NCBI GenBank assembly: GCA_040902535.1
Contig: JBBDXD010000018.1
Location: 62,001-126,000 of the forward strand
DNA: 64,000 nucleotides
Direction: 5' to 3'
Origin: Dehalococcoidia bacterium
GTDB lineage: Bacteria > Chloroflexota > Dehalococcoidia > DSTF01 > JACRBR01
The notes beneath the pieces are model-generated. The model saw only the letters and a program-made list of their open reading frames with translations, was not told where the DNA came from and did not search any database. Shown piece by piece: positions 1 to 64,000 of this stretch. Each line of letters starts with the position of its first letter. Positions within the stretch are counted from its first letter, which is position 1. A program made the translations under genes and the position numbers.

Positions 1-178
1 CAAGCTTCAGGAGCCCGCGCTGGGTGTGGTAGTCGTGCTTGTTACGCTTCAGATGTTCGGTGAGGTTGTTGATGCGCTCCGTGAGGATTGCGATCTGGAC
101 TTCGGTCGACCCGGTATCGGTCTCGTGGCCCTTGTACTCGCCGATCAGTTCGGCTTTGCGCTCTGTGGTTAGCGCCAT
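1..178 (-). CDS. rpsO: 30S ribosomal protein S15, partial (N-terminal 59 residues)
   Basis: Read on the minus strand from ATG at 178, the product begins [19 protein letters not shown] and continues with the [10 protein letters not shown] and [12 protein letters not shown] motifs typical of S15, which binds 16S rRNA in the small-subunit platform. The family is about 89 residues long, so the window edge removes the last third. An AGAGGA ribosome-binding site lies about 12 bases upstream. It is divergent from the DegV gene at 270, so the 91-base gap must hold both promoters. Confidence 0.95.
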
Positions 179-269
179 GCGACGTTCCGTCCTCTTTCTA
201 CTCGAAGGTGAGTCTAACAGAGGCCTTCGGGGGTCGCAAATCAGGGATTCATAGTAAAAGGACGTCCCC

Positions 270-1169
270 ATGATACGTTCTGGTGAAGCCACGACCCCCC
301 CGGCCATCGAGGAGAGCACGTTGACCGTCGCGATCGTCACTGACAGCACCGCGTGCATCCCGCCGCAAGTCGTGCAGCGCTACGGCATCGAGGTGGTGCC
401 GGTGCACATCATCTTCGGCGGCCGCACGTTCGCCGATGCGATGCTGCCGGACGACGAGTTCTACGCGCTGCTGCGCTCATCGCGCGAGCGGCCGACGACG
501 GCGGCGCCATCGCCCGGCATGTTCCTCGACGCGATCGCGCGGGCGGCACGCCGCGCCGACAGCGTGCTGTGCATCACCGTCTCCGCGCAGTTCAGCGCGA
601 TGTACGACGCGGCGCGCCAGGCGATCGCGATGCTCATGAGCGAATCACCGGACGCCGACATCCGGATCATCGACTCGCGGAACGCCGCGATGGCACAGGG
701 GTTCGTCGTGATCGAGGCGGCACGCCTGGCGCACGCCGGCGCATCGATCGAAGACGTCATGGCTCGCGCGCAGGACATGACGGCGCGCGTCACACTGCTG
801 GCGATGCTCGACACGCTGGAGTTTCTCGCGCGGGGCGGCCGCGTGCCGCGAGTGGCAGCGTGGGCGGCGGGGCTGCTGCAGATGAAGCCGATCGTGCGGT
901 TCAGCGCTTCCGACATCAAGCTGGCGGCGCGCACGCGCACGCGGCGGCGGGCGCTCGAACGCATCGCGGCGATGACGGTCGACGCTGCGCACGGCCGGCG
1001 GATCCACCTGGCGGTGCATCACGCCGACGCGCTCGAAGACGCGGAGGCGCTGCGCGACCGGCTGGTGGGCGCGCTCAACGTCGAGGAGTCGTTCGTCACG
1101 GAGTTCACGCAGGTGATGGGCGTACACACCGGCCCGGGCCTGACCGGCGTGGCGTTCTGGACGGAATAG
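270..1169 (+). CDS. DegV family (fatty-acid binding) protein
   Basis: The 299-residue product has the DegV fold: an N-terminal segment with [15 protein letters not shown], a [13 protein letters not shown] stretch, TAAPSPGMF, then [13 protein letters not shown] and a C-terminal [15 protein letters not shown]. These match positions that bind the acyl-chain carboxylate in DegV/FakB proteins, which present fatty acids for phosphorylation by a FakA-type kinase. No fakA is visible here, so the ligand is unknown. The ATG at 270 follows an AAAAGG ribosome-binding site. An internal TTG about 17 codons in is an alternative start, because the conserved fold begins there. Confidence 0.9.
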
Positions 1170-1270
1170 CCCGGACTTCTTGACGCAGAACTCCTTGCAG
1201 GTTCGTTACATACGCGCCTCGTGCCCCGAAAGAGGTATTCCCGGGCGCGAATCCCGTTAATCTGGTCGAA

Positions 1271-1648
1271 ATGCAGGGACATCTTGAGCACGCGCGCGTC
1301 CTCGTCATCGACGATGACGCCCCGATGAGCCGGATGATCGCGATGACGTTGCGTTCGAGCGGCTACGACGTAAGCATCGCCTCGAACGGGGAGCGCGGTC
1401 TCGAACAGGTCGAGGCGGAGCACCCGGACATCATCGTGCTGGACCTGAAGATGCCCGTGATGGACGGGCACGCGTTCTACCGCGAGCTGCGTCAGCGGGG
1501 CTTCGACATGCCGGTGATGATCGTCTCGGCGCACGGCGCCAGGCAGGCGCAGCGCGAATTGGACGCACAGGCCGCCATCAACAAGCCATTCTCACCGGAT
1601 GCCCTCTCCGACAAGGTGGAGGAGTTGCTGACGGCGGCCGGCCACTAG
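1271..1648 (+). CDS. Stand-alone response regulator receiver (CheY-like)
   Basis: The 125-residue protein is a single receiver domain with no output domain. The acidic pair DDD is near residue 14, the phosphoacceptor aspartate lies in IIVLDLKMPVMDG, the conserved Ser is in VMIVSAHG, and the conserved lysine is in INKPFSPDAL. Such proteins take phosphate from a histidine kinase and act by protein contact. No kinase gene is next to it, so the partner is unknown. The ribosome-binding site is weak. Confidence 0.9.
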   Translation: MQGHLEHARVLVIDDDAPMSRMIAMTLRSSGYDVSIASNGERGLEQVEAEHPDIIVLDLKMPVMDGHAFYRELRQRGFDMPVMIVSAHGARQAQRELDAQAAINKPFSPDALSDKVEELLTAAGH

Positions 1649-1826
1649 GCGAACACGCGACACGGCACATACGTCGCATTGCGCGGGTGTCTAACCTGCC
1701 GGCCCGCGACGAAATGCGGTGCTCCGCATCGACCGAGTTGGGGTGTTCACCTAATTCCGGCTGGCTGCCGCTGCGGCATCCTGTGCATCGAACCGCGCGC
1801 GTTGCGAAGCAACACAGGAGACAGTG

Positions 1827-2423
1827 ATGGCGACGAACGACTCCAAGACCGTGCTGGCGCAAGACCTGAGCGAAGCGATCGACGATTTGCAGATCGCGCT
1901 CACGCGCGCGGCGGACGCAGCGACGCGCATCCAGAGCCTGATGCCGCGCGTCAGCGCGGTGAACGCGCTCCTGGACGAGATCGAGTCGGTGATCCAGTCG
2001 GGCCGGCAGGGAATCGGCGCTCGCGGTGCGCCCGCCGAGTCGATCACGCGGCCGACGCTCGTGCCGAACGTGGAATCGCTGTCTGCGCCATCCGATGCAG
2101 CTACCGACTCCGGGTGGGGCGCGCAGGAGGCGGAGACGCAACAGCCGACGCCGAACGCCGCGGGCGACCTGATCTGCTTCCGGCTCGAGTTCCAGAGCAG
2201 CGGCGGGCCGCTGGACCTGCGCGCCGTCGACGATGCGGTGGGCGAACACCCGGCCGTGCGCGACGTGGCGCTGCTCGACTACGACGGCCGCAACGCGACG
2301 CTGAAGGTGTGGGTCATCGCCGGGACGAGCCCCGCCGACATCCAGCAAGCGTTGAGTGACCGTGCCGCGCAGATCTTCGGCGACAGCGACGTCACGATCG
2401 TCGCGCTCGAAGACGCCGCATAG
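1827..2423 (+). CDS. Hypothetical protein with N-terminal helix and C-terminal alpha/beta domain
   Basis: No family recognised. The 198-residue protein has an N-terminal helical stretch (about residues 1-60, LAQDLSEAIDDLQIALTRAADAATR), a low-complexity Ala/Pro/Thr linker, and a C-terminal domain of about 80 residues (ICFRLEFQSSGG to DVTIVALEDAA) whose strand/helix pattern resembles small ferredoxin-like folds. The ATG at 1827 is preferred over GTG at 1824 because ACAGGAG ends six bases before it. A strong terminator follows at 2453, so the gene is probably monocistronic. Confidence 0.6.
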   Translation: MATNDSKTVLAQDLSEAIDDLQIALTRAADAATRIQSLMPRVSAVNALLDEIESVIQSGRQGIGARGAPAESITRPTLVPNVESLSAPSDAATDSGWGAQEAETQQPTPNAAGDLICFRLEFQSSGGPLDLRAVDDAVGEHPAVRDVALLDYDGRNATLKVWVIAGTSPADIQQALSDRAAQIFGDSDVTIVALEDAA

Positions 2424-2452
2424 ACGAAGCTCTCCCTACCCGGGAATGCTGG

Positions 2453-2479
2453 AAGAGGCTGGCAGTTGCCAGCCTCTTT
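2453..2479 (+). terminator. Rho-independent terminator hairpin
   Basis: An 11-bp perfect stem (AAGAGGCTGGC / GCCAGCCTCTT) with an AGTT loop and a short TTT tail. It lies between the converging genes ending at 2423 and 2522 and probably serves both. Confidence 0.85.
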
Positions 2480-2521
2480 GGCCGTCCGTTTGCGGTTTCT
2501 TCGATTGTTTGGAAGGCGGGG

Positions 2522-3568
2522 TCAGGCGACTTGCGACGCCGTTCCGTACATGCGCCGCTCAGCGGCAGCGAACAGCGCATCGGACGTCGAGCCATCGGTC
2601 GGGCACGTCGCCCAGCCGGACGCCAGGTGCAACTCAAGGCCCGGCACCTCTTCATCGAGACGCGTACGCTCCGCCGAGGCGAGAAGACGCGTCGCGGCGG
2701 CGGCGGCGCCTTCGGGCGTGGCTTCGGTGAGGATCATCGTGTAGCCGCTCTCGCGATACGCGCCGAGGACGTCGATCTCGCGTGCGTGCTGCGCGAGCGC
2801 TTCGCCAAGACGCTGGAGCAGGCGGTCGGTCAGGAAGCGGCCATACTGATCGCCCAAGAGCGCCAGGTTCGTCGCTTCGATGACGACGATCGAGACTTCC
2901 CGCTTGTAGCGCTCGCCGCGGGACAGTTCGCGCTGTAGCTCGCTCTCCAGCTTGCGCGCATCGAACACCGAGCGCACGACGTCAATGACGCCGGACTCGC
3001 GGGCAGCATGCGCGTTGCGCAAATTGACGGCGGCGCACGCGACGTGCTGCGCGAGCAGGCGCACGTGCGCCTCGTTGGGCCGATCGTGAAACAGCAGCAC
3101 GAGCGCGCCAAGACGCTCGCCCGCCGTCTCGAGCGGCGCGATCGCCACGGTGCCGAGCGAAAGCGCCTTCTCCGCGCGGTCGATGCGCGCCACGTCTACG
3201 AAGGGGCCAAAGAAATCCCGGAGGCTCGCCTGGACCACGGCGTTCGCGTCCAACGCCTCCGCGAGATGCAGTGACTGACGCGGGTCGAGTTTGCGGCGCG
3301 TCACATCGTAGTCGAGCGCGTCGATGAGGCGCTGCAGGGATCGGCGGCGCAGATCCGACGCGGGGGCCCTGCAGTCAAGCCGGCCATCCTGATCTTCGAA
3401 GTACACAAACGCAAACGGCGCGTTCAACCCGCGCTCCGCTGCAGTGGTCGCGCCATCGACCAACCATTCGAGCGAGAGCGCGGAGTGTACGGGCAGCAGC
3501 GAGTCCATCACCCTTGCGATGGGATCGCCCTGGTCGCCGTCCTGCGTCGCTTTCCCTTTTGCAACCAT
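2522..3568 (-). CDS. GAF domain plus degenerate GGDEF domain protein
   Basis: The 348-residue product starts at ATG 3568, after GGGGAGAG about eight bases upstream. Residues 20-200 look like a GAF-type sensor (FAFVYFEDQDGRLDC, GALVLLFHDRPNEAHVRLLAQHVA). The C-terminal 140 residues follow the GGDEF fold (SIVVIEATNLALLGDQYG, LLQRLGEAL, ASGWATCPTDGSTSDALFAAAERRMY). The catalytic GGDEF signature is replaced by AYRESGYTMIL, so diguanylate cyclase activity is unlikely and a regulatory role is inferred. It starts two bases after the membrane protein gene upstream, indicating one transcript. Confidence 0.8.
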   Translation of the reverse strand: MVAKGKATQDGDQGDPIARVMDSLLPVHSALSLEWLVDGATTAAERGLNAPFAFVYFEDQDGRLDCRAPASDLRRRSLQRLIDALDYDVTRRKLDPRQSLHLAEALDANAVVQASLRDFFGPFVDVARIDRAEKALSLGTVAIAPLETAGERLGALVLLFHDRPNEAHVRLLAQHVACAAVNLRNAHAARESGVIDVVRSVFDARKLESELQRELSRGERYKREVSIVVIEATNLALLGDQYGRFLTDRLLQRLGEALAQHAREIDVLGAYRESGYTMILTEATPEGAAAAATRLLASAERTRLDEEVPGLELHLASGWATCPTDGSTSDALFAAAERRMYGTASQVA

Positions 3569-3570
3569 GG

Positions 3571-4032
3571 TCACTCTCCCCGTGGCGCGCGCGTTTCGAG
3601 GTCGTTGACGGCCGCCGCAACCCGCGCGAGATTGTCCTCGAGCCGGCGCACGATGCTGTCGAGATCGCGCAGTTGCCGGTCTGAGGTGGTGGAACCCAGC
3701 GCCCCCGACTCGACGAGATTGCGCACGGCGTCCTGCAGGCGCGCCTGCTGGTCGATGAGGAGGTCGGCCTGTCTTCGCAAGTCGGCCAGGTCCTCCGCCT
3801 CGTCCCGCAGATCGATGATCGGCAATTGCTGTGCCGCACGCGATGACAAGTGGCGGGCAAGTTCCTGCACGTACTGGCTCGACTTCGAAGCTTCGGCCGC
3901 CGCGCGGCTCGCCTGGCTGAGGACGCGCCATGCGCCGACCGTGCCGATCAACGTGAACAGAAGCAGGCCGCCGAGGCCCATGACGACGGCCGCGACGGCT
4001 GCGGCGAACTCCCAGTTGGCGGTGTCGCCCAT
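3571..4032 (-). CDS. Hypothetical membrane-anchored coiled-coil protein
   Basis: The 153-residue protein starts at ATG 4032 (GGAGAG nine bases upstream). It has one N-terminal membrane helix (FAAAVAAVVMGLGGLLLFTLIGTVGAW) followed by a long charged helical region rich in Arg, Asp, Leu and Gln, with heptad-like spacing, probably coiled coil. No enzymatic motif is seen. It is the first gene of a two-gene unit with the GAF/degenerate-GGDEF protein, so it may localise that protein at the membrane; this is inference. Confidence 0.65.
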   Translation of the reverse strand: MGDTANWEFAAAVAAVVMGLGGLLLFTLIGTVGAWRVLSQASRAAAEASKSSQYVQELARHLSSRAAQQLPIIDLRDEAEDLADLRRQADLLIDQQARLQDAVRNLVESGALGSTTSDRQLRDLDSIVRRLEDNLARVAAAVNDLETRAPRGE

Positions 4033-4118
4033 GGTCGCTCTCCGATGCGGGGCCAATCAGGCGTCCCCCGCGCTACAGAATGGTCGGTAGTTCGCCGGAC
4101 GCGCTAAAGCCAAACCCC

Positions 4119-4988
4119 TTAGGGGCGCGCCGAGGCGCGCTGGAACCAGCCCAGCATCTCACTGGTAACAACGTCTGGCTGCTCTTGTTGTGTCCAATGC
4201 CCGCAGTTCGGAATGAACTTGATTGTGAAGTTCTTCACCCAAGCATCGAGCCCGTCATTCAGCGCCCTGCTGAGGACCGGATCGTCCTCGCCCCACAGGA
4301 CCAGCGTCGGCACCTCGATCGCCGCCGAAGGCAAGACCTTCGAACCCTGCCGGACCGCTTGCCGGTAGTAGTCGATCGCCGCCCGCGCGGCACCCGGCCG
4401 CAAGAATGCCGTGCGGTAGACCTCGAGATCGGCGGCGGAGAACGCCTCGGCACGCTTCGTCGAGCGACGAAACGCTGACGCGATGGCGGCGGCGCCCTTG
4501 CGCGTCAGCACGAACTCAGGCAACCACGGCGCCTGGAAGAACAGCATGTAACTGCTCTTGAGCATCTGCCCGGGACTGCGACGCACGTACCGCGCGTAGG
4601 CCGCCGGGTGCGGCGCATTCATGACCGTCAACGAATGGAGCAGCGACGGGTATCGCCATGCCACCTGCCACGCGACGGCGCCGCCCCAGTCATGGCCGAC
4701 GAGATGGACCCGTCGATCCCCGGGGGCAATCGCGCGCGCAAGCTCCACGACGTCGCTGACAAGCGATTCGATGTCGTAGCCGCGCTTCGGCTTGTCGCTC
4801 AGGTTGTAACCGCGCATGTCGGGCGCGATGGCGTGATAGCCCGCGGCCGCGAGCGCCGGAAGTTGTCGTCCCCACGAATACCAGCACTCCGGAAAGCCGT
4901 GCAGGAGGATGACCGTCGGGCCTTCGCCCTGCTCTGCGCAATGCAGGCGGACGTTGTTGACTTCGATGAAGCGATGCCTGACGTCCAT
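4119..4988 (-). CDS. Alpha/beta hydrolase, epoxide hydrolase-like
   Basis: The 289-residue product has the oxyanion motif HGFPECWYSW, the nucleophile elbow VGHDWGGAV (Asp nucleophile, as in epoxide hydrolases and haloalkane dehalogenases), an acid in LWGEDDPVLS and the catalytic histidine in IPNCGHWTQQEQP. HGFPE and an Asp nucleophile favour soluble epoxide hydrolase. The start at 4988 (MDVRHRFIEV) is chosen by family length; ATG at 5003 is an alternative, and neither has a clear ribosome-binding site. It is divergent from the hydrolase at 5092. The two proteins are not close relatives. Confidence 0.85.
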   Translation of the reverse strand: MDVRHRFIEVNNVRLHCAEQGEGPTVILLHGFPECWYSWGRQLPALAAAGYHAIAPDMRGYNLSDKPKRGYDIESLVSDVVELARAIAPGDRRVHLVGHDWGGAVAWQVAWRYPSLLHSLTVMNAPHPAAYARYVRRSPGQMLKSSYMLFFQAPWLPEFVLTRKGAAAIASAFRRSTKRAEAFSAADLEVYRTAFLRPGAARAAIDYYRQAVRQGSKVLPSAAIEVPTLVLWGEDDPVLSRALNDGLDAWVKNFTIKFIPNCGHWTQQEQPDVVTSEMLGWFQRASARP

Positions 4989-5091
4989 GGCAGCATGAAA
5001 CATCAGCCAGCGCACAACGGACAACTGCTCGTCGCCGTTTCGCAAGCGCCAGCCGGCATAGCCGCCGTCGCTCGCCGCGCTACACTGCGGC

Positions 5092-5979
5092 ATGATCAGG
5101 AAGGCATTAGCGGCCGCCGCGTTGTTCTCAGCGCCGGGGATCGCGCTCACGATTGCATCTGAGCGCATGATCCGGCCTCGCGTGTTCTACGCGGGGCCGT
5201 GGAATCCGGACCCGCCCGACGCCGTCGGCTGGCCGCACGAAGAAGCGCGCATCTTCACGCCGGACGGACTCGAACTACAGGGCTGGTACTTCAAGGCGAA
5301 GGAGCGCGACGCCGCGACGCTCCTCTTCATGCACGGCACGAGCTACAACGCCAGCGACATGTGGGTCTCGCCCGAGCGTACGAAGGCGTTCGGTGACTTC
5401 CTGCGGGGCATTGGCGCCAACTTCTTTTTGTTCGACTACCGGGGTTACGGCCGAAACGCCGGTACCGCGACCGAAGAGGGCACGTACACCGATGCCGCGT
5501 CGGCGCTGGGGTGGCTGTACGAGCGTGACGACATCGACCACGCGAAGATCTTCTTCTACGGATTTTCGCTGGGGACAGGCATCGCGACGGAGCTGGCGAT
5601 GCGTGAGCCGGGCGCAGGGCTGATCCTGCGCGCGCCCTTCACTTCGATCCGCGACCTGGCCGTCGGGCGGCACCCGAAGCTGCGAGCCGTGCTGACGGTG
5701 GCCCCGTGGCTGCCTCTGACGAACTACGACACGCTCTCGAAGATTTCGCGTCTCGACCGGCCGCTGCTCGTGATGCACGGCGATGCCGACCAGACCGTGC
5801 CCGAACGCATGGGCCAGCGCGTCTTCGAAGCGGCGCCGGAGCCCAAGCGATACGTGACATTCCCGGCCGGCGCGCACACCGACTTCGCAACGGAGTTGGT
5901 GGTGCCCGCGATCACGCAGTTCGTCGATAGCGTGCTCGGGCGCGACGTGCGCGAACCGATAAAGACGTCAGCAGGGTAG
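5092..5979 (+). CDS. Alpha/beta hydrolase, BEM46-like, N-terminally anchored
   Basis: The 295-residue protein has a hydrophobic N-terminus (ALAAAALFSAPGIALTIAS) that could be an anchor or signal. Then come the serine-hydrolase features: LFMHGTSYNASD, FDYRGYGRNAG, nucleophile elbow YGFSLGTGIA, acid in VMHGDADQTVPE and histidine in FPAGAHTDF. The layout matches the BEM46/YqkD-type hydrolases of unknown substrate. Monocistronic, divergent from the epoxide hydrolase-like gene. Confidence 0.85.
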   Translation: MIRKALAAAALFSAPGIALTIASERMIRPRVFYAGPWNPDPPDAVGWPHEEARIFTPDGLELQGWYFKAKERDAATLLFMHGTSYNASDMWVSPERTKAFGDFLRGIGANFFLFDYRGYGRNAGTATEEGTYTDAASALGWLYERDDIDHAKIFFYGFSLGTGIATELAMREPGAGLILRAPFTSIRDLAVGRHPKLRAVLTVAPWLPLTNYDTLSKISRLDRPLLVMHGDADQTVPERMGQRVFEAAPEPKRYVTFPAGAHTDFATELVVPAITQFVDSVLGRDVREPIKTSAG

Positions 5980-6059
5980 TGGCGCCGCCGCTCCTGCTCG
6001 ATCGCCGTCTGGCGGCAGTCCCGCTACTTCGATCGCTCCCGAATCGCTAATCTGAGGCG

Positions 6060-6629
6060 ATGAGCGTCGAGGTGCAGGGCGAACTGGCCCAGAAGCTGGA
6101 AGAGGCGATTCCGCGACGCCGCGGACTGCTCGACCGCGACCCGGAGTACCGCGCGCTCACGCTGCTCGCGAAGCGCAACCGCAGATACCCGCCCCGGACG
6201 CCGCTAGACGCATTGCAGCACGTGGTCGATGCGGCGCGCGAGTTGACGAACGGCACCTACGGCGCGCTCGCCGTCACCGGTACGGACGATTATGTCGAGG
6301 GATTTGCCGTCAGCGGCATGGACGAGAAGGCGCTCGCCTCGCTCAAGGGGCCGCCGCAAGGGCACGGGCCGCTCGGCACCATGCGCATGGACGGCATGCC
6401 GGTACACCTGCGTGATGTCGGTGAACACGAGAAGGCGTTTGGCTTCCCGCCGAAGCATCCGGGTATGAAGGAGCTGCTCGGCGTCCCGATCTTCTGCGGT
6501 GCGAACGTCCGCGGCGCGCTCTACGTTACCGATCGCCGCAGCGGCAACGAGTTTTCCGACGAAGACCAGGAAATACTGCGCGTCCTCAGCCGCCACGGGG
6601 CGCTGATCATCGAAGCGTCCTGGTACTGA
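6060..6629 (+). CDS. GAF domain protein
   Basis: The 189-residue protein is mostly one GAF domain: LQHVVDAARELTNGTYGALAVTGTDDYVEGFAVSG near residues 48-85, GHGPLG, HPGMKELLGVPIFCGANVRGALYVTDR near 130-165, and FSDEDQEILRVLSRHGALIIE. GAF domains bind small ligands or cofactors; no output domain is present, so the signal is unknown. Its TGA overlaps the ATG of the FAH-family gene by one base, so the two are translationally coupled. Confidence 0.85.
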   Translation: MSVEVQGELAQKLEEAIPRRRGLLDRDPEYRALTLLAKRNRRYPPRTPLDALQHVVDAARELTNGTYGALAVTGTDDYVEGFAVSGMDEKALASLKGPPQGHGPLGTMRMDGMPVHLRDVGEHEKAFGFPPKHPGMKELLGVPIFCGANVRGALYVTDRRSGNEFSDEDQEILRVLSRHGALIIEASWY

Positions 6630-7492
6630 TGCGACTCGTGACGTTTCGCGAGCGCGCAGGCGGCACCGCGCAACTCGGGATGATCGCCGGCGATCGCGTC
6701 CTGTTCCTCGATACCGTTTCGCGCGACATGCTGGGATTCATCGCACAGGGCGAACGCGCGCTCGATGCCGCGCGGGCGATGCAAGACGGCGCCAAGGGCG
6801 TGAATCTCGCCGACGTCGTGCTCTGCGCGCCGATCGAGACGCCGCGGCGCAACGTCGTGTGCGTGGGATTGAACTACGCCGAGCATGTCGCGGAGTCAGC
6901 GTCCGCCGCGGGCGCGGATGCGCCGAAGTTTCCCGTGTTCTTCACGAAGCCGCCGACATGCGTGATCGGACCGGAAGCCGAGATCCCCTGGCATCCGCAC
7001 GTCAGCACGTCGATCGACTGGGAAGTCGAGTTGGCGGTGATCATCGGCGAGGAGTGCAAGGACGTCGATGAAGCGTCGGCGCTCGACTGCGTCTTCGGCT
7101 ACACCGTCGCGAACGACGTCACGGCGCGCGACCTGCAGGCGCGGCACCAGCAGTGGTACAAGGGCAAAGGGCTGGACGGGTTCTGTCCCCTCGGTCCAGT
7201 CATCGTGACCCGCGACGAGATCGCCAACCCGCACACGCTCGATATCGCGCTGCGGGTGAACGGCGACACGAAACAGCAGTCGAACACCAGCCACATGATC
7301 TTCAGCGTCGCGCGGTTGATCGCCGAGTGGTCGGCAGGCATGACGCTGTTAGCGGGCGACATCCTGCTCACGGGTACGCCATCCGGCGTGGGGGTCGGCC
7401 GCAAGCCGCCGGAGTTCCTGAAGCCGGCCGATGTGGTCGAAGCTGAAGTCACGGGCATCGGCGTGCTCCGCAACACAGTCGCTCGCGCATAG
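6629..7492 (+). CDS. Fumarylacetoacetate hydrolase family protein
   Basis: The 287-residue product has an N-terminal domain (VTFRERAGGTAQLGMIAGDRVL) and the C-terminal FAH fold with VVCVGLNYAEHVAESA, the metal-binding acidic segment WEVELAVIIGEECKDV, YTVANDVTARDLQ, KGLDGFCPLGPVIV and LTGTPSGVGVGRKPPEFLKPAD. These enzymes cleave C-C bonds in, or isomerise, beta-diketo or acylpyruvate compounds in aromatic catabolism using Mg2+. The substrate cannot be told from sequence; no other aromatic-pathway gene is nearby. It overlaps the preceding GAF gene. Confidence 0.9.
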   Translation: MRLVTFRERAGGTAQLGMIAGDRVLFLDTVSRDMLGFIAQGERALDAARAMQDGAKGVNLADVVLCAPIETPRRNVVCVGLNYAEHVAESASAAGADAPKFPVFFTKPPTCVIGPEAEIPWHPHVSTSIDWEVELAVIIGEECKDVDEASALDCVFGYTVANDVTARDLQARHQQWYKGKGLDGFCPLGPVIVTRDEIANPHTLDIALRVNGDTKQQSNTSHMIFSVARLIAEWSAGMTLLAGDILLTGTPSGVGVGRKPPEFLKPADVVEAEVTGIGVLRNTVARA

Positions 7493-7521
7493 CGGCCCCC
7501 CAACGCCGATACTGAAGTGGA

Positions 7522-8640
7522 ATGATCGTCGGCACCGTCCGTGAGCTGAAGAACGAGGAATACCGCGTCGGCCTGACGCCGGAGGGCTCGCACGCGCTCG
7601 TCGACGCGGGCCATCGCGTGCTCGTCGCGAGCGGCGCCGGCGCCGGTGTTGGCTACGGCGATGAGGCGTATGCCGCCGCGGGCGCCAGCGTGCTGCGCGA
7701 TCCGCGCGCCGTGTGGGCGAGCGCCGACCTCGTCGTCAAGGTGAAGGAGCCGTTGCCCGAAGAGTATGCGCTGATCCGCGACGAACAGACGCTGTTCACC
7801 TATCTCCACCTCGCCGCGTTGCCGGAACTGACACGCGTGCTGCTCCGCTCACACGTCACGGCCATCGGCTATGAGACCGTGCAACTGCCCGACGGTTCGC
7901 TGCCGCTGCTGATCCCGATGAGCCAGATCGCCGGCAAGATGGCGACCGAGGTGGCCGCGCAATATCTTCGCAAGCCCGGCCCGGGGCGCGGCAAGCTGAT
8001 GTCGGGCATTCCCGGCGCGCCGCCCGCGCACGTCGTCGTGCTGGGCGCGGGCATCGTCGCCGAGAACGCGATCGAGGCGGCCGTCGCGCTCGGCGCGCGC
8101 GTGACGGTCTTCGATACGCGGCTCGATAAGCTCCGCCGCGTGCAGGAGCGCTGGCCGGGACGCACGACGACGCTGATGTCGAGCAGGCTCGCGATAGCGC
8201 ACGCCATGGAGAGCGCCGACGTGCTCATTTGCGCCGTGCTGGTGCCGGGCGCCGCGGCGCCGAAGCTCGTGACGCGCGACATGGTGCGCGGCATGGGCGA
8301 AGGCACCGTGATCGTCGACGTATCGATCGACCAGGGCGGCACGTGCGAGACGTCGCGGCCGACGACGCACGAGGAGCCGATCTACGTCGAGGAGCGCGTC
8401 GTGCACTACTGCGTTTCGAACATGCCCGGGGCGGTGCCGATGACGTCAACGGCCGCGCTCACCGCCGCGACGCTTCCCTACGTGCTGGAGATCGCGGGGC
8501 TCGGGTCGCGCCTGGCGGTCGAGCAGAACGCCGCATTAGCGCGTGGCGTGCTCGTCAGCGAGGGCGCCGTGACGCACGAGGCGCTCGCCGCATCGCTCGA
8601 ACTGCCGTTCGTGCCGCTGGAGCGCGTGCTGCCGCAGTAG
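7522..8640 (+). CDS. ald: Alanine dehydrogenase
   Basis: The 372-residue length and motifs match L-alanine dehydrogenase, which interconverts alanine and pyruvate plus ammonia with NAD(H): MIVGTVRELKNEEYRVGLTPE at the N-terminus, VVKVKEPLPEEY (substrate lysine region), TYLHLAA (active-site histidine), the Rossmann motif VVLGAGIVAENA near residue 170, and SNMPGAVPMTSTAALTAATLPYV near the C-terminus. The ATG at 7522 gives the family N-terminus exactly. Confidence 0.95.
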   Translation: MIVGTVRELKNEEYRVGLTPEGSHALVDAGHRVLVASGAGAGVGYGDEAYAAAGASVLRDPRAVWASADLVVKVKEPLPEEYALIRDEQTLFTYLHLAALPELTRVLLRSHVTAIGYETVQLPDGSLPLLIPMSQIAGKMATEVAAQYLRKPGPGRGKLMSGIPGAPPAHVVVLGAGIVAENAIEAAVALGARVTVFDTRLDKLRRVQERWPGRTTTLMSSRLAIAHAMESADVLICAVLVPGAAAPKLVTRDMVRGMGEGTVIVDVSIDQGGTCETSRPTTHEEPIYVEERVVHYCVSNMPGAVPMTSTAALTAATLPYVLEIAGLGSRLAVEQNAALARGVLVSEGAVTHEALAASLELPFVPLERVLPQ

Positions 8641-8642
8641 CT

Positions 8643-9176
8643 CTATTTGGTCGCGTCGAGGATCTTCTGCGCGTGCTGGGCGTGGTCCTCGTCGTGCACG
8701 CGCTGGAACGCCGCCCACTCGAACACGTCGAGCGGCCCGAAGAAGGGATGATGCGGCTTCGCCGAACGGTCAGCCGTCTCGGGGATCGCGCGGACCGCGG
8801 CGAGCGTGCGCTCGTTGAGCTGTCGAAGTTCTCCGAGCAGCGCCGCGAACGTCGCTCCGTCATCCTCGCGTGACATGCCGATCATGCGCTGCGAGCGTTC
8901 CTTCGTCACACCGGCGGCGTCCATCGTGCCCGCGGAAAGCTGACCGAGCATGCTCGTCAGCCCGCTCTCGGCCGAGACGACGTGCAGCATGAGTTCGCGC
9001 AGCGACCACTCGTCGGGCGCCGGCTTCGTCGACGCGCGTCGCTCGTCGACGTCCCCTAAGGCGGCGAGCAGTTTCACCTGCCCGGCTTCGACGAGTTCAG
9101 CGAGCGCCGCGGGCGATTTCGCTCCCTGGTGCTGGATGTACGAACGGACGCGATCGACGACCTCTTGTGGCAGCAT
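8643..9176 (-). CDS. DinB family protein
   Basis: The 177-residue product starts at ATG 9176. It shows the DinB/YfiT four-helix pattern: PDEWSLRELMLHVVSAE carries the first metal-binding histidine and RVHDEDHAQHAQKIL carries the C-terminal His-x3-His pair. DinB-like proteins are small metal-binding bundles, some acting as thiol-dependent transferases; the function of this one is unknown. It is convergent with ald, with only two bases between them. Confidence 0.85.
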   Translation of the reverse strand: MLPQEVVDRVRSYIQHQGAKSPAALAELVEAGQVKLLAALGDVDERRASTKPAPDEWSLRELMLHVVSAESGLTSMLGQLSAGTMDAAGVTKERSQRMIGMSREDDGATFAALLGELRQLNERTLAAVRAIPETADRSAKPHHPFFGPLDVFEWAAFQRVHDEDHAQHAQKILDATK

Positions 9177-9220
9177 GCGTCGAGCATACGCCCGGTGGCT
9201 AGCGGAAAGCAAGCCACTCG

Positions 9221-9895
9221 TTAGCTTGCGGACGGGCACCGGGAGGAGAGGACGCAATCCGCGCAGCGTGGTTTGCGCGCCCGGCAGACGGTGCGGCCGT
9301 GGACGACTAGATTCACGTGAAGCGTGAACCGTAGGATCTCGGGAACCTGCTTTTGGAGGGCGTCTTGGGAAGCGGTGAGCCGCAAATCCCCGCTGGCGAA
9401 CCCGAGTCGTTTCAAGACGCGGAGGACATGGGTGTCGACCGGAAATACATTTCGGCGGAAGCTGTAGAGCATGACGCATCGAGCGACCTTCTTACCGACA
9501 CCGGGCAAGCTCGACAGGTACGCCTCGATCTCATCATCCGGTAGGGCTTTCAGCCGCCGTAGGTCGATCGACCCTTCTCGCTCGCGAATGACGTCGAACA
9601 TTGAGACGAGACGGCGAGCGCGTTGGTGATAGAGCCCTATAGGACGAAGAACCTCAGCGAGAATGACTTCAGTCTCCGCCGTTACAGACTCCCACCGTGG
9701 AAATAGGGCGCGCAGATGAGCGAATGTGTCTTCCGCGCCAGATTCCGTCATCACGGTGAGGATGATGTAGACGAGTTCGTCTACGGGATCGGATTGATTG
9801 CCGAGGGGAAGGGAATCATGTCCTGGCGAGCCGTACTCCTCCGCGAGCCGATCCGCGATGATCCTAAAGGTCTCGCTGGCCTGGTATTCGATCAT
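9221..9895 (-). CDS. Endonuclease III-like (HhH-GPD) DNA glycosylase, R-M associated
   Basis: The 224-residue protein has the helix-hairpin-helix LSSLPGVGKKVARCVML (the second lysine aligns with the EndoIII catalytic lysine), the catalytic aspartate in FPVDTHVLRVLKRLG, and a C-terminal 4Fe-4S signature C-x6-C-x2-C-x5-C (CRARKPRCADCVLSSRC). The usual LSAQTTD segment is replaced by LTVMTESGAEDTF, so it is not the housekeeping Nth. It is the last gene of the operon with the nuclease and cytosine methyltransferase, 35 bases after the nuclease stop. Glycosylases beside C5 methyltransferases (Mig.Mth, by function Vsr) repair T:G mismatches from deaminated 5-methylcytosine. That role is inferred. 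Confidence 0.85.
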   Translation of the reverse strand: MIEYQASETFRIIADRLAEEYGSPGHDSLPLGNQSDPVDELVYIILTVMTESGAEDTFAHLRALFPRWESVTAETEVILAEVLRPIGLYHQRARRLVSMFDVIREREGSIDLRRLKALPDDEIEAYLSSLPGVGKKVARCVMLYSFRRNVFPVDTHVLRVLKRLGFASGDLRLTASQDALQKQVPEILRFTLHVNLVVHGRTVCRARKPRCADCVLSSRCPSAS

Positions 9896-9930
9896 GCTTG
9901 CCTTATTTGTGATTGTCCACGTAATAGCGG

Positions 9931-10680
9931 CTAAGGAGTCGCGGCGGGGTCATCGTTCTCAAACGTCAAGGTGATAACCGAGGCAATGGTCGGCGGCAGC
10001 GAGTGTTGTGCAAGCAGTTCGGCAATCTCCAATTGCAGCCTCGCTAAACAGTCCTGTCGTGCCTCGACGAGTACAGCCGTTGCATCCGTAAAGTCGCCAA
10101 TCAACGAAAGAATGCTCGGCCTGCCTGTCAACCAGCGCCAGAACGCTGGTCCGACGATGTACCGGTATTCGAAACCTTCCAGATCACGGTTCTCGGTCCG
10201 CGGCCCGCCAGCCGGGAATCTCATCTCACGGTCATCCTCCCTGCCACGCATCACGCCGATCATGGCCTTGACGGGCTGTCGCCTCGCCTGTTGAAAGGTC
10301 CGGTAGCGCTCTACGCGGTCTTTGAGCGCCCGAACCGTCTGCGCCAGCGACGAAGCGTTGAGCGTGTTCGTTTGGCTCTTCTCTTCGATCACCCACAACG
10401 CGCCTTCGCGCTCGGCCAGGAAATCTCCTGCATCGATAACGGCGGGCTCGGCGAGATCTTTGAGTATCCGCTGCCACGTGTGACCCATTGTGGTTTCTTC
10501 GGATGACGATTCGAGCGCCGCAAACGCCTGCTCTACGAACCCGTCCGAGGTCGCCACGCCACGAAGGGCGAACATAAGGACGTCTTTCGACAATAAGTCG
10601 CGTAATCGTTTCGTCCTGTAGAAGTGAAGGCGGCGATCCACATAATCCCGCAGCGCGGCATGAACCGCCTCGTTAGTCAT
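9931..10680 (-). CDS. Putative type II restriction endonuclease (PD-(D/E)XK type)
   Basis: The 249-residue protein has a candidate nuclease core at residues 80-110: IDAGDFLAEREGALWVIEEKSQTNTLN, with an Asp followed by E-E-K after a hydrophobic strand, as in PD-(D/E)XK enzymes. It ends with a helical region. Overall it resembles PmeII-type restriction enzymes, but this is from memory of the family. Position between a C5 methyltransferase and a glycosylase in one minus-strand operon is the main functional evidence. Base composition is visibly less GC-rich than in the flanking genes, consistent with acquisition by transfer. Recognition site unknown. Confidence 0.7.
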   Translation of the reverse strand: MTNEAVHAALRDYVDRRLHFYRTKRLRDLLSKDVLMFALRGVATSDGFVEQAFAALESSSEETTMGHTWQRILKDLAEPAVIDAGDFLAEREGALWVIEEKSQTNTLNASSLAQTVRALKDRVERYRTFQQARRQPVKAMIGVMRGREDDREMRFPAGGPRTENRDLEGFEYRYIVGPAFWRWLTGRPSILSLIGDFTDATAVLVEARQDCLARLQLEIAELLAQHSLPPTIASVITLTFENDDPAATP

Positions 10681-10749
10681 ATCGCGACGAGGTGGGCGAG
10701 AACGTCGTGTCCGCCCGGAACAGCGACAGGATCGTGCGCGCGCCGTTGT

Positions 10750-11940
10750 TTAATGAACCACTCCGGCGGGGAGGCGGCGGCCGTCCAGTTGAACATCGAG
10801 CGCCAAGTCTTGGTCGAAAAACGCGAGAAGCGCATGTCCAATTGCCCGCCCAAGGCCGATTGGAACGGCGTTGCCGATCTGCTTGTACTTCTCGGCGGTC
10901 GGGCCCGCAAATAGCCAATCATCCGGAAACTGCTGTACGCGTGCATACTCGCGCACAGACAGTACTCGATCGTGTTCCGGGTGACAAAGGCTCGTGCCCT
11001 TCTGGATTGGCGTCGCCGGGACGGTCGGTGAGGGGCGTTCAAATGTGAGGCGGCGGAAGAAGCCGACCTTTCCACCGTCCGAGGCGTACGCACCACCGAG
11101 GGCCGCCTTGACAACATCCTCGCCGTACTCACGGAGGTGACGCCAATTGCGACCCGGGGGTATTAGCCGAAGATATTTGAGGCGAGCCTCTGAATACCGA
11201 AGGTACTCAGGTGCCAATTCGTTCAGATCAGAGATCGCGTCGCCGAGCGTCCGCCACTTATACGGCTGCTCGACCGTGGGAGTCTCCGCGTGTGTGGGCG
11301 GGATCAACTCCTGGATCGGCATTCGCTCCGGTAGCCACTTCGCCGCCCCGAACTCGTGATCTCGCGAGCCCAAGAAAATCACGCGTTGACGGAACTGGGG
11401 TACGCCGAAGTTCACCGCGTCGACAAGGCCGTAGACCACCTCATAGCCCAGTTGGTCTTGGAGCCGGTCCATGATGACGGCGAGCGCGGAGCCCGCACGT
11501 TCATCCGGTTCAAGTTGCGGTGAGCCGGCGCCGCGATCCTTCAGTGGGCGATGCCGCACTGCTGCCGAAAGGATGCCACGCACGTTCTCCATCACAAAGA
11601 AGCGCGGGCGAACACCATCGACGATGCGCGCGAAGTCCTGGAACAGCCCACCCCGTACGTCGCTGATCGAGGAGCGCCTTCCGGCCGTGCTGAACGATTG
11701 GCATGGGGGGCCACCGGCAACAACATCGATTTCGCCGTCGACGCCAGACAGTTGCAGGAGTTGGTTGGCCGTGATCTCTCTGACGTCGCCATGGATCAGT
11801 GGTAGGTCTGGGCGATTCGCTTTGATCGTGGCGCAGCTCCAGCGATCGAGCTCGACGGCGGCTACCGTCTCAAAGCCGGCGGCTTCGAGTCCCAAATCGA
11901 GGCCCATGGCACCGCTGAAGAGCGAGATCACACGAGGCAA
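10750..11940 (-). CDS. DNA (cytosine-5-)-methyltransferase
   Basis: The 396-residue product carries the ordered C5-methyltransferase motifs: SAM-binding FSGAMGLDLGLEAAG (I), catalytic GGPPCQSFSTAG (IV), MENVRG (VI), PQFRQRVIFLGS (VIII), then a target-recognition region and REYARVQQFPDDW with GNAVP (IX-X). It modifies a specific DNA site and protects it from the downstream nuclease. The start is TTG at 11940, preceded by AAGGGA eight bases away. A promoter (TTGACG, 17 bases, TAGCCT) and a dyad operator lie just upstream. First gene of the three-gene cassette. Confidence 0.95.
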   Translation of the reverse strand: MPRVISLFSGAMGLDLGLEAAGFETVAAVELDRWSCATIKANRPDLPLIHGDVREITANQLLQLSGVDGEIDVVAGGPPCQSFSTAGRRSSISDVRGGLFQDFARIVDGVRPRFFVMENVRGILSAAVRHRPLKDRGAGSPQLEPDERAGSALAVIMDRLQDQLGYEVVYGLVDAVNFGVPQFRQRVIFLGSRDHEFGAAKWLPERMPIQELIPPTHAETPTVEQPYKWRTLGDAISDLNELAPEYLRYSEARLKYLRLIPPGRNWRHLREYGEDVVKAALGGAYASDGGKVGFFRRLTFERPSPTVPATPIQKGTSLCHPEHDRVLSVREYARVQQFPDDWLFAGPTAEKYKQIGNAVPIGLGRAIGHALLAFFDQDLALDVQLDGRRLPAGVVH

Positions 11941-11968
11941 GTAGCGAATCCCTTCGAGCTATGGTGGG

Positions 11969-11997
11969 AGGCTAACAGAACGTTTGAGCGGCGTCAA
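11969..11997 (-). promoter_or_regulatory. Sigma-A type promoter of the R-M operon
   Basis: On the minus strand, TTGACG (11997-11992) and TAGCCT (11974-11969) are separated by 17 bases, giving a start about 20 bases before the TTG start codon. The operator dyad ends on the first base of the -35 box. Confidence 0.6.
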
Positions 11998-12014
11998 TAC
12001 ACGGAACCGTGTAT
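11997..12014. promoter_or_regulatory. Dyad operator in front of the R-M operon
   Basis: ATACACGG-AA-CCGTGTAT is a perfect 8-bp inverted repeat abutting the -35 box of the methyltransferase promoter and touching the dnaA stop codon. The core TACACGGAACCGTGTA differs at one base from the dyad in front of the XRE regulator gene at 60982, read on the minus strand. A binding site for that regulator is inferred. Confidence 0.7.
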
Positions 12015-13405
12015 CAGCCTGCCGCCGCGACACTTGCTTCCCGCTGCGCTGCCAGGTGCTCCCGCACCGCGGCCAGGTCGTCGGCGGTTTCCGGGCGGGT
12101 CGCCAGTTCCATGCGGATGCGCTCGACGCCTGCAATCACCGTCGAGTGGTCGCGGTTCGAGAACGCACGCCCGATCTCGGCGATCGACTTGCGCGCGTCC
12201 TCCTTCAGCACGAACATCGCCAGGTGGCGCGCGTAGGCGACCTGGCGGTTGCGGCTGCGCCCGCGCAGGTCGGCGGGCTGCGCGCCCGTGCGGCGGCACA
12301 CCGCGCCGATGACATCGTCCGCGCACGGACCTTCGATAACGTGTGAGCCATCGGCGCGGTTCGACGGCTGCAGCGGCGATAGCGCCCGCTCGATGACGTC
12401 GCTCGTCGGTTCGCCGCGCACCAGCGGTATGTAGGCGATCACGCGATTGAGGTAGCCCTCCAGCTCCCGCACCGTCGGGCAGCACTTCTCGGCGATCATG
12501 ACCAGCGCATCGTCGGGGAGCCTTGTGGAATGCTGCGATGCCTTGGCGCGCAAGATCGCCAGGCGCGTCTCGAAGGAAGGACGCTGCAAGTCCGCCGCGA
12601 GTCCCCACTGGAAACGCGACCGTAAGGCGTCCATGAGGGCAAGCTGCGACGGCGGCCTGTCGGCGCTGACGACGATCTGGGCGCCGGCGGCGTGCAGGTC
12701 GTTGAACGCGTGGAAGAATTCCACCTGGAACTTGTCTTTGCCCTCGAAGAACTGCACGTCATCGATCAACAGGACGTCGCAACTGCGGTACCGGGCGCGG
12801 AACCTCTCGATCGTGGCGTCCTTGATGGCGCGCACGTAGTCGTTGCCGAAGCGTTCGGCCGGCGCGTAGATCACCGCCCGTCCGGCGGCGTGCGCCGCAT
12901 GCCCGATTGCATTGAGCAGGTGCGTCTTGCCCAGGCCCGCGGTGCCGAAGATGACGAGCGGCGTGATGGCGCCGGGTTCCGTCGCTGTCTTCCACGCCGC
13001 GTCGTGGGCCATGCGGTTATCGTCGCCGACCACGAAGGTATCGAACGTGAGGGCCGGGTTGAGGGCGGGCGGCACCGCCGGCGATTTGCGCAGGAAGTCC
13101 GGGATCGCCGCCGCGTCGACGTCGGGCAGGAGCGCCGGCGGTTCGTCTTCATGGCGGATGCACTCGAACGTTACGTCCATGGCATGCCCCAAGACGCCGG
13201 CGAGCGCCTTCGTGATCAACTGCTTCATGCGCGCGCTCAGCCACTCGATGGCGAAATCGTTCGGCGCCCCAATGACGAACGCGTGCGGCTCATGGCGCAG
13301 CCCGACCGTGTCCCGCAGCCAGGTGTCGAAGTTCGCGCGAGTAACGGTGAGCTCGAGTTGTCCGAGCACGGCGTTCCATGTCGCCGCCGCAGTCTGCCCG
13401 CTCAT
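12014..13405 (-). CDS. dnaA: Chromosomal replication initiator protein DnaA
   Basis: The 463-residue product has domain I (TWNAVLGQLELTVTRANFDTWLRD), an AAA+ domain with Walker A FGTAGLGKTHLL and Walker B VLLIDDVQFFEGKDK, sensor motifs, and domain IV with SIAEIGRAFSNRDHSTVIAGVERI, which binds DnaA boxes. The start at 13405 (MSGQTAAAT) has GGAG about ten bases upstream; ATG at 13438 is possible but adds an unconserved, Arg-rich leader. The usual neighbour dnaN is absent. The R-M cassette follows instead, suggesting a rearrangement or insertion here. Confidence 0.95.
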   Translation of the reverse strand: MSGQTAAATWNAVLGQLELTVTRANFDTWLRDTVGLRHEPHAFVIGAPNDFAIEWLSARMKQLITKALAGVLGHAMDVTFECIRHEDEPPALLPDVDAAAIPDFLRKSPAVPPALNPALTFDTFVVGDDNRMAHDAAWKTATEPGAITPLVIFGTAGLGKTHLLNAIGHAAHAAGRAVIYAPAERFGNDYVRAIKDATIERFRARYRSCDVLLIDDVQFFEGKDKFQVEFFHAFNDLHAAGAQIVVSADRPPSQLALMDALRSRFQWGLAADLQRPSFETRLAILRAKASQHSTRLPDDALVMIAEKCCPTVRELEGYLNRVIAYIPLVRGEPTSDVIERALSPLQPSNRADGSHVIEGPCADDVIGAVCRRTGAQPADLRGRSRNRQVAYARHLAMFVLKEDARKSIAEIGRAFSNRDHSTVIAGVERIRMELATRPETADDLAAVREHLAAQREASVAAAG

Positions 13406-13891
13406 GAGTTGCGCTCCGCAGTGACGGCGCGGGGGCATGTAATCGACGAGCGGTAACAGGCGCGAATTGACGACACGAAGCCCTCCCGACGGAACCCGTC
13501 CGGTTTGTGGAACACGAATCTTCGGAGACGAAAGCAGTTAGGTTATCCCGAGGCCGACGTCCAATCGCCGGCAGCCGTCCTCACTCGGCACGGTTCCCTC
13601 CCCGCCGGAGGAACGACGCGCGCCCCGTAACGAGCGCGTCGTGTGAGGTGGTGTTGTTCTCCTCAGGACAGGGTGGAGAATACAGGCGCCCTCGGAGGCG
13701 ATCAAGTCCTTTTATGCCAACCTTCGGCCGCAATTTACCCCTATCCATAGCCTTACCAACGACTCCGCGGCATAACAGTTCAGTGTCAACTAGCATGATT
13801 CGCCTGTCCGTTGCGCGGAGCACGCCGCCTCGCCTAACGTACACGCGAAGGATCACATGACAGCCCACAACGCACCCAACGTTACTTCGCA
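13406..13891. other. Gene-free region upstream of dnaA, weak oriC candidate
   Basis: 486 bases without a convincing gene, less GC-rich than the flanks. Near matches (7 of 9) to the DnaA box TTATCCACA occur at 13506-13514 (minus strand), 13543-13551 and about 13741-13749. No clear AT-rich unwinding element is seen. It must also hold the promoters of dnaA and the PAP2 gene. Confidence 0.3.
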
Positions 13892-14743
13892 ATGACGCGT
13901 GACGCGGCATTGGCGGCGCAGGCGGCGCCATCACTGCCCCGCCGTTTCGTGGCGGCGATCGAAACGCATCGCGCGTTCCGTGATGCGTTTGAGATCGGGC
14001 TCGTCGTGATCGCGTTCCTCCTGTATTTCATCGTCCGCGGCCTCGTCGTCGACCGCCACGACGAAGCGCTCGCCAACGCACAGACGATCATGGATTGGGA
14101 GCGGGCGCTCGGTATCTTCTGGGAGCCACGACTGCAGGAGTGGGTGCTCGACAAGCGCTGGCTGATCGAGATCAACAACTTCATCTACTTCTGGCTGGAC
14201 TTTCCGCTGATCGCCATCGTCGGAATATGGATGTACTTCTATCGGCGCCACGAATACACGGTCGCGCGTGACGCGATCTTGCTGTCAGGCGCGATCGCAC
14301 TCGTCATCTACAACCTGTACCCCGTGATGCCGCCGCGGCTCCTGCCGACGGGCGAGTTCGTCGGGACGATCGAGAAGTACAGCGACCTCAGCTACCAGGC
14401 GCAGTCGACGCAGGCGTTCGTGAACCCGTACGCCGCCGTGCCGAGCCTGCACTTCGGGTGGGCGATGATCCTGGGCGGCGCAGTCGTCCTCTCGACGAAG
14501 AACCCGCTCGTCCGGGCGATCGGTCTCAGCCTGCCATGGCTCCAACTGGCATCGATCGTGTTCACCGGGAACCACTACATCCTGGACGCCTTCGCCGGGC
14601 TCGTGGTGTGCCTGGCGGGCGTCTGGCTGGCGCTGGCGATGCAGCGGTGGGGTTATCCGGCGATCAAGCGCGAGGTCGAGCGCCGGTGGGGGCCAACGAA
14701 CACGCCTGCCGAAGCCGGCACCACGCCGGCGCTTTCGGAATGA
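13892..14743 (+). CDS. PAP2 superfamily membrane protein (Aur1/Ipt1-like)
   Basis: The 283-residue integral membrane protein has about six hydrophobic segments (for example FEIGLVVIAFLLYFIVRGLVV). The PAP2 phosphatase signatures are split as in inositolphosphotransferases: AAVPSLHFGWAMI near residue 185 and the catalytic histidine in FTGNHYILDAFAGLVV near residue 230. The family hydrolyses or transfers phosphate headgroups on lipids at the membrane. Substrate unknown. It ends in a hairpin shared with the convergent gene. Confidence 0.85.
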   Translation: MTRDAALAAQAAPSLPRRFVAAIETHRAFRDAFEIGLVVIAFLLYFIVRGLVVDRHDEALANAQTIMDWERALGIFWEPRLQEWVLDKRWLIEINNFIYFWLDFPLIAIVGIWMYFYRRHEYTVARDAILLSGAIALVIYNLYPVMPPRLLPTGEFVGTIEKYSDLSYQAQSTQAFVNPYAAVPSLHFGWAMILGGAVVLSTKNPLVRAIGLSLPWLQLASIVFTGNHYILDAFAGLVVCLAGVWLALAMQRWGYPAIKREVERRWGPTNTPAEAGTTPALSE

Positions 14744-14770
14744 GGAGGCCCGCACGTCGCGGGCCTCCTC
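14742..14770. terminator. Bidirectional terminator hairpin
   Basis: A perfect 12-bp stem, GAGGAGGCCCGC / GCGGGCCTCCTC, with a 5-base loop. It overlaps the PAP2 stop codon and lies between converging genes. There is no T-tract, so efficiency is uncertain. Confidence 0.7.
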
Positions 14771-14791
14771 GAATCGTCAGTGGGTCTTTGG

Positions 14792-15751
14792 CTATCCGCA
14801 GAAGCCTTCGGGATCGAAGCGGCAGGCGTGCGTCCCGATGAAGTCTTCGACGGCGTCCTCGTCGTAATCGGCCGCGCTCATATTGAGCACGCGCGTCCAC
14901 GATGACACGCCGATTGTCCCTTCGGGCAAGTCCGGGTCGTTCGCCATTACGACGCGGTCGTCGTTGTTGTCGATGCGGTCGTTCACGAGGCCCGTCAGCT
15001 CTTCGACGACGTCTGCACACTGCTGGTCGCCGTCCTCGCAGTTGTATCCGACGAACACGCCCGCGTGCTCCAGGATGTGCGGGATCGCCTCGCGCGGAAT
15101 GAACACGTCGTCGGGGTAGACGTTCGGATCCGGCGGGATGCGGGGCAGGATGATGCCGTCCGCGATCTCCACGTTTGCCAGCACGCCCAAGTGCTCGCCC
15201 GAGGACGGCGGATTGCTGTTGTAGCAGTCCGTCGGCACGACCGCCGTAGCGCCCTCCTGCGTGGATAACGGTGTGGAGGCATCATCGGGCGTCAATGCAT
15301 CATCCGGCGTCGCGGCATCATCGGGCGTGGCCGCGCCGGGCGTCGGATCGCCGCCTTCGCCGCCGCCGCTCTGTGGCGTCGCCGCGCCCCCGCTATCGCC
15401 GTTGCCCGAGTGCTCGACGCCCTCGCAGAATGGGGTAGGCTCCCGCTCACGCGAAAAGGTGAAGCCGAAGTGCGCCGCCCCTTGCGAGGGCACGAATTCG
15501 CCGGGGAGCGAAGTGCTGCTGTCCTGCTCGGCCTTCTCTGAGGCGCTCAGGCCTTCGCCGCTGTCGCCGATGGACTGGAAGATCAGGTAGGCGATGAGCG
15601 CCACCACGGCAATCGTGCCGCCGACGATCGCGATGGGCATCCACGGCGGGCCGCCGGCGCCGGGCGCCTTCACGGGCGTGCGCCGCGACGGCGTCGCCGA
15701 TCCTGTACCCGCCGCGTTCTTGCGGTCCATTCTTCGTTGTTCTCGGCTCAT
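14792..15751 (-). CDS. DUF3105 membrane-anchored protein
   Basis: The 319-residue protein has a basic cytoplasmic tail, one membrane helix (WMPIAIVGGTIAVVALIAYLIFQ, residues 37-60), a low-complexity Gly/Ser/Thr/Asp linker, and an exported DUF3105 domain (YNSNPPSSGEHLGVLANVEIADG, IPHILEHAGVFVGYNCEDGDQQC, HACRFDPEGFCG). The linker holds four tandem copies of a TPDDA-type unit encoded by an 18-base DNA repeat (about 15279-15332). The role of DUF3105 is unknown. It is possibly metal-binding, given its conserved His and Cys. Confidence 0.85.
   Translation of the reverse strand: MSREQRRMDRKNAAGTGSATPSRRTPVKAPGAGGPPWMPIAIVGGTIAVVALIAYLIFQSIGDSGEGLSASEKAEQDSSTSLPGEFVPSQGAAHFGFTFSREREPTPFCEGVEHSGNGDSGGAATPQSGGGEGGDPTPGAATPDDAATPDDALTPDDASTPLSTQEGATAVVPTDCYNSNPPSSGEHLGVLANVEIADGIILPRIPPDPNVYPDDVFIPREAIPHILEHAGVFVGYNCEDGDQQCADVVEELTGLVNDRIDNNDDRVVMANDPDLPEGTIGVSSWTRVLNMSAADYDEDAVEDFIGTHACRFDPEGFCG
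15279..15332 (-). repeat. 18-base tandem repeat coding for TPDDA linker
   Basis: About three near-identical copies of an 18-base unit around GCATCATCGGGCGTC lie inside the DUF3105 gene and encode (A/L)TPDDA repeats in the extracytoplasmic linker. They are probably length-variable between strains. Confidence 0.7.
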
Positions 15752-15888
15752 TTCGGGCGTAATCTCCCTTCCCCTGGCGACTTACAGGCTACAGATTAGG
15801 TGACAGAAGCGCATCAGGCCAAACGACGGCATCTGTGACGATGTTGTTGCCTCTTGTTACGCTTCTGCGCCGCCGTAAGGGAGGGACC

Positions 15889-17076
15889 ATGCCGTCGAAC
15901 ATCGAAGAAGCGAAGCAACGTGTCGCGAAGTCGGTCGACGAGGCGGCGCCCGAACTGATGCGCATCTCGCGCGAGATCCACGCGCGCCCGGAGCTTGCGT
16001 ACGAGGAGCATCACGCGTGCGCGCAACTGATCGCGTTCGTGAAGGCGCAGGGCTTCGAGGTCCGCGAGGGCGCCTACGGCATGGAGACGGCGTTCCGCGG
16101 CGATTGGGGACACGGCCCCGTCACGATCGGCATCTGCGCTGAGTACGATGCGCTGCCGCAGATCGGGCACGCCTGCGGCCACAACCTGATAGCCACCTCG
16201 GGCGTGGGCGCCGCGGCGGCGCTCAAGTCGGCGCTCGACCCGTCCGAAGCGCGGATCGCGATCCTCGGCACGCCCGCCGAGGAGGGCAGCGGCGGCAAGA
16301 TCGTCATGATCCGCAACGGCTGCTTCGAGGACATCGACGTAGCGATGATGGCGCACCCGGCGCCGGCGGACATCGACGCGGCGCCGATGTTCGGCGTGGC
16401 GCACGTGGACGTCGAGTATCGGGGCAAGTCGGTACACGCGTCGGTGTTCCCTGAACAGGGTCTCAACGCCCTCGACGCGCTCGTCACCGCATACCAGGCG
16501 ATCGCCCAGCTCCGGCAGCACATCCGTCGCGATGCGCGGATCCACGGCATCATCACGCACGGCGGCGAGGCGGCGAACATCGTGCCGGGATTGACGCGCG
16601 GGACCTTCTACGTACGCGCGCTGAAGCCGTGGTACCTGGAGCAACTCAAGGCGCGCGTCAAGGCCTGCTTCGAAGCGGGCGCGCTGGCGACGGGCTGCGA
16701 GCTTTCGATCGACTGGCACGAGGACCAGGAGTACGCGCCGATGAAGATCAACCGGCCGATGGTGGAGGCGTACCGTCGCAACGGCGAGGCGCTCGGCAAG
16801 ATGTTCTACGAGATGAAGGACCTCACGTCGGGCAGCAGCGACATGGGCAACGTCAGCCAGGTCGTGCCGTCGATCCACCCGAATTTTGGCGTCGGCAGCC
16901 CGACGTTCACGCATTCGCCGGAATTCACGGCCGTCGCCGCGACGGACGGCGCCCACGCCGGAATGTTGCAGACCGCGAAGGCGCTTGCCATGACCGGCGT
17001 AGACATCGCGCTGGAGCCGGGGCTGTTGGATGCGATCAGGCGTGACTTCAGAGAGAGCGCACGGCGGGCGTCTTAG
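15889..17076 (+). CDS. M20 family metallo-amidohydrolase
   Basis: The 395-residue enzyme starts at ATG 15889, after AAGGGAGG. M20D/AbgB-type motifs are present: REIHARPELAYEEHHA, the metal ligands in CAEYDALPQIGHACGHN and GTPAEEGSGGKIVMI, a dimerisation domain with VDVEYRGKSVHAS, and a final histidine region PEFTAVAATDGAH. Relatives hydrolyse N-acyl amino acids or aminobenzoyl-glutamate with two metal ions in the cytoplasm. The exact amide substrate cannot be told. Its stop overlaps that of the convergent cysteine desulfurase by two bases. Confidence 0.9.
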   Translation: MPSNIEEAKQRVAKSVDEAAPELMRISREIHARPELAYEEHHACAQLIAFVKAQGFEVREGAYGMETAFRGDWGHGPVTIGICAEYDALPQIGHACGHNLIATSGVGAAAALKSALDPSEARIAILGTPAEEGSGGKIVMIRNGCFEDIDVAMMAHPAPADIDAAPMFGVAHVDVEYRGKSVHASVFPEQGLNALDALVTAYQAIAQLRQHIRRDARIHGIITHGGEAANIVPGLTRGTFYVRALKPWYLEQLKARVKACFEAGALATGCELSIDWHEDQEYAPMKINRPMVEAYRRNGEALGKMFYEMKDLTSGSSDMGNVSQVVPSIHPNFGVGSPTFTHSPEFTAVAATDGAHAGMLQTAKALAMTGVDIALEPGLLDAIRRDFRESARRAS

Positions 17077-18251
17077 CGCGCGGCGGGCGCAAGCGCGCGG
17101 ATCTTCCCGACCGCCGGCGGCAGCACCTCGAGCAGGCGGTCGACGTCGGCCATCGTATTGCCCTTGCCGAGCGTGATGCGCAGGCTGCCACGCTGATAGC
17201 GCTCGGGCACGCCCATCGCGACGAGCACGTGCGACGGTTCGAGAGATGCCGTCGTGCAGGCGGAGCCGCTGCTGGCTGCGACGCCGAGCAGGTCGAGCTG
17301 CAGCAGCACGGCCTCGCCCTCGACGTTCTCGAACGCGAAGCTGGCGCTGTTCGGCAGGCGGCGTGCGCGGTCGAGCGGCCCGGTGACGATCGTGCCGGGC
17401 ACACGCCGCGGCAAATCATCGAGCAGCCGGTCGCGCATCGCGATGAGGTGCGCGTTGCGAGCGGACAGTTCGTCCTGCGCGAGCTGCAGCGCTGTCGCGA
17501 GACCGACGGCGCCCGCAACGTTCTCGGTGCCGGCGCGGCGGTTGCGCTCCTGCGAGCCGCCGACGGTCTGCGGCAGGAACGGCGTGCGGTTCCGCACGAA
17601 CAGCGCGCCGACGCCCTTCGGCCCGTAGATCTTGTGCGCGGCGAGCGACAAAAGATCGGCGCCGAGAGCGTCGACGTCGAGTTCGAGCGCACCGGCAGCC
17701 TGCACGGCATCGGTGTGCAGCGCGATGTGCGGATCACGCTCCTTGACGATACGCGCGACCTCGGCGATGGGCTCAATCGTGCCGACTTCGTTGTTCGCGT
17801 ACATCACGCTGACGAGGATCGTGCGATCGTCGAGCGCGGCGCGCAGTGCATCGAGGTCGACGAAGCCTTCGCCATCGACCGGCAAATACGTGATGCGAAA
17901 GCCCCTACGCTCGAGCTGTTCGCACTCATGGAGGACGGCATGGTGCTCGATCGCCGTCGTGATGATGTGGTCGCCTCGCCGTCGCGAAGCCTCCGCCACA
18001 CCGCGCAGGCCGAGGTTGTCGGCCTCCGTGCCGCCGCTCGTGAAGATCACCTCGTTCGGCTTGCAGCCCAGGACGCCGGCGACCGTGCGGCGTGCCGCAT
18101 CGAGGCCCTTGCGCGCTTCGCGGGCCTCGGCGTAGATGCTGGAGGCATTGCCCCAGGCGTTCGTCAGGTACGGCAGCATCGCCTTAACGACGCGCTCGTC
18201 GGTAGGCGTCGTCGCGGCGTGGTCGAAGTAGATGCGGCGGTCGCTATCCAT
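17073..18251 (-). CDS. Cysteine desulfurase (NifS/IscS family)
   Basis: The 392-residue PLP enzyme starts at MDSDRRIYFDHAATTPTD (ATG 18251). It has the cofactor lysine in SLAAHKIYGPKGVGALF, HTDAVQAAG, and the active-site cysteine loop SSGSACTTASLEPSHVLVAMG, which mobilises sulfur from cysteine for Fe-S clusters or tRNA thiolation. No iscU or mnmA gene is adjacent. The longer reading frame to 18305 would be encoded by the repeat arrays upstream and is rejected. Confidence 0.93.
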   Translation of the reverse strand: MDSDRRIYFDHAATTPTDERVVKAMLPYLTNAWGNASSIYAEAREARKGLDAARRTVAGVLGCKPNEVIFTSGGTEADNLGLRGVAEASRRRGDHIITTAIEHHAVLHECEQLERRGFRITYLPVDGEGFVDLDALRAALDDRTILVSVMYANNEVGTIEPIAEVARIVKERDPHIALHTDAVQAAGALELDVDALGADLLSLAAHKIYGPKGVGALFVRNRTPFLPQTVGGSQERNRRAGTENVAGAVGLATALQLAQDELSARNAHLIAMRDRLLDDLPRRVPGTIVTGPLDRARRLPNSASFAFENVEGEAVLLQLDLLGVAASSGSACTTASLEPSHVLVAMGVPERYQRGSLRITLGKGNTMADVDRLLEVLPPAVGKIRALAPAAR

Positions 18252-18287
18252 GGCGATGCACGATATCACGGGGCGGAGGCACCTTGG

Positions 18288-18396
18288 ACAACAGACGACA
18301 GACAACAGACAACAGAGGAACCTTGGACCCCGCCGTGTAATTGCCCAGGTTCCCAGGTTCTTGGTTCCAGGTTCTCGGCTCCAGGTTCTTCGTTCC
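18288..18396. repeat. Heptamer repeat arrays (ACAACAG and AGGTTCY)
   Basis: Two arrays with exact 7-base period lie between divergent genes. At 18288-18315 the units are ACAACAG, ACGACAG, ACAACAG, ACAACAG. At 18347-18396 there are about seven units of the AGGTTCY/TGGTTCC type. A short GGAACCTTGG between them is complementary to the second array. The first array is identical, variant unit included, to the one at 63274. Confidence 0.9.
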
Positions 18397-18459
18397 GGCG
18401 TTTACAGTCCGCACTCGCCGCCATAGACTGGCCGCAGACCCAGCGAAGTGAGGAATACC

Positions 18460-19461
18460 ATGGTCACACGTTCGGCGATCATCACCCGGCTGCGCGACGC
18501 ACGCGATCGAGGCGCAGCGCACCTGCTGGCGCAGCAGAAGCCCGACGGCTCGTTCGGCGGCGCCAACGACGGTCTGGGGCCGTACTACAAGTCGCTGTGG
18601 GCGCTCGCGGCGGCGGGGGAGCCCGAGGCGGCGAACCGCCTCGCGACGTGGATCGCGCGCAACGTGCAGACAAGCGAAGGCGACTTCGCGGGGCCGCTTC
18701 GCGGTGCGCTGATGGACCGCGCGTATCCATACCCGAACGCGTGGATCGTCGCGGGCGCGCACAAGCTCGGCCGCTACGACATCTCGCGCAAGGGCGCCGA
18801 GTTCCTGCTGCTCATGCAACACGCGGAGGATGGCGGATTCCGCACGCAGCGCGACAACGAGGAGGCGCCGCAGGACATCCAGTGCAGCACGCAGTCGGGG
18901 AACGCGCTGCTGATGACGGGCCACGTCGCTGCGGCGAAGAACATCGGCCGCTTCATGCGCACGCTGTGGGAAGCGCAGCCCGACGCCGCCAACGCGCTGC
19001 ACATCATCTACAAGCCGGGTGCCGGCATAAAGACGGACTTCCCGGAGGAGCGGCAACGGCTCGGATCAATCCAGCTCGGCAAGCCGCGACAAGCCTACTT
19101 CAACATGGGCATCGCAGCGGCATTCCTCGCAAAGCTGACGATGACGACCGCGGACCGCGAGTGGGTCGAGATTGGCAAGCAGTACCTGGAACTGGCATTC
19201 AAGTTCGGCGACGACATGTACGAGACGGCGCAGGTCGGCAAGGTCGGCTGGGGCGCGGCGCTCGTCTACGCGTGTACCGGCGAGCAGCGCTACCTCGGCC
19301 TGGCGGAGCGCGTCGGGGAGGCGCTGATCGCGCAGCAGACGGACACCGGCGGCTGGGACAACACCGGTGGCTACGTGAACGACGCCATCCGCACCGAGGT
19401 GACGGCGGAGTTCATCGTCCTGCTGGATGAGATGATCGGCGGCATCGCGGCCGGCGACTGA
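18460..19461 (+). CDS. Prenyltransferase/squalene-oxidase-like alpha-alpha barrel protein
   Basis: The 333-residue product starts at ATG 18460, after GAGGA. Repeats such as LLAQQKPDGSFGG, FLLLMQHAEDGGFRTQ and ALIAQQTDTGGWDNTGGY follow the QW-like pattern (Q-x3-DGGW) of terpene cyclase and prenyltransferase barrels. The catalytic DXDD motif of squalene-hopene cyclase is not seen, so cyclase activity is not supported. The function is unknown, possibly a polysaccharide- or lipid-acting barrel. Confidence 0.6.
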   Translation: MVTRSAIITRLRDARDRGAAHLLAQQKPDGSFGGANDGLGPYYKSLWALAAAGEPEAANRLATWIARNVQTSEGDFAGPLRGALMDRAYPYPNAWIVAGAHKLGRYDISRKGAEFLLLMQHAEDGGFRTQRDNEEAPQDIQCSTQSGNALLMTGHVAAAKNIGRFMRTLWEAQPDAANALHIIYKPGAGIKTDFPEERQRLGSIQLGKPRQAYFNMGIAAAFLAKLTMTTADREWVEIGKQYLELAFKFGDDMYETAQVGKVGWGAALVYACTGEQRYLGLAERVGEALIAQQTDTGGWDNTGGYVNDAIRTEVTAEFIVLLDEMIGGIAAGD

Positions 19462-19618
19462 CGGTGACGCCTGTGCGGGCGCGAAGAAACGCGCGCGCGG
19501 GCAGCGAGACGCCCTGGCTCGGGCCGAAGGCTGCCCTCGCGCCGCCCCGCCGTCCGAAAATAGCCACCCTGCCGATAGCGCGAGACGAGGCCGCTCGCGT
19601 CCCGTATCATCACCTCGC

Positions 19619-22600
19619 ATGGACACTCAGGACGAGATAACTCAGCCGGCCGGGGCTGACGCCGAAGCCCAGCCGGCGCACTCGCTGGCGCTCGCCGCAT
19701 CGGCTGCGCGCGCCGCCACGTTCGTAGTCCTCGCAATGACGTTCGTGCTCATCGCATGGGGCCAGTGGGCGATCGATCACGAGCAAGCCCCGTTCGACTG
19801 GCCCTTCACGCGCTGGCTCGAGCATCGCTGGACGTGGGACTTCCGTCGCCCCAACGCTCTCGCATTCGGAGTGCCGCTGTTCGTCGCGGGCGGCCTGGTG
19901 TTTGCCGCGCTTGCGCCGCGGGGCCTGCCCCGGTTCCTGCCCTCATCTGCATCCCTGTCACTGCCGCTGCGGGCGCGCATTGTGGTCGCGCTGCTGGTCG
20001 TGCCGCTGGTCATCTGGGCGTGGCTCAACCTGCGGCTGTACAACGGGCATTACGAACCTGCGTATCGTTGGCTGTTTTTCTTGAGCGTGCTCGCGATGCT
20101 TGCAGGCGTCGTCGCGATCGATGTGATGCGCGGGGTCTACGGGCGCCTGCGCCTGGCGTGGTCTCATGCCGCCGAGGCGCTGGCGGTGTTCGCGATCACA
20201 GGGACGTTCATCGGGATCAATGCCCGGGATCTGAACAACTGGCGCTACTCGACCATCGGAGACGATGGCGAGTTCTACGTTTGGGCGAAGCGCATTGGCG
20301 ACCAACCAGACATCAATTGGTTCAGCCAGTCGGGACCGTTCGGATATCACCCGGTCCTGAGTTCAGCCTGGCAGGCGTTGAGCATTCGCGTGTTCGGCGA
20401 CTCGCTATTCGGGTGGAAGATGGCATCGCTGCTCGCGATCGCGCTCACGCTCCCGCTGTTCTACTGGCTGTTGCGTGAGTTGTTCAGCGTGCGCGTCGCG
20501 GTGTTCGGGACCCTCTTCCTCGGCGCATCGCACTACCTGTTTGCATACGCGCACACCGGCTACGACAACATTCTCGCGATCTTCCCGGCGGTGGGTTGTC
20601 TGGCGTTGCTCGCGGCTGGCGTCCGCCGCGGCAGCATGGCCTTCCTTTTCGCATCGGGACTGTTCGCGGGCATGGGCTTCTACACGTTCTACTCGTCACG
20701 GTCCGCGATCATGATCGCAGGCGTCGCGGCGCTGGCGCTGACATGGCAGCGCTTCGACGCCGGCTCGCTGCGCCGCCAGGCGACGTCGATTGGCGTGCTC
20801 GTCGCCGGTTTCATCGTGTTTGCGCTCCCCATCTTCGCAACAAATCAGTGGGAGGTGATCGATGCGACCCTGGGCGAGGGGACGGATAAGGCGAACTACC
20901 CCTTCTGGAAGCTCGTCGGTGAGAATATCTCGCGAAGCCTTCTGGGCTGGACGTACAACCCGGCGGATCACCACTACGTCGCCGGAAGTCTTCTCGACAG
21001 TCTCACCGTCGTCTTCACGGTCGCCGGGTTCTTCTTCGCGCTGACACGGGTGCGACGTGCGCCGTTCTTCATGGTCCTGATGTGGTTTGCGGTGGCCGTG
21101 GTCGTCTCCGGCGTCCTTTCGCCCTACGGTGTCGTCGTCATATCACGCATGCACTACGCGCTGCCGCCGCTGGCCGCGTTTGCCGGGATTGCCGTTGACC
21201 GGCTGCTGTCCGCGGCGGAAGACGTTTACCCAACACGGTCGGGTGCGTGGGTCGCGACGCTTGCCGCGATCGCCGTGCTGGCGCCCCTGCTCTTCATCTC
21301 GAACGGCCGCCATTTCTTTCTCTACTCGGCGCATCGCAACCCGACGCCCAACGACACGATCATCGCGCGTGAGTTGTCCGCCTCACAGTGCCGCGACGGT
21401 GCGTTGCGCAGTGTCGCCTATCACAACGCGCCGGGGCAGACCATGGACTTCAACTGGCCGTTCTTCGACATGAAGCACCGGAAGCCGCTGCAGTTGAATT
21501 ACGCCCATTTATCGCAGGTCTACAACGCTTATCCATCGACCGGCGGAGTCGGCTGCGTCGTGCTGCCCAACCTCGATCCAGCCGACTGGATCGAGGGCGC
21601 CGAGGACATCCGGCGCGTGCAGGCGGCGATGCAGGAAGGTGCCAGTTCGCCAGGGGACTTCCAGGTCGTCTCCGACCTGACCGGCTCCGCGAATCGGCGC
21701 GTCGGAGTCTCATTGCGGGAGGGGAAAGGCGTCGCCGCCGCCGATCTCTCCGGCGTGTGGCGCACCGACCTCAGCCGTGGCGACGGGCTCGAGGGCATCG
21801 TCAAGGGCCAGGAGCGCGACTTCTTCGCTGCGCTCGATGATCCGACGATGAAACCCGCGAGGGAAGTATCGCTCTTTCATGAGGAACCGGTGCTCGTCGT
21901 TGAGGACGGTGAGAGTGTACGCGGCTACCCCCTGCGTTACGTGATCTGGCGCGGCATCGTCAACGATACGATCGGCGGCGAGCCGGTGGCCGTTACGTAC
22001 GATCCGATCGCCGGCAGCGCGCGCGTGTTCAGCCGGACGTTGCCTGGACGCACGGTCACGTTCAGCATCACGGGGCTGCTCCGCGACGGCAACGCGCTGC
22101 TCTACGACCGGGAGACAGAGACATGGTGGCAACAGCTCACGGGCGTCGCGGTGACGGGCGAACTCGCGGGCACACGGCTCGAAGCACGGAGCGCGCGTGT
22201 GGTGCCGTGGAAGGACTACGCGCTGGCATACCCTGACGCGCCGACGCTTGCCATCGAATCATCCGCATTCGAAGGAACGACGAACCCGTACATCGGCTAC
22301 GAGGTGCGCGATGGCCGGCCAATCTTCACGCTCGCAGCCATCGACGATCGGTTGCGACCGATGGACCGCGTCGCCGTCATCGAATCAAACGGCGAGCGCG
22401 TCGCCGTGCCGTTTCCGGACGGCGGTCCGAAGATGAACATGGTCCTGCCGATCACGGTAAGCGGCACGCCCGTGGTGATTTTCTTCGACTGGCGCGCGTG
22501 GTCGCTGCTGGACAGCCAGAACTACCGCGACTCACGCCCTATCGGGACGATGACGGCGTACGCGCCGCACGTCGCGGGATCGCCCGAGACGGAGACGTTC

Positions 22601-22816
22601 GAGGCAAGCGGTGCGGACGCCTTCACCGAACGCCGCACGGGGTCTGTGTGGGACACGCTCGGCCGGGCTGTCGATGGTCCGCTTCGGGGGGCGCAGTTGG
22701 AGCCGGTGCCCATGGTGGTCGGCTTCTGGTTTAGCGTGGCCTCCGTCTATCCCGGCATCGAGATCGTGCACCCTGACGCGCACGATGAGCCGGCTGCCTC
22801 CTCGATCGATGAGTAG
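19619..22816 (+). CDS. Multi-spanning glycosyltransferase (GT39/ArnT-like) fused to DUF3179
   Basis: The 1065-residue protein has about 12 membrane helices in residues 25-560 with the polytopic glycosyltransferase layout: an acidic motif in the first periplasmic loop (STIGDDGEFYVWAKRIG) and YDNILAIFPAVG. They resemble the dolichyl-phosphate-mannose/ArnT family, which moves sugars from lipid carriers outside the membrane. After a soluble linker, residues 735-870 are a DUF3179 domain (GYPLRYVIWRGIVNDTIGG, AVTYDPIAGSARVFSR, LLYDRETETWWQQLTGVAVTG). The Cys pair usual in DUF3179 (TYCPLC) is lost (TYDPIA). The fusion is unusual; the acceptor sugar is unknown. Confidence 0.75.
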   Translation: MDTQDEITQPAGADAEAQPAHSLALAASAARAATFVVLAMTFVLIAWGQWAIDHEQAPFDWPFTRWLEHRWTWDFRRPNALAFGVPLFVAGGLVFAALAPRGLPRFLPSSASLSLPLRARIVVALLVVPLVIWAWLNLRLYNGHYEPAYRWLFFLSVLAMLAGVVAIDVMRGVYGRLRLAWSHAAEALAVFAITGTFIGINARDLNNWRYSTIGDDGEFYVWAKRIGDQPDINWFSQSGPFGYHPVLSSAWQALSIRVFGDSLFGWKMASLLAIALTLPLFYWLLRELFSVRVAVFGTLFLGASHYLFAYAHTGYDNILAIFPAVGCLALLAAGVRRGSMAFLFASGLFAGMGFYTFYSSRSAIMIAGVAALALTWQRFDAGSLRRQATSIGVLVAGFIVFALPIFATNQWEVIDATLGEGTDKANYPFWKLVGENISRSLLGWTYNPADHHYVAGSLLDSLTVVFTVAGFFFALTRVRRAPFFMVLMWFAVAVVVSGVLSPYGVVVISRMHYALPPLAAFAGIAVDRLLSAAEDVYPTRSGAWVATLAAIAVLAPLLFISNGRHFFLYSAHRNPTPNDTIIARELSASQCRDGALRSVAYHNAPGQTMDFNWPFFDMKHRKPLQLNYAHLSQVYNAYPSTGGVGCVVLPNLDPADWIEGAEDIRRVQAAMQEGASSPGDFQVVSDLTGSANRRVGVSLREGKGVAAADLSGVWRTDLSRGDGLEGIVKGQERDFFAALDDPTMKPAREVSLFHEEPVLVVEDGESVRGYPLRYVIWRGIVNDTIGGEPVAVTYDPIAGSARVFSRTLPGRTVTFSITGLLRDGNALLYDRETETWWQQLTGVAVTGELAGTRLEARSARVVPWKDYALAYPDAPTLAIESSAFEGTTNPYIGYEVRDGRPIFTLAAIDDRLRPMDRVAVIESNGERVAVPFPDGGPKMNMVLPITVSGTPVVIFFDWRAWSLLDSQNYRDSRPIGTMTAYAPHVAGSPETETFEASGADAFTERRTGSVWDTLGRAVDGPLRGAQLEPVPMVVGFWFSVASVYPGIEIVHPDAHDEPAASSIDE

Positions 22817-23100
22817 TTCGATGCGGCGGGCGCGCGCGTGTCCTGTCATCCTGCTTGCGTTCCGGATTGCGACGTGTCGGCGCCCGCTGTAGCCTTGTAC
22901 TCGATGATAGGCATGATGAGGCCACGCAGCTAAGGTCCGCTCCGGCGGACGCTGCCCGGCGGATCCGTCCGCCGGTCACCTTCAACTGTCACGGACGTTT
23001 GTAGCAATACGCCCGCTGACGGCCTCGATGCCGCGTCTCTTCATCATTCTCTGATCGTTTCTTCGCGACATCGCGGCCTGCGGCCGGCGCGGAGGAACAC

Positions 23101-23142
23101 ATGGTCGGTCGTAGTCGTCAGTCGTCAGTCATCGGTCGTCGG
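23101..23142 (+). repeat. Heptamer array TCGTCAG inside a start region
   Basis: Period-7 units GTCGTAG, TCGTCAG, TCGTCAG, TCATCGG, TCGTCGG run from just after the ATG of the rRNA methyltransferase gene and encode its first 14 residues. Confidence 0.8.
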
Positions 23143-24033
23143 GGGCGCGCTGCACACGCGAGTGAACCGCGGTCGCAGCATTTTCTGCACAGTCCGTCGC
23201 TCGTGCGAAACATCGTGGCGGAGATGCGTTTTGCACCGGGCACCATGGTGCTCGACATCGGCGCAGGGCAGGGCATCATCACGCGTGCGCTCGCCGACGC
23301 GGGGTACACGGTCATCGCCATCGAGAAGGATCCGCGGCTGTATCGATCGCTGCGGTCGCGATTCGTGGGGCGCACGAACATCGAGTGTCACCCCGCCGAC
23401 GCGCTGGCGTTCCCGTTGCCGCGCGAGCCGTACGCCGTCGTGTCGAACGTGCCGTTTTCGATCACGGCGGCGCTCGTGCGCCGGCTGCTCGATGCGCCGC
23501 AACCGCCGCATGACGCCTGGCTGATCGTCCAGCGCGAAGCGGCGATGAAGTTCGCCGGCGTGCCGCACGAAACGATGTTCTCGCTCGCGCACAAACCGGC
23601 GTTCTCGATCGAGGTGGCGCGTCGCCTGGCGCGGAGCGACTTTGCACCGCCGCCGCCCGTCGACGTCGCGATGTTGCACGTGAAACAACGGCATGAGCCG
23701 CTCGTCACGCGGCGGGAGATGGAGGCATGGCGCCAATTCGTGCGGCAGGGCTTCCGGAGCGGCGCGGCAGATGCTCGGACGGCGCTCCGGCCCTACTTCA
23801 CGCGGCGGCAGCTCGTGATCCTTTCGCGCGACCTGCGCTTCGACCTGCGCGCGGCGCCGTCGGCGCTGACGTTCGGCCAGTGGCTGGCGTTATTCCGGTT
23901 CCACGCGCAGGCGTGCCGCGGACCCACCGGTCTGGAGGCGGGATGCGGGAAGCGGGAAGCGGGATCGCGCCGGTTGCACGATGACCGATGCTGGCCGATC
24001 ATGATGCCCACTCCCCGGAGGTTCCCGAACTGA
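23101..24033 (+). CDS. rRNA adenine N6-methyltransferase (Erm/KsgA family)
   Basis: The 310-residue protein starts at ATG 23101, after GGAGG. It has SQHFLHSPSLV, SAM motif I VLDIGAGQGIITRALA, the acidic EKD, motif IV SNVPFSITAALVRRLL (catalytic N-x-P-F), and DVAMLHVKQRHEPL near the C-terminal domain. NVPF and overall pattern look closer to the Erm group (23S rRNA A2058, macrolide-lincosamide resistance) than to KsgA, but this is a judgement by eye. Both termini run through heptamer repeats (23101-23142 and 23937-23964), giving unconserved tails. Confidence 0.85.
   Translation: MVGRSRQSSVIGRRGRAAHASEPRSQHFLHSPSLVRNIVAEMRFAPGTMVLDIGAGQGIITRALADAGYTVIAIEKDPRLYRSLRSRFVGRTNIECHPADALAFPLPREPYAVVSNVPFSITAALVRRLLDAPQPPHDAWLIVQREAAMKFAGVPHETMFSLAHKPAFSIEVARRLARSDFAPPPPVDVAMLHVKQRHEPLVTRREMEAWRQFVRQGFRSGAADARTALRPYFTRRQLVILSRDLRFDLRAAPSALTFGQWLALFRFHAQACRGPTGLEAGCGKREAGSRRLHDDRCWPIMMPTPRRFPN
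23937..23964 (+). repeat. Heptamer array GCGGGAA
   Basis: Four period-7 units (GGCGGGA, TGCGGGA, AGCGGGA, AGCGGGA) lie within the last 33 codons of the methyltransferase gene and encode a non-conserved C-terminal tail. Confidence 0.75.
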
Positions 24034-24052
24034 GATCGACGAGAGGTGCCTC

Positions 24053-26014
24053 ATGACAGCGACGCACGAACGGGTGACCACCCCCGTCGGGCCGGAACGC
24101 GAGGGCGGGCAAGGGCTTGACGCGAACCAGTACGAGTCCGGCGACCGCGCGATCCACATCCTGCTCACCGACGCCACCGCGGGGCCGCAGACCGACCTTG
24201 TGATTACGCACCGTGACGACGCCTACGAGGTCTGGGCGAAGCGTGGCATGATCCGCTTTCAGCGCTTTCTGGCAGCGGATGGCGGCGGCTACGAGTATCG
24301 CGTCATCGAGCAGATCGGCGAGAACCCGGTCGCGAACCAGGACCACAAGGCGCTCGCCACGATCGACGAAGAGGTCGCCGCGTCGAAAGCCTCGGGGTTT
24401 CCGGGAGTTGACGCCAACCGGGCGTTCATCGAACCGGAGCACAACACGTATCCGTTTGCGTACGAGCGCATCGCGCAGTTGTTCGACAGCCCGAACGCGC
24501 CCGATCTCGTGATGAACCCGAAGGCTTACGCGTTCGGCCGCCAGCCGGGGCAGCATGGCGCTCTCGACACCGTGCAGGCGCGTTCGCCGCTCGTCTTTCG
24601 CGGCCCCGGCATTAAGAAGGGCCTGATCACCGATGCGCCGTCGCGTCAGGTGGACGTCGCGCCGACGATTGCGAAGCTGTGCGGGATGCCGTTGATCGAT
24701 GGCAAGGACGTTACGGGGCGTACGTCGTCGGAGCGGGGCGTCGCGGCGGACGTGTACCTCAAGCGCCAGGACGGCCGCGTGCTCGACGAGATCATCGAGC
24801 CGGAGGCGGCCGGGCGCGCCGAACGCGCGTACATCTTCCTGCTCGATGGGTTGAGCAACACCGAACTGAAGCACAGGCTCGCCGAAGATCCGGACTCGAT
24901 CCCGAACCTGCGCCGCCTCATCAAGGACGGCACGATGTTCGAGTTCGGGTCGTTCACCAACTTTCCAAGCATCACGTGGCCGAGCCACAACGCGATCGGC
25001 ACCGGCGCCTGGGGCGGGCACCACGACATCGTCAACCCGACGTACTACCTGCGGGACAAGCGGGAGGTCGTGACGCCGCAAGGGCAGCAGTTCGACACGG
25101 CGCGATTCCTCGGCGACGGCGTGGAGACGCTGTACGAGGCGTTTCACCGGGTCTTCGGGCCGTGGCAGGGGCAGCAGGGCGCGTTCACGGCATCGATCCA
25201 TGAGCCGTGCACGCGCGGCGCCGACCACGCGACGCTCGAGCGCGTCGTGATCGGCGACCGCGACCGGCTGCGTGAGATCACCGCACGATACGAAGGCGAT
25301 ACGAGCGCGAAGTGGTTGCAGGATGATCAGAAGGGCGCGCACCAGGAGTCGATCGTCGATAACCGGGGCGTTGCGCAGGCGATCGTGCTGTACACCGACG
25401 AGAGCCACCCGCCGCCCAGGTTCATGTTCCACGAACTGACGCTGCCCGACGGCGTGGGCCACGATTACGGGCCGCACTCGGACGGCGAACGCACGGCGCT
25501 CGACGAGACGGATGTGCGCATGGGCCGCATCATGGACGTGCTGGAGGCGCAGGGCCTGCTGGAGAGCACGCTGTTCGTCATGACGACGGATCACGGCATG
25601 GCGCCGACCGACGCCGACCTGCGGGCAAACCAGGTGCAGGCTGTCGTCGATGCGGGCATGAAGGCCGTCGTCCCGGCGCCGCTTGTCTATCTGATCGACA
25701 TGGCCGTCGCGATCACGGTACACGAGGATGGCCGCACGGCGATGGTCGAAGTGCTCGCGAATGACGTCGACGAGTCGGGCGAGCGGCCGCCGATCGAGGG
25801 CGCGGAGGTGACGCTGGGCACGCATGGCGCGAAGGTGCTCTCGCGCGCGAAGACGGACGCGGGCGGCACGTGCGGGCTGCCGCTGCCGGCAAACGTCGAG
25901 CCGGAGGACATGTTCATCTTGGTGCAACACGAAGACTACAATCCGCGCCGCCTGCTGCTCGATGGCACGAGCGTGCGGGAGGACCTGCGGGGACAACTGT
26001 ACGGCGGGCGCTAG
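24053..26014 (+). CDS. Alkaline phosphatase-superfamily phosphodiesterase (type I PDE/NPP-like)
   Basis: The 653-residue protein contains the type I phosphodiesterase core: metal Asp in YIFLLDGLSNTE (about residue 263), nucleophile region FTNFPSITWPSHNAIGTG, the Asp/His cluster LPDGVGHDYGPHSDGE, and TTDHGMAPTD. The element normally at the C-terminal end of the fold (His in GQHGAL, then LVFRGPGIKKG and RQVDVAPTIAKLCGMP) lies at residues 165-230, before the nucleophile. The order is therefore permuted or the protein carries a partial domain duplication. The last 100 residues look like a beta-sandwich. No signal peptide. Substrate unknown. Confidence 0.8.
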   Translation: MTATHERVTTPVGPEREGGQGLDANQYESGDRAIHILLTDATAGPQTDLVITHRDDAYEVWAKRGMIRFQRFLAADGGGYEYRVIEQIGENPVANQDHKALATIDEEVAASKASGFPGVDANRAFIEPEHNTYPFAYERIAQLFDSPNAPDLVMNPKAYAFGRQPGQHGALDTVQARSPLVFRGPGIKKGLITDAPSRQVDVAPTIAKLCGMPLIDGKDVTGRTSSERGVAADVYLKRQDGRVLDEIIEPEAAGRAERAYIFLLDGLSNTELKHRLAEDPDSIPNLRRLIKDGTMFEFGSFTNFPSITWPSHNAIGTGAWGGHHDIVNPTYYLRDKREVVTPQGQQFDTARFLGDGVETLYEAFHRVFGPWQGQQGAFTASIHEPCTRGADHATLERVVIGDRDRLREITARYEGDTSAKWLQDDQKGAHQESIVDNRGVAQAIVLYTDESHPPPRFMFHELTLPDGVGHDYGPHSDGERTALDETDVRMGRIMDVLEAQGLLESTLFVMTTDHGMAPTDADLRANQVQAVVDAGMKAVVPAPLVYLIDMAVAITVHEDGRTAMVEVLANDVDESGERPPIEGAEVTLGTHGAKVLSRAKTDAGGTCGLPLPANVEPEDMFILVQHEDYNPRRLLLDGTSVREDLRGQLYGGR

Positions 26015-26018
26015 CACC

Positions 26019-26996
26019 ATGGAAGACGCGTCCAGCCTGCGTGCGATCGCCGAACGGAACGCGATCAACGCCATACGCTGTTTGGCGGCCGCTGAGCGCG
26101 CGGTCGACGAGGGCAGACTCAACACAGCGAAGGTGCTGCGCGCGGCGGCGCTGGCGTCGCGGGGGCGAGCGTTGATCATCGAGCGATCGCTCTCCGTTGA
26201 CGCGATGAGTCCGTTGCTTATCGCGACGTTGACCGAGGACCTGCACCGGGAGATCGAAGCACTGGGCGGCATCAGTTCCCCGGTCGCCGCGCTCGCTCTG
26301 GATGTTGCGGAGTCTGTGTATGGCGTGGTGGACACAACACGGCGCAGCCTCGAACGAAATCGCGACGTGTTCGAGCGCGAGGTCGCGCAGTTCCTGTTCG
26401 GATGTCTGGAGTGCGGGTACCTCGTCGAGGAGCAGCGGCCCGACGTCTGTCCCGCGTGCGGATCGATCGCCGCTGAGTTCGAGTTGTTCGCGCCGTTCTT
26501 CTCGTCGACGAGCGAGCGCATCGCACGTCGCCAGCCCGCCGAGATCGTAGCGATGCTGAGCGAGGCGCCGGGCGCGCTGGCTGGAAACATGGCAGGCGTA
26601 CCTGACGCGATCCTGCGCGGAAGGCTCGCTGCCGGCGAGTGGTGCATGAAGGAAATCGCCGGGCACATGATCGACATCGCCGAATTGTTCTGTCGCCGGC
26701 TGCGGTCCGTGCTCGACCCCGAAACGCCGCAGGCAGCCGAGCGTTCGCCGCTCCCGTGGAAGCTGTTGGAGGGCCAGGGCTACGAAGAGATGACGGGCGA
26801 GGAGTTGACATCGCGTTTCTCCGTGGCTGTCGATGATGCACTCTCGATGATCGCCACGCTCGGTACCGCCGATTGGCGCAAGCGAGTAGAGCTTGTGAGC
26901 GGCCGCGTATCGGTGCTGGATATGGGGTCGTGGCTCGCGAACCACAATCGGGCGCATCTTGAACAGATCGCCGCACACCGGTCCCGCGCGGACTAG
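26019..26996 (+). CDS. Helical protein with rubredoxin-like knuckle and DinB-like C-terminus
   Basis: The 325-residue protein begins four bases after the phosphodiesterase stop, probably in one transcript. Residues 1-115 are helical and rubrerythrin-like in layout. A zinc/iron knuckle CLECGYLVEEQRPDVCPACG follows near residues 127-146. The C-terminal half (LAAGEWCMKEIAGHMIDIAELFCRRL, VLDMGSWLANHNRAHLEQIAAHR) matches DinB bundles with their metal histidines. The combination suggests a redox or metal-related role, but function is unknown. The classical rubrerythrin ExxH di-iron ligands are not evident. Confidence 0.65.
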   Translation: MEDASSLRAIAERNAINAIRCLAAAERAVDEGRLNTAKVLRAAALASRGRALIIERSLSVDAMSPLLIATLTEDLHREIEALGGISSPVAALALDVAESVYGVVDTTRRSLERNRDVFEREVAQFLFGCLECGYLVEEQRPDVCPACGSIAAEFELFAPFFSSTSERIARRQPAEIVAMLSEAPGALAGNMAGVPDAILRGRLAAGEWCMKEIAGHMIDIAELFCRRLRSVLDPETPQAAERSPLPWKLLEGQGYEEMTGEELTSRFSVAVDDALSMIATLGTADWRKRVELVSGRVSVLDMGSWLANHNRAHLEQIAAHRSRAD

Positions 26997-27010
26997 ACGG
27001 GCTACCATGC

Positions 27011-27039
27011 GAAACGCTCCGGAATTCCGGAGCGTTTCT
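27011..27039. terminator. Rho-independent terminator
   Basis: A perfect 12-bp stem, GAAACGCTCCGG / CCGGAGCGTTTC, with an AATT loop. It separates the converging genes ending at 26996 and 27087 and probably works in both directions. Confidence 0.85.
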
Positions 27040-27086
27040 ACGTGCGACGAACGCGCGGGGCCGAGTCCGCGCGCGGAACAACGGCG

Positions 27087-28760
27087 TCAGGCCTTCTCCG
27101 TCACCTTGTAGTCGAGCCGGAAGCCCAACGCGAGACGGATCTGTGCATCGAGCGCGGGCATAGCGGTGAAGAACAGCGTGATCGGCGCCATCAGGAACCA
27201 CTGCGCGAACTGCACCGGATACAGCCAGAGCTTCCAGTGCGAGGGCCGCTGCGGACGCATCAGCATGTCGAGCCCGATCATGACGATCAGCGGGATCATG
27301 CAGGGCATGAGGATGTAGCGCGAGAGCGGCAGGAACCACTCCGGGATGTTGTGCTGCTGGAACGGCTGCAGGCCGATGAAGCCGCCCCACGTCGCCGCCG
27401 ACATGTTCGCGGCGACACCGGTGATCAGGAACCACTGCGATGACCAGAGCACGTGATTCTCTGTGAGACTCCAGGTGCGGCGCAGACGCTTGCGGAACGG
27501 GATCTCCGGGTGACGCGCGAACTGCCGCAGCGCATACGGGATGTCGGAGCAGCCCCATGCATGGCGGCGCGCTTGCTGATAGTGCTCCCAGAACGTGCCT
27601 TTGTAGCTGTGCGCGCGTACGCCGTCGTTGCCGACGGGCAGCAGGATCGGTTGGACATCGGGCTCGCCGCCGAGTTCGAAGAAGCACTTGAGGAACATGT
27701 GCCAGTCTTCGGGCACGACATCGACGTCCCAGTAGCCGACGTCGTGGCACATGCGCATGCTGAGGCTGTACGTCGACTGCGGGAAGAGCACGACGTATTT
27801 GCGCATGAGCTTCGCCAGGTGGTTGATGCCGCCGAGGCTGTTCTGGATGCGCAGCGGGGCCGGTACGTCCCAGACGTTGTTGTAGTAGAAGATCGGGCCC
27901 TGCCAGAACGTCCGGTAACGCTGTGGATTCGTGGCGAAGTAGTACGTGAGAGCGGTGAAGTAGCGCGGATGGAAGAGCGTGTCAGCATCGCAGCTTGTGA
28001 CGGTCATCGTGTCGATGTCGTAGCCCATCTCATCGCAGAAGAGTTGCTTCGCGCGGCGGGCAGCCCACGCCTCGTTCGATGACTTGCCGGGCACTTCGCC
28101 GGGGATGCCCCTGGGATGCGTGGTACCGACCATGGCGAGGAAGCTGTGGCCGTACCGCTGCGTCAGTTCTTCGTAGCGGGCGCCGGCGTCGGGATCCGCC
28201 GCTTCCATGGCGATAACGACCAGCAACTTTTCCCGCGCGACTTCGCTTTCGGCGAGCTTGCCGACGGTAGCGCTGAGCTTTTCGATGCTTTCCTTGTACG
28301 TCGGAATGATGATCAGGTGCTGAATGTCATCCCAGGCCACGACGTCCTGCTTGCGGCCGTTGCCTGTAAACGTCTCTGCATCGTACTTATGGCGCCAGTC
28401 GATGCGCGCGGTGGCCTTGAGCGCGCGATAGCCCCAGAGTGTGTGGAGGCCCGTATTGATCGAGCGCCAGGCCCAGTAGACATCGAAGACGAGGAGCACG
28501 GCGACAAGCGGGATCGGCAGCCAGATCGCGCCCCAGACCAGGAACGTGATCAGGCCCACGGCGAGCGCGAGCGGCAATACGTCGAGCAGGCGCAGCCCGA
28601 TGCGGATCCACGGGGTAACGCGCACGCGCTGGCGCACCGCCGTGGCGACATCGACGACCGGGTGCGCGATCTCGTTGAGGGCGCGCGGGTGCGCGGTCCG
28701 TTGCATCACCGCAACCGCGGCGTCGTGGTCGGCGGATGCGTGCGCATAGGGCGCGGCCAT
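27087..28760 (-). CDS. Membrane glycosyltransferase family 2 protein, c-di-AMP riboswitch controlled
   Basis: From ATG 28760 the product is 557 residues. Two membrane helices near residues 55-100 precede a GT2 catalytic domain (IIIPTYKESIEKL, the DxD in TSCDADTLFHPRYF, VPEDWHMFLKCFF, and QQARRHAWG like the processive Q-x2-RW motif), followed by C-terminal helices. It probably polymerises or transfers a cell-surface sugar. The open frame extends to ATG 28937, but that codon lies in the loop of the riboswitch terminator hairpin, so a downstream start is preferred. No good ribosome-binding site was found for 28760, so the start is uncertain. Confidence 0.8.
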   Translation of the reverse strand: MAAPYAHASADHDAAVAVMQRTAHPRALNEIAHPVVDVATAVRQRVRVTPWIRIGLRLLDVLPLALAVGLITFLVWGAIWLPIPLVAVLLVFDVYWAWRSINTGLHTLWGYRALKATARIDWRHKYDAETFTGNGRKQDVVAWDDIQHLIIIPTYKESIEKLSATVGKLAESEVAREKLLVVIAMEAADPDAGARYEELTQRYGHSFLAMVGTTHPRGIPGEVPGKSSNEAWAARRAKQLFCDEMGYDIDTMTVTSCDADTLFHPRYFTALTYYFATNPQRYRTFWQGPIFYYNNVWDVPAPLRIQNSLGGINHLAKLMRKYVVLFPQSTYSLSMRMCHDVGYWDVDVVPEDWHMFLKCFFELGGEPDVQPILLPVGNDGVRAHSYKGTFWEHYQQARRHAWGCSDIPYALRQFARHPEIPFRKRLRRTWSLTENHVLWSSQWFLITGVAANMSAATWGGFIGLQPFQQHNIPEWFLPLSRYILMPCMIPLIVMIGLDMLMRPQRPSHWKLWLYPVQFAQWFLMAPITLFFTAMPALDAQIRLALGFRLDYKVTEKA

Positions 28761-28921
28761 GACGGCGCCGCCGCTCAGCAGGTGCGGCGGTGGCACGTCG
28801 CGGAACTCGGGCGCGACGACAGGCTCCCACGGTGCGTGGAAGCTGCTGGCTGTCTTGATGCGCTTCTTCGTTCTCGCGAGCGTCGGCGTGCCTCCGTGCA
28901 CCTCAGTCTGCGACGGGTAAC

Positions 28922-28953
28922 AAAAAAGGTCGTCCATGCATTGGCCCGACCTT
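28922..28953 (-). terminator. Riboswitch-linked rho-independent terminator
   Basis: On the minus strand, AAGGTCG pairs with CGACCTT (inner CCA/TGG pairs as well) and is followed directly by TTTTTT. It sits immediately after the ydaO aptamer and is the expected expression platform. Confidence 0.85.
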
Positions 28954-28956
28954 CAA

Positions 28957-29072
28957 AGCCTACGAGGTTAGCTGCCGGCTTAGGGGAGAAGGTTCCCCCG
29001 GTCGCATGTGCGACCTTCAGCCCGGGATCCGTTCGGGTCCCCCGCTCCCCTCTCACGAGGGGACTCGGCTGT
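28957..29072 (-). ncRNA. c-di-AMP riboswitch (ydaO/yuaA leader)
   Basis: On the minus strand the leader reads GCCGAGTCCCC...GCGGGGGACCC...GGGCTGAAGG...CCTTCTCCCC...GCCGGCAGCTAACCTCGTAGGC, which matches the conserved blocks of the ydaO-yuaA motif, above all CAGCTAACCTCGTAGGC. The class binds cyclic di-AMP and usually turns genes off by favouring a terminator. Here a terminator follows within four bases and the only downstream gene is the GT2 glycosyltransferase. Control of a wall or osmotic-stress polymer by c-di-AMP is inferred. Confidence 0.9.
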
Positions 29073-29326
29073 TCGCTATTCAATTATCCGCTCGATCTTA
29101 TGGGTGGCTTCGTTGGCGTGTCAAGAAACGACCGTACTATGTCCGCTCCTCACGGGCACGCGCCTCGACCTCTCCCCACAGGCGAGCTTAGATCGAAAAC
29201 GGCCATGTGTCTCGCCCCTGCGCCCGTGATTGAGCATCCGTCACGTGTTCTTTATCCCTCTCCGGCTTTGTACGCGTTCTATACGGGCGTAGACTGGGCA
29301 CGAGACGCCGTACGGAGCTTGCCCGC
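29073..29326. other. Intergenic region between riboswitch and GH57 gene
   Basis: About 250 bases that must contain the minus-strand promoter of the riboswitch transcript and the plus-strand promoter of the GH57 gene. No other recognisable element was seen. Confidence 0.4.
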
Positions 29327-31408
29327 ATGAGCCGCCTGTACCTGGGCATTGTCCTGCACAACCATCAGCCGGTCGGGAACTACGGGTTCGTCATTGAACA
29401 ACTGTTCAATGACGCCTACGAACCGATGCTGGCGGCGCTTGAGCGTCATGAGGGGATCCGCATCGGCCTCCACAACTCAGGGCCGCTCTTCGACTGGATC
29501 ATGGCGAATCGCCCGGACTACATGGAGCGCCTACGGGGACTGTGCGAGCGCGGCCAGGTGGAGATGCTCACAGGCGGCTACTACGAGCCCGTCCTGCCGA
29601 TGATTCCCGACGGCGACAAGGCCGGCCAGATCCGCAAGCTGACGGGCTTCATTGAAGAGAAGTTCGGACAAACGCCCACCGGCTTGTGGCTGACAGAACG
29701 CGTGTGGGAGCCGGGGCTGCCAGTGCCGCTTGCGCATGCCGGCGTGCGATGGACGCTTGTCGATGACGCGCACTTTCGCATGGTGGGGCTGCCTGCGGAT
29801 GCGCTCGACGGGTATTACATCACGGAGGACCAGGGCGAACGGATCAACCTGTTCTCGGGCAGCCAGCGCCTTCGCTACACGATCCCCTGGTTGAACGTCG
29901 AAGATTTGATAGCGGAGCTGCGACACCGCGCCGACACGAACACACGCGAAGCGCCGTACATCGTGCTCGGGGACGACGGCGAGAAGTTCGGCGGCTGGCC
30001 GACCACGCGCAAACACGTCTGGGACGAGGGTTGGATCGAGCGATTCTTCGCCGCGGTCGAGGCTGAGCAAGACTGGCTCGAGATGGTGACGCCCGGCGAA
30101 TACATGCGCCGCCACGAGGCGCGGGGACTCGTCTACCTGCCGACGGCGTCGTACGCCGAGATGATGGAGTGGGCGATGCCCGCGCAGTCCAGCGCGGAAT
30201 ATCATCGAGTGGCTGCGCAACTGCACGAGAGCGGGCGCGAAGACGTGTTGCAGTACGTGCGCGGCGGCTTCTGGCGTTACTTCCTGGCGAAATATCCGGA
30301 AGCGAACGCGATGCACAAGCGCGGTCTGCGGATCGACCGAAAGCTAGAACAAACGGACAACGCTTCGGCGCGCGATGCCCTCTGGCGCGCGCAATGCAAC
30401 TGCCCTTACTGGCACGGCGTGTTCGGCGGGCTGTATCTCCGCAACATTCGCGCGGCGACGCATGCAAACCTGGTGCAGGCGGAGCGCCTCGCCGATGAGG
30501 CAGCCGGACATAGCGGCGTGCGCATCGAAGCCGATGACTTCGACTACGACGGGCAGCGCGAATTGCTGATGCAGTCTTCCGACGTGTCATTGATGCTGCA
30601 CCCGGAACAGGGCGGCATGCTGAGCGAATTCGACCTGCGGCGTCGCGACCACGCGTTCATCGACGTGATCACGCGGCGGCGCGAGGCGTATCACGAGGCC
30701 CTCCTGAGCGGCACGGCCGGACAATCGACAGGCGACCTGACGAACATCCACGGCGGCGTGCGGCTCAAGCACGAGGGCCTGGCGGAGGACCTCGCATTCG
30801 ACCGACATCGGCGCGGCGGCCTGCAAGAGTGGGTGCTGCCTTCGGACGAGGGTATCGAGCGGTTTGCACGTTCTGAAGCGCACGCGTTGTTTGAACCGGA
30901 CGGTGCGTGGTCGTGCGAGACGGACTGCGGCGAAGGCGGCGCGTCCGTCGTGATGGCGCGTGCGTCTAACGGGTGGAGCATAGAGAAGCGCGTCGAGATG
31001 CCGGCGCGCGGCGAGCAGATCGCGGTGACGTACAAGTGCGTGAACGTCAGTAATGAGCATCGTAGCGGACGGTTCGTCAGCGAGTGGAACGTGTCCGCGC
31101 CGCAGGCGGCAGACGGCGACGACCGCATCGCGCGGCTGGAGACCGATGAACGCTCAATCGATCTTCACAATGAGCGGGGCGTCGTGCGGACGGACGCGAT
31201 CGTCGTGCGGGGAAGCGCGCCGTGGGGGATGCGCTGCGAGATCGAAGGTGACGTCGATGTGTGGCATTTTCCCGTCCACACGGTGTCTTCATCGGAGGGC
31301 GGACTGGAGCGCGTTGCGCAGGGCGCATCGGTGTCGTTCGTTCGCGCGCTCGATCTTGCGCCAGGCGCATCGATGTCGATGCGGCTTGCGTGGTCGGTGG
31401 TGGAGTGA
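29327..31408 (+). CDS. GH57 glycoside hydrolase (alpha-amylase/4-alpha-glucanotransferase type)
   Basis: The 693-residue protein has GH57 signatures: VLHNHQPVGNYG at the N-terminus, MLTGGYYEPVLPMIP, the nucleophile glutamate region GLWLTERVWEPGLP (about residue 125), and the acid region LGDDGEKFGGWP (about residue 215). The C-terminal half has the beta-rich DUF1925/DUF1926-like domains (GGMLSEFDLRRRDHAFIDVITRRREAYHEAL, SIEKRVEMPARGEQIAVTY). Enzymes of this layout cleave or transfer alpha-1,4-glucans. No signal peptide, so cytoplasmic glycogen metabolism is likely. Confidence 0.9.
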   Translation: MSRLYLGIVLHNHQPVGNYGFVIEQLFNDAYEPMLAALERHEGIRIGLHNSGPLFDWIMANRPDYMERLRGLCERGQVEMLTGGYYEPVLPMIPDGDKAGQIRKLTGFIEEKFGQTPTGLWLTERVWEPGLPVPLAHAGVRWTLVDDAHFRMVGLPADALDGYYITEDQGERINLFSGSQRLRYTIPWLNVEDLIAELRHRADTNTREAPYIVLGDDGEKFGGWPTTRKHVWDEGWIERFFAAVEAEQDWLEMVTPGEYMRRHEARGLVYLPTASYAEMMEWAMPAQSSAEYHRVAAQLHESGREDVLQYVRGGFWRYFLAKYPEANAMHKRGLRIDRKLEQTDNASARDALWRAQCNCPYWHGVFGGLYLRNIRAATHANLVQAERLADEAAGHSGVRIEADDFDYDGQRELLMQSSDVSLMLHPEQGGMLSEFDLRRRDHAFIDVITRRREAYHEALLSGTAGQSTGDLTNIHGGVRLKHEGLAEDLAFDRHRRGGLQEWVLPSDEGIERFARSEAHALFEPDGAWSCETDCGEGGASVVMARASNGWSIEKRVEMPARGEQIAVTYKCVNVSNEHRSGRFVSEWNVSAPQAADGDDRIARLETDERSIDLHNERGVVRTDAIVVRGSAPWGMRCEIEGDVDVWHFPVHTVSSSEGGLERVAQGASVSFVRALDLAPGASMSMRLAWSVVE

Positions 31409-31490
31409 GCGGCGCAAAGTTCCCACCTCGGCGGTTCACCGCATAGCCCGCGTTCGCCGCCCGCGATACAATCCGGCCGAGGGGGTTCAT

Positions 31491-32321
31491 TTGTCGGTAG
31501 CACGCGTCAACGGCATTGACATCTACTACGAGCGGCACGGAACCGGCGAGCCGCTGCTTTGGATCGGCGGCCTCGGCGCGAATCTGCGCGAAATCCCGTA
31601 CCTCATTGAGTCGTACAGCCGGCCCTTCGAAGTGATCGGGTATGACGCGCGCGGCTGCGGACGCAGCGACAAGCCCGAGGGCGAGTACAGCATCGCCGGG
31701 CTCGCGGACGACGCGGCGGCGCTGCTGGATGCGACCGCGATCGATGCGGCGTTTATCTACGGCTCATCGATGGGCGGGATGGTGGCGCAAGAACTGGTGT
31801 TGCGTCACCCGGCGCGGGTGCGAGCGCTGATCCTGGGCTGCACGACGGGAGGCGCCATTCGCGGCGTGCAACCATCGCCGGAAACCGTGCGGCGCATGAT
31901 CGAAAACCAGTCGCTCGGCGGTGACGAAGGCATGGAAGCGGGCTGGCGGCTCGGCTACAGCGATGCATATATCGAGGCGAACCGCGGGTCGCTGCTCGAG
32001 CGTGCGCGCGCGGCGGCGGAACTGGCGGCGCCGCGCGATTCCTACATGCGGCAAGTGCTGGCGGCAGCGCGGCACGATACGTACGACCGGCTGCACGAGA
32101 TCGCCTGTCCGGTGATGATCATCCACGGCGCCGACGACGTGATGATGCCGGCCGGCAACGCGCATCTGCTCAAGGAACGGATGCCACACGCCGAGCTGCA
32201 CGTCCTCGAAGACCTGGGCCATGGCTATAACCTCGAGGGGCAGGCGATCGCCGATGAGCTGGTGATCGAATTTCTGCAGCGCCATGCCCGCATCGAAGGA
32301 GCGACGAGTGCCGCACGCTAG
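31491..32321 (+). CDS. Alpha/beta hydrolase
   Basis: The 276-residue hydrolase starts at TTG 31491, after GAGGGGG. It shows GLGANLREI, YDARGCGRSDKPEGEY, the nucleophile elbow YGSSMGGMVAQELVLRHP, an acid in IHGADDVMMP and histidine in LEDLGHGYNLEG. It is a serine hydrolase of unknown substrate. Its end overlaps the next gene by 14 bases. The two are tandem paralogues with the same order of motifs. Confidence 0.85.
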   Translation: MSVARVNGIDIYYERHGTGEPLLWIGGLGANLREIPYLIESYSRPFEVIGYDARGCGRSDKPEGEYSIAGLADDAAALLDATAIDAAFIYGSSMGGMVAQELVLRHPARVRALILGCTTGGAIRGVQPSPETVRRMIENQSLGGDEGMEAGWRLGYSDAYIEANRGSLLERARAAAELAAPRDSYMRQVLAAARHDTYDRLHEIACPVMIIHGADDVMMPAGNAHLLKERMPHAELHVLEDLGHGYNLEGQAIADELVIEFLQRHARIEGATSAAR

Positions 32322-33114
32322 CGCCGACGGTGCGCAGCTCTACTACGAGGTCCACGGTTCGGGCGATCCGCTGCTCATGATCCCCGGTTTCGGCTCGACG
32401 ACGCTGGTGTACTTCGCGAACATCGCGCCGCTGGCCGAGCGATTCAAGGTGATCGTCTTCGACCCGCGCGGATCGGGACGGTCGGACGTGCCATCGAGCG
32501 GCTACTCGATGCAAGGCTTCGTAGACGATTGCGTGAGCGTGCTCAGCGCCGCCGGCGAAGCGTCGGCGCACGTGGCGGCGGCGTCATTCGGGGGCATGGT
32601 GGCGCAGAACCTCGCGCTGACGTACCCGGAGCGCGTGCGGCGGCTCGTGCTGATCTGCACGACGCCCGGCGGCCCGCATCACGTATCGCCGCCGCCCGAG
32701 CAGATGGCGGTGTTTCTCGCGGCTGCGGATATTCCGGACCCGGCCGCCGCGGCGCGATCGACGTATCCGCTGCACTACGGCGACGCCTATATCGCCGAGC
32801 ACGACGCCGCGATCGTCGAGCGTTCGCTGGCGAACGCGCACCTGCGTTCGAAGCTCGAGGGGCGTATCGGGCAGCTCACGGCCGTCAGCCAGCACGACAC
32901 GCTGGACCGGCTGCCGAAGCTTTCCACGGCGACGCTGATCCTGCACGGCCAGCACGATGGCATCGTCCCCGTCGAGAATAGCCGCAAGATGGCGGCAGCG
33001 ATTCCGAATGCGCGCATCAAGATCTATCCGGACGCGAAGCACATCGTCTTCACGGAGTGTGCGGACGAGCTGAACCGCGATATCATCGAATTTCTGACCG
33101 AGAACGAACGCTAA
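32308..33114 (+). CDS. Alpha/beta hydrolase (tandem paralogue)
   Basis: Starts at GTG 32308 with AAGGAG six bases upstream, inside the end of the previous gene, giving 268 residues. Motifs: IPGFGSTTLVYF, FDPRGSGRSDVPSSGYS, elbow AASFGGMVAQNLALTYPERV, acid in LHGQHDGIVP and histidine in YPDAKHIVF. It parallels the upstream paralogue (GGMVAQ, then R-VR-L-L-CTT-GG), so the pair arose by duplication. Substrate unknown. Confidence 0.85.
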   Translation: MPHASADGAQLYYEVHGSGDPLLMIPGFGSTTLVYFANIAPLAERFKVIVFDPRGSGRSDVPSSGYSMQGFVDDCVSVLSAAGEASAHVAAASFGGMVAQNLALTYPERVRRLVLICTTPGGPHHVSPPPEQMAVFLAAADIPDPAAAARSTYPLHYGDAYIAEHDAAIVERSLANAHLRSKLEGRIGQLTAVSQHDTLDRLPKLSTATLILHGQHDGIVPVENSRKMAAAIPNARIKIYPDAKHIVFTECADELNRDIIEFLTENER

Positions 33115-33143
33115 CCGGCGGCACTGTCAGTCACGGAGGCCTT

Positions 33144-34586
33144 ATGCGCGACCTCGCGATGCGCGCTCTCGACACAGCTCGTCAACGGGGGGCGAGCTAC
33201 GCCGACGTGCGCGTCGTGCGCTTCAAGGCGGAGTCCGTCGACGTACGCAACCAGAACGTCGAGGCGCTGACGTCGGACGAGTCGCTGGGCTTCGGCGTTC
33301 GCGTGATCGTCGATGGGTACTGGGGCTTCGCAGGCAGTCACAAGATGACGATGGATGAGGCGGACGCCGTTGCGGCGCGCGCCGTGACGGTCGCGAAGGC
33401 ATCGGCGCGAGTGCCGGGCACCAAGGCCGACATCGGACCGCCGCAGGGTGGAAGCGGGACGTATCGCACGCCGATACAGACGGACCCGTTCGCCGTGTCG
33501 CTCGAAGACAAGATCTCGCTGTTGCTGCGCGTCAACGACGCGATACGCAAGGCGCCGAACATCATTTCGGCGGAGAGCAACGTCTACTGCCAGCGCGAGG
33601 ACAAGATCTTCGCCAACAGCGAGGGCGCGTACACGGAGCAGGAGTTGTACGAGACCGGCTGCGGCATCGAGGCGACGGCGGTGGACGAGGGCGAGGTGCA
33701 GAACCGGTCGTTCCCGAACAGCGTCGGCCGCCACCAGGGCACCGAGGGCTGGGAGTTCATCGAACGCTGGGACCTCGAGGAGAATGCGTTGCGCGTCGGT
33801 GAAGAAGCAGCGGAATTGCTGCGCGCGAGGTCGCTGGAGCCCGGCGTGACGAGCGTGATCCTCGATGGCAGCCAGGTGGCGCTGCAGATCCACGAGTCGT
33901 GCGGGCATCCGATCGAGCTGGACCGCGTGCTCGGCACGGAGGCGGCGTTCGCAGGCACGAGCTTTCTCACGCTCGACAAACTGAACAGCTTCATGTACGG
34001 CTCGGAGCACGTGAACATGACGGCCGACGCGACGATACCGGGCGGCCTCGGCACATTCGGCTACGACGACGAAGGGGTGCCCGCGCAGTCGACGCCGATC
34101 GTGCGCGAAGGGCGCTTCGTCGGCTATCTGACGTCGCGCGAGACGGCGCGCGCGCTCGGTCAGACCAGCCAGGGCGCGATGCGCGCTTCGGGGTGGAATC
34201 GCATCCCGTTGATCCGCATGACCAACGTGAGCCTGGAGCCGGGTGAGTGGACGCTCGCCGACATGATCGCCGACACGGACGATGGCGTGTACATGGAGAC
34301 GAACCGGAGCTGGAGCATCGACGACAAGCGGTTGAACTTCCAGTTCGGCACGGAGATAGGCCGGGAGATCACGAACGGCAAGCTCGGCGCGCTGATCAAG
34401 AACGCCACGTACACCGGCATCACGCCGCGCTTCTGGGGCAGTTGTGACGCCATCGCGAACCGCGACGAGTGGGTGGTGTGGGGCACGCCGAACTGCGGCA
34501 AAGGCCAACCGGAGCAGGTGGCGCACACCGGGCACGGTGCTGCGGCGGCGCGATTTCGCGGTGTACAGGTCGGGCTGATGAAGTAG
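33144..34586 (+). CDS. tldD: TldD-type metalloprotease
   Basis: The 480-residue product starts at ATG 33144, after ACGGAGG. It carries the H-E-x3-H zinc motif in LQIHESCGHPIELDRVLG, the N-terminal ADVRVVRFKAESVDVRNQNVEAL region, and the C-terminal TGITPRFWGSCDAIANRDEW with GKGQPEQVAHTGHGAAAARFRGVQVG. TldD works with TldE (PmbA) to degrade unfolded or modified peptides. No tldE gene is next to it in this window. Confidence 0.9.
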   Translation: MRDLAMRALDTARQRGASYADVRVVRFKAESVDVRNQNVEALTSDESLGFGVRVIVDGYWGFAGSHKMTMDEADAVAARAVTVAKASARVPGTKADIGPPQGGSGTYRTPIQTDPFAVSLEDKISLLLRVNDAIRKAPNIISAESNVYCQREDKIFANSEGAYTEQELYETGCGIEATAVDEGEVQNRSFPNSVGRHQGTEGWEFIERWDLEENALRVGEEAAELLRARSLEPGVTSVILDGSQVALQIHESCGHPIELDRVLGTEAAFAGTSFLTLDKLNSFMYGSEHVNMTADATIPGGLGTFGYDDEGVPAQSTPIVREGRFVGYLTSRETARALGQTSQGAMRASGWNRIPLIRMTNVSLEPGEWTLADMIADTDDGVYMETNRSWSIDDKRLNFQFGTEIGREITNGKLGALIKNATYTGITPRFWGSCDAIANRDEWVVWGTPNCGKGQPEQVAHTGHGAAAARFRGVQVGLMK

Positions 34587-34613
34587 GACGCCGTTGCCCA
34601 TCAATTTGATCGA

Positions 34614-34652
34614 GTTTAGCGAGTTTATCTCTTTCCGATAAACTCCCTAAAC
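34614..34652. promoter_or_regulatory. Large AT-rich inverted repeat at promoter
   Basis: GTTTAGCGAGTTTATC and GATAAACTCCCTAAAC form a 16-bp inverted repeat with one mismatch and a 7-base spacer. It sits directly upstream of a TATAAT -10 box (34657-34662) and so covers the -35 region of the ATPase gene. A repressor operator is inferred. Confidence 0.7.
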
Positions 34653-34656
34653 TTGC

Positions 34657-34662
34657 TATAAT
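34657..34662 (+). promoter_or_regulatory. -10 box TATAAT of the ATPase gene
   Basis: A perfect TATAAT lies only seven bases from the ATG at 34669, so the transcript would be leaderless or nearly so. No clear -35 hexamer is seen at 16-18 bases spacing. Confidence 0.5.
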
Positions 34663-34668
34663 TGCCGC

Positions 34669-35858
34669 ATGGATCCGGTTACCAACCCCTTCGCCCCGGG
34701 CGCCGGCACGCCCCCGCCGGAGCTAGCCGGCCGCGACGAGCTGCTACAGGTGGTAGCGATCGCCGTCGAACGGACGCGCCGCGGATTGTCGGCTAAGAGC
34801 CTGCTCATGGTAGGACTCCGCGGTGTTGGGAAGACCGTGCTCCTCGACCGGATGAGGGACGACGCCGCATCGTCAGGTGTGCAGACACTTCGGATCGAGG
34901 CGCCTGAGAATCGTTCTTTGCCCGCCCTTCTCGCGCCGGAACTGCGCCAAGCGCTTCTGCGCTTATCTCTGATGAGCGATCGAAAGATCGTGCACAGCGT
35001 GCGCTTCGCGCGCTCGCAGGCTTTGCGAAAGCACTGAAGGTCAAGTATCACGACATCGAAGTGGGCATGGACTTCGATCCAGAGCCCGGGTTGGCCGACA
35101 ACGGGGATCTGGATCACGACTTGCACGCCCTGCTTGAGGCCGCAGGCCAAGCCGCACAACAAGCGGACACCGTACTCGCCATGTTCATCGACGAACTACA
35201 GTATGTCGACGAGGACGAGCTCGCAGCACTCATCATGGCTCTTCATGGCACCGCGCAGGCACGACTCCCAGTGATTCTAATCGGCGCTGGGCTGCCACAG
35301 CTTCGCGGCCGGATGGGACGCGCTAAGTCGTACGCTGAGCGGCTATTCGAGTTCCCCGAGATCGGTCCACTCGCTGCCGATGCCGCCAAACGCGCAATCG
35401 TCAAACCCGCCAACGACTCCGGGGTCGAGGTGATGCCCGATGCTCTGGAACTAATCGTGCGTGAAACGCATGGCTATCCCTACTTTCTTCAGGAGTGGGG
35501 CAAGCACGCCTGGGACATCGCCGACGAATCGCCGATTACGGCTAAAGACGTCCGAGCGGCGTCTCGCTTGGCGACGGCAGCGCTCGATGCGAGTTTCTTC
35601 CGTGTTCGGCTCGACCGGTTGGCTCCCGGAGAGAAGCGGTACCTGCGTGCGATGGCTGAACTTGGTCCCGGTCCGCACAGATCGGGCGATATCGCTGACG
35701 AACTCGAGCAAAAGGTTACGTCGCTAGGGCCCGTGCGGAACAAGCTTATTTCGAAGGGAATGATCTATAGCCCGTCGTTCGGTGACACGGCGTTCACGGT
35801 CCCTTTGTTTGACAAGTTCATGCGCCGGATCATGCCCGGCGACGAATGGCGGGCGTGA
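34669..35858 (+). pseudogene. AAA-type ATPase with C-terminal helical/wHTH region, frameshifted
   Basis: The first frame (34669-35037) begins MDPVTNPFAPGAGTPPPELAGRDELL, with Walker A LLMVGLRGVGKTVLLDRM. The second frame contains AGFAKALKVKYHDIEVGMDF, Walker B TVLAMFIDELQYVDEDELAALI, sensor region VILIGAGLPQLRG and a C-terminal domain (DIADELEQKVTSLGPVRNKLISKGMIY) like a winged helix. Homology runs continuously across both frames if one base is lost near 34981-34985, so this is one broken gene of about 396 residues. Sequencing error or true inactivation cannot be told apart here. Function unknown; the palindromic promoter suggests tight regulation. Confidence 0.8.
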
Positions 35859-35876
35859 GTAGCTGAAAGTGAAGCC

Positions 35877-36716
35877 TTGAAAGCCATCGACTTTCACATT
35901 CACCCGCCGGGTCCGGGCGGGCTTTCGACCGCCGAGCAAGCCGCCATGGCGGCGTACTTTCGCGGCGAGCCACCGCCATCGACGGCGGAAGAGATGGCGG
36001 ACTACTACCAGCGCCTCGACATGTTCGGCGTGCTCTTCGCGATCGACTCGGAGACGACGACGGGGCGCGCGCCGGTACCCAACCAGTACATCGCCGACTG
36101 CGTGCGACGTTGGCCGGACACGTTCACGGGCTTCGGAACCGTCGATCCGTGGAAGGGCGCGATCGCCGTCCGCGAGTTGGAGCGCGTGGTTGATCTCGGG
36201 CTCAAGGGACTGAAGTTTCATCCTCAGCAGCAGGCGTTCTTTCCGAACGACCAGCGGTTCTATCCGCTGTGGGCGAAGGCGCAGGAACTGAGATTGATCG
36301 TGTTGTTCCACTCCGGCACAACGGGCGTCGGGGCGGGACAGCCGGGCGGCGGCGGCATCAAACTCGGCTACGCGCGGCCGATCCCGTACATGGACGACGT
36401 GGCGGCGGACTTCCCTGAACTGCGGATCGTGCTGGCGCACCCGGCGTGGCCGTGGCAAGAGGAGCAGCTCGCGATGCTCGTACACAAGCCCAACGTCTAC
36501 ATGGACCTCTCGGGTTGGTCGCCGAAGTATTTCTCGCCGTCACTGATCACGTACGCAAATCACATGGTGAGCCACAAGGTGATCTTCGGGTCGGACTATC
36601 CGGCGATCTCCCCGGAGCGCTGGTTGCGTGACTTCGAAGCGGCCGGCTTCACCGACGACGTGAGGCCGAAGATCCTGCGCGAGAACGCGGCGCGCCTGCT
36701 GGGGATCGATCCGTAG
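35877..36716 (+). CDS. Amidohydrolase family 2 protein (ACMSD-like)
   Basis: The 279-residue product probably starts at TTG 35877. It has the metal-binding IDFHIHPPGP at the N-terminus, GLKGLKFHPQQQAF, VLFHSGTTG, the histidine in IVLAHPAWPWQEEQL and the aspartate in HKVIFGSDYPAISPERWL. These are features of the amidohydrolase-2 group, which includes metal-dependent decarboxylases and lactonases. The ribosome-binding site is poor, so the start is uncertain. Substrate unknown. Confidence 0.85.
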   Translation: MKAIDFHIHPPGPGGLSTAEQAAMAAYFRGEPPPSTAEEMADYYQRLDMFGVLFAIDSETTTGRAPVPNQYIADCVRRWPDTFTGFGTVDPWKGAIAVRELERVVDLGLKGLKFHPQQQAFFPNDQRFYPLWAKAQELRLIVLFHSGTTGVGAGQPGGGGIKLGYARPIPYMDDVAADFPELRIVLAHPAWPWQEEQLAMLVHKPNVYMDLSGWSPKYFSPSLITYANHMVSHKVIFGSDYPAISPERWLRDFEAAGFTDDVRPKILRENAARLLGIDP

Positions 36717-36738
36717 CGGGAGCGCCGCCTGAGAAGAC

Positions 36739-36766
36739 AGAACCAAGAACCCCGGAACCTCGAACC
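36739..36766. repeat. Heptamer array RGAACCN
   Basis: Four period-7 units: AGAACCA, AGAACCC, CGGAACC, TCGAACC, in the gap between the amidohydrolase and gap genes. Confidence 0.8.
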
Positions 36767-36866
36767 TGGTGGTTACGGTGCGGGGGGCGTGTTGTTTGGC
36801 TAGACCCCGCTTCCGGGGCGCGGCACAATGGTTGTACCAGCAGCATCGACGGAAAGGACGCCCAAC

Positions 36867-37883
36867 ATGGCGACGCGCATCGGCATTAACGGCTTTGGCC
36901 GCATCGGGCGGCAGGTACTGAAGGCGATCAAGGAGCGGCATCCGGGCGCGCTCGAGGTCGTCGCCATCAACGACCTCTTCGACACGAAAACGAACGCCCA
37001 CCTGTTCAAGTACGACTCGAACTACGGGCGCTATCCGGGGACCGTGGAGGCGGCCGAAGGCGGACTGGTCGTCGACGGGAAGCCGATCACGGTGTTCGCG
37101 GAGCGCGAGCCGGGGAAGATCCCCTGGGGCCAGGTCGACGTCGATATCGTCGTCGAGTCCACAGGGCTGTTCACCGACGCCGACAAGGCGCGCGCGCACG
37201 TGCGCGACAGCGTCAAGAAGGTGATCATCTCGGCGCCGGCGAAGAACGAAGACGCGACGCTCGTGCTGGGCGTGAACGCGGAGCAGACGTACGACCGTTC
37301 GAAGCACACCGTCGTGTCGAATGCGTCGTGCACCACGAACGGCCTTGCGCCGACGGTCAAGGTGCTGCTCGATACGTTCGGCATCCTCAAGGGTCAGATG
37401 ACGACGATCCACGCGTACACGAACTCGCAGCGGCTGCTGGACATGGCGTCGAACGACCTGCGCGAGGCGCGGGCGGCCGCCATGAACATCGTCCCGACGT
37501 CGACGGGCGCCGCACGGGCGCTGAAGCTTGTGATCCCGGAGATCGAAGGCAAGCTCGACGGCGTGGCGTACCGCGTGCCGACGCCGACGGTTTCGATCGT
37601 CGAGATCGTGGCGCTGGTCGACAAGCAGACGAGCGCGGAGGAAGTGAACGACGCGATGCGGAAGGCCGCCGCCGGCGCGATGAAGGGCATACTCGCGGTC
37701 TCGGACGAACCGCTGGTGTCGATGGACCTCAAGGGTGATCCGCACTCGTCGATCGTCGACTCGGCGACGACGAACGTGGTCGCCGGTGACCTGGTGAAGG
37801 TGGCGTCGTGGTACGACAACGAGTGGGGGTACTCGTGCCGGACGGCGGATTTGTGCGCGTTCGTGGCGGCAAAGGGGCTGTAG
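36867..37883 (+). CDS. gap: Glyceraldehyde-3-phosphate dehydrogenase
   Basis: The 338-residue enzyme starts at ATG 36867, after GGAAAGGA. It has the Rossmann motif [17 protein letters not shown], the active-site cysteine in [36 protein letters not shown] and [16 protein letters not shown]. It oxidises glyceraldehyde 3-phosphate to 1,3-bisphosphoglycerate with NAD in glycolysis. No pgk or tpi gene follows; a terminator ends the unit. Confidence 0.97.
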
Positions 37884-37895
37884 GGGCTTCGGCGA

Positions 37896-37923
37896 GAACA
37901 GACAACAAACAACAGACAACAGA
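37896..37923. repeat. Heptamer array CAACAGA
   Basis: Four period-7 units (GAACAGA, CAACAAA, CAACAGA, CAACAGA) between the gap stop codon and the terminator hairpin. Confidence 0.85.
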
Positions 37924-37955
37924 GAGGGGCGGCGGAGTGATTCCGCCGCCCCTCT
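37923..37955. terminator. Bidirectional terminator hairpin
   Basis: A perfect 14-bp stem (AGAGGGGCGGCGGA / TCCGCCGCCCCTCT) with a 5-base loop between the converging gap and RNHCP genes. No long T-tract. Confidence 0.8.
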
Positions 37956-37958
37956 GAC

Positions 37959-38363
37959 TTACGCCGTGCGCTCTGACGGCATCCCGTCGCCGCGCCGCGA
38001 CGTGCGCTGCTCGACTACCGGCAGCCGCATCACCGACGCGAAGTTATCGTCGGCGGCGATGCGGTTGTAGCGCTCGAAGCCGCAGGCAAGACAGCGATGC
38101 ACGATCGCGTGCTCACCCTTGCGCCGGACGAACGCGGCGACGGGCGCCATGATGGCGCCGCAGTCGCTGTTGCGATCGCCGGGCGTGCGGCCATCGACGT
38201 GCCGTGAATACAGGCACAGCGGACAATGATTGCGATTGCGGCCGCCGGAGGGCGGAGCGCCGACTATCATCTTGCAGTGGCGGCAGCGAAACTCATCGCT
38301 AACACCGTGAATCCTTCCCTTGCGGCTCTCGTAGCGAGATCCGCGTCGATACGTCCTGGACAT
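37959..38363 (-). CDS. RNHCP-domain zinc-finger protein
   Basis: The 134-residue protein starts at ATG 38363, after GAGAGG. It contains FRCRHCKMIVG, the name-giving RNRNHCPLCLYSRHVD, and a second Cys pair in HRCLACGFERYNRIAADDNFASVMRLP. The four CxxC-type pairs indicate zinc binding; the RNHCP family is otherwise uncharacterised and may bind RNA. Its first 22 codons overlap the end of a possible small gene (38299-38472) in another frame. Confidence 0.85.
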   Translation of the reverse strand: MSRTYRRGSRYESRKGRIHGVSDEFRCRHCKMIVGAPPSGGRNRNHCPLCLYSRHVDGRTPGDRNSDCGAIMAPVAAFVRRKGEHAIVHRCLACGFERYNRIAADDNFASVMRLPVVEQRTSRRGDGMPSERTA

Positions 38364-38472
38364 TGCTGAACGCCTCTCGGGCGCCGCGGACACCGCAGTG
38401 CGCGGCGCGGCTCTGCAACTCGCCGATGAGTTCCCGAGTGACGGCAGTGGGCATGAATGACGATGACAACAT
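38299..38472 (-). CDS. Possible small ORF (57 residues)
   Basis: An open frame from ATG 38472 has a strong AGAGGAG ribosome-binding site seven bases upstream and encodes MLSSSFMPTAVTRELIGELQ and a short basic tail. It overlaps the RNHCP start by 65 bases in another frame, which is unusual. No family recognised. It could be an upstream or leader peptide, or chance. Confidence 0.3.
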   Translation of the reverse strand: MLSSSFMPTAVTRELIGELQSRAAHCGVRGAREAFSNVQDVSTRISLREPQGKDSRC

Positions 38473-38938
38473 GGTTCAACTCCTCTGGCCGGCGCGCGGT
38501 TGTGCACGCCGGTTGACATTCAGTGGAAAACGCCGAGATCAAGGCTCCGGCGTGCGGACGCAACGCACTGTGCGGCGTTGCAAGCGCACGCGTGACGCCG
38601 TCGCGTTTATGCCATGTGCAAAGAGAAGCGGATCACCACCGATTGGTGACAGCCTGTCTCAGAGCCCGCGGGTGAGAACGATCGCTAGCGGGTGGACACA
38701 GCAGGCAGCGCTGCGGCGCGGAGCGCCGTCACAAGGGGAAGCGTGATTCGAAGCACCAAGACCTGCTTTCTAGCGACCCGTGGTCGATGGGCGAGTATGG
38801 CAGGCGGCAACCGAGCGACGCAAGTTTTTAGGCCGCGCGGATGCGCGATAATCGAGTCGTGAGAGCATCTACCGAACCAACGCCAGACTGCATGTCCGAC
38901 GTCCCACGCTGGCAGCAAACCCGTCGATCGAGCGCCTG
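38473..38938. other. Gene-free region before nhaA
   Basis: About 466 bases with no convincing gene or RNA. A TTGACA hexamer at about 38512 on the plus strand is not followed by a good -10. Both flanking promoters must lie here. Confidence 0.4.
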
Positions 38939-40807
38939 ATGCCTGCGATTGACGCGACGTCGGATCAGACCCGGCAGCAATCCCTGTTCGAGCAGGTCGC
39001 GGCGCCGCTGCGCCACTTCATGGCGACGGAGGCGAGCAGCGCCGGGCTGCTGCTGGCCGCGACGGTGCTGGCACTGGCGTGGGCTAATTCGCCGTGGTCG
39101 GACCGCTACGAGTCGCTCTGGGGCACCGAGTTGGCCGTCCGCGTAGGCGGCGATCAACTGACCAAGGACCTTCGACACTGGGTCAACGACGGCCTGATGA
39201 CGCTGTTCTTCTTCGTGCTCGGCCTGGAAGTGCGTCGTGAGTTGTCAGTGGGCGAACTCACGGACACCCGCCGCGTCGTCCTTCCCGCAATAGGCGCGAT
39301 TTCGGGCATCGCCGCGCCGGCACTGCTGTTCCTGGCACTGAATCCTTCGGGTGAAGCCGCCAGCGGCTGGGGCGTCGTGATCGGGACCGACACGGCATTC
39401 TTGCTCGGTGCGCTCACGCTGGTGGGGCCGGCGGTGTCGACGCAGCTCCGCGTGTTCCTGCTGACGATGACTCTTCGACGACCTGATCGCCGTCACCGTG
39501 ATCGGATTCGTGTATTCGGATGCCATCGACTACGGCGCGCTGGCAATCGCCGTCGGCTGCCTTGGCGCCCTTGCGTTGCTCGATCGGCTCGGCGCGTGGC
39601 GCACGACGGTGTACGCGGTGGTCGGCGTGGCGTTGTGGCTGGCGACCGTTGAGTCGGGGCTCCACCCGACGATCGCCGGCATGGCCGCTGGATTGCTGAT
39701 CGGCGCGTACGCGCCACGACGCGAGGCGGTGGAACGGGCGGCGTCGCTGTTCCAGGCGTTTCGGCAATCGCCGACGCCCGACGTCGGATACTCGCCGAAG
39801 ATCGGACTGCAGCAAGCTTTTCCGTCAACGAGCGGCTGCAGGTGACGATGCACGGGTGGATCAGCTTCGTGATCGTGCCGGTGTTCGCGCTGGCGAACGC
39901 GGGCGTGGATCTGCGGGGCGGACTGCTCGCCGAATCGCTGCGATCGCCGATCACGTGGGGCGTCGTGCTTGGCCTGGTGGCCGGAAAGTTGCTGGGCAGC
40001 GGGATCGGCGTATTGGGTGCGGTGCGGCTCGGGCTGGGGTCATTGCCACAGGGCGTAGCGCCTGGCCAGCTTGTCGGAGGCGCGGCGTTGTCCGGCATCG
40101 GGTTCACTGTTTCGCTGTTGATCGCCGACCTGGCGTTCGACACGCCGGCGCTGCGAGAGCAAGCGACGGTGGGCGTCCTCATGGCCGCGGTGCTGGCCAC
40201 CGCGGCCGGATGGGTGATCTCTCGGCTGGCGGCGGTACTGCTCGGCGAACCCACAGCGAGTCTGCCGATGGTGCTCGACCGGGCCGTCGAGCCCGGGCGC
40301 GATCATGTGCGCGGACCGGTCGGTGCGCCGCTGACGCTCGTCGAGTACGCGGACTTCGAGTGTCCGTTCTGCAGCGCGGCGACCGGCGTCGTCGAACAAC
40401 TGCGGCAGCGCTTCGGCGGCCAACTGCGCTATGTCTTCCGCCACTTGCCGTTGGCGAGCATCCACCCGCACGCCCAACTGGCGGCGGAGGCGGCGGAAGC
40501 CGCCGGTGCGCAGGGGCGCTTCTGGGAGATGCACGACCTGCTCTTTCAGCGCCAGGATCAGCTCGAGTTTGCGGATCTGCTGGGGAACGCGGATGAGCTT
40601 GGCCTGGACGTCGAACAGTTCGCGCGCGCGTTAAACCAGAGCAACCGCGCGGAGCGCATCCGCGAAGACCTGATCAGCGCCGCCGCCAGCGGCGCCCGCG
40701 GAACGCCGACGTTCTTCATCGGAGACCAGCGCCATATCGGCCCCTACGACGTCGAGAGCCTGGCTGCTGCGCTCGAGGCAGGGCGCGAATCGACCGGCAC
40801 GGGCTGA
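38939..40807 (+). pseudogene. nhaA: NhaA Na+/H+ antiporter fused to DsbA-like thioredoxin domain, two frameshifts
   Basis: Three consecutive frames together encode one protein of about 620 residues. The first covers LEQ-type NhaA helices ([52 protein letters not shown]). It breaks at 39471-39474, where a CT pair seems missing from the expected TLFDDL codons. The second ([20 protein letters not shown]) ends at a T-run at 39818-39821 with one base lost. The third resumes with [24 protein letters not shown] and ends in a DsbA domain ([20 protein letters not shown] redox site). NhaA-DsbA fusions are known. The net frame is restored, so sequencing or assembly error is as likely as decay. Confidence 0.85.
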
Positions 40808-40874
40808 AAGTTCGGAGTCGTGCCGCCGCACGGCTTCGCGTGGCGTACGTGAGATCCTGCTTTGCTCGCAGCGT

Positions 40875-41285
40875 CTACGTCCGGGCGTGCTCTGCGCGTT
40901 CGGCGGCGTCGGCGTCCTCCTTCGTGTCGTGCACGGTGCCGGGTGCGTGGTTGGGCGGTGCGTACACCGTGTAGAGCTTGAGCGGCTCATCGCCGGTGTT
41001 GATCACGTTGTGCCAGGTGCCGGCGGGCACGATGAAGGCCCAATCCTCCTTGACGTCGTGCGTTTCGCGGAGGTCGTCCTTCGCGGGGCCGGCCTTGATC
41101 TGCGCCTGGCCGGACTCGATGCGCAGGAACTGATCGATGTTGGGGTGCACCTCAAGTCCGATTTCGCCACCGGGCTCGATGGACATGAGCGTCAGCTCGC
41201 TGTGCTCGCCAACCCGCACGACCGTGCGAAACGTTGTGTTGGCGCGGGTGAGATCTTCGATGTTTCCGGTCCAGATCAGCGTCAT
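40875..41285 (-). CDS. Cupin domain protein
   Basis: The 136-residue protein has the two cupin motifs: SIEPGGEIGLEVHPNIDQFLRIESGQ (with the metal histidines and Glu) and VPAGTWHNVINTGDEPLKLYTVYAPPNHAPGTVH. Small cupins of this type bind a metal and act as isomerases, dioxygenases or sugar-binding proteins. Substrate unknown. It is 52 bases downstream of the LLM oxidoreductase on the same strand and may share its transcript. Confidence 0.9.
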   Translation of the reverse strand: MTLIWTGNIEDLTRANTTFRTVVRVGEHSELTLMSIEPGGEIGLEVHPNIDQFLRIESGQAQIKAGPAKDDLRETHDVKEDWAFIVPAGTWHNVINTGDEPLKLYTVYAPPNHAPGTVHDTKEDADAAERAEHART

Positions 41286-41337
41286 GAGCGGTATCCCCTA
41301 TCGATGCGTTCGCCGAGGCCGGACGGCCCACGAGACA

Positions 41338-42333
41338 TTATGCCACCCGCCGCTTGCGCTGCCGTTCGACGAGCAGGTCACCAAGCTGTGGCACCACTTC
41401 CCGTTGATAGAAGTCGATGAAGCCCTGCTGGTCCGGGCCGACCTGGTGCACGTAGACGTGGTCGAATCCGGCGTTGGCGTACTTTCGGATCTGTTCAATG
41501 TGCTTCTGCGGATCGGGACCGCAGACGACGTCTTTCGCGACGTCGTCTGCGCTCACCATCTTCGAAGCCTGTTCGAAGTGACGAGGCAACGGCAGTTCGG
41601 CGCTCAGTTCGCCGGTGATCCCTGCGTTGGGCCAGATCTCGTAGGCGGTCTTGCGGGCGCTCGCCTCGTCCTTGGCCCAGCAGACCGTAAGCTGGCCGTA
41701 CTTTGGCTTGCCCCGGCCGCCCGCGGCCTCGAACGCCTGGACGACGTTCTTCGCCGGCGCGACGCCGATCAGCCCGTCGCCGATCTCGCCGGCAAGCTCG
41801 GCTGCATGCTCGCCGCTCGCGGCCACGTAAATCTCCGGCAGCGGATCGGGCAGCGTGTAGATGCGCGCGTCGACGACCTGGTAGAACGATCCTTCGTGGT
41901 CGACGTTCTCGCCGCTCCAGAGCTTGCGGATGATCCAGACCGCTTCTTCGAGCATCTCGCGGCGGACGTTGGCGGATGGCCACCGTTCGCCGGTGATGTG
42001 CTCGTTGAGATTTTCACCCGTTCCGACGCCCAGGAAGAAGCGGCCGGGCAGCATGGCTGCACAGGTCGCAGCCGCCTGCGCGATGATCGCGGGGTGGATG
42101 CGCATCGTCGGACACGTGACTCCGGTGCCGATGCGGATGCGTTCGGTACTCGCTGCGACGCCGCCGATCGTGGACCAGACGAACGGACTGTGACCCTGGC
42201 TGTCGACCCACGGATGGTAGTGGTCGGAGATCAGCGCGAACGTGAAGCCGGCATCTTCGGCCATGCGTGCGTGCTTCACCAACTCGAGGGGTGGAAACTC
42301 CTCGCTGGACAATGTGTAGCCGAGTTCAATCAT
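41338..42333 (-). CDS. LLM-class F420-dependent oxidoreductase
   Basis: The 331-residue TIM-barrel protein follows the luciferase-like F420 family: ELGYTLSSEEFPPLELVKHARMAEDAGFTFALISDHYHPW, GTGVTCPTMRIHPAIIAQAAATCAAMLPGRFFLGVGTGENLNEH, and a C-terminal DHVYVHQVGPDQQGFIDFYQREV. It resembles the F420-dependent glucose-6-phosphate dehydrogenase-like group (TIGR03557 type). It implies coenzyme F420 use by the host. The substrate is not known. Confidence 0.9.
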   Translation of the reverse strand: MIELGYTLSSEEFPPLELVKHARMAEDAGFTFALISDHYHPWVDSQGHSPFVWSTIGGVAASTERIRIGTGVTCPTMRIHPAIIAQAAATCAAMLPGRFFLGVGTGENLNEHITGERWPSANVRREMLEEAVWIIRKLWSGENVDHEGSFYQVVDARIYTLPDPLPEIYVAASGEHAAELAGEIGDGLIGVAPAKNVVQAFEAAGGRGKPKYGQLTVCWAKDEASARKTAYEIWPNAGITGELSAELPLPRHFEQASKMVSADDVAKDVVCGPDPQKHIEQIRKYANAGFDHVYVHQVGPDQQGFIDFYQREVVPQLGDLLVERQRKRRVA

Positions 42334-42584
42334 CGAGTGGAATCCTTCGTTGCAGGCAATCGTTGAGAGAAGGGTAGGCCGGCACGCATAAGCGCCGGGT
42401 GCCCGCGGGCGCGGCTCGCATTAAGAGAGCGTGTAGAGCGCGCTCCGCACCGGCCTTTCGTCCGAAATCAGGACAAGTAGTCCGCCGGATGGACGAGGCG
42501 CAGGTGCGGGGCGATGCTGCACACTCAAACGGCCGGCGTCTTTGCGACGGCAATATGCAGACGTTCATCGTGAGGAGAAACATC

Positions 42585-43685
42585 GTGACCGCAACACGCT
42601 CGGACCAGACGACGTACGAGGAGCAGCGAGACGCGCTCACAGAGAAAATCTTCGGGCTGGCGCTCGCCACCGGAGAGGCCGCGAACGTCTACATCGGCGA
42701 CCGGCTGGGTTTCTATCGATCGTTGGCGCAGGACGGGCCGGCGACGTCGGCGGAGTTGGCGCGGCGCACAGGGTCGTCGGAACGGATGGTGCGCGAATGG
42801 CTTGAGCAGCAGGTGGTGGCGGGGGTACTCGACGTCGACGACACGGGAGCGCCGCTCGACAAGCGCACCTTCACGTTGCCGGCGCCCCACGCGGAAGCGC
42901 TGACGGACGAGCGGAGCCTGGCATACGCGGCGCCGTTCGCGCGCTATCTGATCGGCTGCGCGAACGCGCTGCCGTTGGTGATGGAGGCGTTCCGCACGGG
43001 CAAGGGCGTGCCGTACGACGCGTTTGGCCCCGACATCATCGAGAGCCAGGCGGACGTCAACCGGCCGATGCTGGAGCATCTGCTCACGCAAGAGTGGCTG
43101 CCCGCTGTTCCGGACGTGCATGAGAAGTTGCTGACCGGCGCGCGCGTCGCCGATGTTGGATGCGGTGCCGCGTGGTCGAGCATCGCGATCGCGCGCGGTT
43201 ACCCGTCGGCGCGCGTCGATGGCTTCGACCTCGACGAGCATTCCGTGAAACTGGCGCGCCGAAACGTGACGGACGCTGGGCTCAGTGAACGCGTGACGGT
43301 GCATCAGCAGGACGCCGGCGACGGGGCGTTTGCCAAGCAGTTCGACCTCGCGCTCGCGATCGAGTGCATCCACGATTTATCGCGGCCGGTCGACGTGTTG
43401 CGGGCGATGCGAAACATGCTCGCCGCGGGCGGCACGGCGATCGTCGCGGATGAGCGCACGGCGGACGCGTTCACCGTCACGGACGACCCGATGGAGCGGC
43501 TGTTCTACGCGTTCAGCACGCTGCTCTGCTTGCCGGCGGGCATGGCCGACGAGCCATCGGCCGCGACGGGGACGGTGATGCGCGCATCGACCCTCGAAAC
43601 GTACGCGACGGACGCGGGATTCCAGCGCGTCGAGGTGCTGCCGATCGAGCACGCGCAGTTCCGGTTCTATCGGCTGCATCCGTAG
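42585..43685 (+). CDS. SAM-dependent methyltransferase with N-terminal winged helix
   Basis: From GTG 42585, with GAGGAG seven bases upstream, the product is 366 residues; ATG 42555 in the same frame has no clear ribosome-binding site. Residues 35-95 are a winged helix (AELARRTGSSERMVREWLEQQVVAGVLDV) as in O-methyltransferase-like enzymes. The SAM-binding motif is VADVGCGAAWSSIAIARGYP near residue 185, followed by LALAIECIHDLSRPVDVLRAMRNML. Methyl acceptor unknown. A weak hairpin at 43799 may terminate it. Confidence 0.88.
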   Translation: MTATRSDQTTYEEQRDALTEKIFGLALATGEAANVYIGDRLGFYRSLAQDGPATSAELARRTGSSERMVREWLEQQVVAGVLDVDDTGAPLDKRTFTLPAPHAEALTDERSLAYAAPFARYLIGCANALPLVMEAFRTGKGVPYDAFGPDIIESQADVNRPMLEHLLTQEWLPAVPDVHEKLLTGARVADVGCGAAWSSIAIARGYPSARVDGFDLDEHSVKLARRNVTDAGLSERVTVHQQDAGDGAFAKQFDLALAIECIHDLSRPVDVLRAMRNMLAAGGTAIVADERTADAFTVTDDPMERLFYAFSTLLCLPAGMADEPSAATGTVMRASTLETYATDAGFQRVEVLPIEHAQFRFYRLHP

Positions 43686-43798
43686 GCGTTCCGCTCGGCC
43701 GCCGGCGTGGCCGCTCGACACTGGGGCGCCAGCGTCAGCCATGCGATCAGCTTCACGGATCGATGTCGCACACCGACGCTCTGTGTAGGCTGATGCGC

Positions 43799-43820
43799 GA
43801 CCGCTGCATGCGGTCCTTTC
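43799..43820 (+). terminator. Weak terminator hairpin
   Basis: GACCGC / GCGGTC with a TGCAT loop followed by CTTTCT, 114 bases after the methyltransferase stop codon. Confidence 0.4.
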
Positions 43821-43881
43821 TGGCGCGCGGTCCGGCGGGTACGCTAAGCGCTGTTGCGTCGTGCGGGGTTGTGAGGTGTTG

Positions 43882-45180
43882 ATGCCAGGGACGCTGCCTG
43901 TTCGCTTGTTCGTCGCGGCGGCCGTCGCGATCGCGGTACTGGCCGCGATGCCACTGCTGGGCCCGCAGGGTGCGCGGCACGCAGAAGCGGGTACGTGCAA
44001 CAAGCTCGCCTTCCCCAATACGCTTCAATCGCTCATCGATGGTGGTCGCTCAGGCGACGTGATCTGCATGGTGGCAGGCGTGTATCGCGGGCCGGTGACG
44101 TTCCAGGGCAAGTCAGGCATCACGTTACGAGGACAGGGGCCGCGCCAGACGATCATCGCCGGCGGCACGCGCGACGGGATGCTCGTGTTCAACAGCAAGA
44201 ACCTTACCTTCGAAGACTTCACGCTGTACGTCGGGAACCCTTCCAACGCCTACGTGTGGCGCAGTCAGAACGTCGTCTTTCGCAGGATTGACGTAGGCGG
44301 CGGCACGCTCGGCATTCACTACGACGGCAACAGCATCGGCACGATCGAAGATTCGTTCGTGTACGCCATCCAGGGGGACGGCGTGCTGACGCGCAACAAG
44401 TCGAACGTGACGGTGCAACGCAACTGGATCTTCAACAACCGCGGCGTCGGCGTATCGACGGTCGGTGAGACGGCGAACACCGTCGTTACGCGGAACATCA
44501 TTTCGCACAACGACGGCCCCGGCGTATTCGCCGGCCAGACGCCGTGCGCGCTGCTGCCGCCGGGCTTCGTCGAAGTGCCGGACTGCTATCTCGACAATCT
44601 CCGCGCCTACGTGGGCGACGCGAACGTGATCCTGGACTCGAACGTGATCCAGGCGAGCGGCAGCACGGGCATCGTGATGTTTCCGGGCACGCGCGGGACC
44701 TTCCGCAACAACCACATCTGGCGCAACGAGTTGAGCGGACTATTCGTCTGGGGCGCGACGATCTCTTCCGAGAACGATGAGTACGACCGCAACGAAGAGC
44801 ACGCGATCGAGCTTCGGGCGTATCCGGACCCGTTGAAATATCCGGAGATCGCGGTCGACCAGCGCATACGCGCCGTCGGCTCGATCAACAACAACGACAT
44901 CCACGACTCGGTGGTGCTGCCCGAAACCGGCACGCTCGGCGGCGGCGTGCTCGCGCAAGGGGCGAACGTAGACGTGACGAACTCGCGGATCTACGGCAAC
45001 CGCGGCATCGGCGTGTCCTACGTGAACACGTCGCTCGGCCGGATCGTCAACAACAGGATCTACGACAATCGCGGCTCGGGCATCTGCCTCTTCCGCGCGG
45101 GCAACGTGACGACGTCGGGCAACGTGCTGACGGGAAACGTCAACAACAGCGTCGGCGTATGTCACGAGACGACGCCGTGA
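43882..45180 (+). CDS. Secreted right-handed parallel beta-helix protein
   Basis: The 432-residue protein starts at ATG 43882 with a signal peptide (PVRLFVAAAVAIAVLAAMPLL, cleavage near ARHAEA). The mature part is a chain of short strand repeats such as NVVFRRIDVGGG, NVTVQRNWIFNNRGVGVST, NVILDSNVIQASGSTGIVM, DVTNSRIYGNRGIGVSYV and RIVNNRIYDNRGSGI, typical of NosD/pectate-lyase-like parallel beta-helices. It is probably an extracellular carbohydrate-acting or structural protein. No catalytic residues can be assigned. Confidence 0.85.
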   Translation: MPGTLPVRLFVAAAVAIAVLAAMPLLGPQGARHAEAGTCNKLAFPNTLQSLIDGGRSGDVICMVAGVYRGPVTFQGKSGITLRGQGPRQTIIAGGTRDGMLVFNSKNLTFEDFTLYVGNPSNAYVWRSQNVVFRRIDVGGGTLGIHYDGNSIGTIEDSFVYAIQGDGVLTRNKSNVTVQRNWIFNNRGVGVSTVGETANTVVTRNIISHNDGPGVFAGQTPCALLPPGFVEVPDCYLDNLRAYVGDANVILDSNVIQASGSTGIVMFPGTRGTFRNNHIWRNELSGLFVWGATISSENDEYDRNEEHAIELRAYPDPLKYPEIAVDQRIRAVGSINNNDIHDSVVLPETGTLGGGVLAQGANVDVTNSRIYGNRGIGVSYVNTSLGRIVNNRIYDNRGSGICLFRAGNVTTSGNVLTGNVNNSVGVCHETTP

Positions 45181-45189
45181 CGGAGAAGC

Positions 45190-45287
45190 GAGAACTTAGA
45201 ACCTTGAACCTAAAACCTCTAGTTCAACGTGATGAAGGTCGTCGCAGTTTCCAGGTCTAAGTTCTAAGTTCGAGGTTCCAGGTTTCC
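45190..45287. repeat. Inverted heptamer arrays (GAACYT type)
   Basis: Left array 45190-45217: GAGAACT, TAGAACC, TTGAACC, TAAAACC. Right array 45248-45287: TTTCCAG, GTCTAAG, TTCTAAG, TTCGAGG, TTCCAGG, TTTCC. The right array is complementary in sense to the left, with a 30-base centre, so the transcript could form a long imperfect hairpin. Confidence 0.85.
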
Positions 45288-45325
45288 ATTCTTCGTCCTA
45301 CGCCGTACGTTGTGCGTCCGCTACC

Positions 45326-45805
45326 ATGGCGCTCGTCATGCGAATCAAGCGCATCCACCATCTGACCATCGCGGTGCGTGACGCCGAACAGGCGCGCGAG
45401 ACGTTCGAGGCGCTGTTCTCCAGTGCATCGGACGAGCCGCGAGAGATCGACGCGTTCGGCGTGCGCACGCGCGACGTGGCGATCGGCGACGACGTGTTGC
45501 AGTTGGCTGCGCCGCGCGGGCCGGGCAGCCCAATCATGCGCTTCCTCGAACGCAAGGGTGAGGGCTTCTATAACCTCGCGCTCGAAGTCGACGACCTCGA
45601 TGCGGCGGTGGCGGAGCTGGGCGAGCGCGGCATCAAGGTGAGCGAGCCGATCGAGGCGACGCCGGGCGTGCGGTCGGCATTCGTGACGATGGCGGCGACG
45701 CACGGGTTGAGCATTCAGTTGGTAGAGACGGTGGAGACGGCGGAAGCGGTGGAAGCGAAGACACCGCTCGATCTCACGCCGGACGAGTGGAGCGATGACG
45801 GTTAG
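45326..45805 (+). CDS. VOC (glyoxalase/methylmalonyl-CoA epimerase-like) protein
   Basis: The 159-residue protein has the paired beta-alpha-beta-beta-beta modules of the VOC fold: RIKRIHHLTIAVRDAEQARETFEALF (with a metal His), LQLAAPRGPGSPIMRFLERKGEGFYNLALEVDDLDAAVAELGERGI, and VTMAATHGLSIQLVE. The pattern is closest to methylmalonyl-CoA epimerase, but the enzyme's partners are absent. The start may instead be ATG 45338. The stop codon is two bases from... the repeat array at 45801, which overlaps its last codons. Confidence 0.8.
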   Translation: MALVMRIKRIHHLTIAVRDAEQARETFEALFSSASDEPREIDAFGVRTRDVAIGDDVLQLAAPRGPGSPIMRFLERKGEGFYNLALEVDDLDAAVAELGERGIKVSEPIEATPGVRSAFVTMAATHGLSIQLVETVETAEAVEAKTPLDLTPDEWSDDG

Positions 45806-45985
45806 TTGTCAGTCGTAAGTTGTAAGTCGTAAGTGCTTCGAGGAGGGGAGTCATGCAAGACTTCCGGCAGCGCAAGGTTTGGCAGAACGCGGTTCGTACT
45901 CGCAGTGGCGTCTACGAGGCGCTTACAACTTAGAACTGAATACTGAGGACTTACAACTCCCAATACTGAGGACTTACAACTCCCG
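45801..45985. mobile_element. Heptamer-bounded element with S23-gene remnant
   Basis: Left array 45801-45835 (GTTAGTT, GTCAGTC, GTAAGTT, GTAAGTC, GTAAGTG) and right array 45921-45985 (GCTTACA, ACTTAGA, ACTGAAT, ACTGAGG, ACTTACA...) are inverted relative to each other. The right side also contains a 23-base tandem duplication (45939-45961 and 45962-45984). Between them is a short ORF with an S23-like start. A decayed or non-autonomous copy of the element at 52188 is inferred. Confidence 0.6.
45853..45933 (+). pseudogene. Remnant of a four-helix-bundle S23 protein (26 codons)
   Basis: A strong GAGGAGGGGAG ribosome-binding site precedes ATG 45853. The ORF reads MQDFRQRKVWQNAVRTRSGV and stops in the right heptamer array. 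The D-F-R-x3-V-W-Q pattern is the typical N-terminus of S23/four-helix-bundle proteins (normally about 120 residues) and aligns with [11 protein letters not shown] of the copy at 52220. The rest of the gene is missing. Confidence 0.6.
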
Positions 45986-47266
45986 ATGCGCATCTGCTTC
46001 ATCATGTACCAGGGCAACATGTACTCAGGCGGACAGGGCGTCTACCTGCATTACATCACGCGCGAACTGCTGAAGATGGGCCACGAGGTGCACGTCATCT
46101 CCGGGCGTCCGTATCCAGCGCTGGCCGAGGGCGTGGTGCATCACAGGCTGCACACGTACAGCTTCTGGGCGTTCCTCAACGGCCGCGACGAGCACGCGTA
46201 CGATCACTCGCACCATCCGATGGCGATGCTGCACCCGTGGAACTTCTACGAATTCGCCTCGACGCGCGCATCGCTGTCGTCGCTGTTTTTTACCTTCAGT
46301 GTGCGCGCGTATCGCAAGCTAGCCGAGGTCGAGGCGCAGACGGGGCCGTTCGACGTGGTGCACGACAACCAGACGCTCGGGTACGGCGTGCTGGCGATGA
46401 AACGGCTGATGGGCAAGCGCGTCGTCGCGAGCCTGCATCATCCGTTGACCATCGATAAAGCGAACAACGTCCGCGAGGCGAAGAACGTCTTCGACCGGCT
46501 GTGGAATGAGACGTGGTTTCCGGGACGCATGCAGTCGATCGTCGCGAACGGCATCGACATGGTGCTCACGGGGTCGCGCAATTCGGCGCACTCCGTGAGC
46601 GAGTCGATGAACATCCCGCTGTCGCACATCCGCCAGACCCCGTACGGCGTCGACCACGACGTGATGCACCCGGTCGAGGGCGCGCGCCGGGAGCCGGAGA
46701 CGATCCTGTTCGTCGGCGACTCGGAGGACCGCAACAAGGGCGCGCGCTTCCTCATCGAGGCGTGCGCGCGCCTGCAGCACGAGATGGACTTCCGCCTGCT
46801 GTTCAAGGACAAGAAGGAGAAGGACATGAAGGTCGTGCCGCCACTCGTGTGGAAGCACGGCCTCCAGCGCTTCGTCGAATACATCCCGCGGCTGACGACG
46901 GACGAACTCGTATCGCTGTACAACAGCACGCAGATCGTCGTGTCGCCGTCGCTGTACGAGGGGTTCGGGCTGCCTGCCGCCGAAGCGATGGCATGCGGCG
47001 CCGCGGTCATCGCGACGACGGCGGGGGCGTTCCCGGAGTTCATCGAGGACGGCCGCACGGGGATCCTCGTGCGCCCCGGCGATGCAGATGCGCTCGCCGG
47101 CGCGATCAAGTCGCTGCTCAACGATCCGGAGCGATGCGCCCGCATGGGCGCCGCGGCGAGCGAGCACATCCGCGCGAATTTCACGTGGCAGCGGACGGCG
47201 CGGATGACGGTGGAGCTGTACGAGGAAGTGATCGCGCGCGATGCGCGTGTGGGTGCTCGTGTGTGA
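45986..47266 (+). CDS. Glycosyltransferase family 4
   Basis: The 426-residue GT-B enzyme begins MRICFIMYQGNMYSGGQGVYLHY, directly after the heptamer array, and has the nucleotide-sugar-binding motif VSPSLYEGFGLPAAEAMACGAAVIATTAGAFPE (the E-x7-E region) near residue 330. The N-terminal domain includes VVHDNQTLGYGVLAMKRLMGKRVVASLHHPLTID. It transfers an activated sugar to an unknown acceptor, probably a glycolipid or surface polysaccharide. Confidence 0.9.
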   Translation: MRICFIMYQGNMYSGGQGVYLHYITRELLKMGHEVHVISGRPYPALAEGVVHHRLHTYSFWAFLNGRDEHAYDHSHHPMAMLHPWNFYEFASTRASLSSLFFTFSVRAYRKLAEVEAQTGPFDVVHDNQTLGYGVLAMKRLMGKRVVASLHHPLTIDKANNVREAKNVFDRLWNETWFPGRMQSIVANGIDMVLTGSRNSAHSVSESMNIPLSHIRQTPYGVDHDVMHPVEGARREPETILFVGDSEDRNKGARFLIEACARLQHEMDFRLLFKDKKEKDMKVVPPLVWKHGLQRFVEYIPRLTTDELVSLYNSTQIVVSPSLYEGFGLPAAEAMACGAAVIATTAGAFPEFIEDGRTGILVRPGDADALAGAIKSLLNDPERCARMGAAASEHIRANFTWQRTARMTVELYEEVIARDARVGARV

Positions 47267-47282
47267 AGTCGCCTACGGCGCG

Positions 47283-47310
47283 GAGAACCCAGAACCTCGA
47301 ACCCTTGACC
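47283..47310. repeat. Heptamer array NNGAACC
   Basis: Four period-7 units: GAGAACC, CAGAACC, TCGAACC, CTTGACC, just after the glycosyltransferase gene. Confidence 0.8.
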
Positions 47311-47340
47311 GCGCGTTCAAAGCATGGACTGGAGGAACGC

Positions 47341-47745
47341 ATGGCGACGCAGATCTCACCGATGCTGGCAGTCAGCGACGCGGAAGCGGCGATCGCGTTC
47401 TACAAGCGAGCGTTCGGGGCGGAAGAACGCTGGAGGATCGGCGAGCCGGCGCAGGTGGCGGGCCTGTCGATTGACGGGGCGGAGGTGTTCCTCGCGCAGG
47501 AGTCGCCGCCGAACGGGACCCGATCTCCTGATGTGGCTGGTTACACGACCGTGCGCATCGAGCTGTTTGCCGACGACCCGCAGCAGGTGCAGGAACGGGC
47601 GATCGCGGCGGGGGCGCGGGCAGGGAGCGCTGTCGAAGAGCGCCGGCATGAGACCGTCGGGGCGACACCAAATCTACGGATGCTGCAAGGCGGCGTCATC
47701 GACCCGTTTGGCCATGTTTGGCTGATCGGGAAGTTCCTTGAGTGA
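47341..47745 (+). CDS. VOC family protein (PhnB-like)
   Basis: The 134-residue protein starts at ATG 47341, after TGGAGGA. It has SPMLAVSDAEAAIAFYKRAFGAEERWRIG, AEVFLAQESPPNG and GVIDPFGHVWLIGKF, matching single-domain PhnB/glyoxalase-like proteins whose HVWLI glutamate/His positions bind metal or ligand. Substrate unknown. Confidence 0.88.
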   Translation: MATQISPMLAVSDAEAAIAFYKRAFGAEERWRIGEPAQVAGLSIDGAEVFLAQESPPNGTRSPDVAGYTTVRIELFADDPQQVQERAIAAGARAGSAVEERRHETVGATPNLRMLQGGVIDPFGHVWLIGKFLE

Positions 47746-47783
47746 TCGGCGGGGCATCGTGCGTCAATGTGAGCGGTGGTGAG

Positions 47784-47846
47784 ACCAACCCCGAAACCCA
47801 GAACTCGCAGCCCAGAACTTACAACTTAGGACTTACAACTTGGAAC
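47784..47846. repeat. Heptamer array NNNGAAC/TTACAAC
   Basis: Nine period-7 units (ACCAACC, CCGAAAC, CCAGAAC, TCGCAGC, CCAGAAC, TTACAAC, TTAGGAC, TTACAAC, TTGGAAC). The array extends over the last codons of trpG, giving its C-terminal SSKL. Confidence 0.85.
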
Positions 47847-48414
47847 TGCGTTCCATCGCCAAAAAATTCCGCAGCAGTTGATGCCCATCCGGCGTCAGGA
47901 TCGACTCGGGATGAAACTGCACGCCTTCGACGGGCAGTTCGCGGTGCCGCACGCCCATGATGATGCCGCTCTCGCTGCGCGCGCTCACTTCGAGCGCGTC
48001 GGGCACGCTGTCGGGCCGGATCGCGAGCGAGTGGTAGCGCGTCGCATCGATCGGCGATGAGAGGCCCGCGAAGACGCCCTTGCCGTCGTGCGTGACGTGC
48101 GACACCTTGCCGTGCAGGATCTCGCCCGCGCCCTCCACGACGCCGCCGAAGACTTCGCCGATGCACTGATGGCCGAGACACACGCCGAGGATCGGCGTCT
48201 TGCCGGCGAAGCGGCGGATGACGTCCTTGCTGATGCCCGCGTCGTCGGGGTTGCCAGGACCGGGTGAGATGATGATGCGGTCAGGCGCCATCTCCTCGAT
48301 GTCTTCGAGCGTGACGCCGTCGTTGCGCACGACTTCAACTTCCGCGCCCAGTTCGCCGAGGTACTGGTAGAGGTTGTACGTGAAGCTGTCGTAGTTATCG
48401 ATGAGCAGGAGCAT
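47833..48414 (-). CDS. trpG: Anthranilate synthase component II (glutamine amidotransferase)
   Basis: The 193-residue class-I amidotransferase has [21 protein letters not shown], the oxyanion/[11 protein letters not shown] segment, the catalytic cysteine in [15 protein letters not shown] and the His-Glu pair in [24 protein letters not shown]. It supplies ammonia from glutamine to TrpE (or PabB). Its ATG overlaps the stop of the upstream Nudix-methyltransferase gene. It is the last gene of the T-box-led trp cluster. Confidence 0.93.
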
Positions 48415-49661
48415 CAGCGTTTCCTCGCCTTGATGATGAGTGCATACGGCAGCAGCGCCAGCCATTCGGCGCTGAGGTCGTCCGCGATCGGCGGCTGTTC
48501 GTCTTCCTTCGGCTCGACGATGCCTTCGACGGCGAAGCCGGCCGCGGCGAGCTGGTCGAACCACTCGGACAGCGTCCGCATGTACGAGCGCAGCGGCGGC
48601 GCGTCCGTCGCGGCGACGAGCCGGTTGAGATCGTGATGCGGCGTCCAGTACGACGTCCAGACGACGAACGGCGGTCCGCCGTCGACGATGACGTCGAACG
48701 GATGCTTCACGGACAGCACGAGCGTGCCGCCGGTCCGCAGCAAGCGTGCCGCTTCGGCCAGCGCGAGATCGATGCGCTCGACGTACTCCATGACACCGAT
48801 CGCGATGGCGAGGTCGAAGCTGGCGCCGTCGAAGCGTGACAGGTCTTCGATCGGGCCTTCACCGAACGACGCGTTGGGCGCGGCGTGCCGGACCGCGTAC
48901 TTCTTCGCGTAGGCGATCTGCGACGGCGACTGATCGACGCCGACCACGACGGCGCCGAGCTTCTCGAGCGCCACGGCGTCCTGGCCGCCGCCGCAGCCAA
49001 GCACGATCGCACGCTTGCCTCGCACGTCGTCGAGCACATGCAGGTCGTCTTCGGACGAACGCCACGTCCACATCAGGCGCGTGCCGAATCGGTCGCCGTA
49101 GCGCTCGTCCTGCCATGCCTTCGCGATGGCTTCCCATGCGGCGCGGTTGTCCGGCGGCGGCCACGGCGGCGCCGGATCGGCTTCGCGCTCGGCGAGCGGC
49201 GTTGCTTCCGCTGTCGCTTCCGGCGTCCATGCCGGCATCTCCTCGACGGGCTCTTCGTTGAGGATGCGCACCAGCGGCTCGCGAAGCGCGGGCGGCATCC
49301 AGACGTTCGGCAGATCGCCGGCCGAGAGCCAGCGCGCGTCGTCGTAGTCGCCGGCGGCGTTGAAGCGCAGCGCGCCTTCGGCGAGTTCCGCGCGGAAGAC
49401 GTTGGCGACGTAGCGCGCGTTGTCGTCGGGATCCTCCAGGTACACGGTATCGACGAAGATCTCGTTCGCGACGGTGACGCCGAATTGCTGGGCGGTGTGG
49501 CGCCGCACCGCTTCCTCGGCGGTCTCGTCGTTGCCGACGGCCGTCATGGGCAGCAGCCACTGCCCCGCAAACGGCGGGCGGCCTTGCTTGCGACGCGCCG
49601 TCAGCACGAGCGCATCGCGTTCGATGAGTGCGGCGGACAACAACTCCGGCTGCGTGCTCAC
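48414..49661 (-). CDS. Degenerate Nudix domain fused to SAM-dependent methyltransferase
   Basis: From GTG 49661, two bases after the trpE stop, the protein is 415 residues; ATG 49694 is an alternative overlapping trpE. Residues 1-135 have the Nudix fold ([22 protein letters not shown]) but the box reads [17 protein letters not shown], replacing the catalytic REUxEE glutamates, so hydrolase activity is unlikely. Residues 185-415 are a class-I methyltransferase ([28 protein letters not shown]). It is embedded between trpE and trpG with overlapping ends. Function and acceptor unknown. Confidence 0.8.
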
Positions 49662-49662
49662 C

Positions 49663-51146
<1,484 letters not shown>

Positions 51147-51150
<4 letters not shown>

Positions 51151-52166
51151 GACGGCATGCCTCGCGGAAAGTAATCGAGGCGCAGCGCCTTGCGCACGGC
51201 TTCGATCGTCGCCTGCGCCGCATCGTAGCCCGCCTTGCTGCCCTGTTCGAGCGCTTCCCGCACGAGTTCGGGGCGCGCTTCGTAATGCGCGCGGCGCTCG
51301 CGGAACGGCTCGAGCAGGTTGTTGATCGCGACCGCGAGGCTCTTCTTCACCTCGACATCGCCGACCGTTCCTTTCACGTAGCGCTCCTTGAAATCGTTGA
51401 CCTCGTCGACGTTTGGGTTGAACGCGTCGTGGTACATGAACACCGGGTTGCCCTCGACGTGTCCGGGATCGGTCGCGCGCAGGCGCGTCGGGTCGGTGTA
51501 CATGCTCATCACCTTGCGCGTTACCGTCTCGGCGTCGTCCTTGAGGTCGATCGTGTTGCCGATCGATTTACTCATCTTCGCCTGACCATCGAGCCCGGCC
51601 AGGCGCGGCACACGGCCGACGAGCGGCTGCGGCTCCGGGAACACCTCGCCGAAATCGCGGTTGAACTTTCGCGCGATCTCACGCGTCATCTCGATGTGCG
51701 GCAGCTGGTCGTCGCCGACGGGCACCAGGTGGGCGCGCGGCATGAGGATGTTCGCCACCTGCATCAACGGATAGATGAAGAACCCGACGGGAACGCCCTT
51801 TTTTCCGGTCTCGAGGTCGGCCATCTCCGCCTTCAGCGTTGGGTTGCGCTGCAGGCGTCCGAGCGGCATGAACCAACTCAGCAGCACCGTCAGTTCCGCG
51901 TGCTGGGGCACCTGGCTCTCGATCACGTAATGGCTGTTCTGGGGATCGAGCCCGACCGACAGCCAGTCGAGCGCAACCTCCCAGACGGCGTCGCGCACGC
52001 GGTCGATGTCGTCCGCGTAGTCGGAGACCTGGTAATCGGCGATCAGGAAAAAGCACTCGTACTCGTTTTGCAGGCGGATCCAATTCTCCAGCGCGCCTGC
52101 GTAGTGGCCGAGATGCAGGGAGCCGGTGGGGCGGATGCCGGTGAGGATGCGTTTTCGTTCAGACAA
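51147..52166 (-). CDS. trpS: Tryptophanyl-tRNA synthetase
   Basis: The 339-residue class-Ib synthetase probably starts at TTG 52166 (MSERKRILTGIRPTGSLHLGHYAG, with GGGGGTGG upstream). HIGH corresponds to HLGHYAG and KMSKS to AKMSKSIGN. It charges tRNA-Trp. The position in the same cluster as trpB, trpE and trpG downstream of a UGG T-box fits control by uncharged tRNA-Trp. The repeat element at 52188-52670 separates it from trpB. Confidence 0.93.
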
Positions 52167-52187
52167 CGGCCACCCCCGATGCGGCGT

Positions 52188-52670
52188 ACAACAGACAACA
52201 AACAACAGGCAACAGAGGGTTACGTTGCATCGTAGCTTGCCCGTTCTTCGCGGAATGCACGTGCTTTGCCGGTTTCCTTGTCGAGGTCAATCATCTTCGC
52301 CGAAATCATCCTCATCACTTCATCGCCAAGCGTGATGATCCGCTCCTCGAGATGAGGATCAATGAGATCCAGGCGACGAAATGTGTCCAGCCAGCTCATC
52401 GTCTCGGCGACGGATCCGCGGGCTATGGAGAGGTGATTGCGATACGCGCCCGCAGCGAAGCGTCCATGACCTTCTGCAATATTCGCGGCTATAGCAGTGG
52501 CCGAGCGAACGATTTGTTGGACGAGCACGTTCGTTGTTCGATCGGCGGGCAACGCCTTCGTGAACCGGATGATCTCGACGGTCAGGAGCTGTGCCTTCTC
52601 CCACATCACAAGGTTACGGAACGAGTAACCTCCCCGCGTCCTCTGTTGCCTGTTGTCTGTTGTCTGTTGT
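52188..52670. mobile_element. Putative element with 31-bp heptamer terminal inverted repeats around an S23 gene
   Basis: The left end reads inward ACAACAG, ACAACAA, ACAACAG, GCAACAG, AGG (52188-52218). The right end reads inward on the minus strand ACAACAG, ACAACAG, ACAACAG, GCAACAG, AGG (52670-52640). They are 31-bp inverted termini with one mismatch. The trinucleotide CGT flanks both sides (52185-52187 and 52671-52673), a possible target duplication. Inside is one gene, an S23 four-helix-bundle protein. No transposase is present, so the mode of movement is unknown. Confidence 0.6.
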
Positions 52671-52678
52671 CGTGTCAT
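52220..52678 (-). CDS. Four-helix-bundle protein, S23/23S rRNA intervening-sequence family
   Basis: The 152-residue frame carries the S23 pattern [81 protein letters not shown]. The ATG at 52678 overlaps the trpB stop as ATGA, so it may be translationally coupled. The first 15 residues ([15 protein letters not shown]) are encoded by the heptamer array. Alignment with the remnant at 45853 places the ancestral start at about 52626, where no start codon remains. Family members assemble as pentamers of unknown function. Confidence 0.8.
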
Positions 52679-54036
52679 ACCAAGGGCACTTCCTGCATCG
52701 CCGCCTTCACCCTGTCCGCGGGGTACGCGAAGTCCTGCAGCTTTCCCGCCAGGTAGTTGTCGTACGCCGTCATGTCGAAGTAGCCGTGGCCGCTCAGGTT
52801 AAAGAGGATTGTCTTCGATGCGCCGGACTGCTTGCAGGCGAGCGCCTCGTCGATCGCGGCGCGGATCGCGTGCGCGCTTTCCGGCGCCGGGACGATGCCC
52901 TCCGTGCGAGCGAATTGCAGCGCCGCATCGAAGACGGTGTTCTGGTGGTAGGCGCGCGCTTCGATGAATCCCTGGTCGTACAGCTCGCAGATCAGGTTCG
53001 CCATGCCGTGATAACGCAGGCCGCCGGCGTGAATGCCCTCGGGGATGAACGTATGGCCCAGCGTGAACATCTTGATCAGCGGCGTCGTGCCGGCCGTATC
53101 ACCGAAGTCGTAGCGGTACTCGCCCTTGGTCAGCGACGGGCAGGCTTCCGGCTCGGCGGCGATGAACTGCGTCGGCTTGCCGCCGGTCAGCTTTTCGCGC
53201 ATGAATGGGAAGGCCAGCCCTGCGAAGTTGGAGCCGCCGCCGGCACAACCGATGACGGCGTCCGGGTACTCGCCCGCCATCTCCATCTGCTTCATCGCTT
53301 CCTGGCCGATCACGGTCTGGTGCAGCAACACGTGGTTGAGCACGCTGCCGAGCGAGTACTTGGTGTCGTCGCGCTTCGCTGCGTCCTCGACGGCTTCGCT
53401 GATCGCGATACCGAGGCTGCCCGGCGTGTCGGGCGTCGCCTCGAGGATGGCGCGGCCGGCATCGGTGTCGCCGCTCGGGCTGGCGACGACCTCGGCGCCG
53501 TAGACCTGCATGAGCGATCGGCGATACGGCTTCTGCTCGTAGCTGATCTTCACCATGTAGATCTTCAGGTCGATGCCGAAGAAGTTGCACGCCATCGCGA
53601 GGGCGCAGCCCCACTGGCCGGCGCCCGTCTCGGTGGTCAGACGCGTGATGCCTTCCTGCTTGTTGTAGTACGCCTGCGCGACGGCGGTGTTCGGCTTGTG
53701 CGAGCCGACCGGCGACGCGCCTTCGTACTTGAAGTAGATGTGCGCCGGCGTGTCGAGCGCGCGCTCGAGGCGACGAGCGCGGATCAGCGGCGTCGGCCGC
53801 CAGAGCGCATAGATGTCACGCACTTCATCGGGGATCTCGACGAACCTCTCGGTCGAGACTTCCTGCTTGATCAACGCCATCGGAAAGAGCGATGCCAGCG
53901 CCTCCGGCCCGATCGGTTCGTGTGTGCCGGGGTTGAGCGGCGGCGGCGGCGCCTTCGGCAGGTCGGCCGCGACGTTGTACCAGTGCGCCGGCAGGTCGGC
54001 CTCCGATAGCAGGAACTTCGTGCGCTCGTCCGTCAT
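52675..54036 (-). CDS. trpB: Tryptophan synthase beta chain, TrpB2-type
   Basis: The 453-residue PLP enzyme starts at ATG 54036, after GGGAGG. It has [15 protein letters not shown], the PLP lysine in [33 protein letters not shown], and the phosphate-binding [17 protein letters not shown]. The length and [14 protein letters not shown] pattern match the TrpB2 group, which works without close TrpA coupling; no trpA is in the window. It condenses indole and serine to tryptophan. A T-box with a UGG specifier lies upstream, and a heptamer hairpin lies in the 5' UTR. Confidence 0.92.
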
Positions 54037-54085
54037 GTGGCCTCCCGTCAGAGTGAACATCATCGCCCCAGGATGCGTTTTGCGT

Positions 54086-54171
54086 TTGAACCTGGAACCT
54101 CGAACCTGGAACCTTCATCGGTGCTGGTTCAAGGTTCAAGGTTCTGGGTTCTACGTTCTGGTTCAAGGTTC
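54086..54171. repeat. Inverted heptamer arrays (TGGAACC / AGGTTCA) in the trpB leader
   Basis: Left 54086-54113: TTGAACC, TGGAACC, TCGAACC, TGGAACC. Right 54125-54171: TGGTTCA, AGGTTCA, AGGTTCT, GGGTTCT, ACGTTCT and a partial. With an 11-base centre they form a long imperfect hairpin in the mRNA between the T-box terminator and trpB. Confidence 0.85.
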
Positions 54172-54185
54172 TTCATATTCTCAAG

Positions 54186-54217
54186 AAAACTAAAACAGCC
54201 CTCACCCACTGAGGGGC
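54186..54217 (-). terminator. T-box terminator hairpin
   Basis: On the minus strand, GCCCCTCA-GTGGG-TGAGGGC is followed by TGTTTTAGTTTTC. It competes with the antiterminator that carries the conserved T-box sequence. Confidence 0.8.
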
Positions 54218-54480
54218 GAGAGCTTGCTCGCGGTACCACCCTGCATTCGGTTACGTCCGTAACGCGGACGCACCATCTCGGTCCGGCACGGGGCTTCGCC
54301 GCCGATGCCGTGGGCCGTGGTAACGGCGCCCATCCCGTCGGGGCCTACTTGTCCGCCCTGGCGGAGGTTCGGTCCGAGGCTCCCGGATCCATTCTGTCTG
54401 CCGCGCCGCCGCCGGATTTCACCTGTCCCGGCTCTCTTGTTGGCCCGCTGCCAGACCTACTCTTCCCGATCATCGCCAAT
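54186..54480 (-). ncRNA. T-box riboswitch, tryptophan (UGG) specifier
   Basis: The minus-strand leader has stem I elements (GATGATCGGGAAGAGTAG, AGAGAGCCGGG, GGTGAAATCCGG), a specifier loop GAA-TGG-ATCC with UGG (Trp) at 54391-54389, and the highly conserved antiterminator AGGGTGGTACCGCG (54242-54229), followed by a terminator. Uncharged tRNA-Trp would pair with the specifier and allow transcription of trpB and the genes after it. All conserved blocks occur in the right order. Confidence 0.93.
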
Positions 54481-54605
54481 CTTCGATTTCGCGCAGTGTA
54501 GGCTTCGCCCTCGAAACGTGTCAAGCGGGTGCGACAAGCGGGACAAGCTCAAGGTTGGGGACTTCCCTACTGCCGCGCGGAGACCGCGTATCGGACGATT
54601 CCCGC

Positions 54606-55505
54606 ATGGAGAAAACAGGCGGCGGCGCGCGCGAGGGCGGCGCGAAGATCATCGCGCTGGAGCAGATGGCGCGCGTGACGCGGCGCTTCAAGCCGAAGGG
54701 CGCGCATCGCCTGCTCACGACGGTCTACAGCCCGGAACGCCGCGCCGCCAACCACTTCGAGGTGATCCGCCCCTACGGCAACAACCTGCGCATGCTCCTG
54801 GACACGTCGTCGTTCATCGAGTGGCAGATCTTCTTCTACGGCCGCTACGAGCCGGAGATCGTCGAGCTGATCCGCGAGACCTGCAAGCCGGGAGGGACGG
54901 CGATCGACGCCGGCGCGAACGTCGGGTGCCATGCGCTGATCATGGCGGAGTGCGCGGGCGAACAGGGGCGCGTGATCGCGCTTGAGCCGCACGCGCGCGT
55001 GTTCGAACGGCTGCGCGCCAACGTCGCGATGAACGGCTTGCAGCAGATCGAGACGTTGCGGACAGCCGCGGGCGCAGAGAGCGGCACGATGCAACTCTAC
55101 GCGCCGGCATCGACGCACCACGGCGCCGGCAAGGCGACGATGTATGAAGGCAACCTGGCGCTCGACCCCTACGCGGCGTCAGCGATGGAGTGCGCCGACG
55201 TGCCGGTGACGACGATCGATCGAGTGATGTTCGAGCGCGAGTGCGAGCGGCTGGACCTGATCAAGATCGACGTCGAGGGCCACGAGATGCCGGTGCTGCG
55301 CGGCGCCCGCGAGACGATCGCGCGCTTCCGCCCGTCCGTGATCTTCGAGTACACGGCGGAGTACTGGCTCAACGCCGGCGCGAACTTCGCCGATGTGCGG
55401 GCGTTCTTCGAGGTACAGCGTTACGAGTTGCGCTACATCACGCCCAAGGGGCCGCGGCCGTTCGAGCACGTGGCGAACGGGAACTACGTGGCGTCGCCGG
55501 CGTAG
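54606..55505 (+). CDS. FkbM family methyltransferase
   Basis: The 299-residue protein from ATG 54606 has the FkbM pattern: AIDAGANVGCHALIMAECAGEQGRVIALEPHARVFERLRANVAMNGL (SAM motif near residue 103), VPVTTIDRVMFERECERLDLIKIDVEGHEMPVLRGARETI (the conserved D-V-E-G-H-E), and VIFEYTAEYW. FkbM enzymes O-methylate sugars or polyketides. The acceptor is unknown, perhaps a surface glycan. The ribosome-binding site is weak. A start at 54555 is possible. Confidence 0.88.
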   Translation: MEKTGGGAREGGAKIIALEQMARVTRRFKPKGAHRLLTTVYSPERRAANHFEVIRPYGNNLRMLLDTSSFIEWQIFFYGRYEPEIVELIRETCKPGGTAIDAGANVGCHALIMAECAGEQGRVIALEPHARVFERLRANVAMNGLQQIETLRTAAGAESGTMQLYAPASTHHGAGKATMYEGNLALDPYAASAMECADVPVTTIDRVMFERECERLDLIKIDVEGHEMPVLRGARETIARFRPSVIFEYTAEYWLNAGANFADVRAFFEVQRYELRYITPKGPRPFEHVANGNYVASPA

Positions 55506-55518
55506 ACACGCGTCTACG
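55501..55518 (+). terminator. Short hairpin at the FkbM gene end
   Basis: CGTAGAC-ACGC-GTCTACG forms a 7-bp stem that includes the TAG stop codon. There is no T-tract, so termination is uncertain. Confidence 0.35.
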
Positions 55519-55522
55519 CCGG

Positions 55523-55578
55523 ACAACAAACGGCAAACAGCAAACAGCAAGCGGCCTGACGAGCGACAACACGACAAC
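55523..55578. repeat. Heptamer array ACAGCAA
   Basis: Eight period-7 units: ACAACAA, ACGGCAA, ACAGCAA, ACAGCAA, GCGGCCT, GACGAGC, GACAACA, CGACAAC. The order of the first units (ACGGCAA second) recurs at 63342. Confidence 0.8.
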
Positions 55579-55590
55579 AGGCGCCCGCGC

Positions 55591-55622
55591 GTCATTCTGA
55601 GCGCCGCGAAGAATCTCTCCGC
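55591..55622. repeat. Dispersed intergenic repeat GTCATTCTGAGCG
   Basis: The segment GTCATTCTGAGCGCCGCG followed by AAGAATCTC resembles a short repeat that is common between genes in many bacterial genomes. That is from general recollection; only one copy is seen here. Confidence 0.4.
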
Positions 55623-55732
55623 AACGCGGCATGCGATGCCGCGCGGGCTGAAAGCCCGCGCTCGTTCTGGCGAACCGTAGCGGGTGCGGGATACGACGCG
55701 GGGGTAAGAGCGCGCGCTCGTTCCGAGCTGGA

Positions 55733-58444
55733 TCAGCGACGGAAGCGCAGCGTGATGATCTCGTTCGGGCGGGCGACGACGGCGACGCCGCCCTGCACGC
55801 GCGGCACGTCGGCGATGTGCTCCTCGTTGAGGTTCACCATCGAAACGCCGCCGCCGAGCTGCGGGATGTCGACGAGCGTCTCCGCTTCGTGCGCGGTGGT
55901 GTTGTAGATGCGCAGGATGACGCCGTCGCCGTCCTCGGCGCGCTTGATCGCGCTCACCTGGAACGCCTCGCTGCTCACGCGCGCCAGCGACCCGCTGTCG
56001 CCGATGTGCCCGAGGCCGTGGCGGTTCCAGCGCGCGCGCATCGGCCGCAGGAACTGCACCGCATCGACGTGGGCGGCGGCGGACTCCCAGTCGCCCGTGT
56101 GCGGGATGATGCTGTACTCAACCGTGTGGGCGCCGGGCATCTGCGCGCCCGGCGTGCGGAGTTGCGGGCCGGCGCCGCCGCGGCGCGTGTAGATGTCGCT
56201 GCGGGACAACCAGCCGACGCAGCGCATCAGCGTGACGGCGATCTCGGCGCCTGCCGGCGTATCCAGCACTTCGTACTCGGGCAAGCCGCGGTTTGCGATC
56301 GTGAGGCCGAAGTCACCGTCGTCGACGCTGACGAAGGCCTTCTGCGGGTAGGTACCCAGCGGCTGCTCCATCCACGTTTCGGGGTCCCACTCGGGCAGCG
56401 CCAGCGGCCGCTCGACGACGCCGAAGTGCTGGTCGGCCTTCGAGACGGCGGCGCGCAGGCCGGACGGGAAGTGGGCGCGGAGGCGGTGGTCCTCCGCGGC
56501 GTTGAAGACGGTGGTGCTGATGTCGACGCGCGGCACGCCATCGGTGAGCGTGACCGTGCTGACGACGCGCTCGTCGCAGGTCGCGTCGCCGCCCCGGGCG
56601 CGGTCGGACGATAGTCCGGCGGGCAGCCGGTAGGTCGACTCGACGACCAGCGCCCGCGAGCCGGCGACTTGCGTCGTCCGGATCTCCGGCGGCGATGCGG
56701 GCGCATCGACCAGGCGATCCTGTTCCGGCGCGCAGAAGTTGTACTCGTCGCCGCGGTCGCCGCCGTCGACGATGCGGTTGAGGCCTTGCAGCACGCGGCC
56801 GGAACTCTTGTCGTGCACCGTCAGCGTGCCGTCGGACGCGTCGGCCTCGACGCGCAGGTACTCATTTTCGATCACGTGCGCGGCCGGCGACTGCTCGACC
56901 GGCGCCCCAACGTCGCCCAGTTGCAGACGGTAGGTCTTGTAGCCGTAGCCGGGCACGTCTTTCGCGACGAACCCGATCTCGGCGCGCGCGCGTTCGAAGC
57001 CCGGTGGCGCGCCATCGGGGATCTGGAACTGCTGCGTGTCGCCGATCTTCGTCGCGGGGACGATCGCGCCGCCGGGCGCGCGCACGCCCGTGATCGGACG
57101 CTCGTCGTTCCAGGGCACCATCGTGGAGACGTAACGCGTCGCGGGCCGCGGCGTCGGGTTGAAGACCGTGATCGTCCCGAGCGGGTCGTCGGGACCGAGG
57201 GCGCCGATCGTGCGCAGCGCCTGGCGGACGATCTCCTCGCCGATCTCGTGCACCCACTCGTAGCGCTGGCGCATCTCCTCGTGCACGGGGTCGACGGAGC
57301 AGCCGCAGATCGAGTCGTGCGGCTGATTCTCGAGCAGGTGCCGCCACGCCCGGTCGATCAGCGCCGAGATCGACTCTTCGGACGTCGGGAACGGCATGTG
57401 CGCGGTCGTCGGCGGCAGCGGCTCGCGCCACTCCGGCGCCACCTCGCGCTTGAGGATGTCCGCCCAGACGGAGTAGGGTTCCGCCCAGTGCGCGAGCAGG
57501 TCCTCGCAGGCCTGGTTCTGCTGCTTGATCCACATCCGCGCCGAAAGCACGCCGGGCAGCAAGTGCGCGCGCTGGCCGCTCCGGAACTCGCCCTCGTGGC
57601 GCGGCCACTCGTGCGCCTTATCACCCATGTGCGCGCGCACGCGCTCGAACGTCTCGGGCAACGACGTATGGAGCAGGAAGGCGTCATCGAGCGCTTCGTT
57701 CGCGGTGCGAAGCATCGCCGCCAGTTCGGGCTGCGGCGGCAGGTGGTCGCTGCCGTTCATGACGAGCAGGTACGGCGTCGTGGCGAGCGGCTCGAGATCC
57801 TCGCGGATCGACTTGATGCGCGACATGAAGGCTTTGGCGTTGAGCGGCAACGTCGCGCCGACGCCGTAGCCGTGCGGTTTGTGGATCGTCAGCACCTCGC
57901 TGCCGTCGGGCGAGCGCCAGAAGAACTCGGTCGTCTTCAACGAATCGTCGGCGCCGCGCCACATCGTCGCGTATTCGATGCCGAAACCGCGCAGGATCGC
58001 CGGCATGTGCGCGATCTGTCCGAACGGGTCGGGGATGTAGCCCACCTTCATGACCGGGCCAAATGCCTTGGCGACGCGATGGCCGCGCAGGAAGTTGCGG
58101 ACGAGCGCCTCGCCGCCGGGCAACGCCTCGTCGGGGATGATGTACCAGGGCCCGATCAGCAGCCTGCCGGTCTGCACCGCCCGCTCGACGTCGTCGAAGC
58201 GGTCCGGGCGGATCTCCATGTAGTCCTCGAGCGGGATCGTGTGGCCGTCGAGCATGAAGTGCTTGTAGCCGGGGTCGTCTTCGAAGAGGTCGAGCAGCAT
58301 GTCCATGAGCCCGACGAGGCGCACGCGGAAAGACTGATACGGCAGGTACCACTCGCGGTCCCAGTGCGTGTGCGAGACGACCATGAGCATGCGCTTGTCG
58401 CGCGGTCTCGCCTGCGGCTGCCGTTGTGGCTGGATGGTGGTCAT
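55733..58444 (-). CDS. Alpha-mannosidase, glycoside hydrolase family 38
   Basis: The 903-residue protein starts at ATG 58444. GH38 features: LMVVSHTHWDREWYLPY (zinc ligands H-x-D), the catalytic nucleophile region KVGYIPDPFGQIAHMPAILRGFGIEYATMWRG, NQPHDSICGCSVDPVHEEMRQRYEW (zinc His), and long C-terminal beta-sandwich domains. Such enzymes remove alpha-mannose from glycans using zinc. No signal peptide is seen. The upstream frame to 58513 (MSVLSSQFSVL) is translated heptamer repeat and is rejected as the start. Confidence 0.92.
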   Translation of the reverse strand: MTTIQPQRQPQARPRDKRMLMVVSHTHWDREWYLPYQSFRVRLVGLMDMLLDLFEDDPGYKHFMLDGHTIPLEDYMEIRPDRFDDVERAVQTGRLLIGPWYIIPDEALPGGEALVRNFLRGHRVAKAFGPVMKVGYIPDPFGQIAHMPAILRGFGIEYATMWRGADDSLKTTEFFWRSPDGSEVLTIHKPHGYGVGATLPLNAKAFMSRIKSIREDLEPLATTPYLLVMNGSDHLPPQPELAAMLRTANEALDDAFLLHTSLPETFERVRAHMGDKAHEWPRHEGEFRSGQRAHLLPGVLSARMWIKQQNQACEDLLAHWAEPYSVWADILKREVAPEWREPLPPTTAHMPFPTSEESISALIDRAWRHLLENQPHDSICGCSVDPVHEEMRQRYEWVHEIGEEIVRQALRTIGALGPDDPLGTITVFNPTPRPATRYVSTMVPWNDERPITGVRAPGGAIVPATKIGDTQQFQIPDGAPPGFERARAEIGFVAKDVPGYGYKTYRLQLGDVGAPVEQSPAAHVIENEYLRVEADASDGTLTVHDKSSGRVLQGLNRIVDGGDRGDEYNFCAPEQDRLVDAPASPPEIRTTQVAGSRALVVESTYRLPAGLSSDRARGGDATCDERVVSTVTLTDGVPRVDISTTVFNAAEDHRLRAHFPSGLRAAVSKADQHFGVVERPLALPEWDPETWMEQPLGTYPQKAFVSVDDGDFGLTIANRGLPEYEVLDTPAGAEIAVTLMRCVGWLSRSDIYTRRGGAGPQLRTPGAQMPGAHTVEYSIIPHTGDWESAAAHVDAVQFLRPMRARWNRHGLGHIGDSGSLARVSSEAFQVSAIKRAEDGDGVILRIYNTTAHEAETLVDIPQLGGGVSMVNLNEEHIADVPRVQGGVAVVARPNEIITLRFRR

Positions 58445-58452
58445 CGAACTAC

Positions 58453-58536
58453 GAGAACCTTGAACCTTGAACCTTGAACGTAGAACTGAGAACTGAGAAC
58501 TGAGAACTGACAACTTAGAACTCAGAACCCAGAACC
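58453..58536. repeat. Heptamer array TTGAACC/GAGAACT (12 units)
   Basis: Twelve consecutive units with exact period 7: GAGAACC, TTGAACC x2, TTGAACG, TAGAACT, GAGAACT x3, GACAACT, TAGAACT, CAGAACC x2. The array lies nine bases upstream of the mannosidase start codon. Confidence 0.92.
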
Positions 58537-58592
58537 CGCCGCCGATCCTAACGAATGCGGCATACAGCGGGAAGCAGCTCAGACTGGCCCAA

Positions 58593-58620
58593 TTTGCTGT
58601 TTGCTGTTTGCTCTTTGCTG
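58593..58620. repeat. Heptamer array TTTGCTG
   Basis: Four units, TTTGCTG x2, TTTGCTC, TTTGCTG: the complement of the CAGCAAA type. A short CAGGTTCTCGGTTCT at 58663-58680 is complementary to the array at 58453. Confidence 0.85.
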
Positions 58621-58683
58621 TTGACCGCCGTCCTTAGGGCAAACGACTGTCCCTGATCGGCTCCAGGTTCTCGGTTCTACTCG

Positions 58684-59199
58684 TCACTCGTACCGCACGA
58701 ACGACGTCACGTCATAGCCGGCGAGCGCGGCGCGGCCATCGAGGCCCGCCAGCTCGATGAGAAAGACGAGCCCCACGACCTCCGCGCCCAGCAGCTCGAC
58801 GAGCTTCGCCGCCGCGCGCGCCGTGCCGCCGGTGGCGAGAAGGTCATCGATGATGACGGCGCGCTGTCCCCGCGCCAGCGCGTCGGCGTGGATGTCCAGC
58901 TGGTTGTTGCCGTATTCGAGGGTGTATTCGACCGTCATCCGCGCGGCGGGGAGTTTGCCCGGCTTGCGGATCGGCACAAACGGCAGGCCGAGCATCGCGG
59001 CCACGGGAGCGCCGAAGAGAAAGCCACGCGACTCGATGCCGGCGATGGCGTGCGGCGCCAGCGTACGCACGTGCGCCGCCATGACGTCGAGCGCGTAGGC
59101 GTAGGCGGCGGCATCGCGCAGCAGCGGCGTGATATCGCGAAAAAGGACACCGTCGACGGGAAAGTCGGGCACGGCGCGGATGTAGGGTTTCAGGTCCAT
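58684..59199 (-). CDS. apt: Adenine phosphoribosyltransferase
   Basis: The 171-residue enzyme has DFPVDGVLFRDITPLLRDAAA, AIAGIESRGFLFGAPVAAMLGLPFVPIRKPGKLP, YTLEYGNNQLDIHADAL and the PRPP-binding motif AVIIDDLLATGGTARAA. It salvages adenine to AMP. The TCAGTCNN octamer array reaches the start codon, so the ATG is formed at the repeat boundary. The ribosome-binding site (GAGAGACTGAAAGACTG) is itself repeat-derived. Confidence 0.96.
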   Translation of the reverse strand: MDLKPYIRAVPDFPVDGVLFRDITPLLRDAAAYAYALDVMAAHVRTLAPHAIAGIESRGFLFGAPVAAMLGLPFVPIRKPGKLPAARMTVEYTLEYGNNQLDIHADALARGQRAVIIDDLLATGGTARAAAKLVELLGAEVVGLVFLIELAGLDGRAALAGYDVTSFVRYE

Positions 59200-59278
59200 C
59201 AGTCTTTCAGTCTCTCAGTCGGTCAGTCTCTCAGTCGTTCAGTTTTTCAGTCGATCAGTCTCTCAGTAGATCAGTCAT
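59199..59278. repeat. Octamer array TCAGTCNN (10 units)
   Basis: Ten units with exact 8-base period (TCAGTCTT, TCAGTCTC, TCAGTCGG, TCAGTCTC, TCAGTCGT, TCAGTTTT, TCAGTCGA, TCAGTCTC, TCAGTAGA, TCAGTCAT) directly upstream of apt. This is the only array in the window with period 8. Confidence 0.92.
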
Positions 59279-59294
59279 GCGTCGCGGAGCACCC

Positions 59295-59421
59295 GTCCAG
59301 CCTCCAGCTTCCAGCTTTCAACTTCCTACTTCTAACTTCTAACTTCTAACTTCTAACTTCTAACTTCTAACTTCTAACTTCTAACTTCCAACTTCCTACT
59401 TCCTACCTTCCTACTTCCTAC
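59295..59421. repeat. Heptamer array TTCTAAC (about 17 units)
   Basis: Variant units GTCCAGC, CTCCAGC, TTCCAGC, TTTCAAC, TTCCTAC are followed by eight identical TTCTAAC units (59330-59385), then TTCCAAC and TTCCTAC variants. The last unit supplies the stop codon of the DUF2851 gene (59418-59420). Confidence 0.95.
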
Positions 59422-60767
59422 GAAAGCGGGCACCTGCCGCAGCCGTTCGCCGTGCACCAATCACGGTGCAGCGCCAGCATGCCCTGCGCGCCGCGGGCGT
59501 CGACGCGCACGCGCACGCCTTCTGACGCGAGCGCCGTTTCGATGAACCGCGTGACGCCGTACGCGGACGGCCGCGGCAGTTTTTCGTAGAGCGCGCGTGC
59601 TTTCGCCGCCTGCGCCGGATCGCCGGACGCCGCGGCGACGGGCAGCACGACGTTGATGATGATCTCGAGCGCCCGCGAGCGGCCGATGAACGTGTTGCCG
59701 AGCCGCACGGGCGCTGCGCACGTGTCGTAGCAGCCGCGCCAGTAGCCGGACGCCGCGACCGCGAAGGGGCGCACGGCTTCGTTGACGGTGCGCGCTTCCA
59801 GCACGTTCAGCAGGCGCGACGGGGCGCCGTGATGCGCCAGCAGCGCCGCGCAGCCCGCGATGCGGCGGGCGGGCATGTTCTCCGGCCGCACGCCCCACAG
59901 CTTCCAGCGTTCGCTTCCCAGTGACGCCAGCTCCGCGGCCTCGAACGCGCGCTCGAGCTGCCCGACGTGCGGCGCCACCGGGCAGGCGTGGCGCCGCTGC
60001 GAAGGCAGGAGGCCGGCGACGCCGAGCAGCAGCGCCTCCATGTGCAGGCGGCGGTCGTGCGATGAGCGCGTCAGTGCATCGAGGAGCGGCCACGGCAGCA
60101 CGCGGGCGAGCGCGAGCATGGGCGCCGCGTTGCCGCCGTAGCCCATCGCTTCGAGGATGCCCTCGTACAGCGCCTGGTCGACGCCATGGCGGCGCACGGT
60201 CTCCGCCGCGCGCGCCGCCTTCACTTCGAGCCGCCGGTCGCCCTCTCCGGCGAGCGCCGCCCGGACGCCGTCTTCGCCGAGGCGCATGACGGCGTCGTGA
60301 CACGGCTCGCGCCAGAGGACGGGGGTCGCGAGCCAGCGCTGCAGGTCTTCGGCGCGGCGCGCCACCCAGGGCGCCAGCGCGATCACCGGCGCCGTCTTGC
60401 CGCCTGGCAGCGGCGTGTCGACGCCGGTGTCGTCCTCGAAGACGACGTGCAGGATGACGTTGACGTAGGCGGGGTCGTCCTCGTGGCCGTGCTGCTTGAA
60501 GGAGGACGAACGCACGTGCAGCTCGACGTCGCCCCGCAGCGGCAGCCCCGAGGGGCCGGCGATCACGGCGCCGCGAAAGTCCGGGCCGGGGCCGCGGCCG
60601 GCGCGACCCTGGAAGATCACCTGCACCGGCACGCCGCCGCGCGTCACGAGTGCGCCCGTCGGAAACCGCCGCCCGTGCCAGATCGCCGTGAGCTGCGACT
60701 CCGTCAGAGCCCCGTCCGGCGCCGCGGGACGGTACGCCGGGCGCTGCTCGGCGACGCTCGCCATCAT
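59418..60767 (-). CDS. DUF2851 family protein
   Basis: The 449-residue protein has the DUF2851 layout: LTESQLTAIWHGRRFPTGALVTRGGVPVQVIFQGRAGRGPGPDFRGAVIAG, DVELHVRSSSFKQHGHEDDPAYVNVILHVVFEDD, a central helical region, and a C-terminal Cys cluster (CTANGCGRCPL) that may bind metal or an Fe-S cluster. The acidic GPDF and EVH-type residues hint at a nuclease-like core, but function is unknown. Its ATG overlaps the XRE gene stop, so the two are coupled. Start 60764 is also possible. Confidence 0.8.
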   Translation of the reverse strand: MMASVAEQRPAYRPAAPDGALTESQLTAIWHGRRFPTGALVTRGGVPVQVIFQGRAGRGPGPDFRGAVIAGPSGLPLRGDVELHVRSSSFKQHGHEDDPAYVNVILHVVFEDDTGVDTPLPGGKTAPVIALAPWVARRAEDLQRWLATPVLWREPCHDAVMRLGEDGVRAALAGEGDRRLEVKAARAAETVRRHGVDQALYEGILEAMGYGGNAAPMLALARVLPWPLLDALTRSSHDRRLHMEALLLGVAGLLPSQRRHACPVAPHVGQLERAFEAAELASLGSERWKLWGVRPENMPARRIAGCAALLAHHGAPSRLLNVLEARTVNEAVRPFAVAASGYWRGCYDTCAAPVRLGNTFIGRSRALEIIINVVLPVAAASGDPAQAAKARALYEKLPRPSAYGVTRFIETALASEGVRVRVDARGAQGMLALHRDWCTANGCGRCPLS

Positions 60768-60982
60768 GCGCCCGCCTCGTAGGCGTAGCCGGCGCGCTCG
60801 GCGACGATCGTCAGCAGGCGTTCGCTGGCGCCGCGGGGGCGATAAGCGCCCGTCTCCCACTCGCTCACCGTCTGCTGGCGGACGCCCAGTTCCCCGGCGA
60901 GCTGGTCCTGCGTGAGCGCAAGATGACGCCGCAGCGCCTTGACCGAGGCGGCGTCCCACGTTGCGCGGCGGCGGTTAGCCAT
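60764..60982 (-). CDS. Small XRE-family transcriptional regulator
   Basis: The 72-residue protein is a single helix-turn-helix domain: VKALRRHLALTQDQLAGELGVRQQTVSEWETGAYRPRGASERLLTIVAERAG. It binds DNA as a dimer. A dyad (CTACACG-N4-CGTGTAG) lies nine bases before its start codon, suggesting autoregulation. The same site controls the R-M operon at 12 kb, so this may be its controller protein. It is translated together with the DUF2851 gene. Confidence 0.88.
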   Translation of the reverse strand: MANRRRATWDAASVKALRRHLALTQDQLAGELGVRQQTVSEWETGAYRPRGASERLLTIVAERAGYAYEAGA

Positions 60983-60991
60983 GGCGCCAGC

Positions 60992-61009
60992 CTACACGTT
61001 TCCGTGTAG
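60992..61009. promoter_or_regulatory. Dyad operator of the XRE gene
   Basis: CTACACG-TTTC-CGTGTAG is a 7-bp inverted repeat just upstream of the XRE start. Its minus-strand core TACACGGAAACGTGTA matches the R-M operator TACACGGAACCGTGTA at 15 of 16 bases. Confidence 0.75.
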
Positions 61010-61071
61010 CGCGGCAACAACAACGGCGACGGGGGCGCGCAAAATCTTCGCGCGATCTGGCAGCCGCACCC

Positions 61072-61100
61072 TTGTCGCGCAGCGTTCGTCGCGGTAGTAT
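61072..61100 (+). promoter_or_regulatory. groESL promoter
   Basis: TTGTCG (61072-61077) and TAGTAT (61095-61100) are separated by 17 bases, nine bases upstream of the CIRCE element. Confidence 0.75.
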
Positions 61101-61108
61101 CACGGTTG

Positions 61109-61135
61109 CTGGCACTCTCAACCTACGAGTGCTAA
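61109..61135. promoter_or_regulatory. CIRCE element (HrcA operator)
   Basis: CTGGCACTC-N9-GAGTGCTAA matches the CIRCE consensus TTAGCACTC-N9-GAGTGCTAA at all but two left-arm bases. Heat-shock control by HrcA is expected from the family; hrcA itself is not in the window. Confidence 0.93.
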
Positions 61136-61188
61136 GCCCCAACATCAAGGCATCCCTGACCAAGAACCATATCCAGAGGAGGTAGAAG

Positions 61189-63265
<2,077 letters not shown>

Positions 63266-63273
63266 CCGGAAGG

Positions 63274-63301
63274 ACAACAGACGACAGACAACAGACAACA
63301 G
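63274..63301. repeat. Heptamer array ACAACAG
   Basis: Units ACAACAG, ACGACAG, ACAACAG, ACAACAG, identical in sequence and order to the array at 18288-18315. It lies just after the groEL stop and before its terminator. Confidence 0.92.
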
Positions 63302-63327
63302 AAGGGCGCCTGCGGGCGCCTTTTCTG
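63302..63327 (+). terminator. groEL terminator
   Basis: AAGGGCGCC-TGCG-GGCGCCTTTT: a 6-bp GC stem extended by A-T and G-T pairs and followed by TTTTCT. Confidence 0.8.
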
Positions 63328-63341
63328 TACCGAGGGAATGG

Positions 63342-63408
63342 ACAGCAAACGGCAAACAGCAAAACGTGGTTCATCGATCCTTTGCTGTTTGCTCTTTGCT
63401 GTTTGCTG
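63342..63408. repeat. Inverted heptamer arrays ACAGCAA / TTTGCTG
   Basis: Left 63342-63362: ACAGCAA, ACGGCAA, ACAGCAA. Right 63381-63408: TTTGCTG, TTTGCTC, TTTGCTG, TTTGCTG. They form an imperfect hairpin with an 18-base centre upstream of the GT2 gene. Confidence 0.9.
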
Positions 63409-63465
63409 TGTAACGTCTCCCCCGCACCCTCCCGCTCGCGCCGCCGACGCCTTACGCTTATCGCC

Positions 63466-64000
63466 ATGAAGTCCGTCGACCTCGTGATCCCCTGCTACAA
63501 CGAGGAGCGCGTGCTGGCGCAGAGCGTCGAGGCGCTGCGCGCTTGGTGCATCGAGCATCTCGCGGCGTACCGCTGGCGGATCGTCGTCGCCGACAACGCC
63601 TCGCGCGACGGCACCCTGGACGTCGCGAAGCGGCTGGCGGCCGAGGATCCCGACGGCATTGGCTACATCCACCTCGACCGGAAGGGGCGCGGGCGCGCAC
63701 TCACGCGCGCCTGGCTCGAAAGCAGCGCCGACGCCATGTGCTACATGGACGTCGACCTTTCCACTGACCTGTCGATGATCTTGCCGCTGCTCGGCGGCGT
63801 GCTCGAAGAAGGCTACGACGTCGCGTACGGATCGCGCGTCTCGCGCCGCTCGGACATCGAGCGGTCGATCAAGCGCGAGGTCAATTCGCGTGCCTTCATC
63901 CTGCTGATCAAGGCGCTGTTCTGGACGAAGTTCTCCGACGCCCAGTGCGGCTTCAAGGCGATCAGGCGTGAAGCGGCGCAGGCGCTGCTGCCGCACGTGC
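63466..64000 (+). CDS. Glycosyltransferase family 2, partial (dolichol-phosphate-mannose synthase-like)
   Basis: From ATG 63466 the frame stays open to the window edge (178 codons). It shows the GT2 fold: VDLVIPCYNEERVLAQSVEALRA, WRIVVADNASRDGTLDVAKRLA, GRGRALTRAWLESSADAMCYMDVDLSTDLSMILPLL (the D-x-D metal site) and FSDAQCGFKAIRREAAQALL. The pattern is that of polyprenyl-phosphate glycosyltransferases (DPM1 group), which load sugars on lipid carriers. It could feed GT39-type enzymes such as the one at 19619. C-terminal part missing. Confidence 0.9.
   Translation, partial: MKSVDLVIPCYNEERVLAQSVEALRAWCIEHLAAYRWRIVVADNASRDGTLDVAKRLAAEDPDGIGYIHLDRKGRGRALTRAWLESSADAMCYMDVDLSTDLSMILPLLGGVLEEGYDVAYGSRVSRRSDIERSIKREVNSRAFILLIKALFWTKFSDAQCGFKAIRREAAQALLPHV

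Follow-up and report, generated by a model that had tools for sequence, protein, structure and literature searches.

A methyltransferase-linked, lysine-type HhH-GPD glycosylase in a restriction-modification cassette of a Dehalococcoidia bacterium

Introduction

Deamination of 5-methylcytosine (5mC) leaves a T:G mismatch that ordinary uracil repair misses, and other C5 restriction-modification (R-M) systems encode Vsr or Mig to deal with it. To our knowledge, these two are the only R-M-encoded remedies against 5mC deamination known so far. Mig.Mth (Mig.MthI, from plasmid pFV1) has the HhH-GPD fold with a 4Fe-4S cluster and is partnered with a C5 R-M system; both it and its relatives adjoin C5 methyltransferases (MTases). 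It belongs to the MutY-side lineage, with A50 and L187 at the specificity positions and Tyr126 in place of the catalytic lysine, a tyrosine that the initial annotation of the locus described here had named and that the pFV1 sequence bears out. Vsr, an unrelated protein, is likewise a repair gene linked to the MTase, and nicks the backbone.

Here we analyze an R-M cassette whose third gene encodes an HhH-GPD glycosylase. The protein shares its fold, the 4Fe-4S cluster, a C5 R-M partner and the proposed role with Mig.Mth, but differs from it in lineage and in the residues named above (21% identity in the structure alignment); unlike Vsr, it should remove a base. With Endonuclease III (EndoIII) it has in common the HhH-GPD domain, the catalytic Lys and Asp and the 4Fe-4S cluster. 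The same Lys/Asp/4Fe-4S core occurs in the 5mC glycosylase/lyases ROS1 and DME, which are plant-specific and combine a split HhH-GPD core with C-terminal domains, whereas the cassette glycosylase is an uninterrupted 224-aa core. The kind of system, an R-M-coupled mismatch glycosylase, would be a known one; what appears to be new is the separate lineage that carries the role.

Results

A Three-Gene Cassette beside dnaA

The window, that is, the whole 64,000-nt stretch of DNA that was analyzed, spans G000:C18:62001-126000 and contains a three-gene R-M cassette on its minus strand, identified from open reading frames and Pfam matches. The initial annotation had placed such a trio beside dnaA, and all three reading frames are there with Pfam support:

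8643-9185, minus strand: DinB-superfamily gene of native GC, downstream and outside the cassette (PF12867, E=3e-12)
9221-9895, minus strand: HhH-GPD glycosylase, 224 aa (HhH-GPD, E=3.6e-9; EndoIII-fold model)
9931-10680, minus strand: type II restriction endonuclease of the EcoO109I family, 249 aa (PF14511, RE_EcoO109I, E=4.5e-9)
10750-11940, minus strand: C5-cytosine DNA methyltransferase, 396 aa, TTG start (PF00145, DNA_methylase, E=9e-62)
12014-13438, minus strand: dnaA, upstream neighbour outside the cassette (PF00308, E=4e-53)

All three cassette genes exceed the curated Pfam cut-offs (RE_EcoO109I, 36.8 bits against 22.5; HhH-GPD, 37.4 against 26.2). The intergenic gaps within the cassette are 69 and 35 bp, and 73 bp separate the end of dnaA from the MTase start. 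The DinB reading frame was listed as 8643-9479, opening within the glycosylase gene; its true start is likely the ATG at 9185. The GC content of the cassette is 0.60 against 0.66 for the window, and the cassette genes have a GC3 of 0.68-0.69 compared with 0.87 for dnaA and 0.83 for the DinB gene. The low GC3 relative to these two neighbours fits lateral acquisition, which had been suggested from the lower GC; the cassette was probably acquired in this way.

The Methyltransferase and the Endonuclease

The C5 MTase contains motif IV (GGPPCQSFSTAG), PCQ, ENVRG and IGNAVP. It is 44-48% identical to plasmid MTases that adjoin genes annotated as "SinI family restriction endonuclease", and its nearest relatives are the MTases of SinI-type (GGWCC) systems. 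The nuclease, originally described as PD-(D/E)XK-like, can now be given a family name. Its AF2 model (pLDDT 78) matches EcoO109I with Z scores of 13.1 (1wte) and 12.2, everything else reaching at most 6.0, and the model thus identifies it as a predicted EcoO109I-family restriction endonuclease, with the Pfam family and fold of EcoO109I at ~13% identity over the structure alignment. Within the PD-(D/E)XK fold, the alignment yields a candidate catalytic D-x12-E-x-K (EEK; EVK in the relative L111). With an MTase carrying catalytic motifs next to an endonuclease of known family, the cassette is a Type II R-M system by gene content.

SinI recognizes GGWCC and EcoO109I recognizes RGGNCCY. Since the MTase is nearest to the SinI type and the endonuclease to EcoO109I, and the two sites are compatible, the target of the cassette is likely a GGNCC-type site, such as GGWCC, GGNCC or RGGNCCY, as far as these sequence relationships indicate. 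We rejected site counts in the window as support for the recognition site because GGNCC is seen 225 times against 264 or 325 expected, an expectation too dependent on the model. GGCC is also rarer than expected over positions 1-64000 (395 against 553, from overlapping trinucleotide counts).

A second endonuclease of the same type, 46% identical, lies directly before a glycosylase gene in a Dehalococcoidia metagenome-assembled genome (L111); this contig begins inside the endonuclease gene, so that the MTase position falls beyond its edge. Conservation of the trio elsewhere, which the initial annotation had raised, therefore holds in part: glycosylases with R-M genes recur in many phyla, and L111 is the one further case found of the exact EcoO109I-type arrangement, seen there as an endonuclease-glycosylase pair. 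Similar pairs of a C5 MTase and an EcoO109I-type endonuclease occur without the glycosylase gene (L071, L074, L082, L085), and the gene is therefore an optional accessory of EcoO109I-type systems. A tblastn search of plasmids with the nuclease gave no match, single-protein scans of viral contigs with the glycosylase and the nuclease as queries gave none either, and weak nuclease relatives in Chloroflexota had no glycosylase in the flanks read.

Catalytic Residues and Fold of the Glycosylase

The cassette glycosylase has the catalytic Lys136 (in LPGVGKK) and Asp154 (in PVDTH), and a 4Fe-4S site formed by C204, C211, C214 and C220 with the spacing C-X6-C-X2-C-X5-C. The LSAQATD/LSQNTSD segment of EndoIII is replaced by the divergent ILTVMT-ESG, one residue shorter, and the base-recognition motif carries T50 and E51; the lysine, the cluster and the altered segment had all been noticed at the outset. 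The Gln of LSQNTSD is present in 19/19 housekeeping sequences and is changed in the cassette glycosylase and in most of the clade described below. Within this clade Lys, Asp and three of the cluster cysteines are conserved in 36/36 members and the fourth cysteine in 35/36, and Asn195 and Tyr144 are invariant in the clade but not in housekeeping enzymes. Substrate preference is affected by the residue that corresponds to MutY V45 and Mig A50, together with Q182/L187 (PMC2714593). This residue is Asp in all 19 housekeeping sequences and mostly Glu in the clade (some members have Gly, Ala or another residue); the cassette glycosylase has Glu51 there, at a point where the alignment has a one-residue gap.

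The AF2 model of the glycosylase (pLDDT 93.6) is closest to the Deinococcus EndoIII structures (EndoIII-1 and EndoIII-3, Z 24-25, 29-34% identity), its nearest solved relatives, followed by the E. coli and Bst EndoIII (Z 21-23), ROS1 (18-23) and Mig (20.6). At the level of these models, fold comparison does not tell the substrates apart. The only PADLOC model matched is one evidently built on Mig.Mth (533 bits), to which the cassette glycosylase scores 34.7 and E. coli Nth 73.8. Against the NCBIfam EndoIII models the cassette glycosylase scores 117.9 (cut-off 400) and 88.1 (cut-off 211.7), and the clade members tested are likewise below every cut-off, but these cut-offs do not discriminate, since L003, the housekeeping EndoIII of the same genome, also fails them (174.3 and 101.1).

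A Separate Clade of Glycosylases

A scan of viral contigs with the MTase revealed two loci (L070, L073) with a similar glycosylase directly after the MTase, and a scan of a genome collection with the three glycosylases, those of the cassette, L070 and L073, as queries returned 37 loci. One of these, L146, is an ordinary Nth, and the short or partial L143, L144 and L147 were left out of the tree. In the resulting 69-row IQ-TREE phylogeny, 36 proteins from many phyla cluster in a single clade with support of 100/95. It comprises the cassette glycosylase, its two counterparts from viral contigs and 33 more, and within it the cassette glycosylase pairs with that of L111 (99/87). Outside the clade are 23 DR2438-type EndoIII proteins, with E. 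coli Nth further away and Mig.Mth and MutY across 100/100 branches. The clade persists at 94/94 when Deinococcus EndoIII-1 and EndoIII-3 and ROS1 are added. The DR2438-type relatives lie in housekeeping loci, have LSQNTSD and no MTase neighbour in 26 loci, and are separated from the R-M clade in the tree.

The phylogeny with Nth, Mig and MutY that the initial annotation had suggested thus puts the protein in a lineage of its own. Neither of the two outcomes that this annotation had named as speaking against it, a place within housekeeping Nth and a trio confined to this locus, was obtained. The separate clade and the changed recognition motif rule out a housekeeping Nth; Lys136 instead of Tyr, in all 36 members, and the 100/100 tree separation rule out Mig; and the protein is not Vsr, being an HhH-GPD protein without the Vsr fold (PF03852), in a cassette that contains no Vsr. 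A profile of the clade gives plant ROS1 109 bits, on a par with Bst EndoIII, and the spellings RLGW and FPVDT are in common; the tree kinship with ROS1 has support of 67/67, and we do not claim ROS1 as a sister of the clade.

Among 400 Chloroflexota genomes, only the cassette glycosylase and a fused copy in G377 score distinctly above the rest. The genome that harbours the cassette already encodes DR2438-type and other HhH-GPD genes. The first, two-sequence glycosylase alignment gave no matches in viral contigs, and none of six plasmid glycosylase matches that we opened (one of them unannotated) had an intact R-M neighbour. On a Serratia NDM plasmid (L056, 3301-5136) a divergent "nth" with a long tree branch follows the apparent 3' end of a C5 MTase, and similar matches occur in many enterobacterial plasmids. 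We found no reports of EndoIII-type glycosylases in R-M or DISARM systems in the open-access literature.

Linkage to Methyltransferases

The glycosylase clade keeps company with METHYLTRANSFERASES. A C5 MTase is present within the flanks (up to 7 kb) at 17 of 34 genome-scan loci and at none of the 26 housekeeping EndoIII loci (310 kb, Chloroflexota genomes only) that served as control (Fisher test, 6.5e-6), and an N6_N4-type MTase is found at five further clade loci, neither type being present at the control loci (4.8e-8 for either); both P values are indicative, as related loci are treated as independent. The C5 HMM was trained partly on clade loci, and four query proteins served for the N6_N4 control. 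The 34 loci are L111-L145 without L143 and L144, and include L142, a fragment that sits in the clade. The loci were picked by glycosylase peptides, a choice that does not in itself favour MTase neighbours. About one third of the scanned clade members show no MTase, some of them lying at contig ends.

In L112, L115 and the copy from G377, MTase and glycosylase are a single polypeptide. The rest of the neighbourhood differs from locus to locus. In addition to the EcoO109I-like endonucleases, the neighbours are DISARM DrmA and DrmB (L128 and, by sequence clustering, L133 and L139), SNF2 and ParB-like proteins (L070, L073, L112, L113, L115, L129, L131), a DUF2357-PDDEXK_7 protein (L117 and, by clustering, L134), an HATPase (L116), and AIPR/AbiU with a TdeIII endonuclease (L124 and L130, by clustering). 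Because of this variety, the constant partner of the clade glycosylases is the MTase and not a nuclease.

Some arrangements deserve mention in their own right. One island recurs in L070, L073, L112, L115 and L131 (also in L113 and L129) and consists of genes for a C5 MTase, the glycosylase, a sigma-like protein, a ParB-like protein, an SNF2 helicase and a small nuclease-like protein; PADLOC on L113, the single island member scanned, reported only general DpdE/ZorD-like helicase similarity. In L094 (4989-8650) a SinI-like C5 MTase is followed by an unnamed open reading frame, Vsr and an AlkA-like HhH glycosylase.

A Sub-Branch Linked to m4C-Type Methyltransferases

Five clade members (L123, L124, L130, L140, L141) adjoin N6_N4 MTases with an SPP[YF] motif, m4C type as judged by this motif; L141 has a second amino-MTase, with DPPY. 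L121 was counted with them through homology, on account of a TdeIII-like neighbour. The base-recognition motif has Arg in all six m4C-linked members and Thr in all 20 C5-linked ones, a contrast that counts as one event and not as independent evidence, as the m4C-linked members are one sub-branch. The pattern suggests that the substrate of the glycosylase may follow the chemistry of the MTase. Deamination of m4C would not yield T, and plain T:G repair therefore does not explain this sub-branch.

Vsr and the Site after dnaA in a Relative

In G277, a relative from the same family, a different C5 MTase comes after dnaA, with Vsr and an open reading frame of 399 aa that resembles an endonuclease (L225, G277:C66, 2025-6552); R-M systems may use the position behind dnaA as a landing site. 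The genome that carries the cassette has two further C5 MTases, G000:C25 (L221, 3424-5816) and G000:C19 (L222, 3983-5512), one of them with Vsr and the other with neither Vsr nor a glycosylase in the flank examined.

Discussion

The best explanation of these observations, and one that we consider probable, is that an MTase-coupled glycosylase/lyase, recruited independently of Vsr and Mig from the DR2438-type EndoIII branch, does the job of Vsr and Mig, the repair of T:G after 5mC deamination. The cassette would then be a laterally acquired Type II R-M system that brings along a base-excision enzyme as its guardian. Its MTase would make 5mC, the deamination of which to T leaves T:G; the EndoIII-fold glycosylase, through Lys and Asp, would excise T (and/or U) opposite G and nick the DNA where the base is missing, after which base-excision repair by the host would restore C:G. 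We infer the T:G substrate and the lyase activity, like the recognition site, from context. The T:G role is suggested by the company that such enzymes keep: Vsr accompanies C5 MTases in the same genome and, at the equivalent place after dnaA, in G277, and Mig relatives adjoin C5 MTases. The bifunctional plant HhH-GPD glycosylase/lyases ROS1, DME and DML3 remove T from T:G mismatches as well as 5mC (PMC6728418). As these enzymes are of the Lys type, the catalytic lysine is no argument against T:G activity.

It is unlikely that the glycosylase instead acts as a restriction effector, removing a base from the DNA of an invading phage (one with a differing cytosine modification, for example) and nicking that DNA, which would supplement the nuclease with base-excision restriction. 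PabI and Brig3 have folds that differ from that of the cassette glycosylase. Such unrelated glycosylases do serve in base-excision defence, the PabI family (PMC10273834) and Brig3 on 5hmC (PMC13160076) being examples, and members of the clade are found in defence loci (DISARM, SNF2 islands). However, their constant neighbour is an MTase and not an effector set, some are fused to it, and they coexist with complete nucleases.

We regard as quite improbable a ROS1/DME-like 5mC (or m4C) glycosylase that removes the methylated base, either to tune or erase the mark of the host or to attack DNA with wrong methylation. The Lys/Asp/4Fe-4S core, the match of the model to ROS1 with 5mC (7yhp; Z 22.8, rmsd 2.0), the score of the clade profile for ROS1 and a recognition motif that varies with MTase chemistry would all agree with such an enzyme, but excision of the mark set by its own MTase would break the host chromosome wherever a site occurs, and the fusion would be self-defeating; the placement of ROS1 beside the clade is weak (67/67), and the split core and the C-terminal domain are absent. 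It is hardly probable that the enzyme repairs other damage, such as mis-methylated cytosine or U:G, that cytosine MTases produce or that arises in m5C and m4C systems alike. Such repair would explain the m4C sub-branch with its six members, both kinds of MTase acting on cytosine, but the difference in the recognition motif suggests unlike substrates in the two sub-branches, and we know of no HhH-GPD enzyme with such a residue set for such lesions. Very improbable is a redundant EndoIII for oxidized pyrimidines that travels with the cassette by chance, for which the EndoIII fold and residues would speak, given the DR2438-type and other HhH-GPD genes of the same genome, the separate clade, the changed recognition motif and a C5 MTase linkage of 17/34 against 0/26.

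Returning to T:G repair coupled to the MTase, methylating cytosine exposes the bearer of the system to mutation, and the glycosylase would be a third, separately recruited remedy, of the lysine type. A wider proposal, which we put forward tentatively and hold to be possible rather than probable, is that the clade represents a wide and so far undescribed family of glycosylase/lyases derived from EndoIII, which defence systems that methylate cytosine (Type II R-M, DISARM, SNF2/ParB islands) would carry as a standard accessory, with a substrate tuned to the partner chemistry, Thr going with m5C and Arg with m4C, the latter implying an m4C-linked lesion or modified base as substrate. The clade offers a natural set of enzymes for seeing how the EndoIII fold can be adapted to substrates such as T:G, 5mC or those related to m4C. 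If the proposed role is true, guarding against 5mC deamination would be a common design need across many phyla and types of defence.
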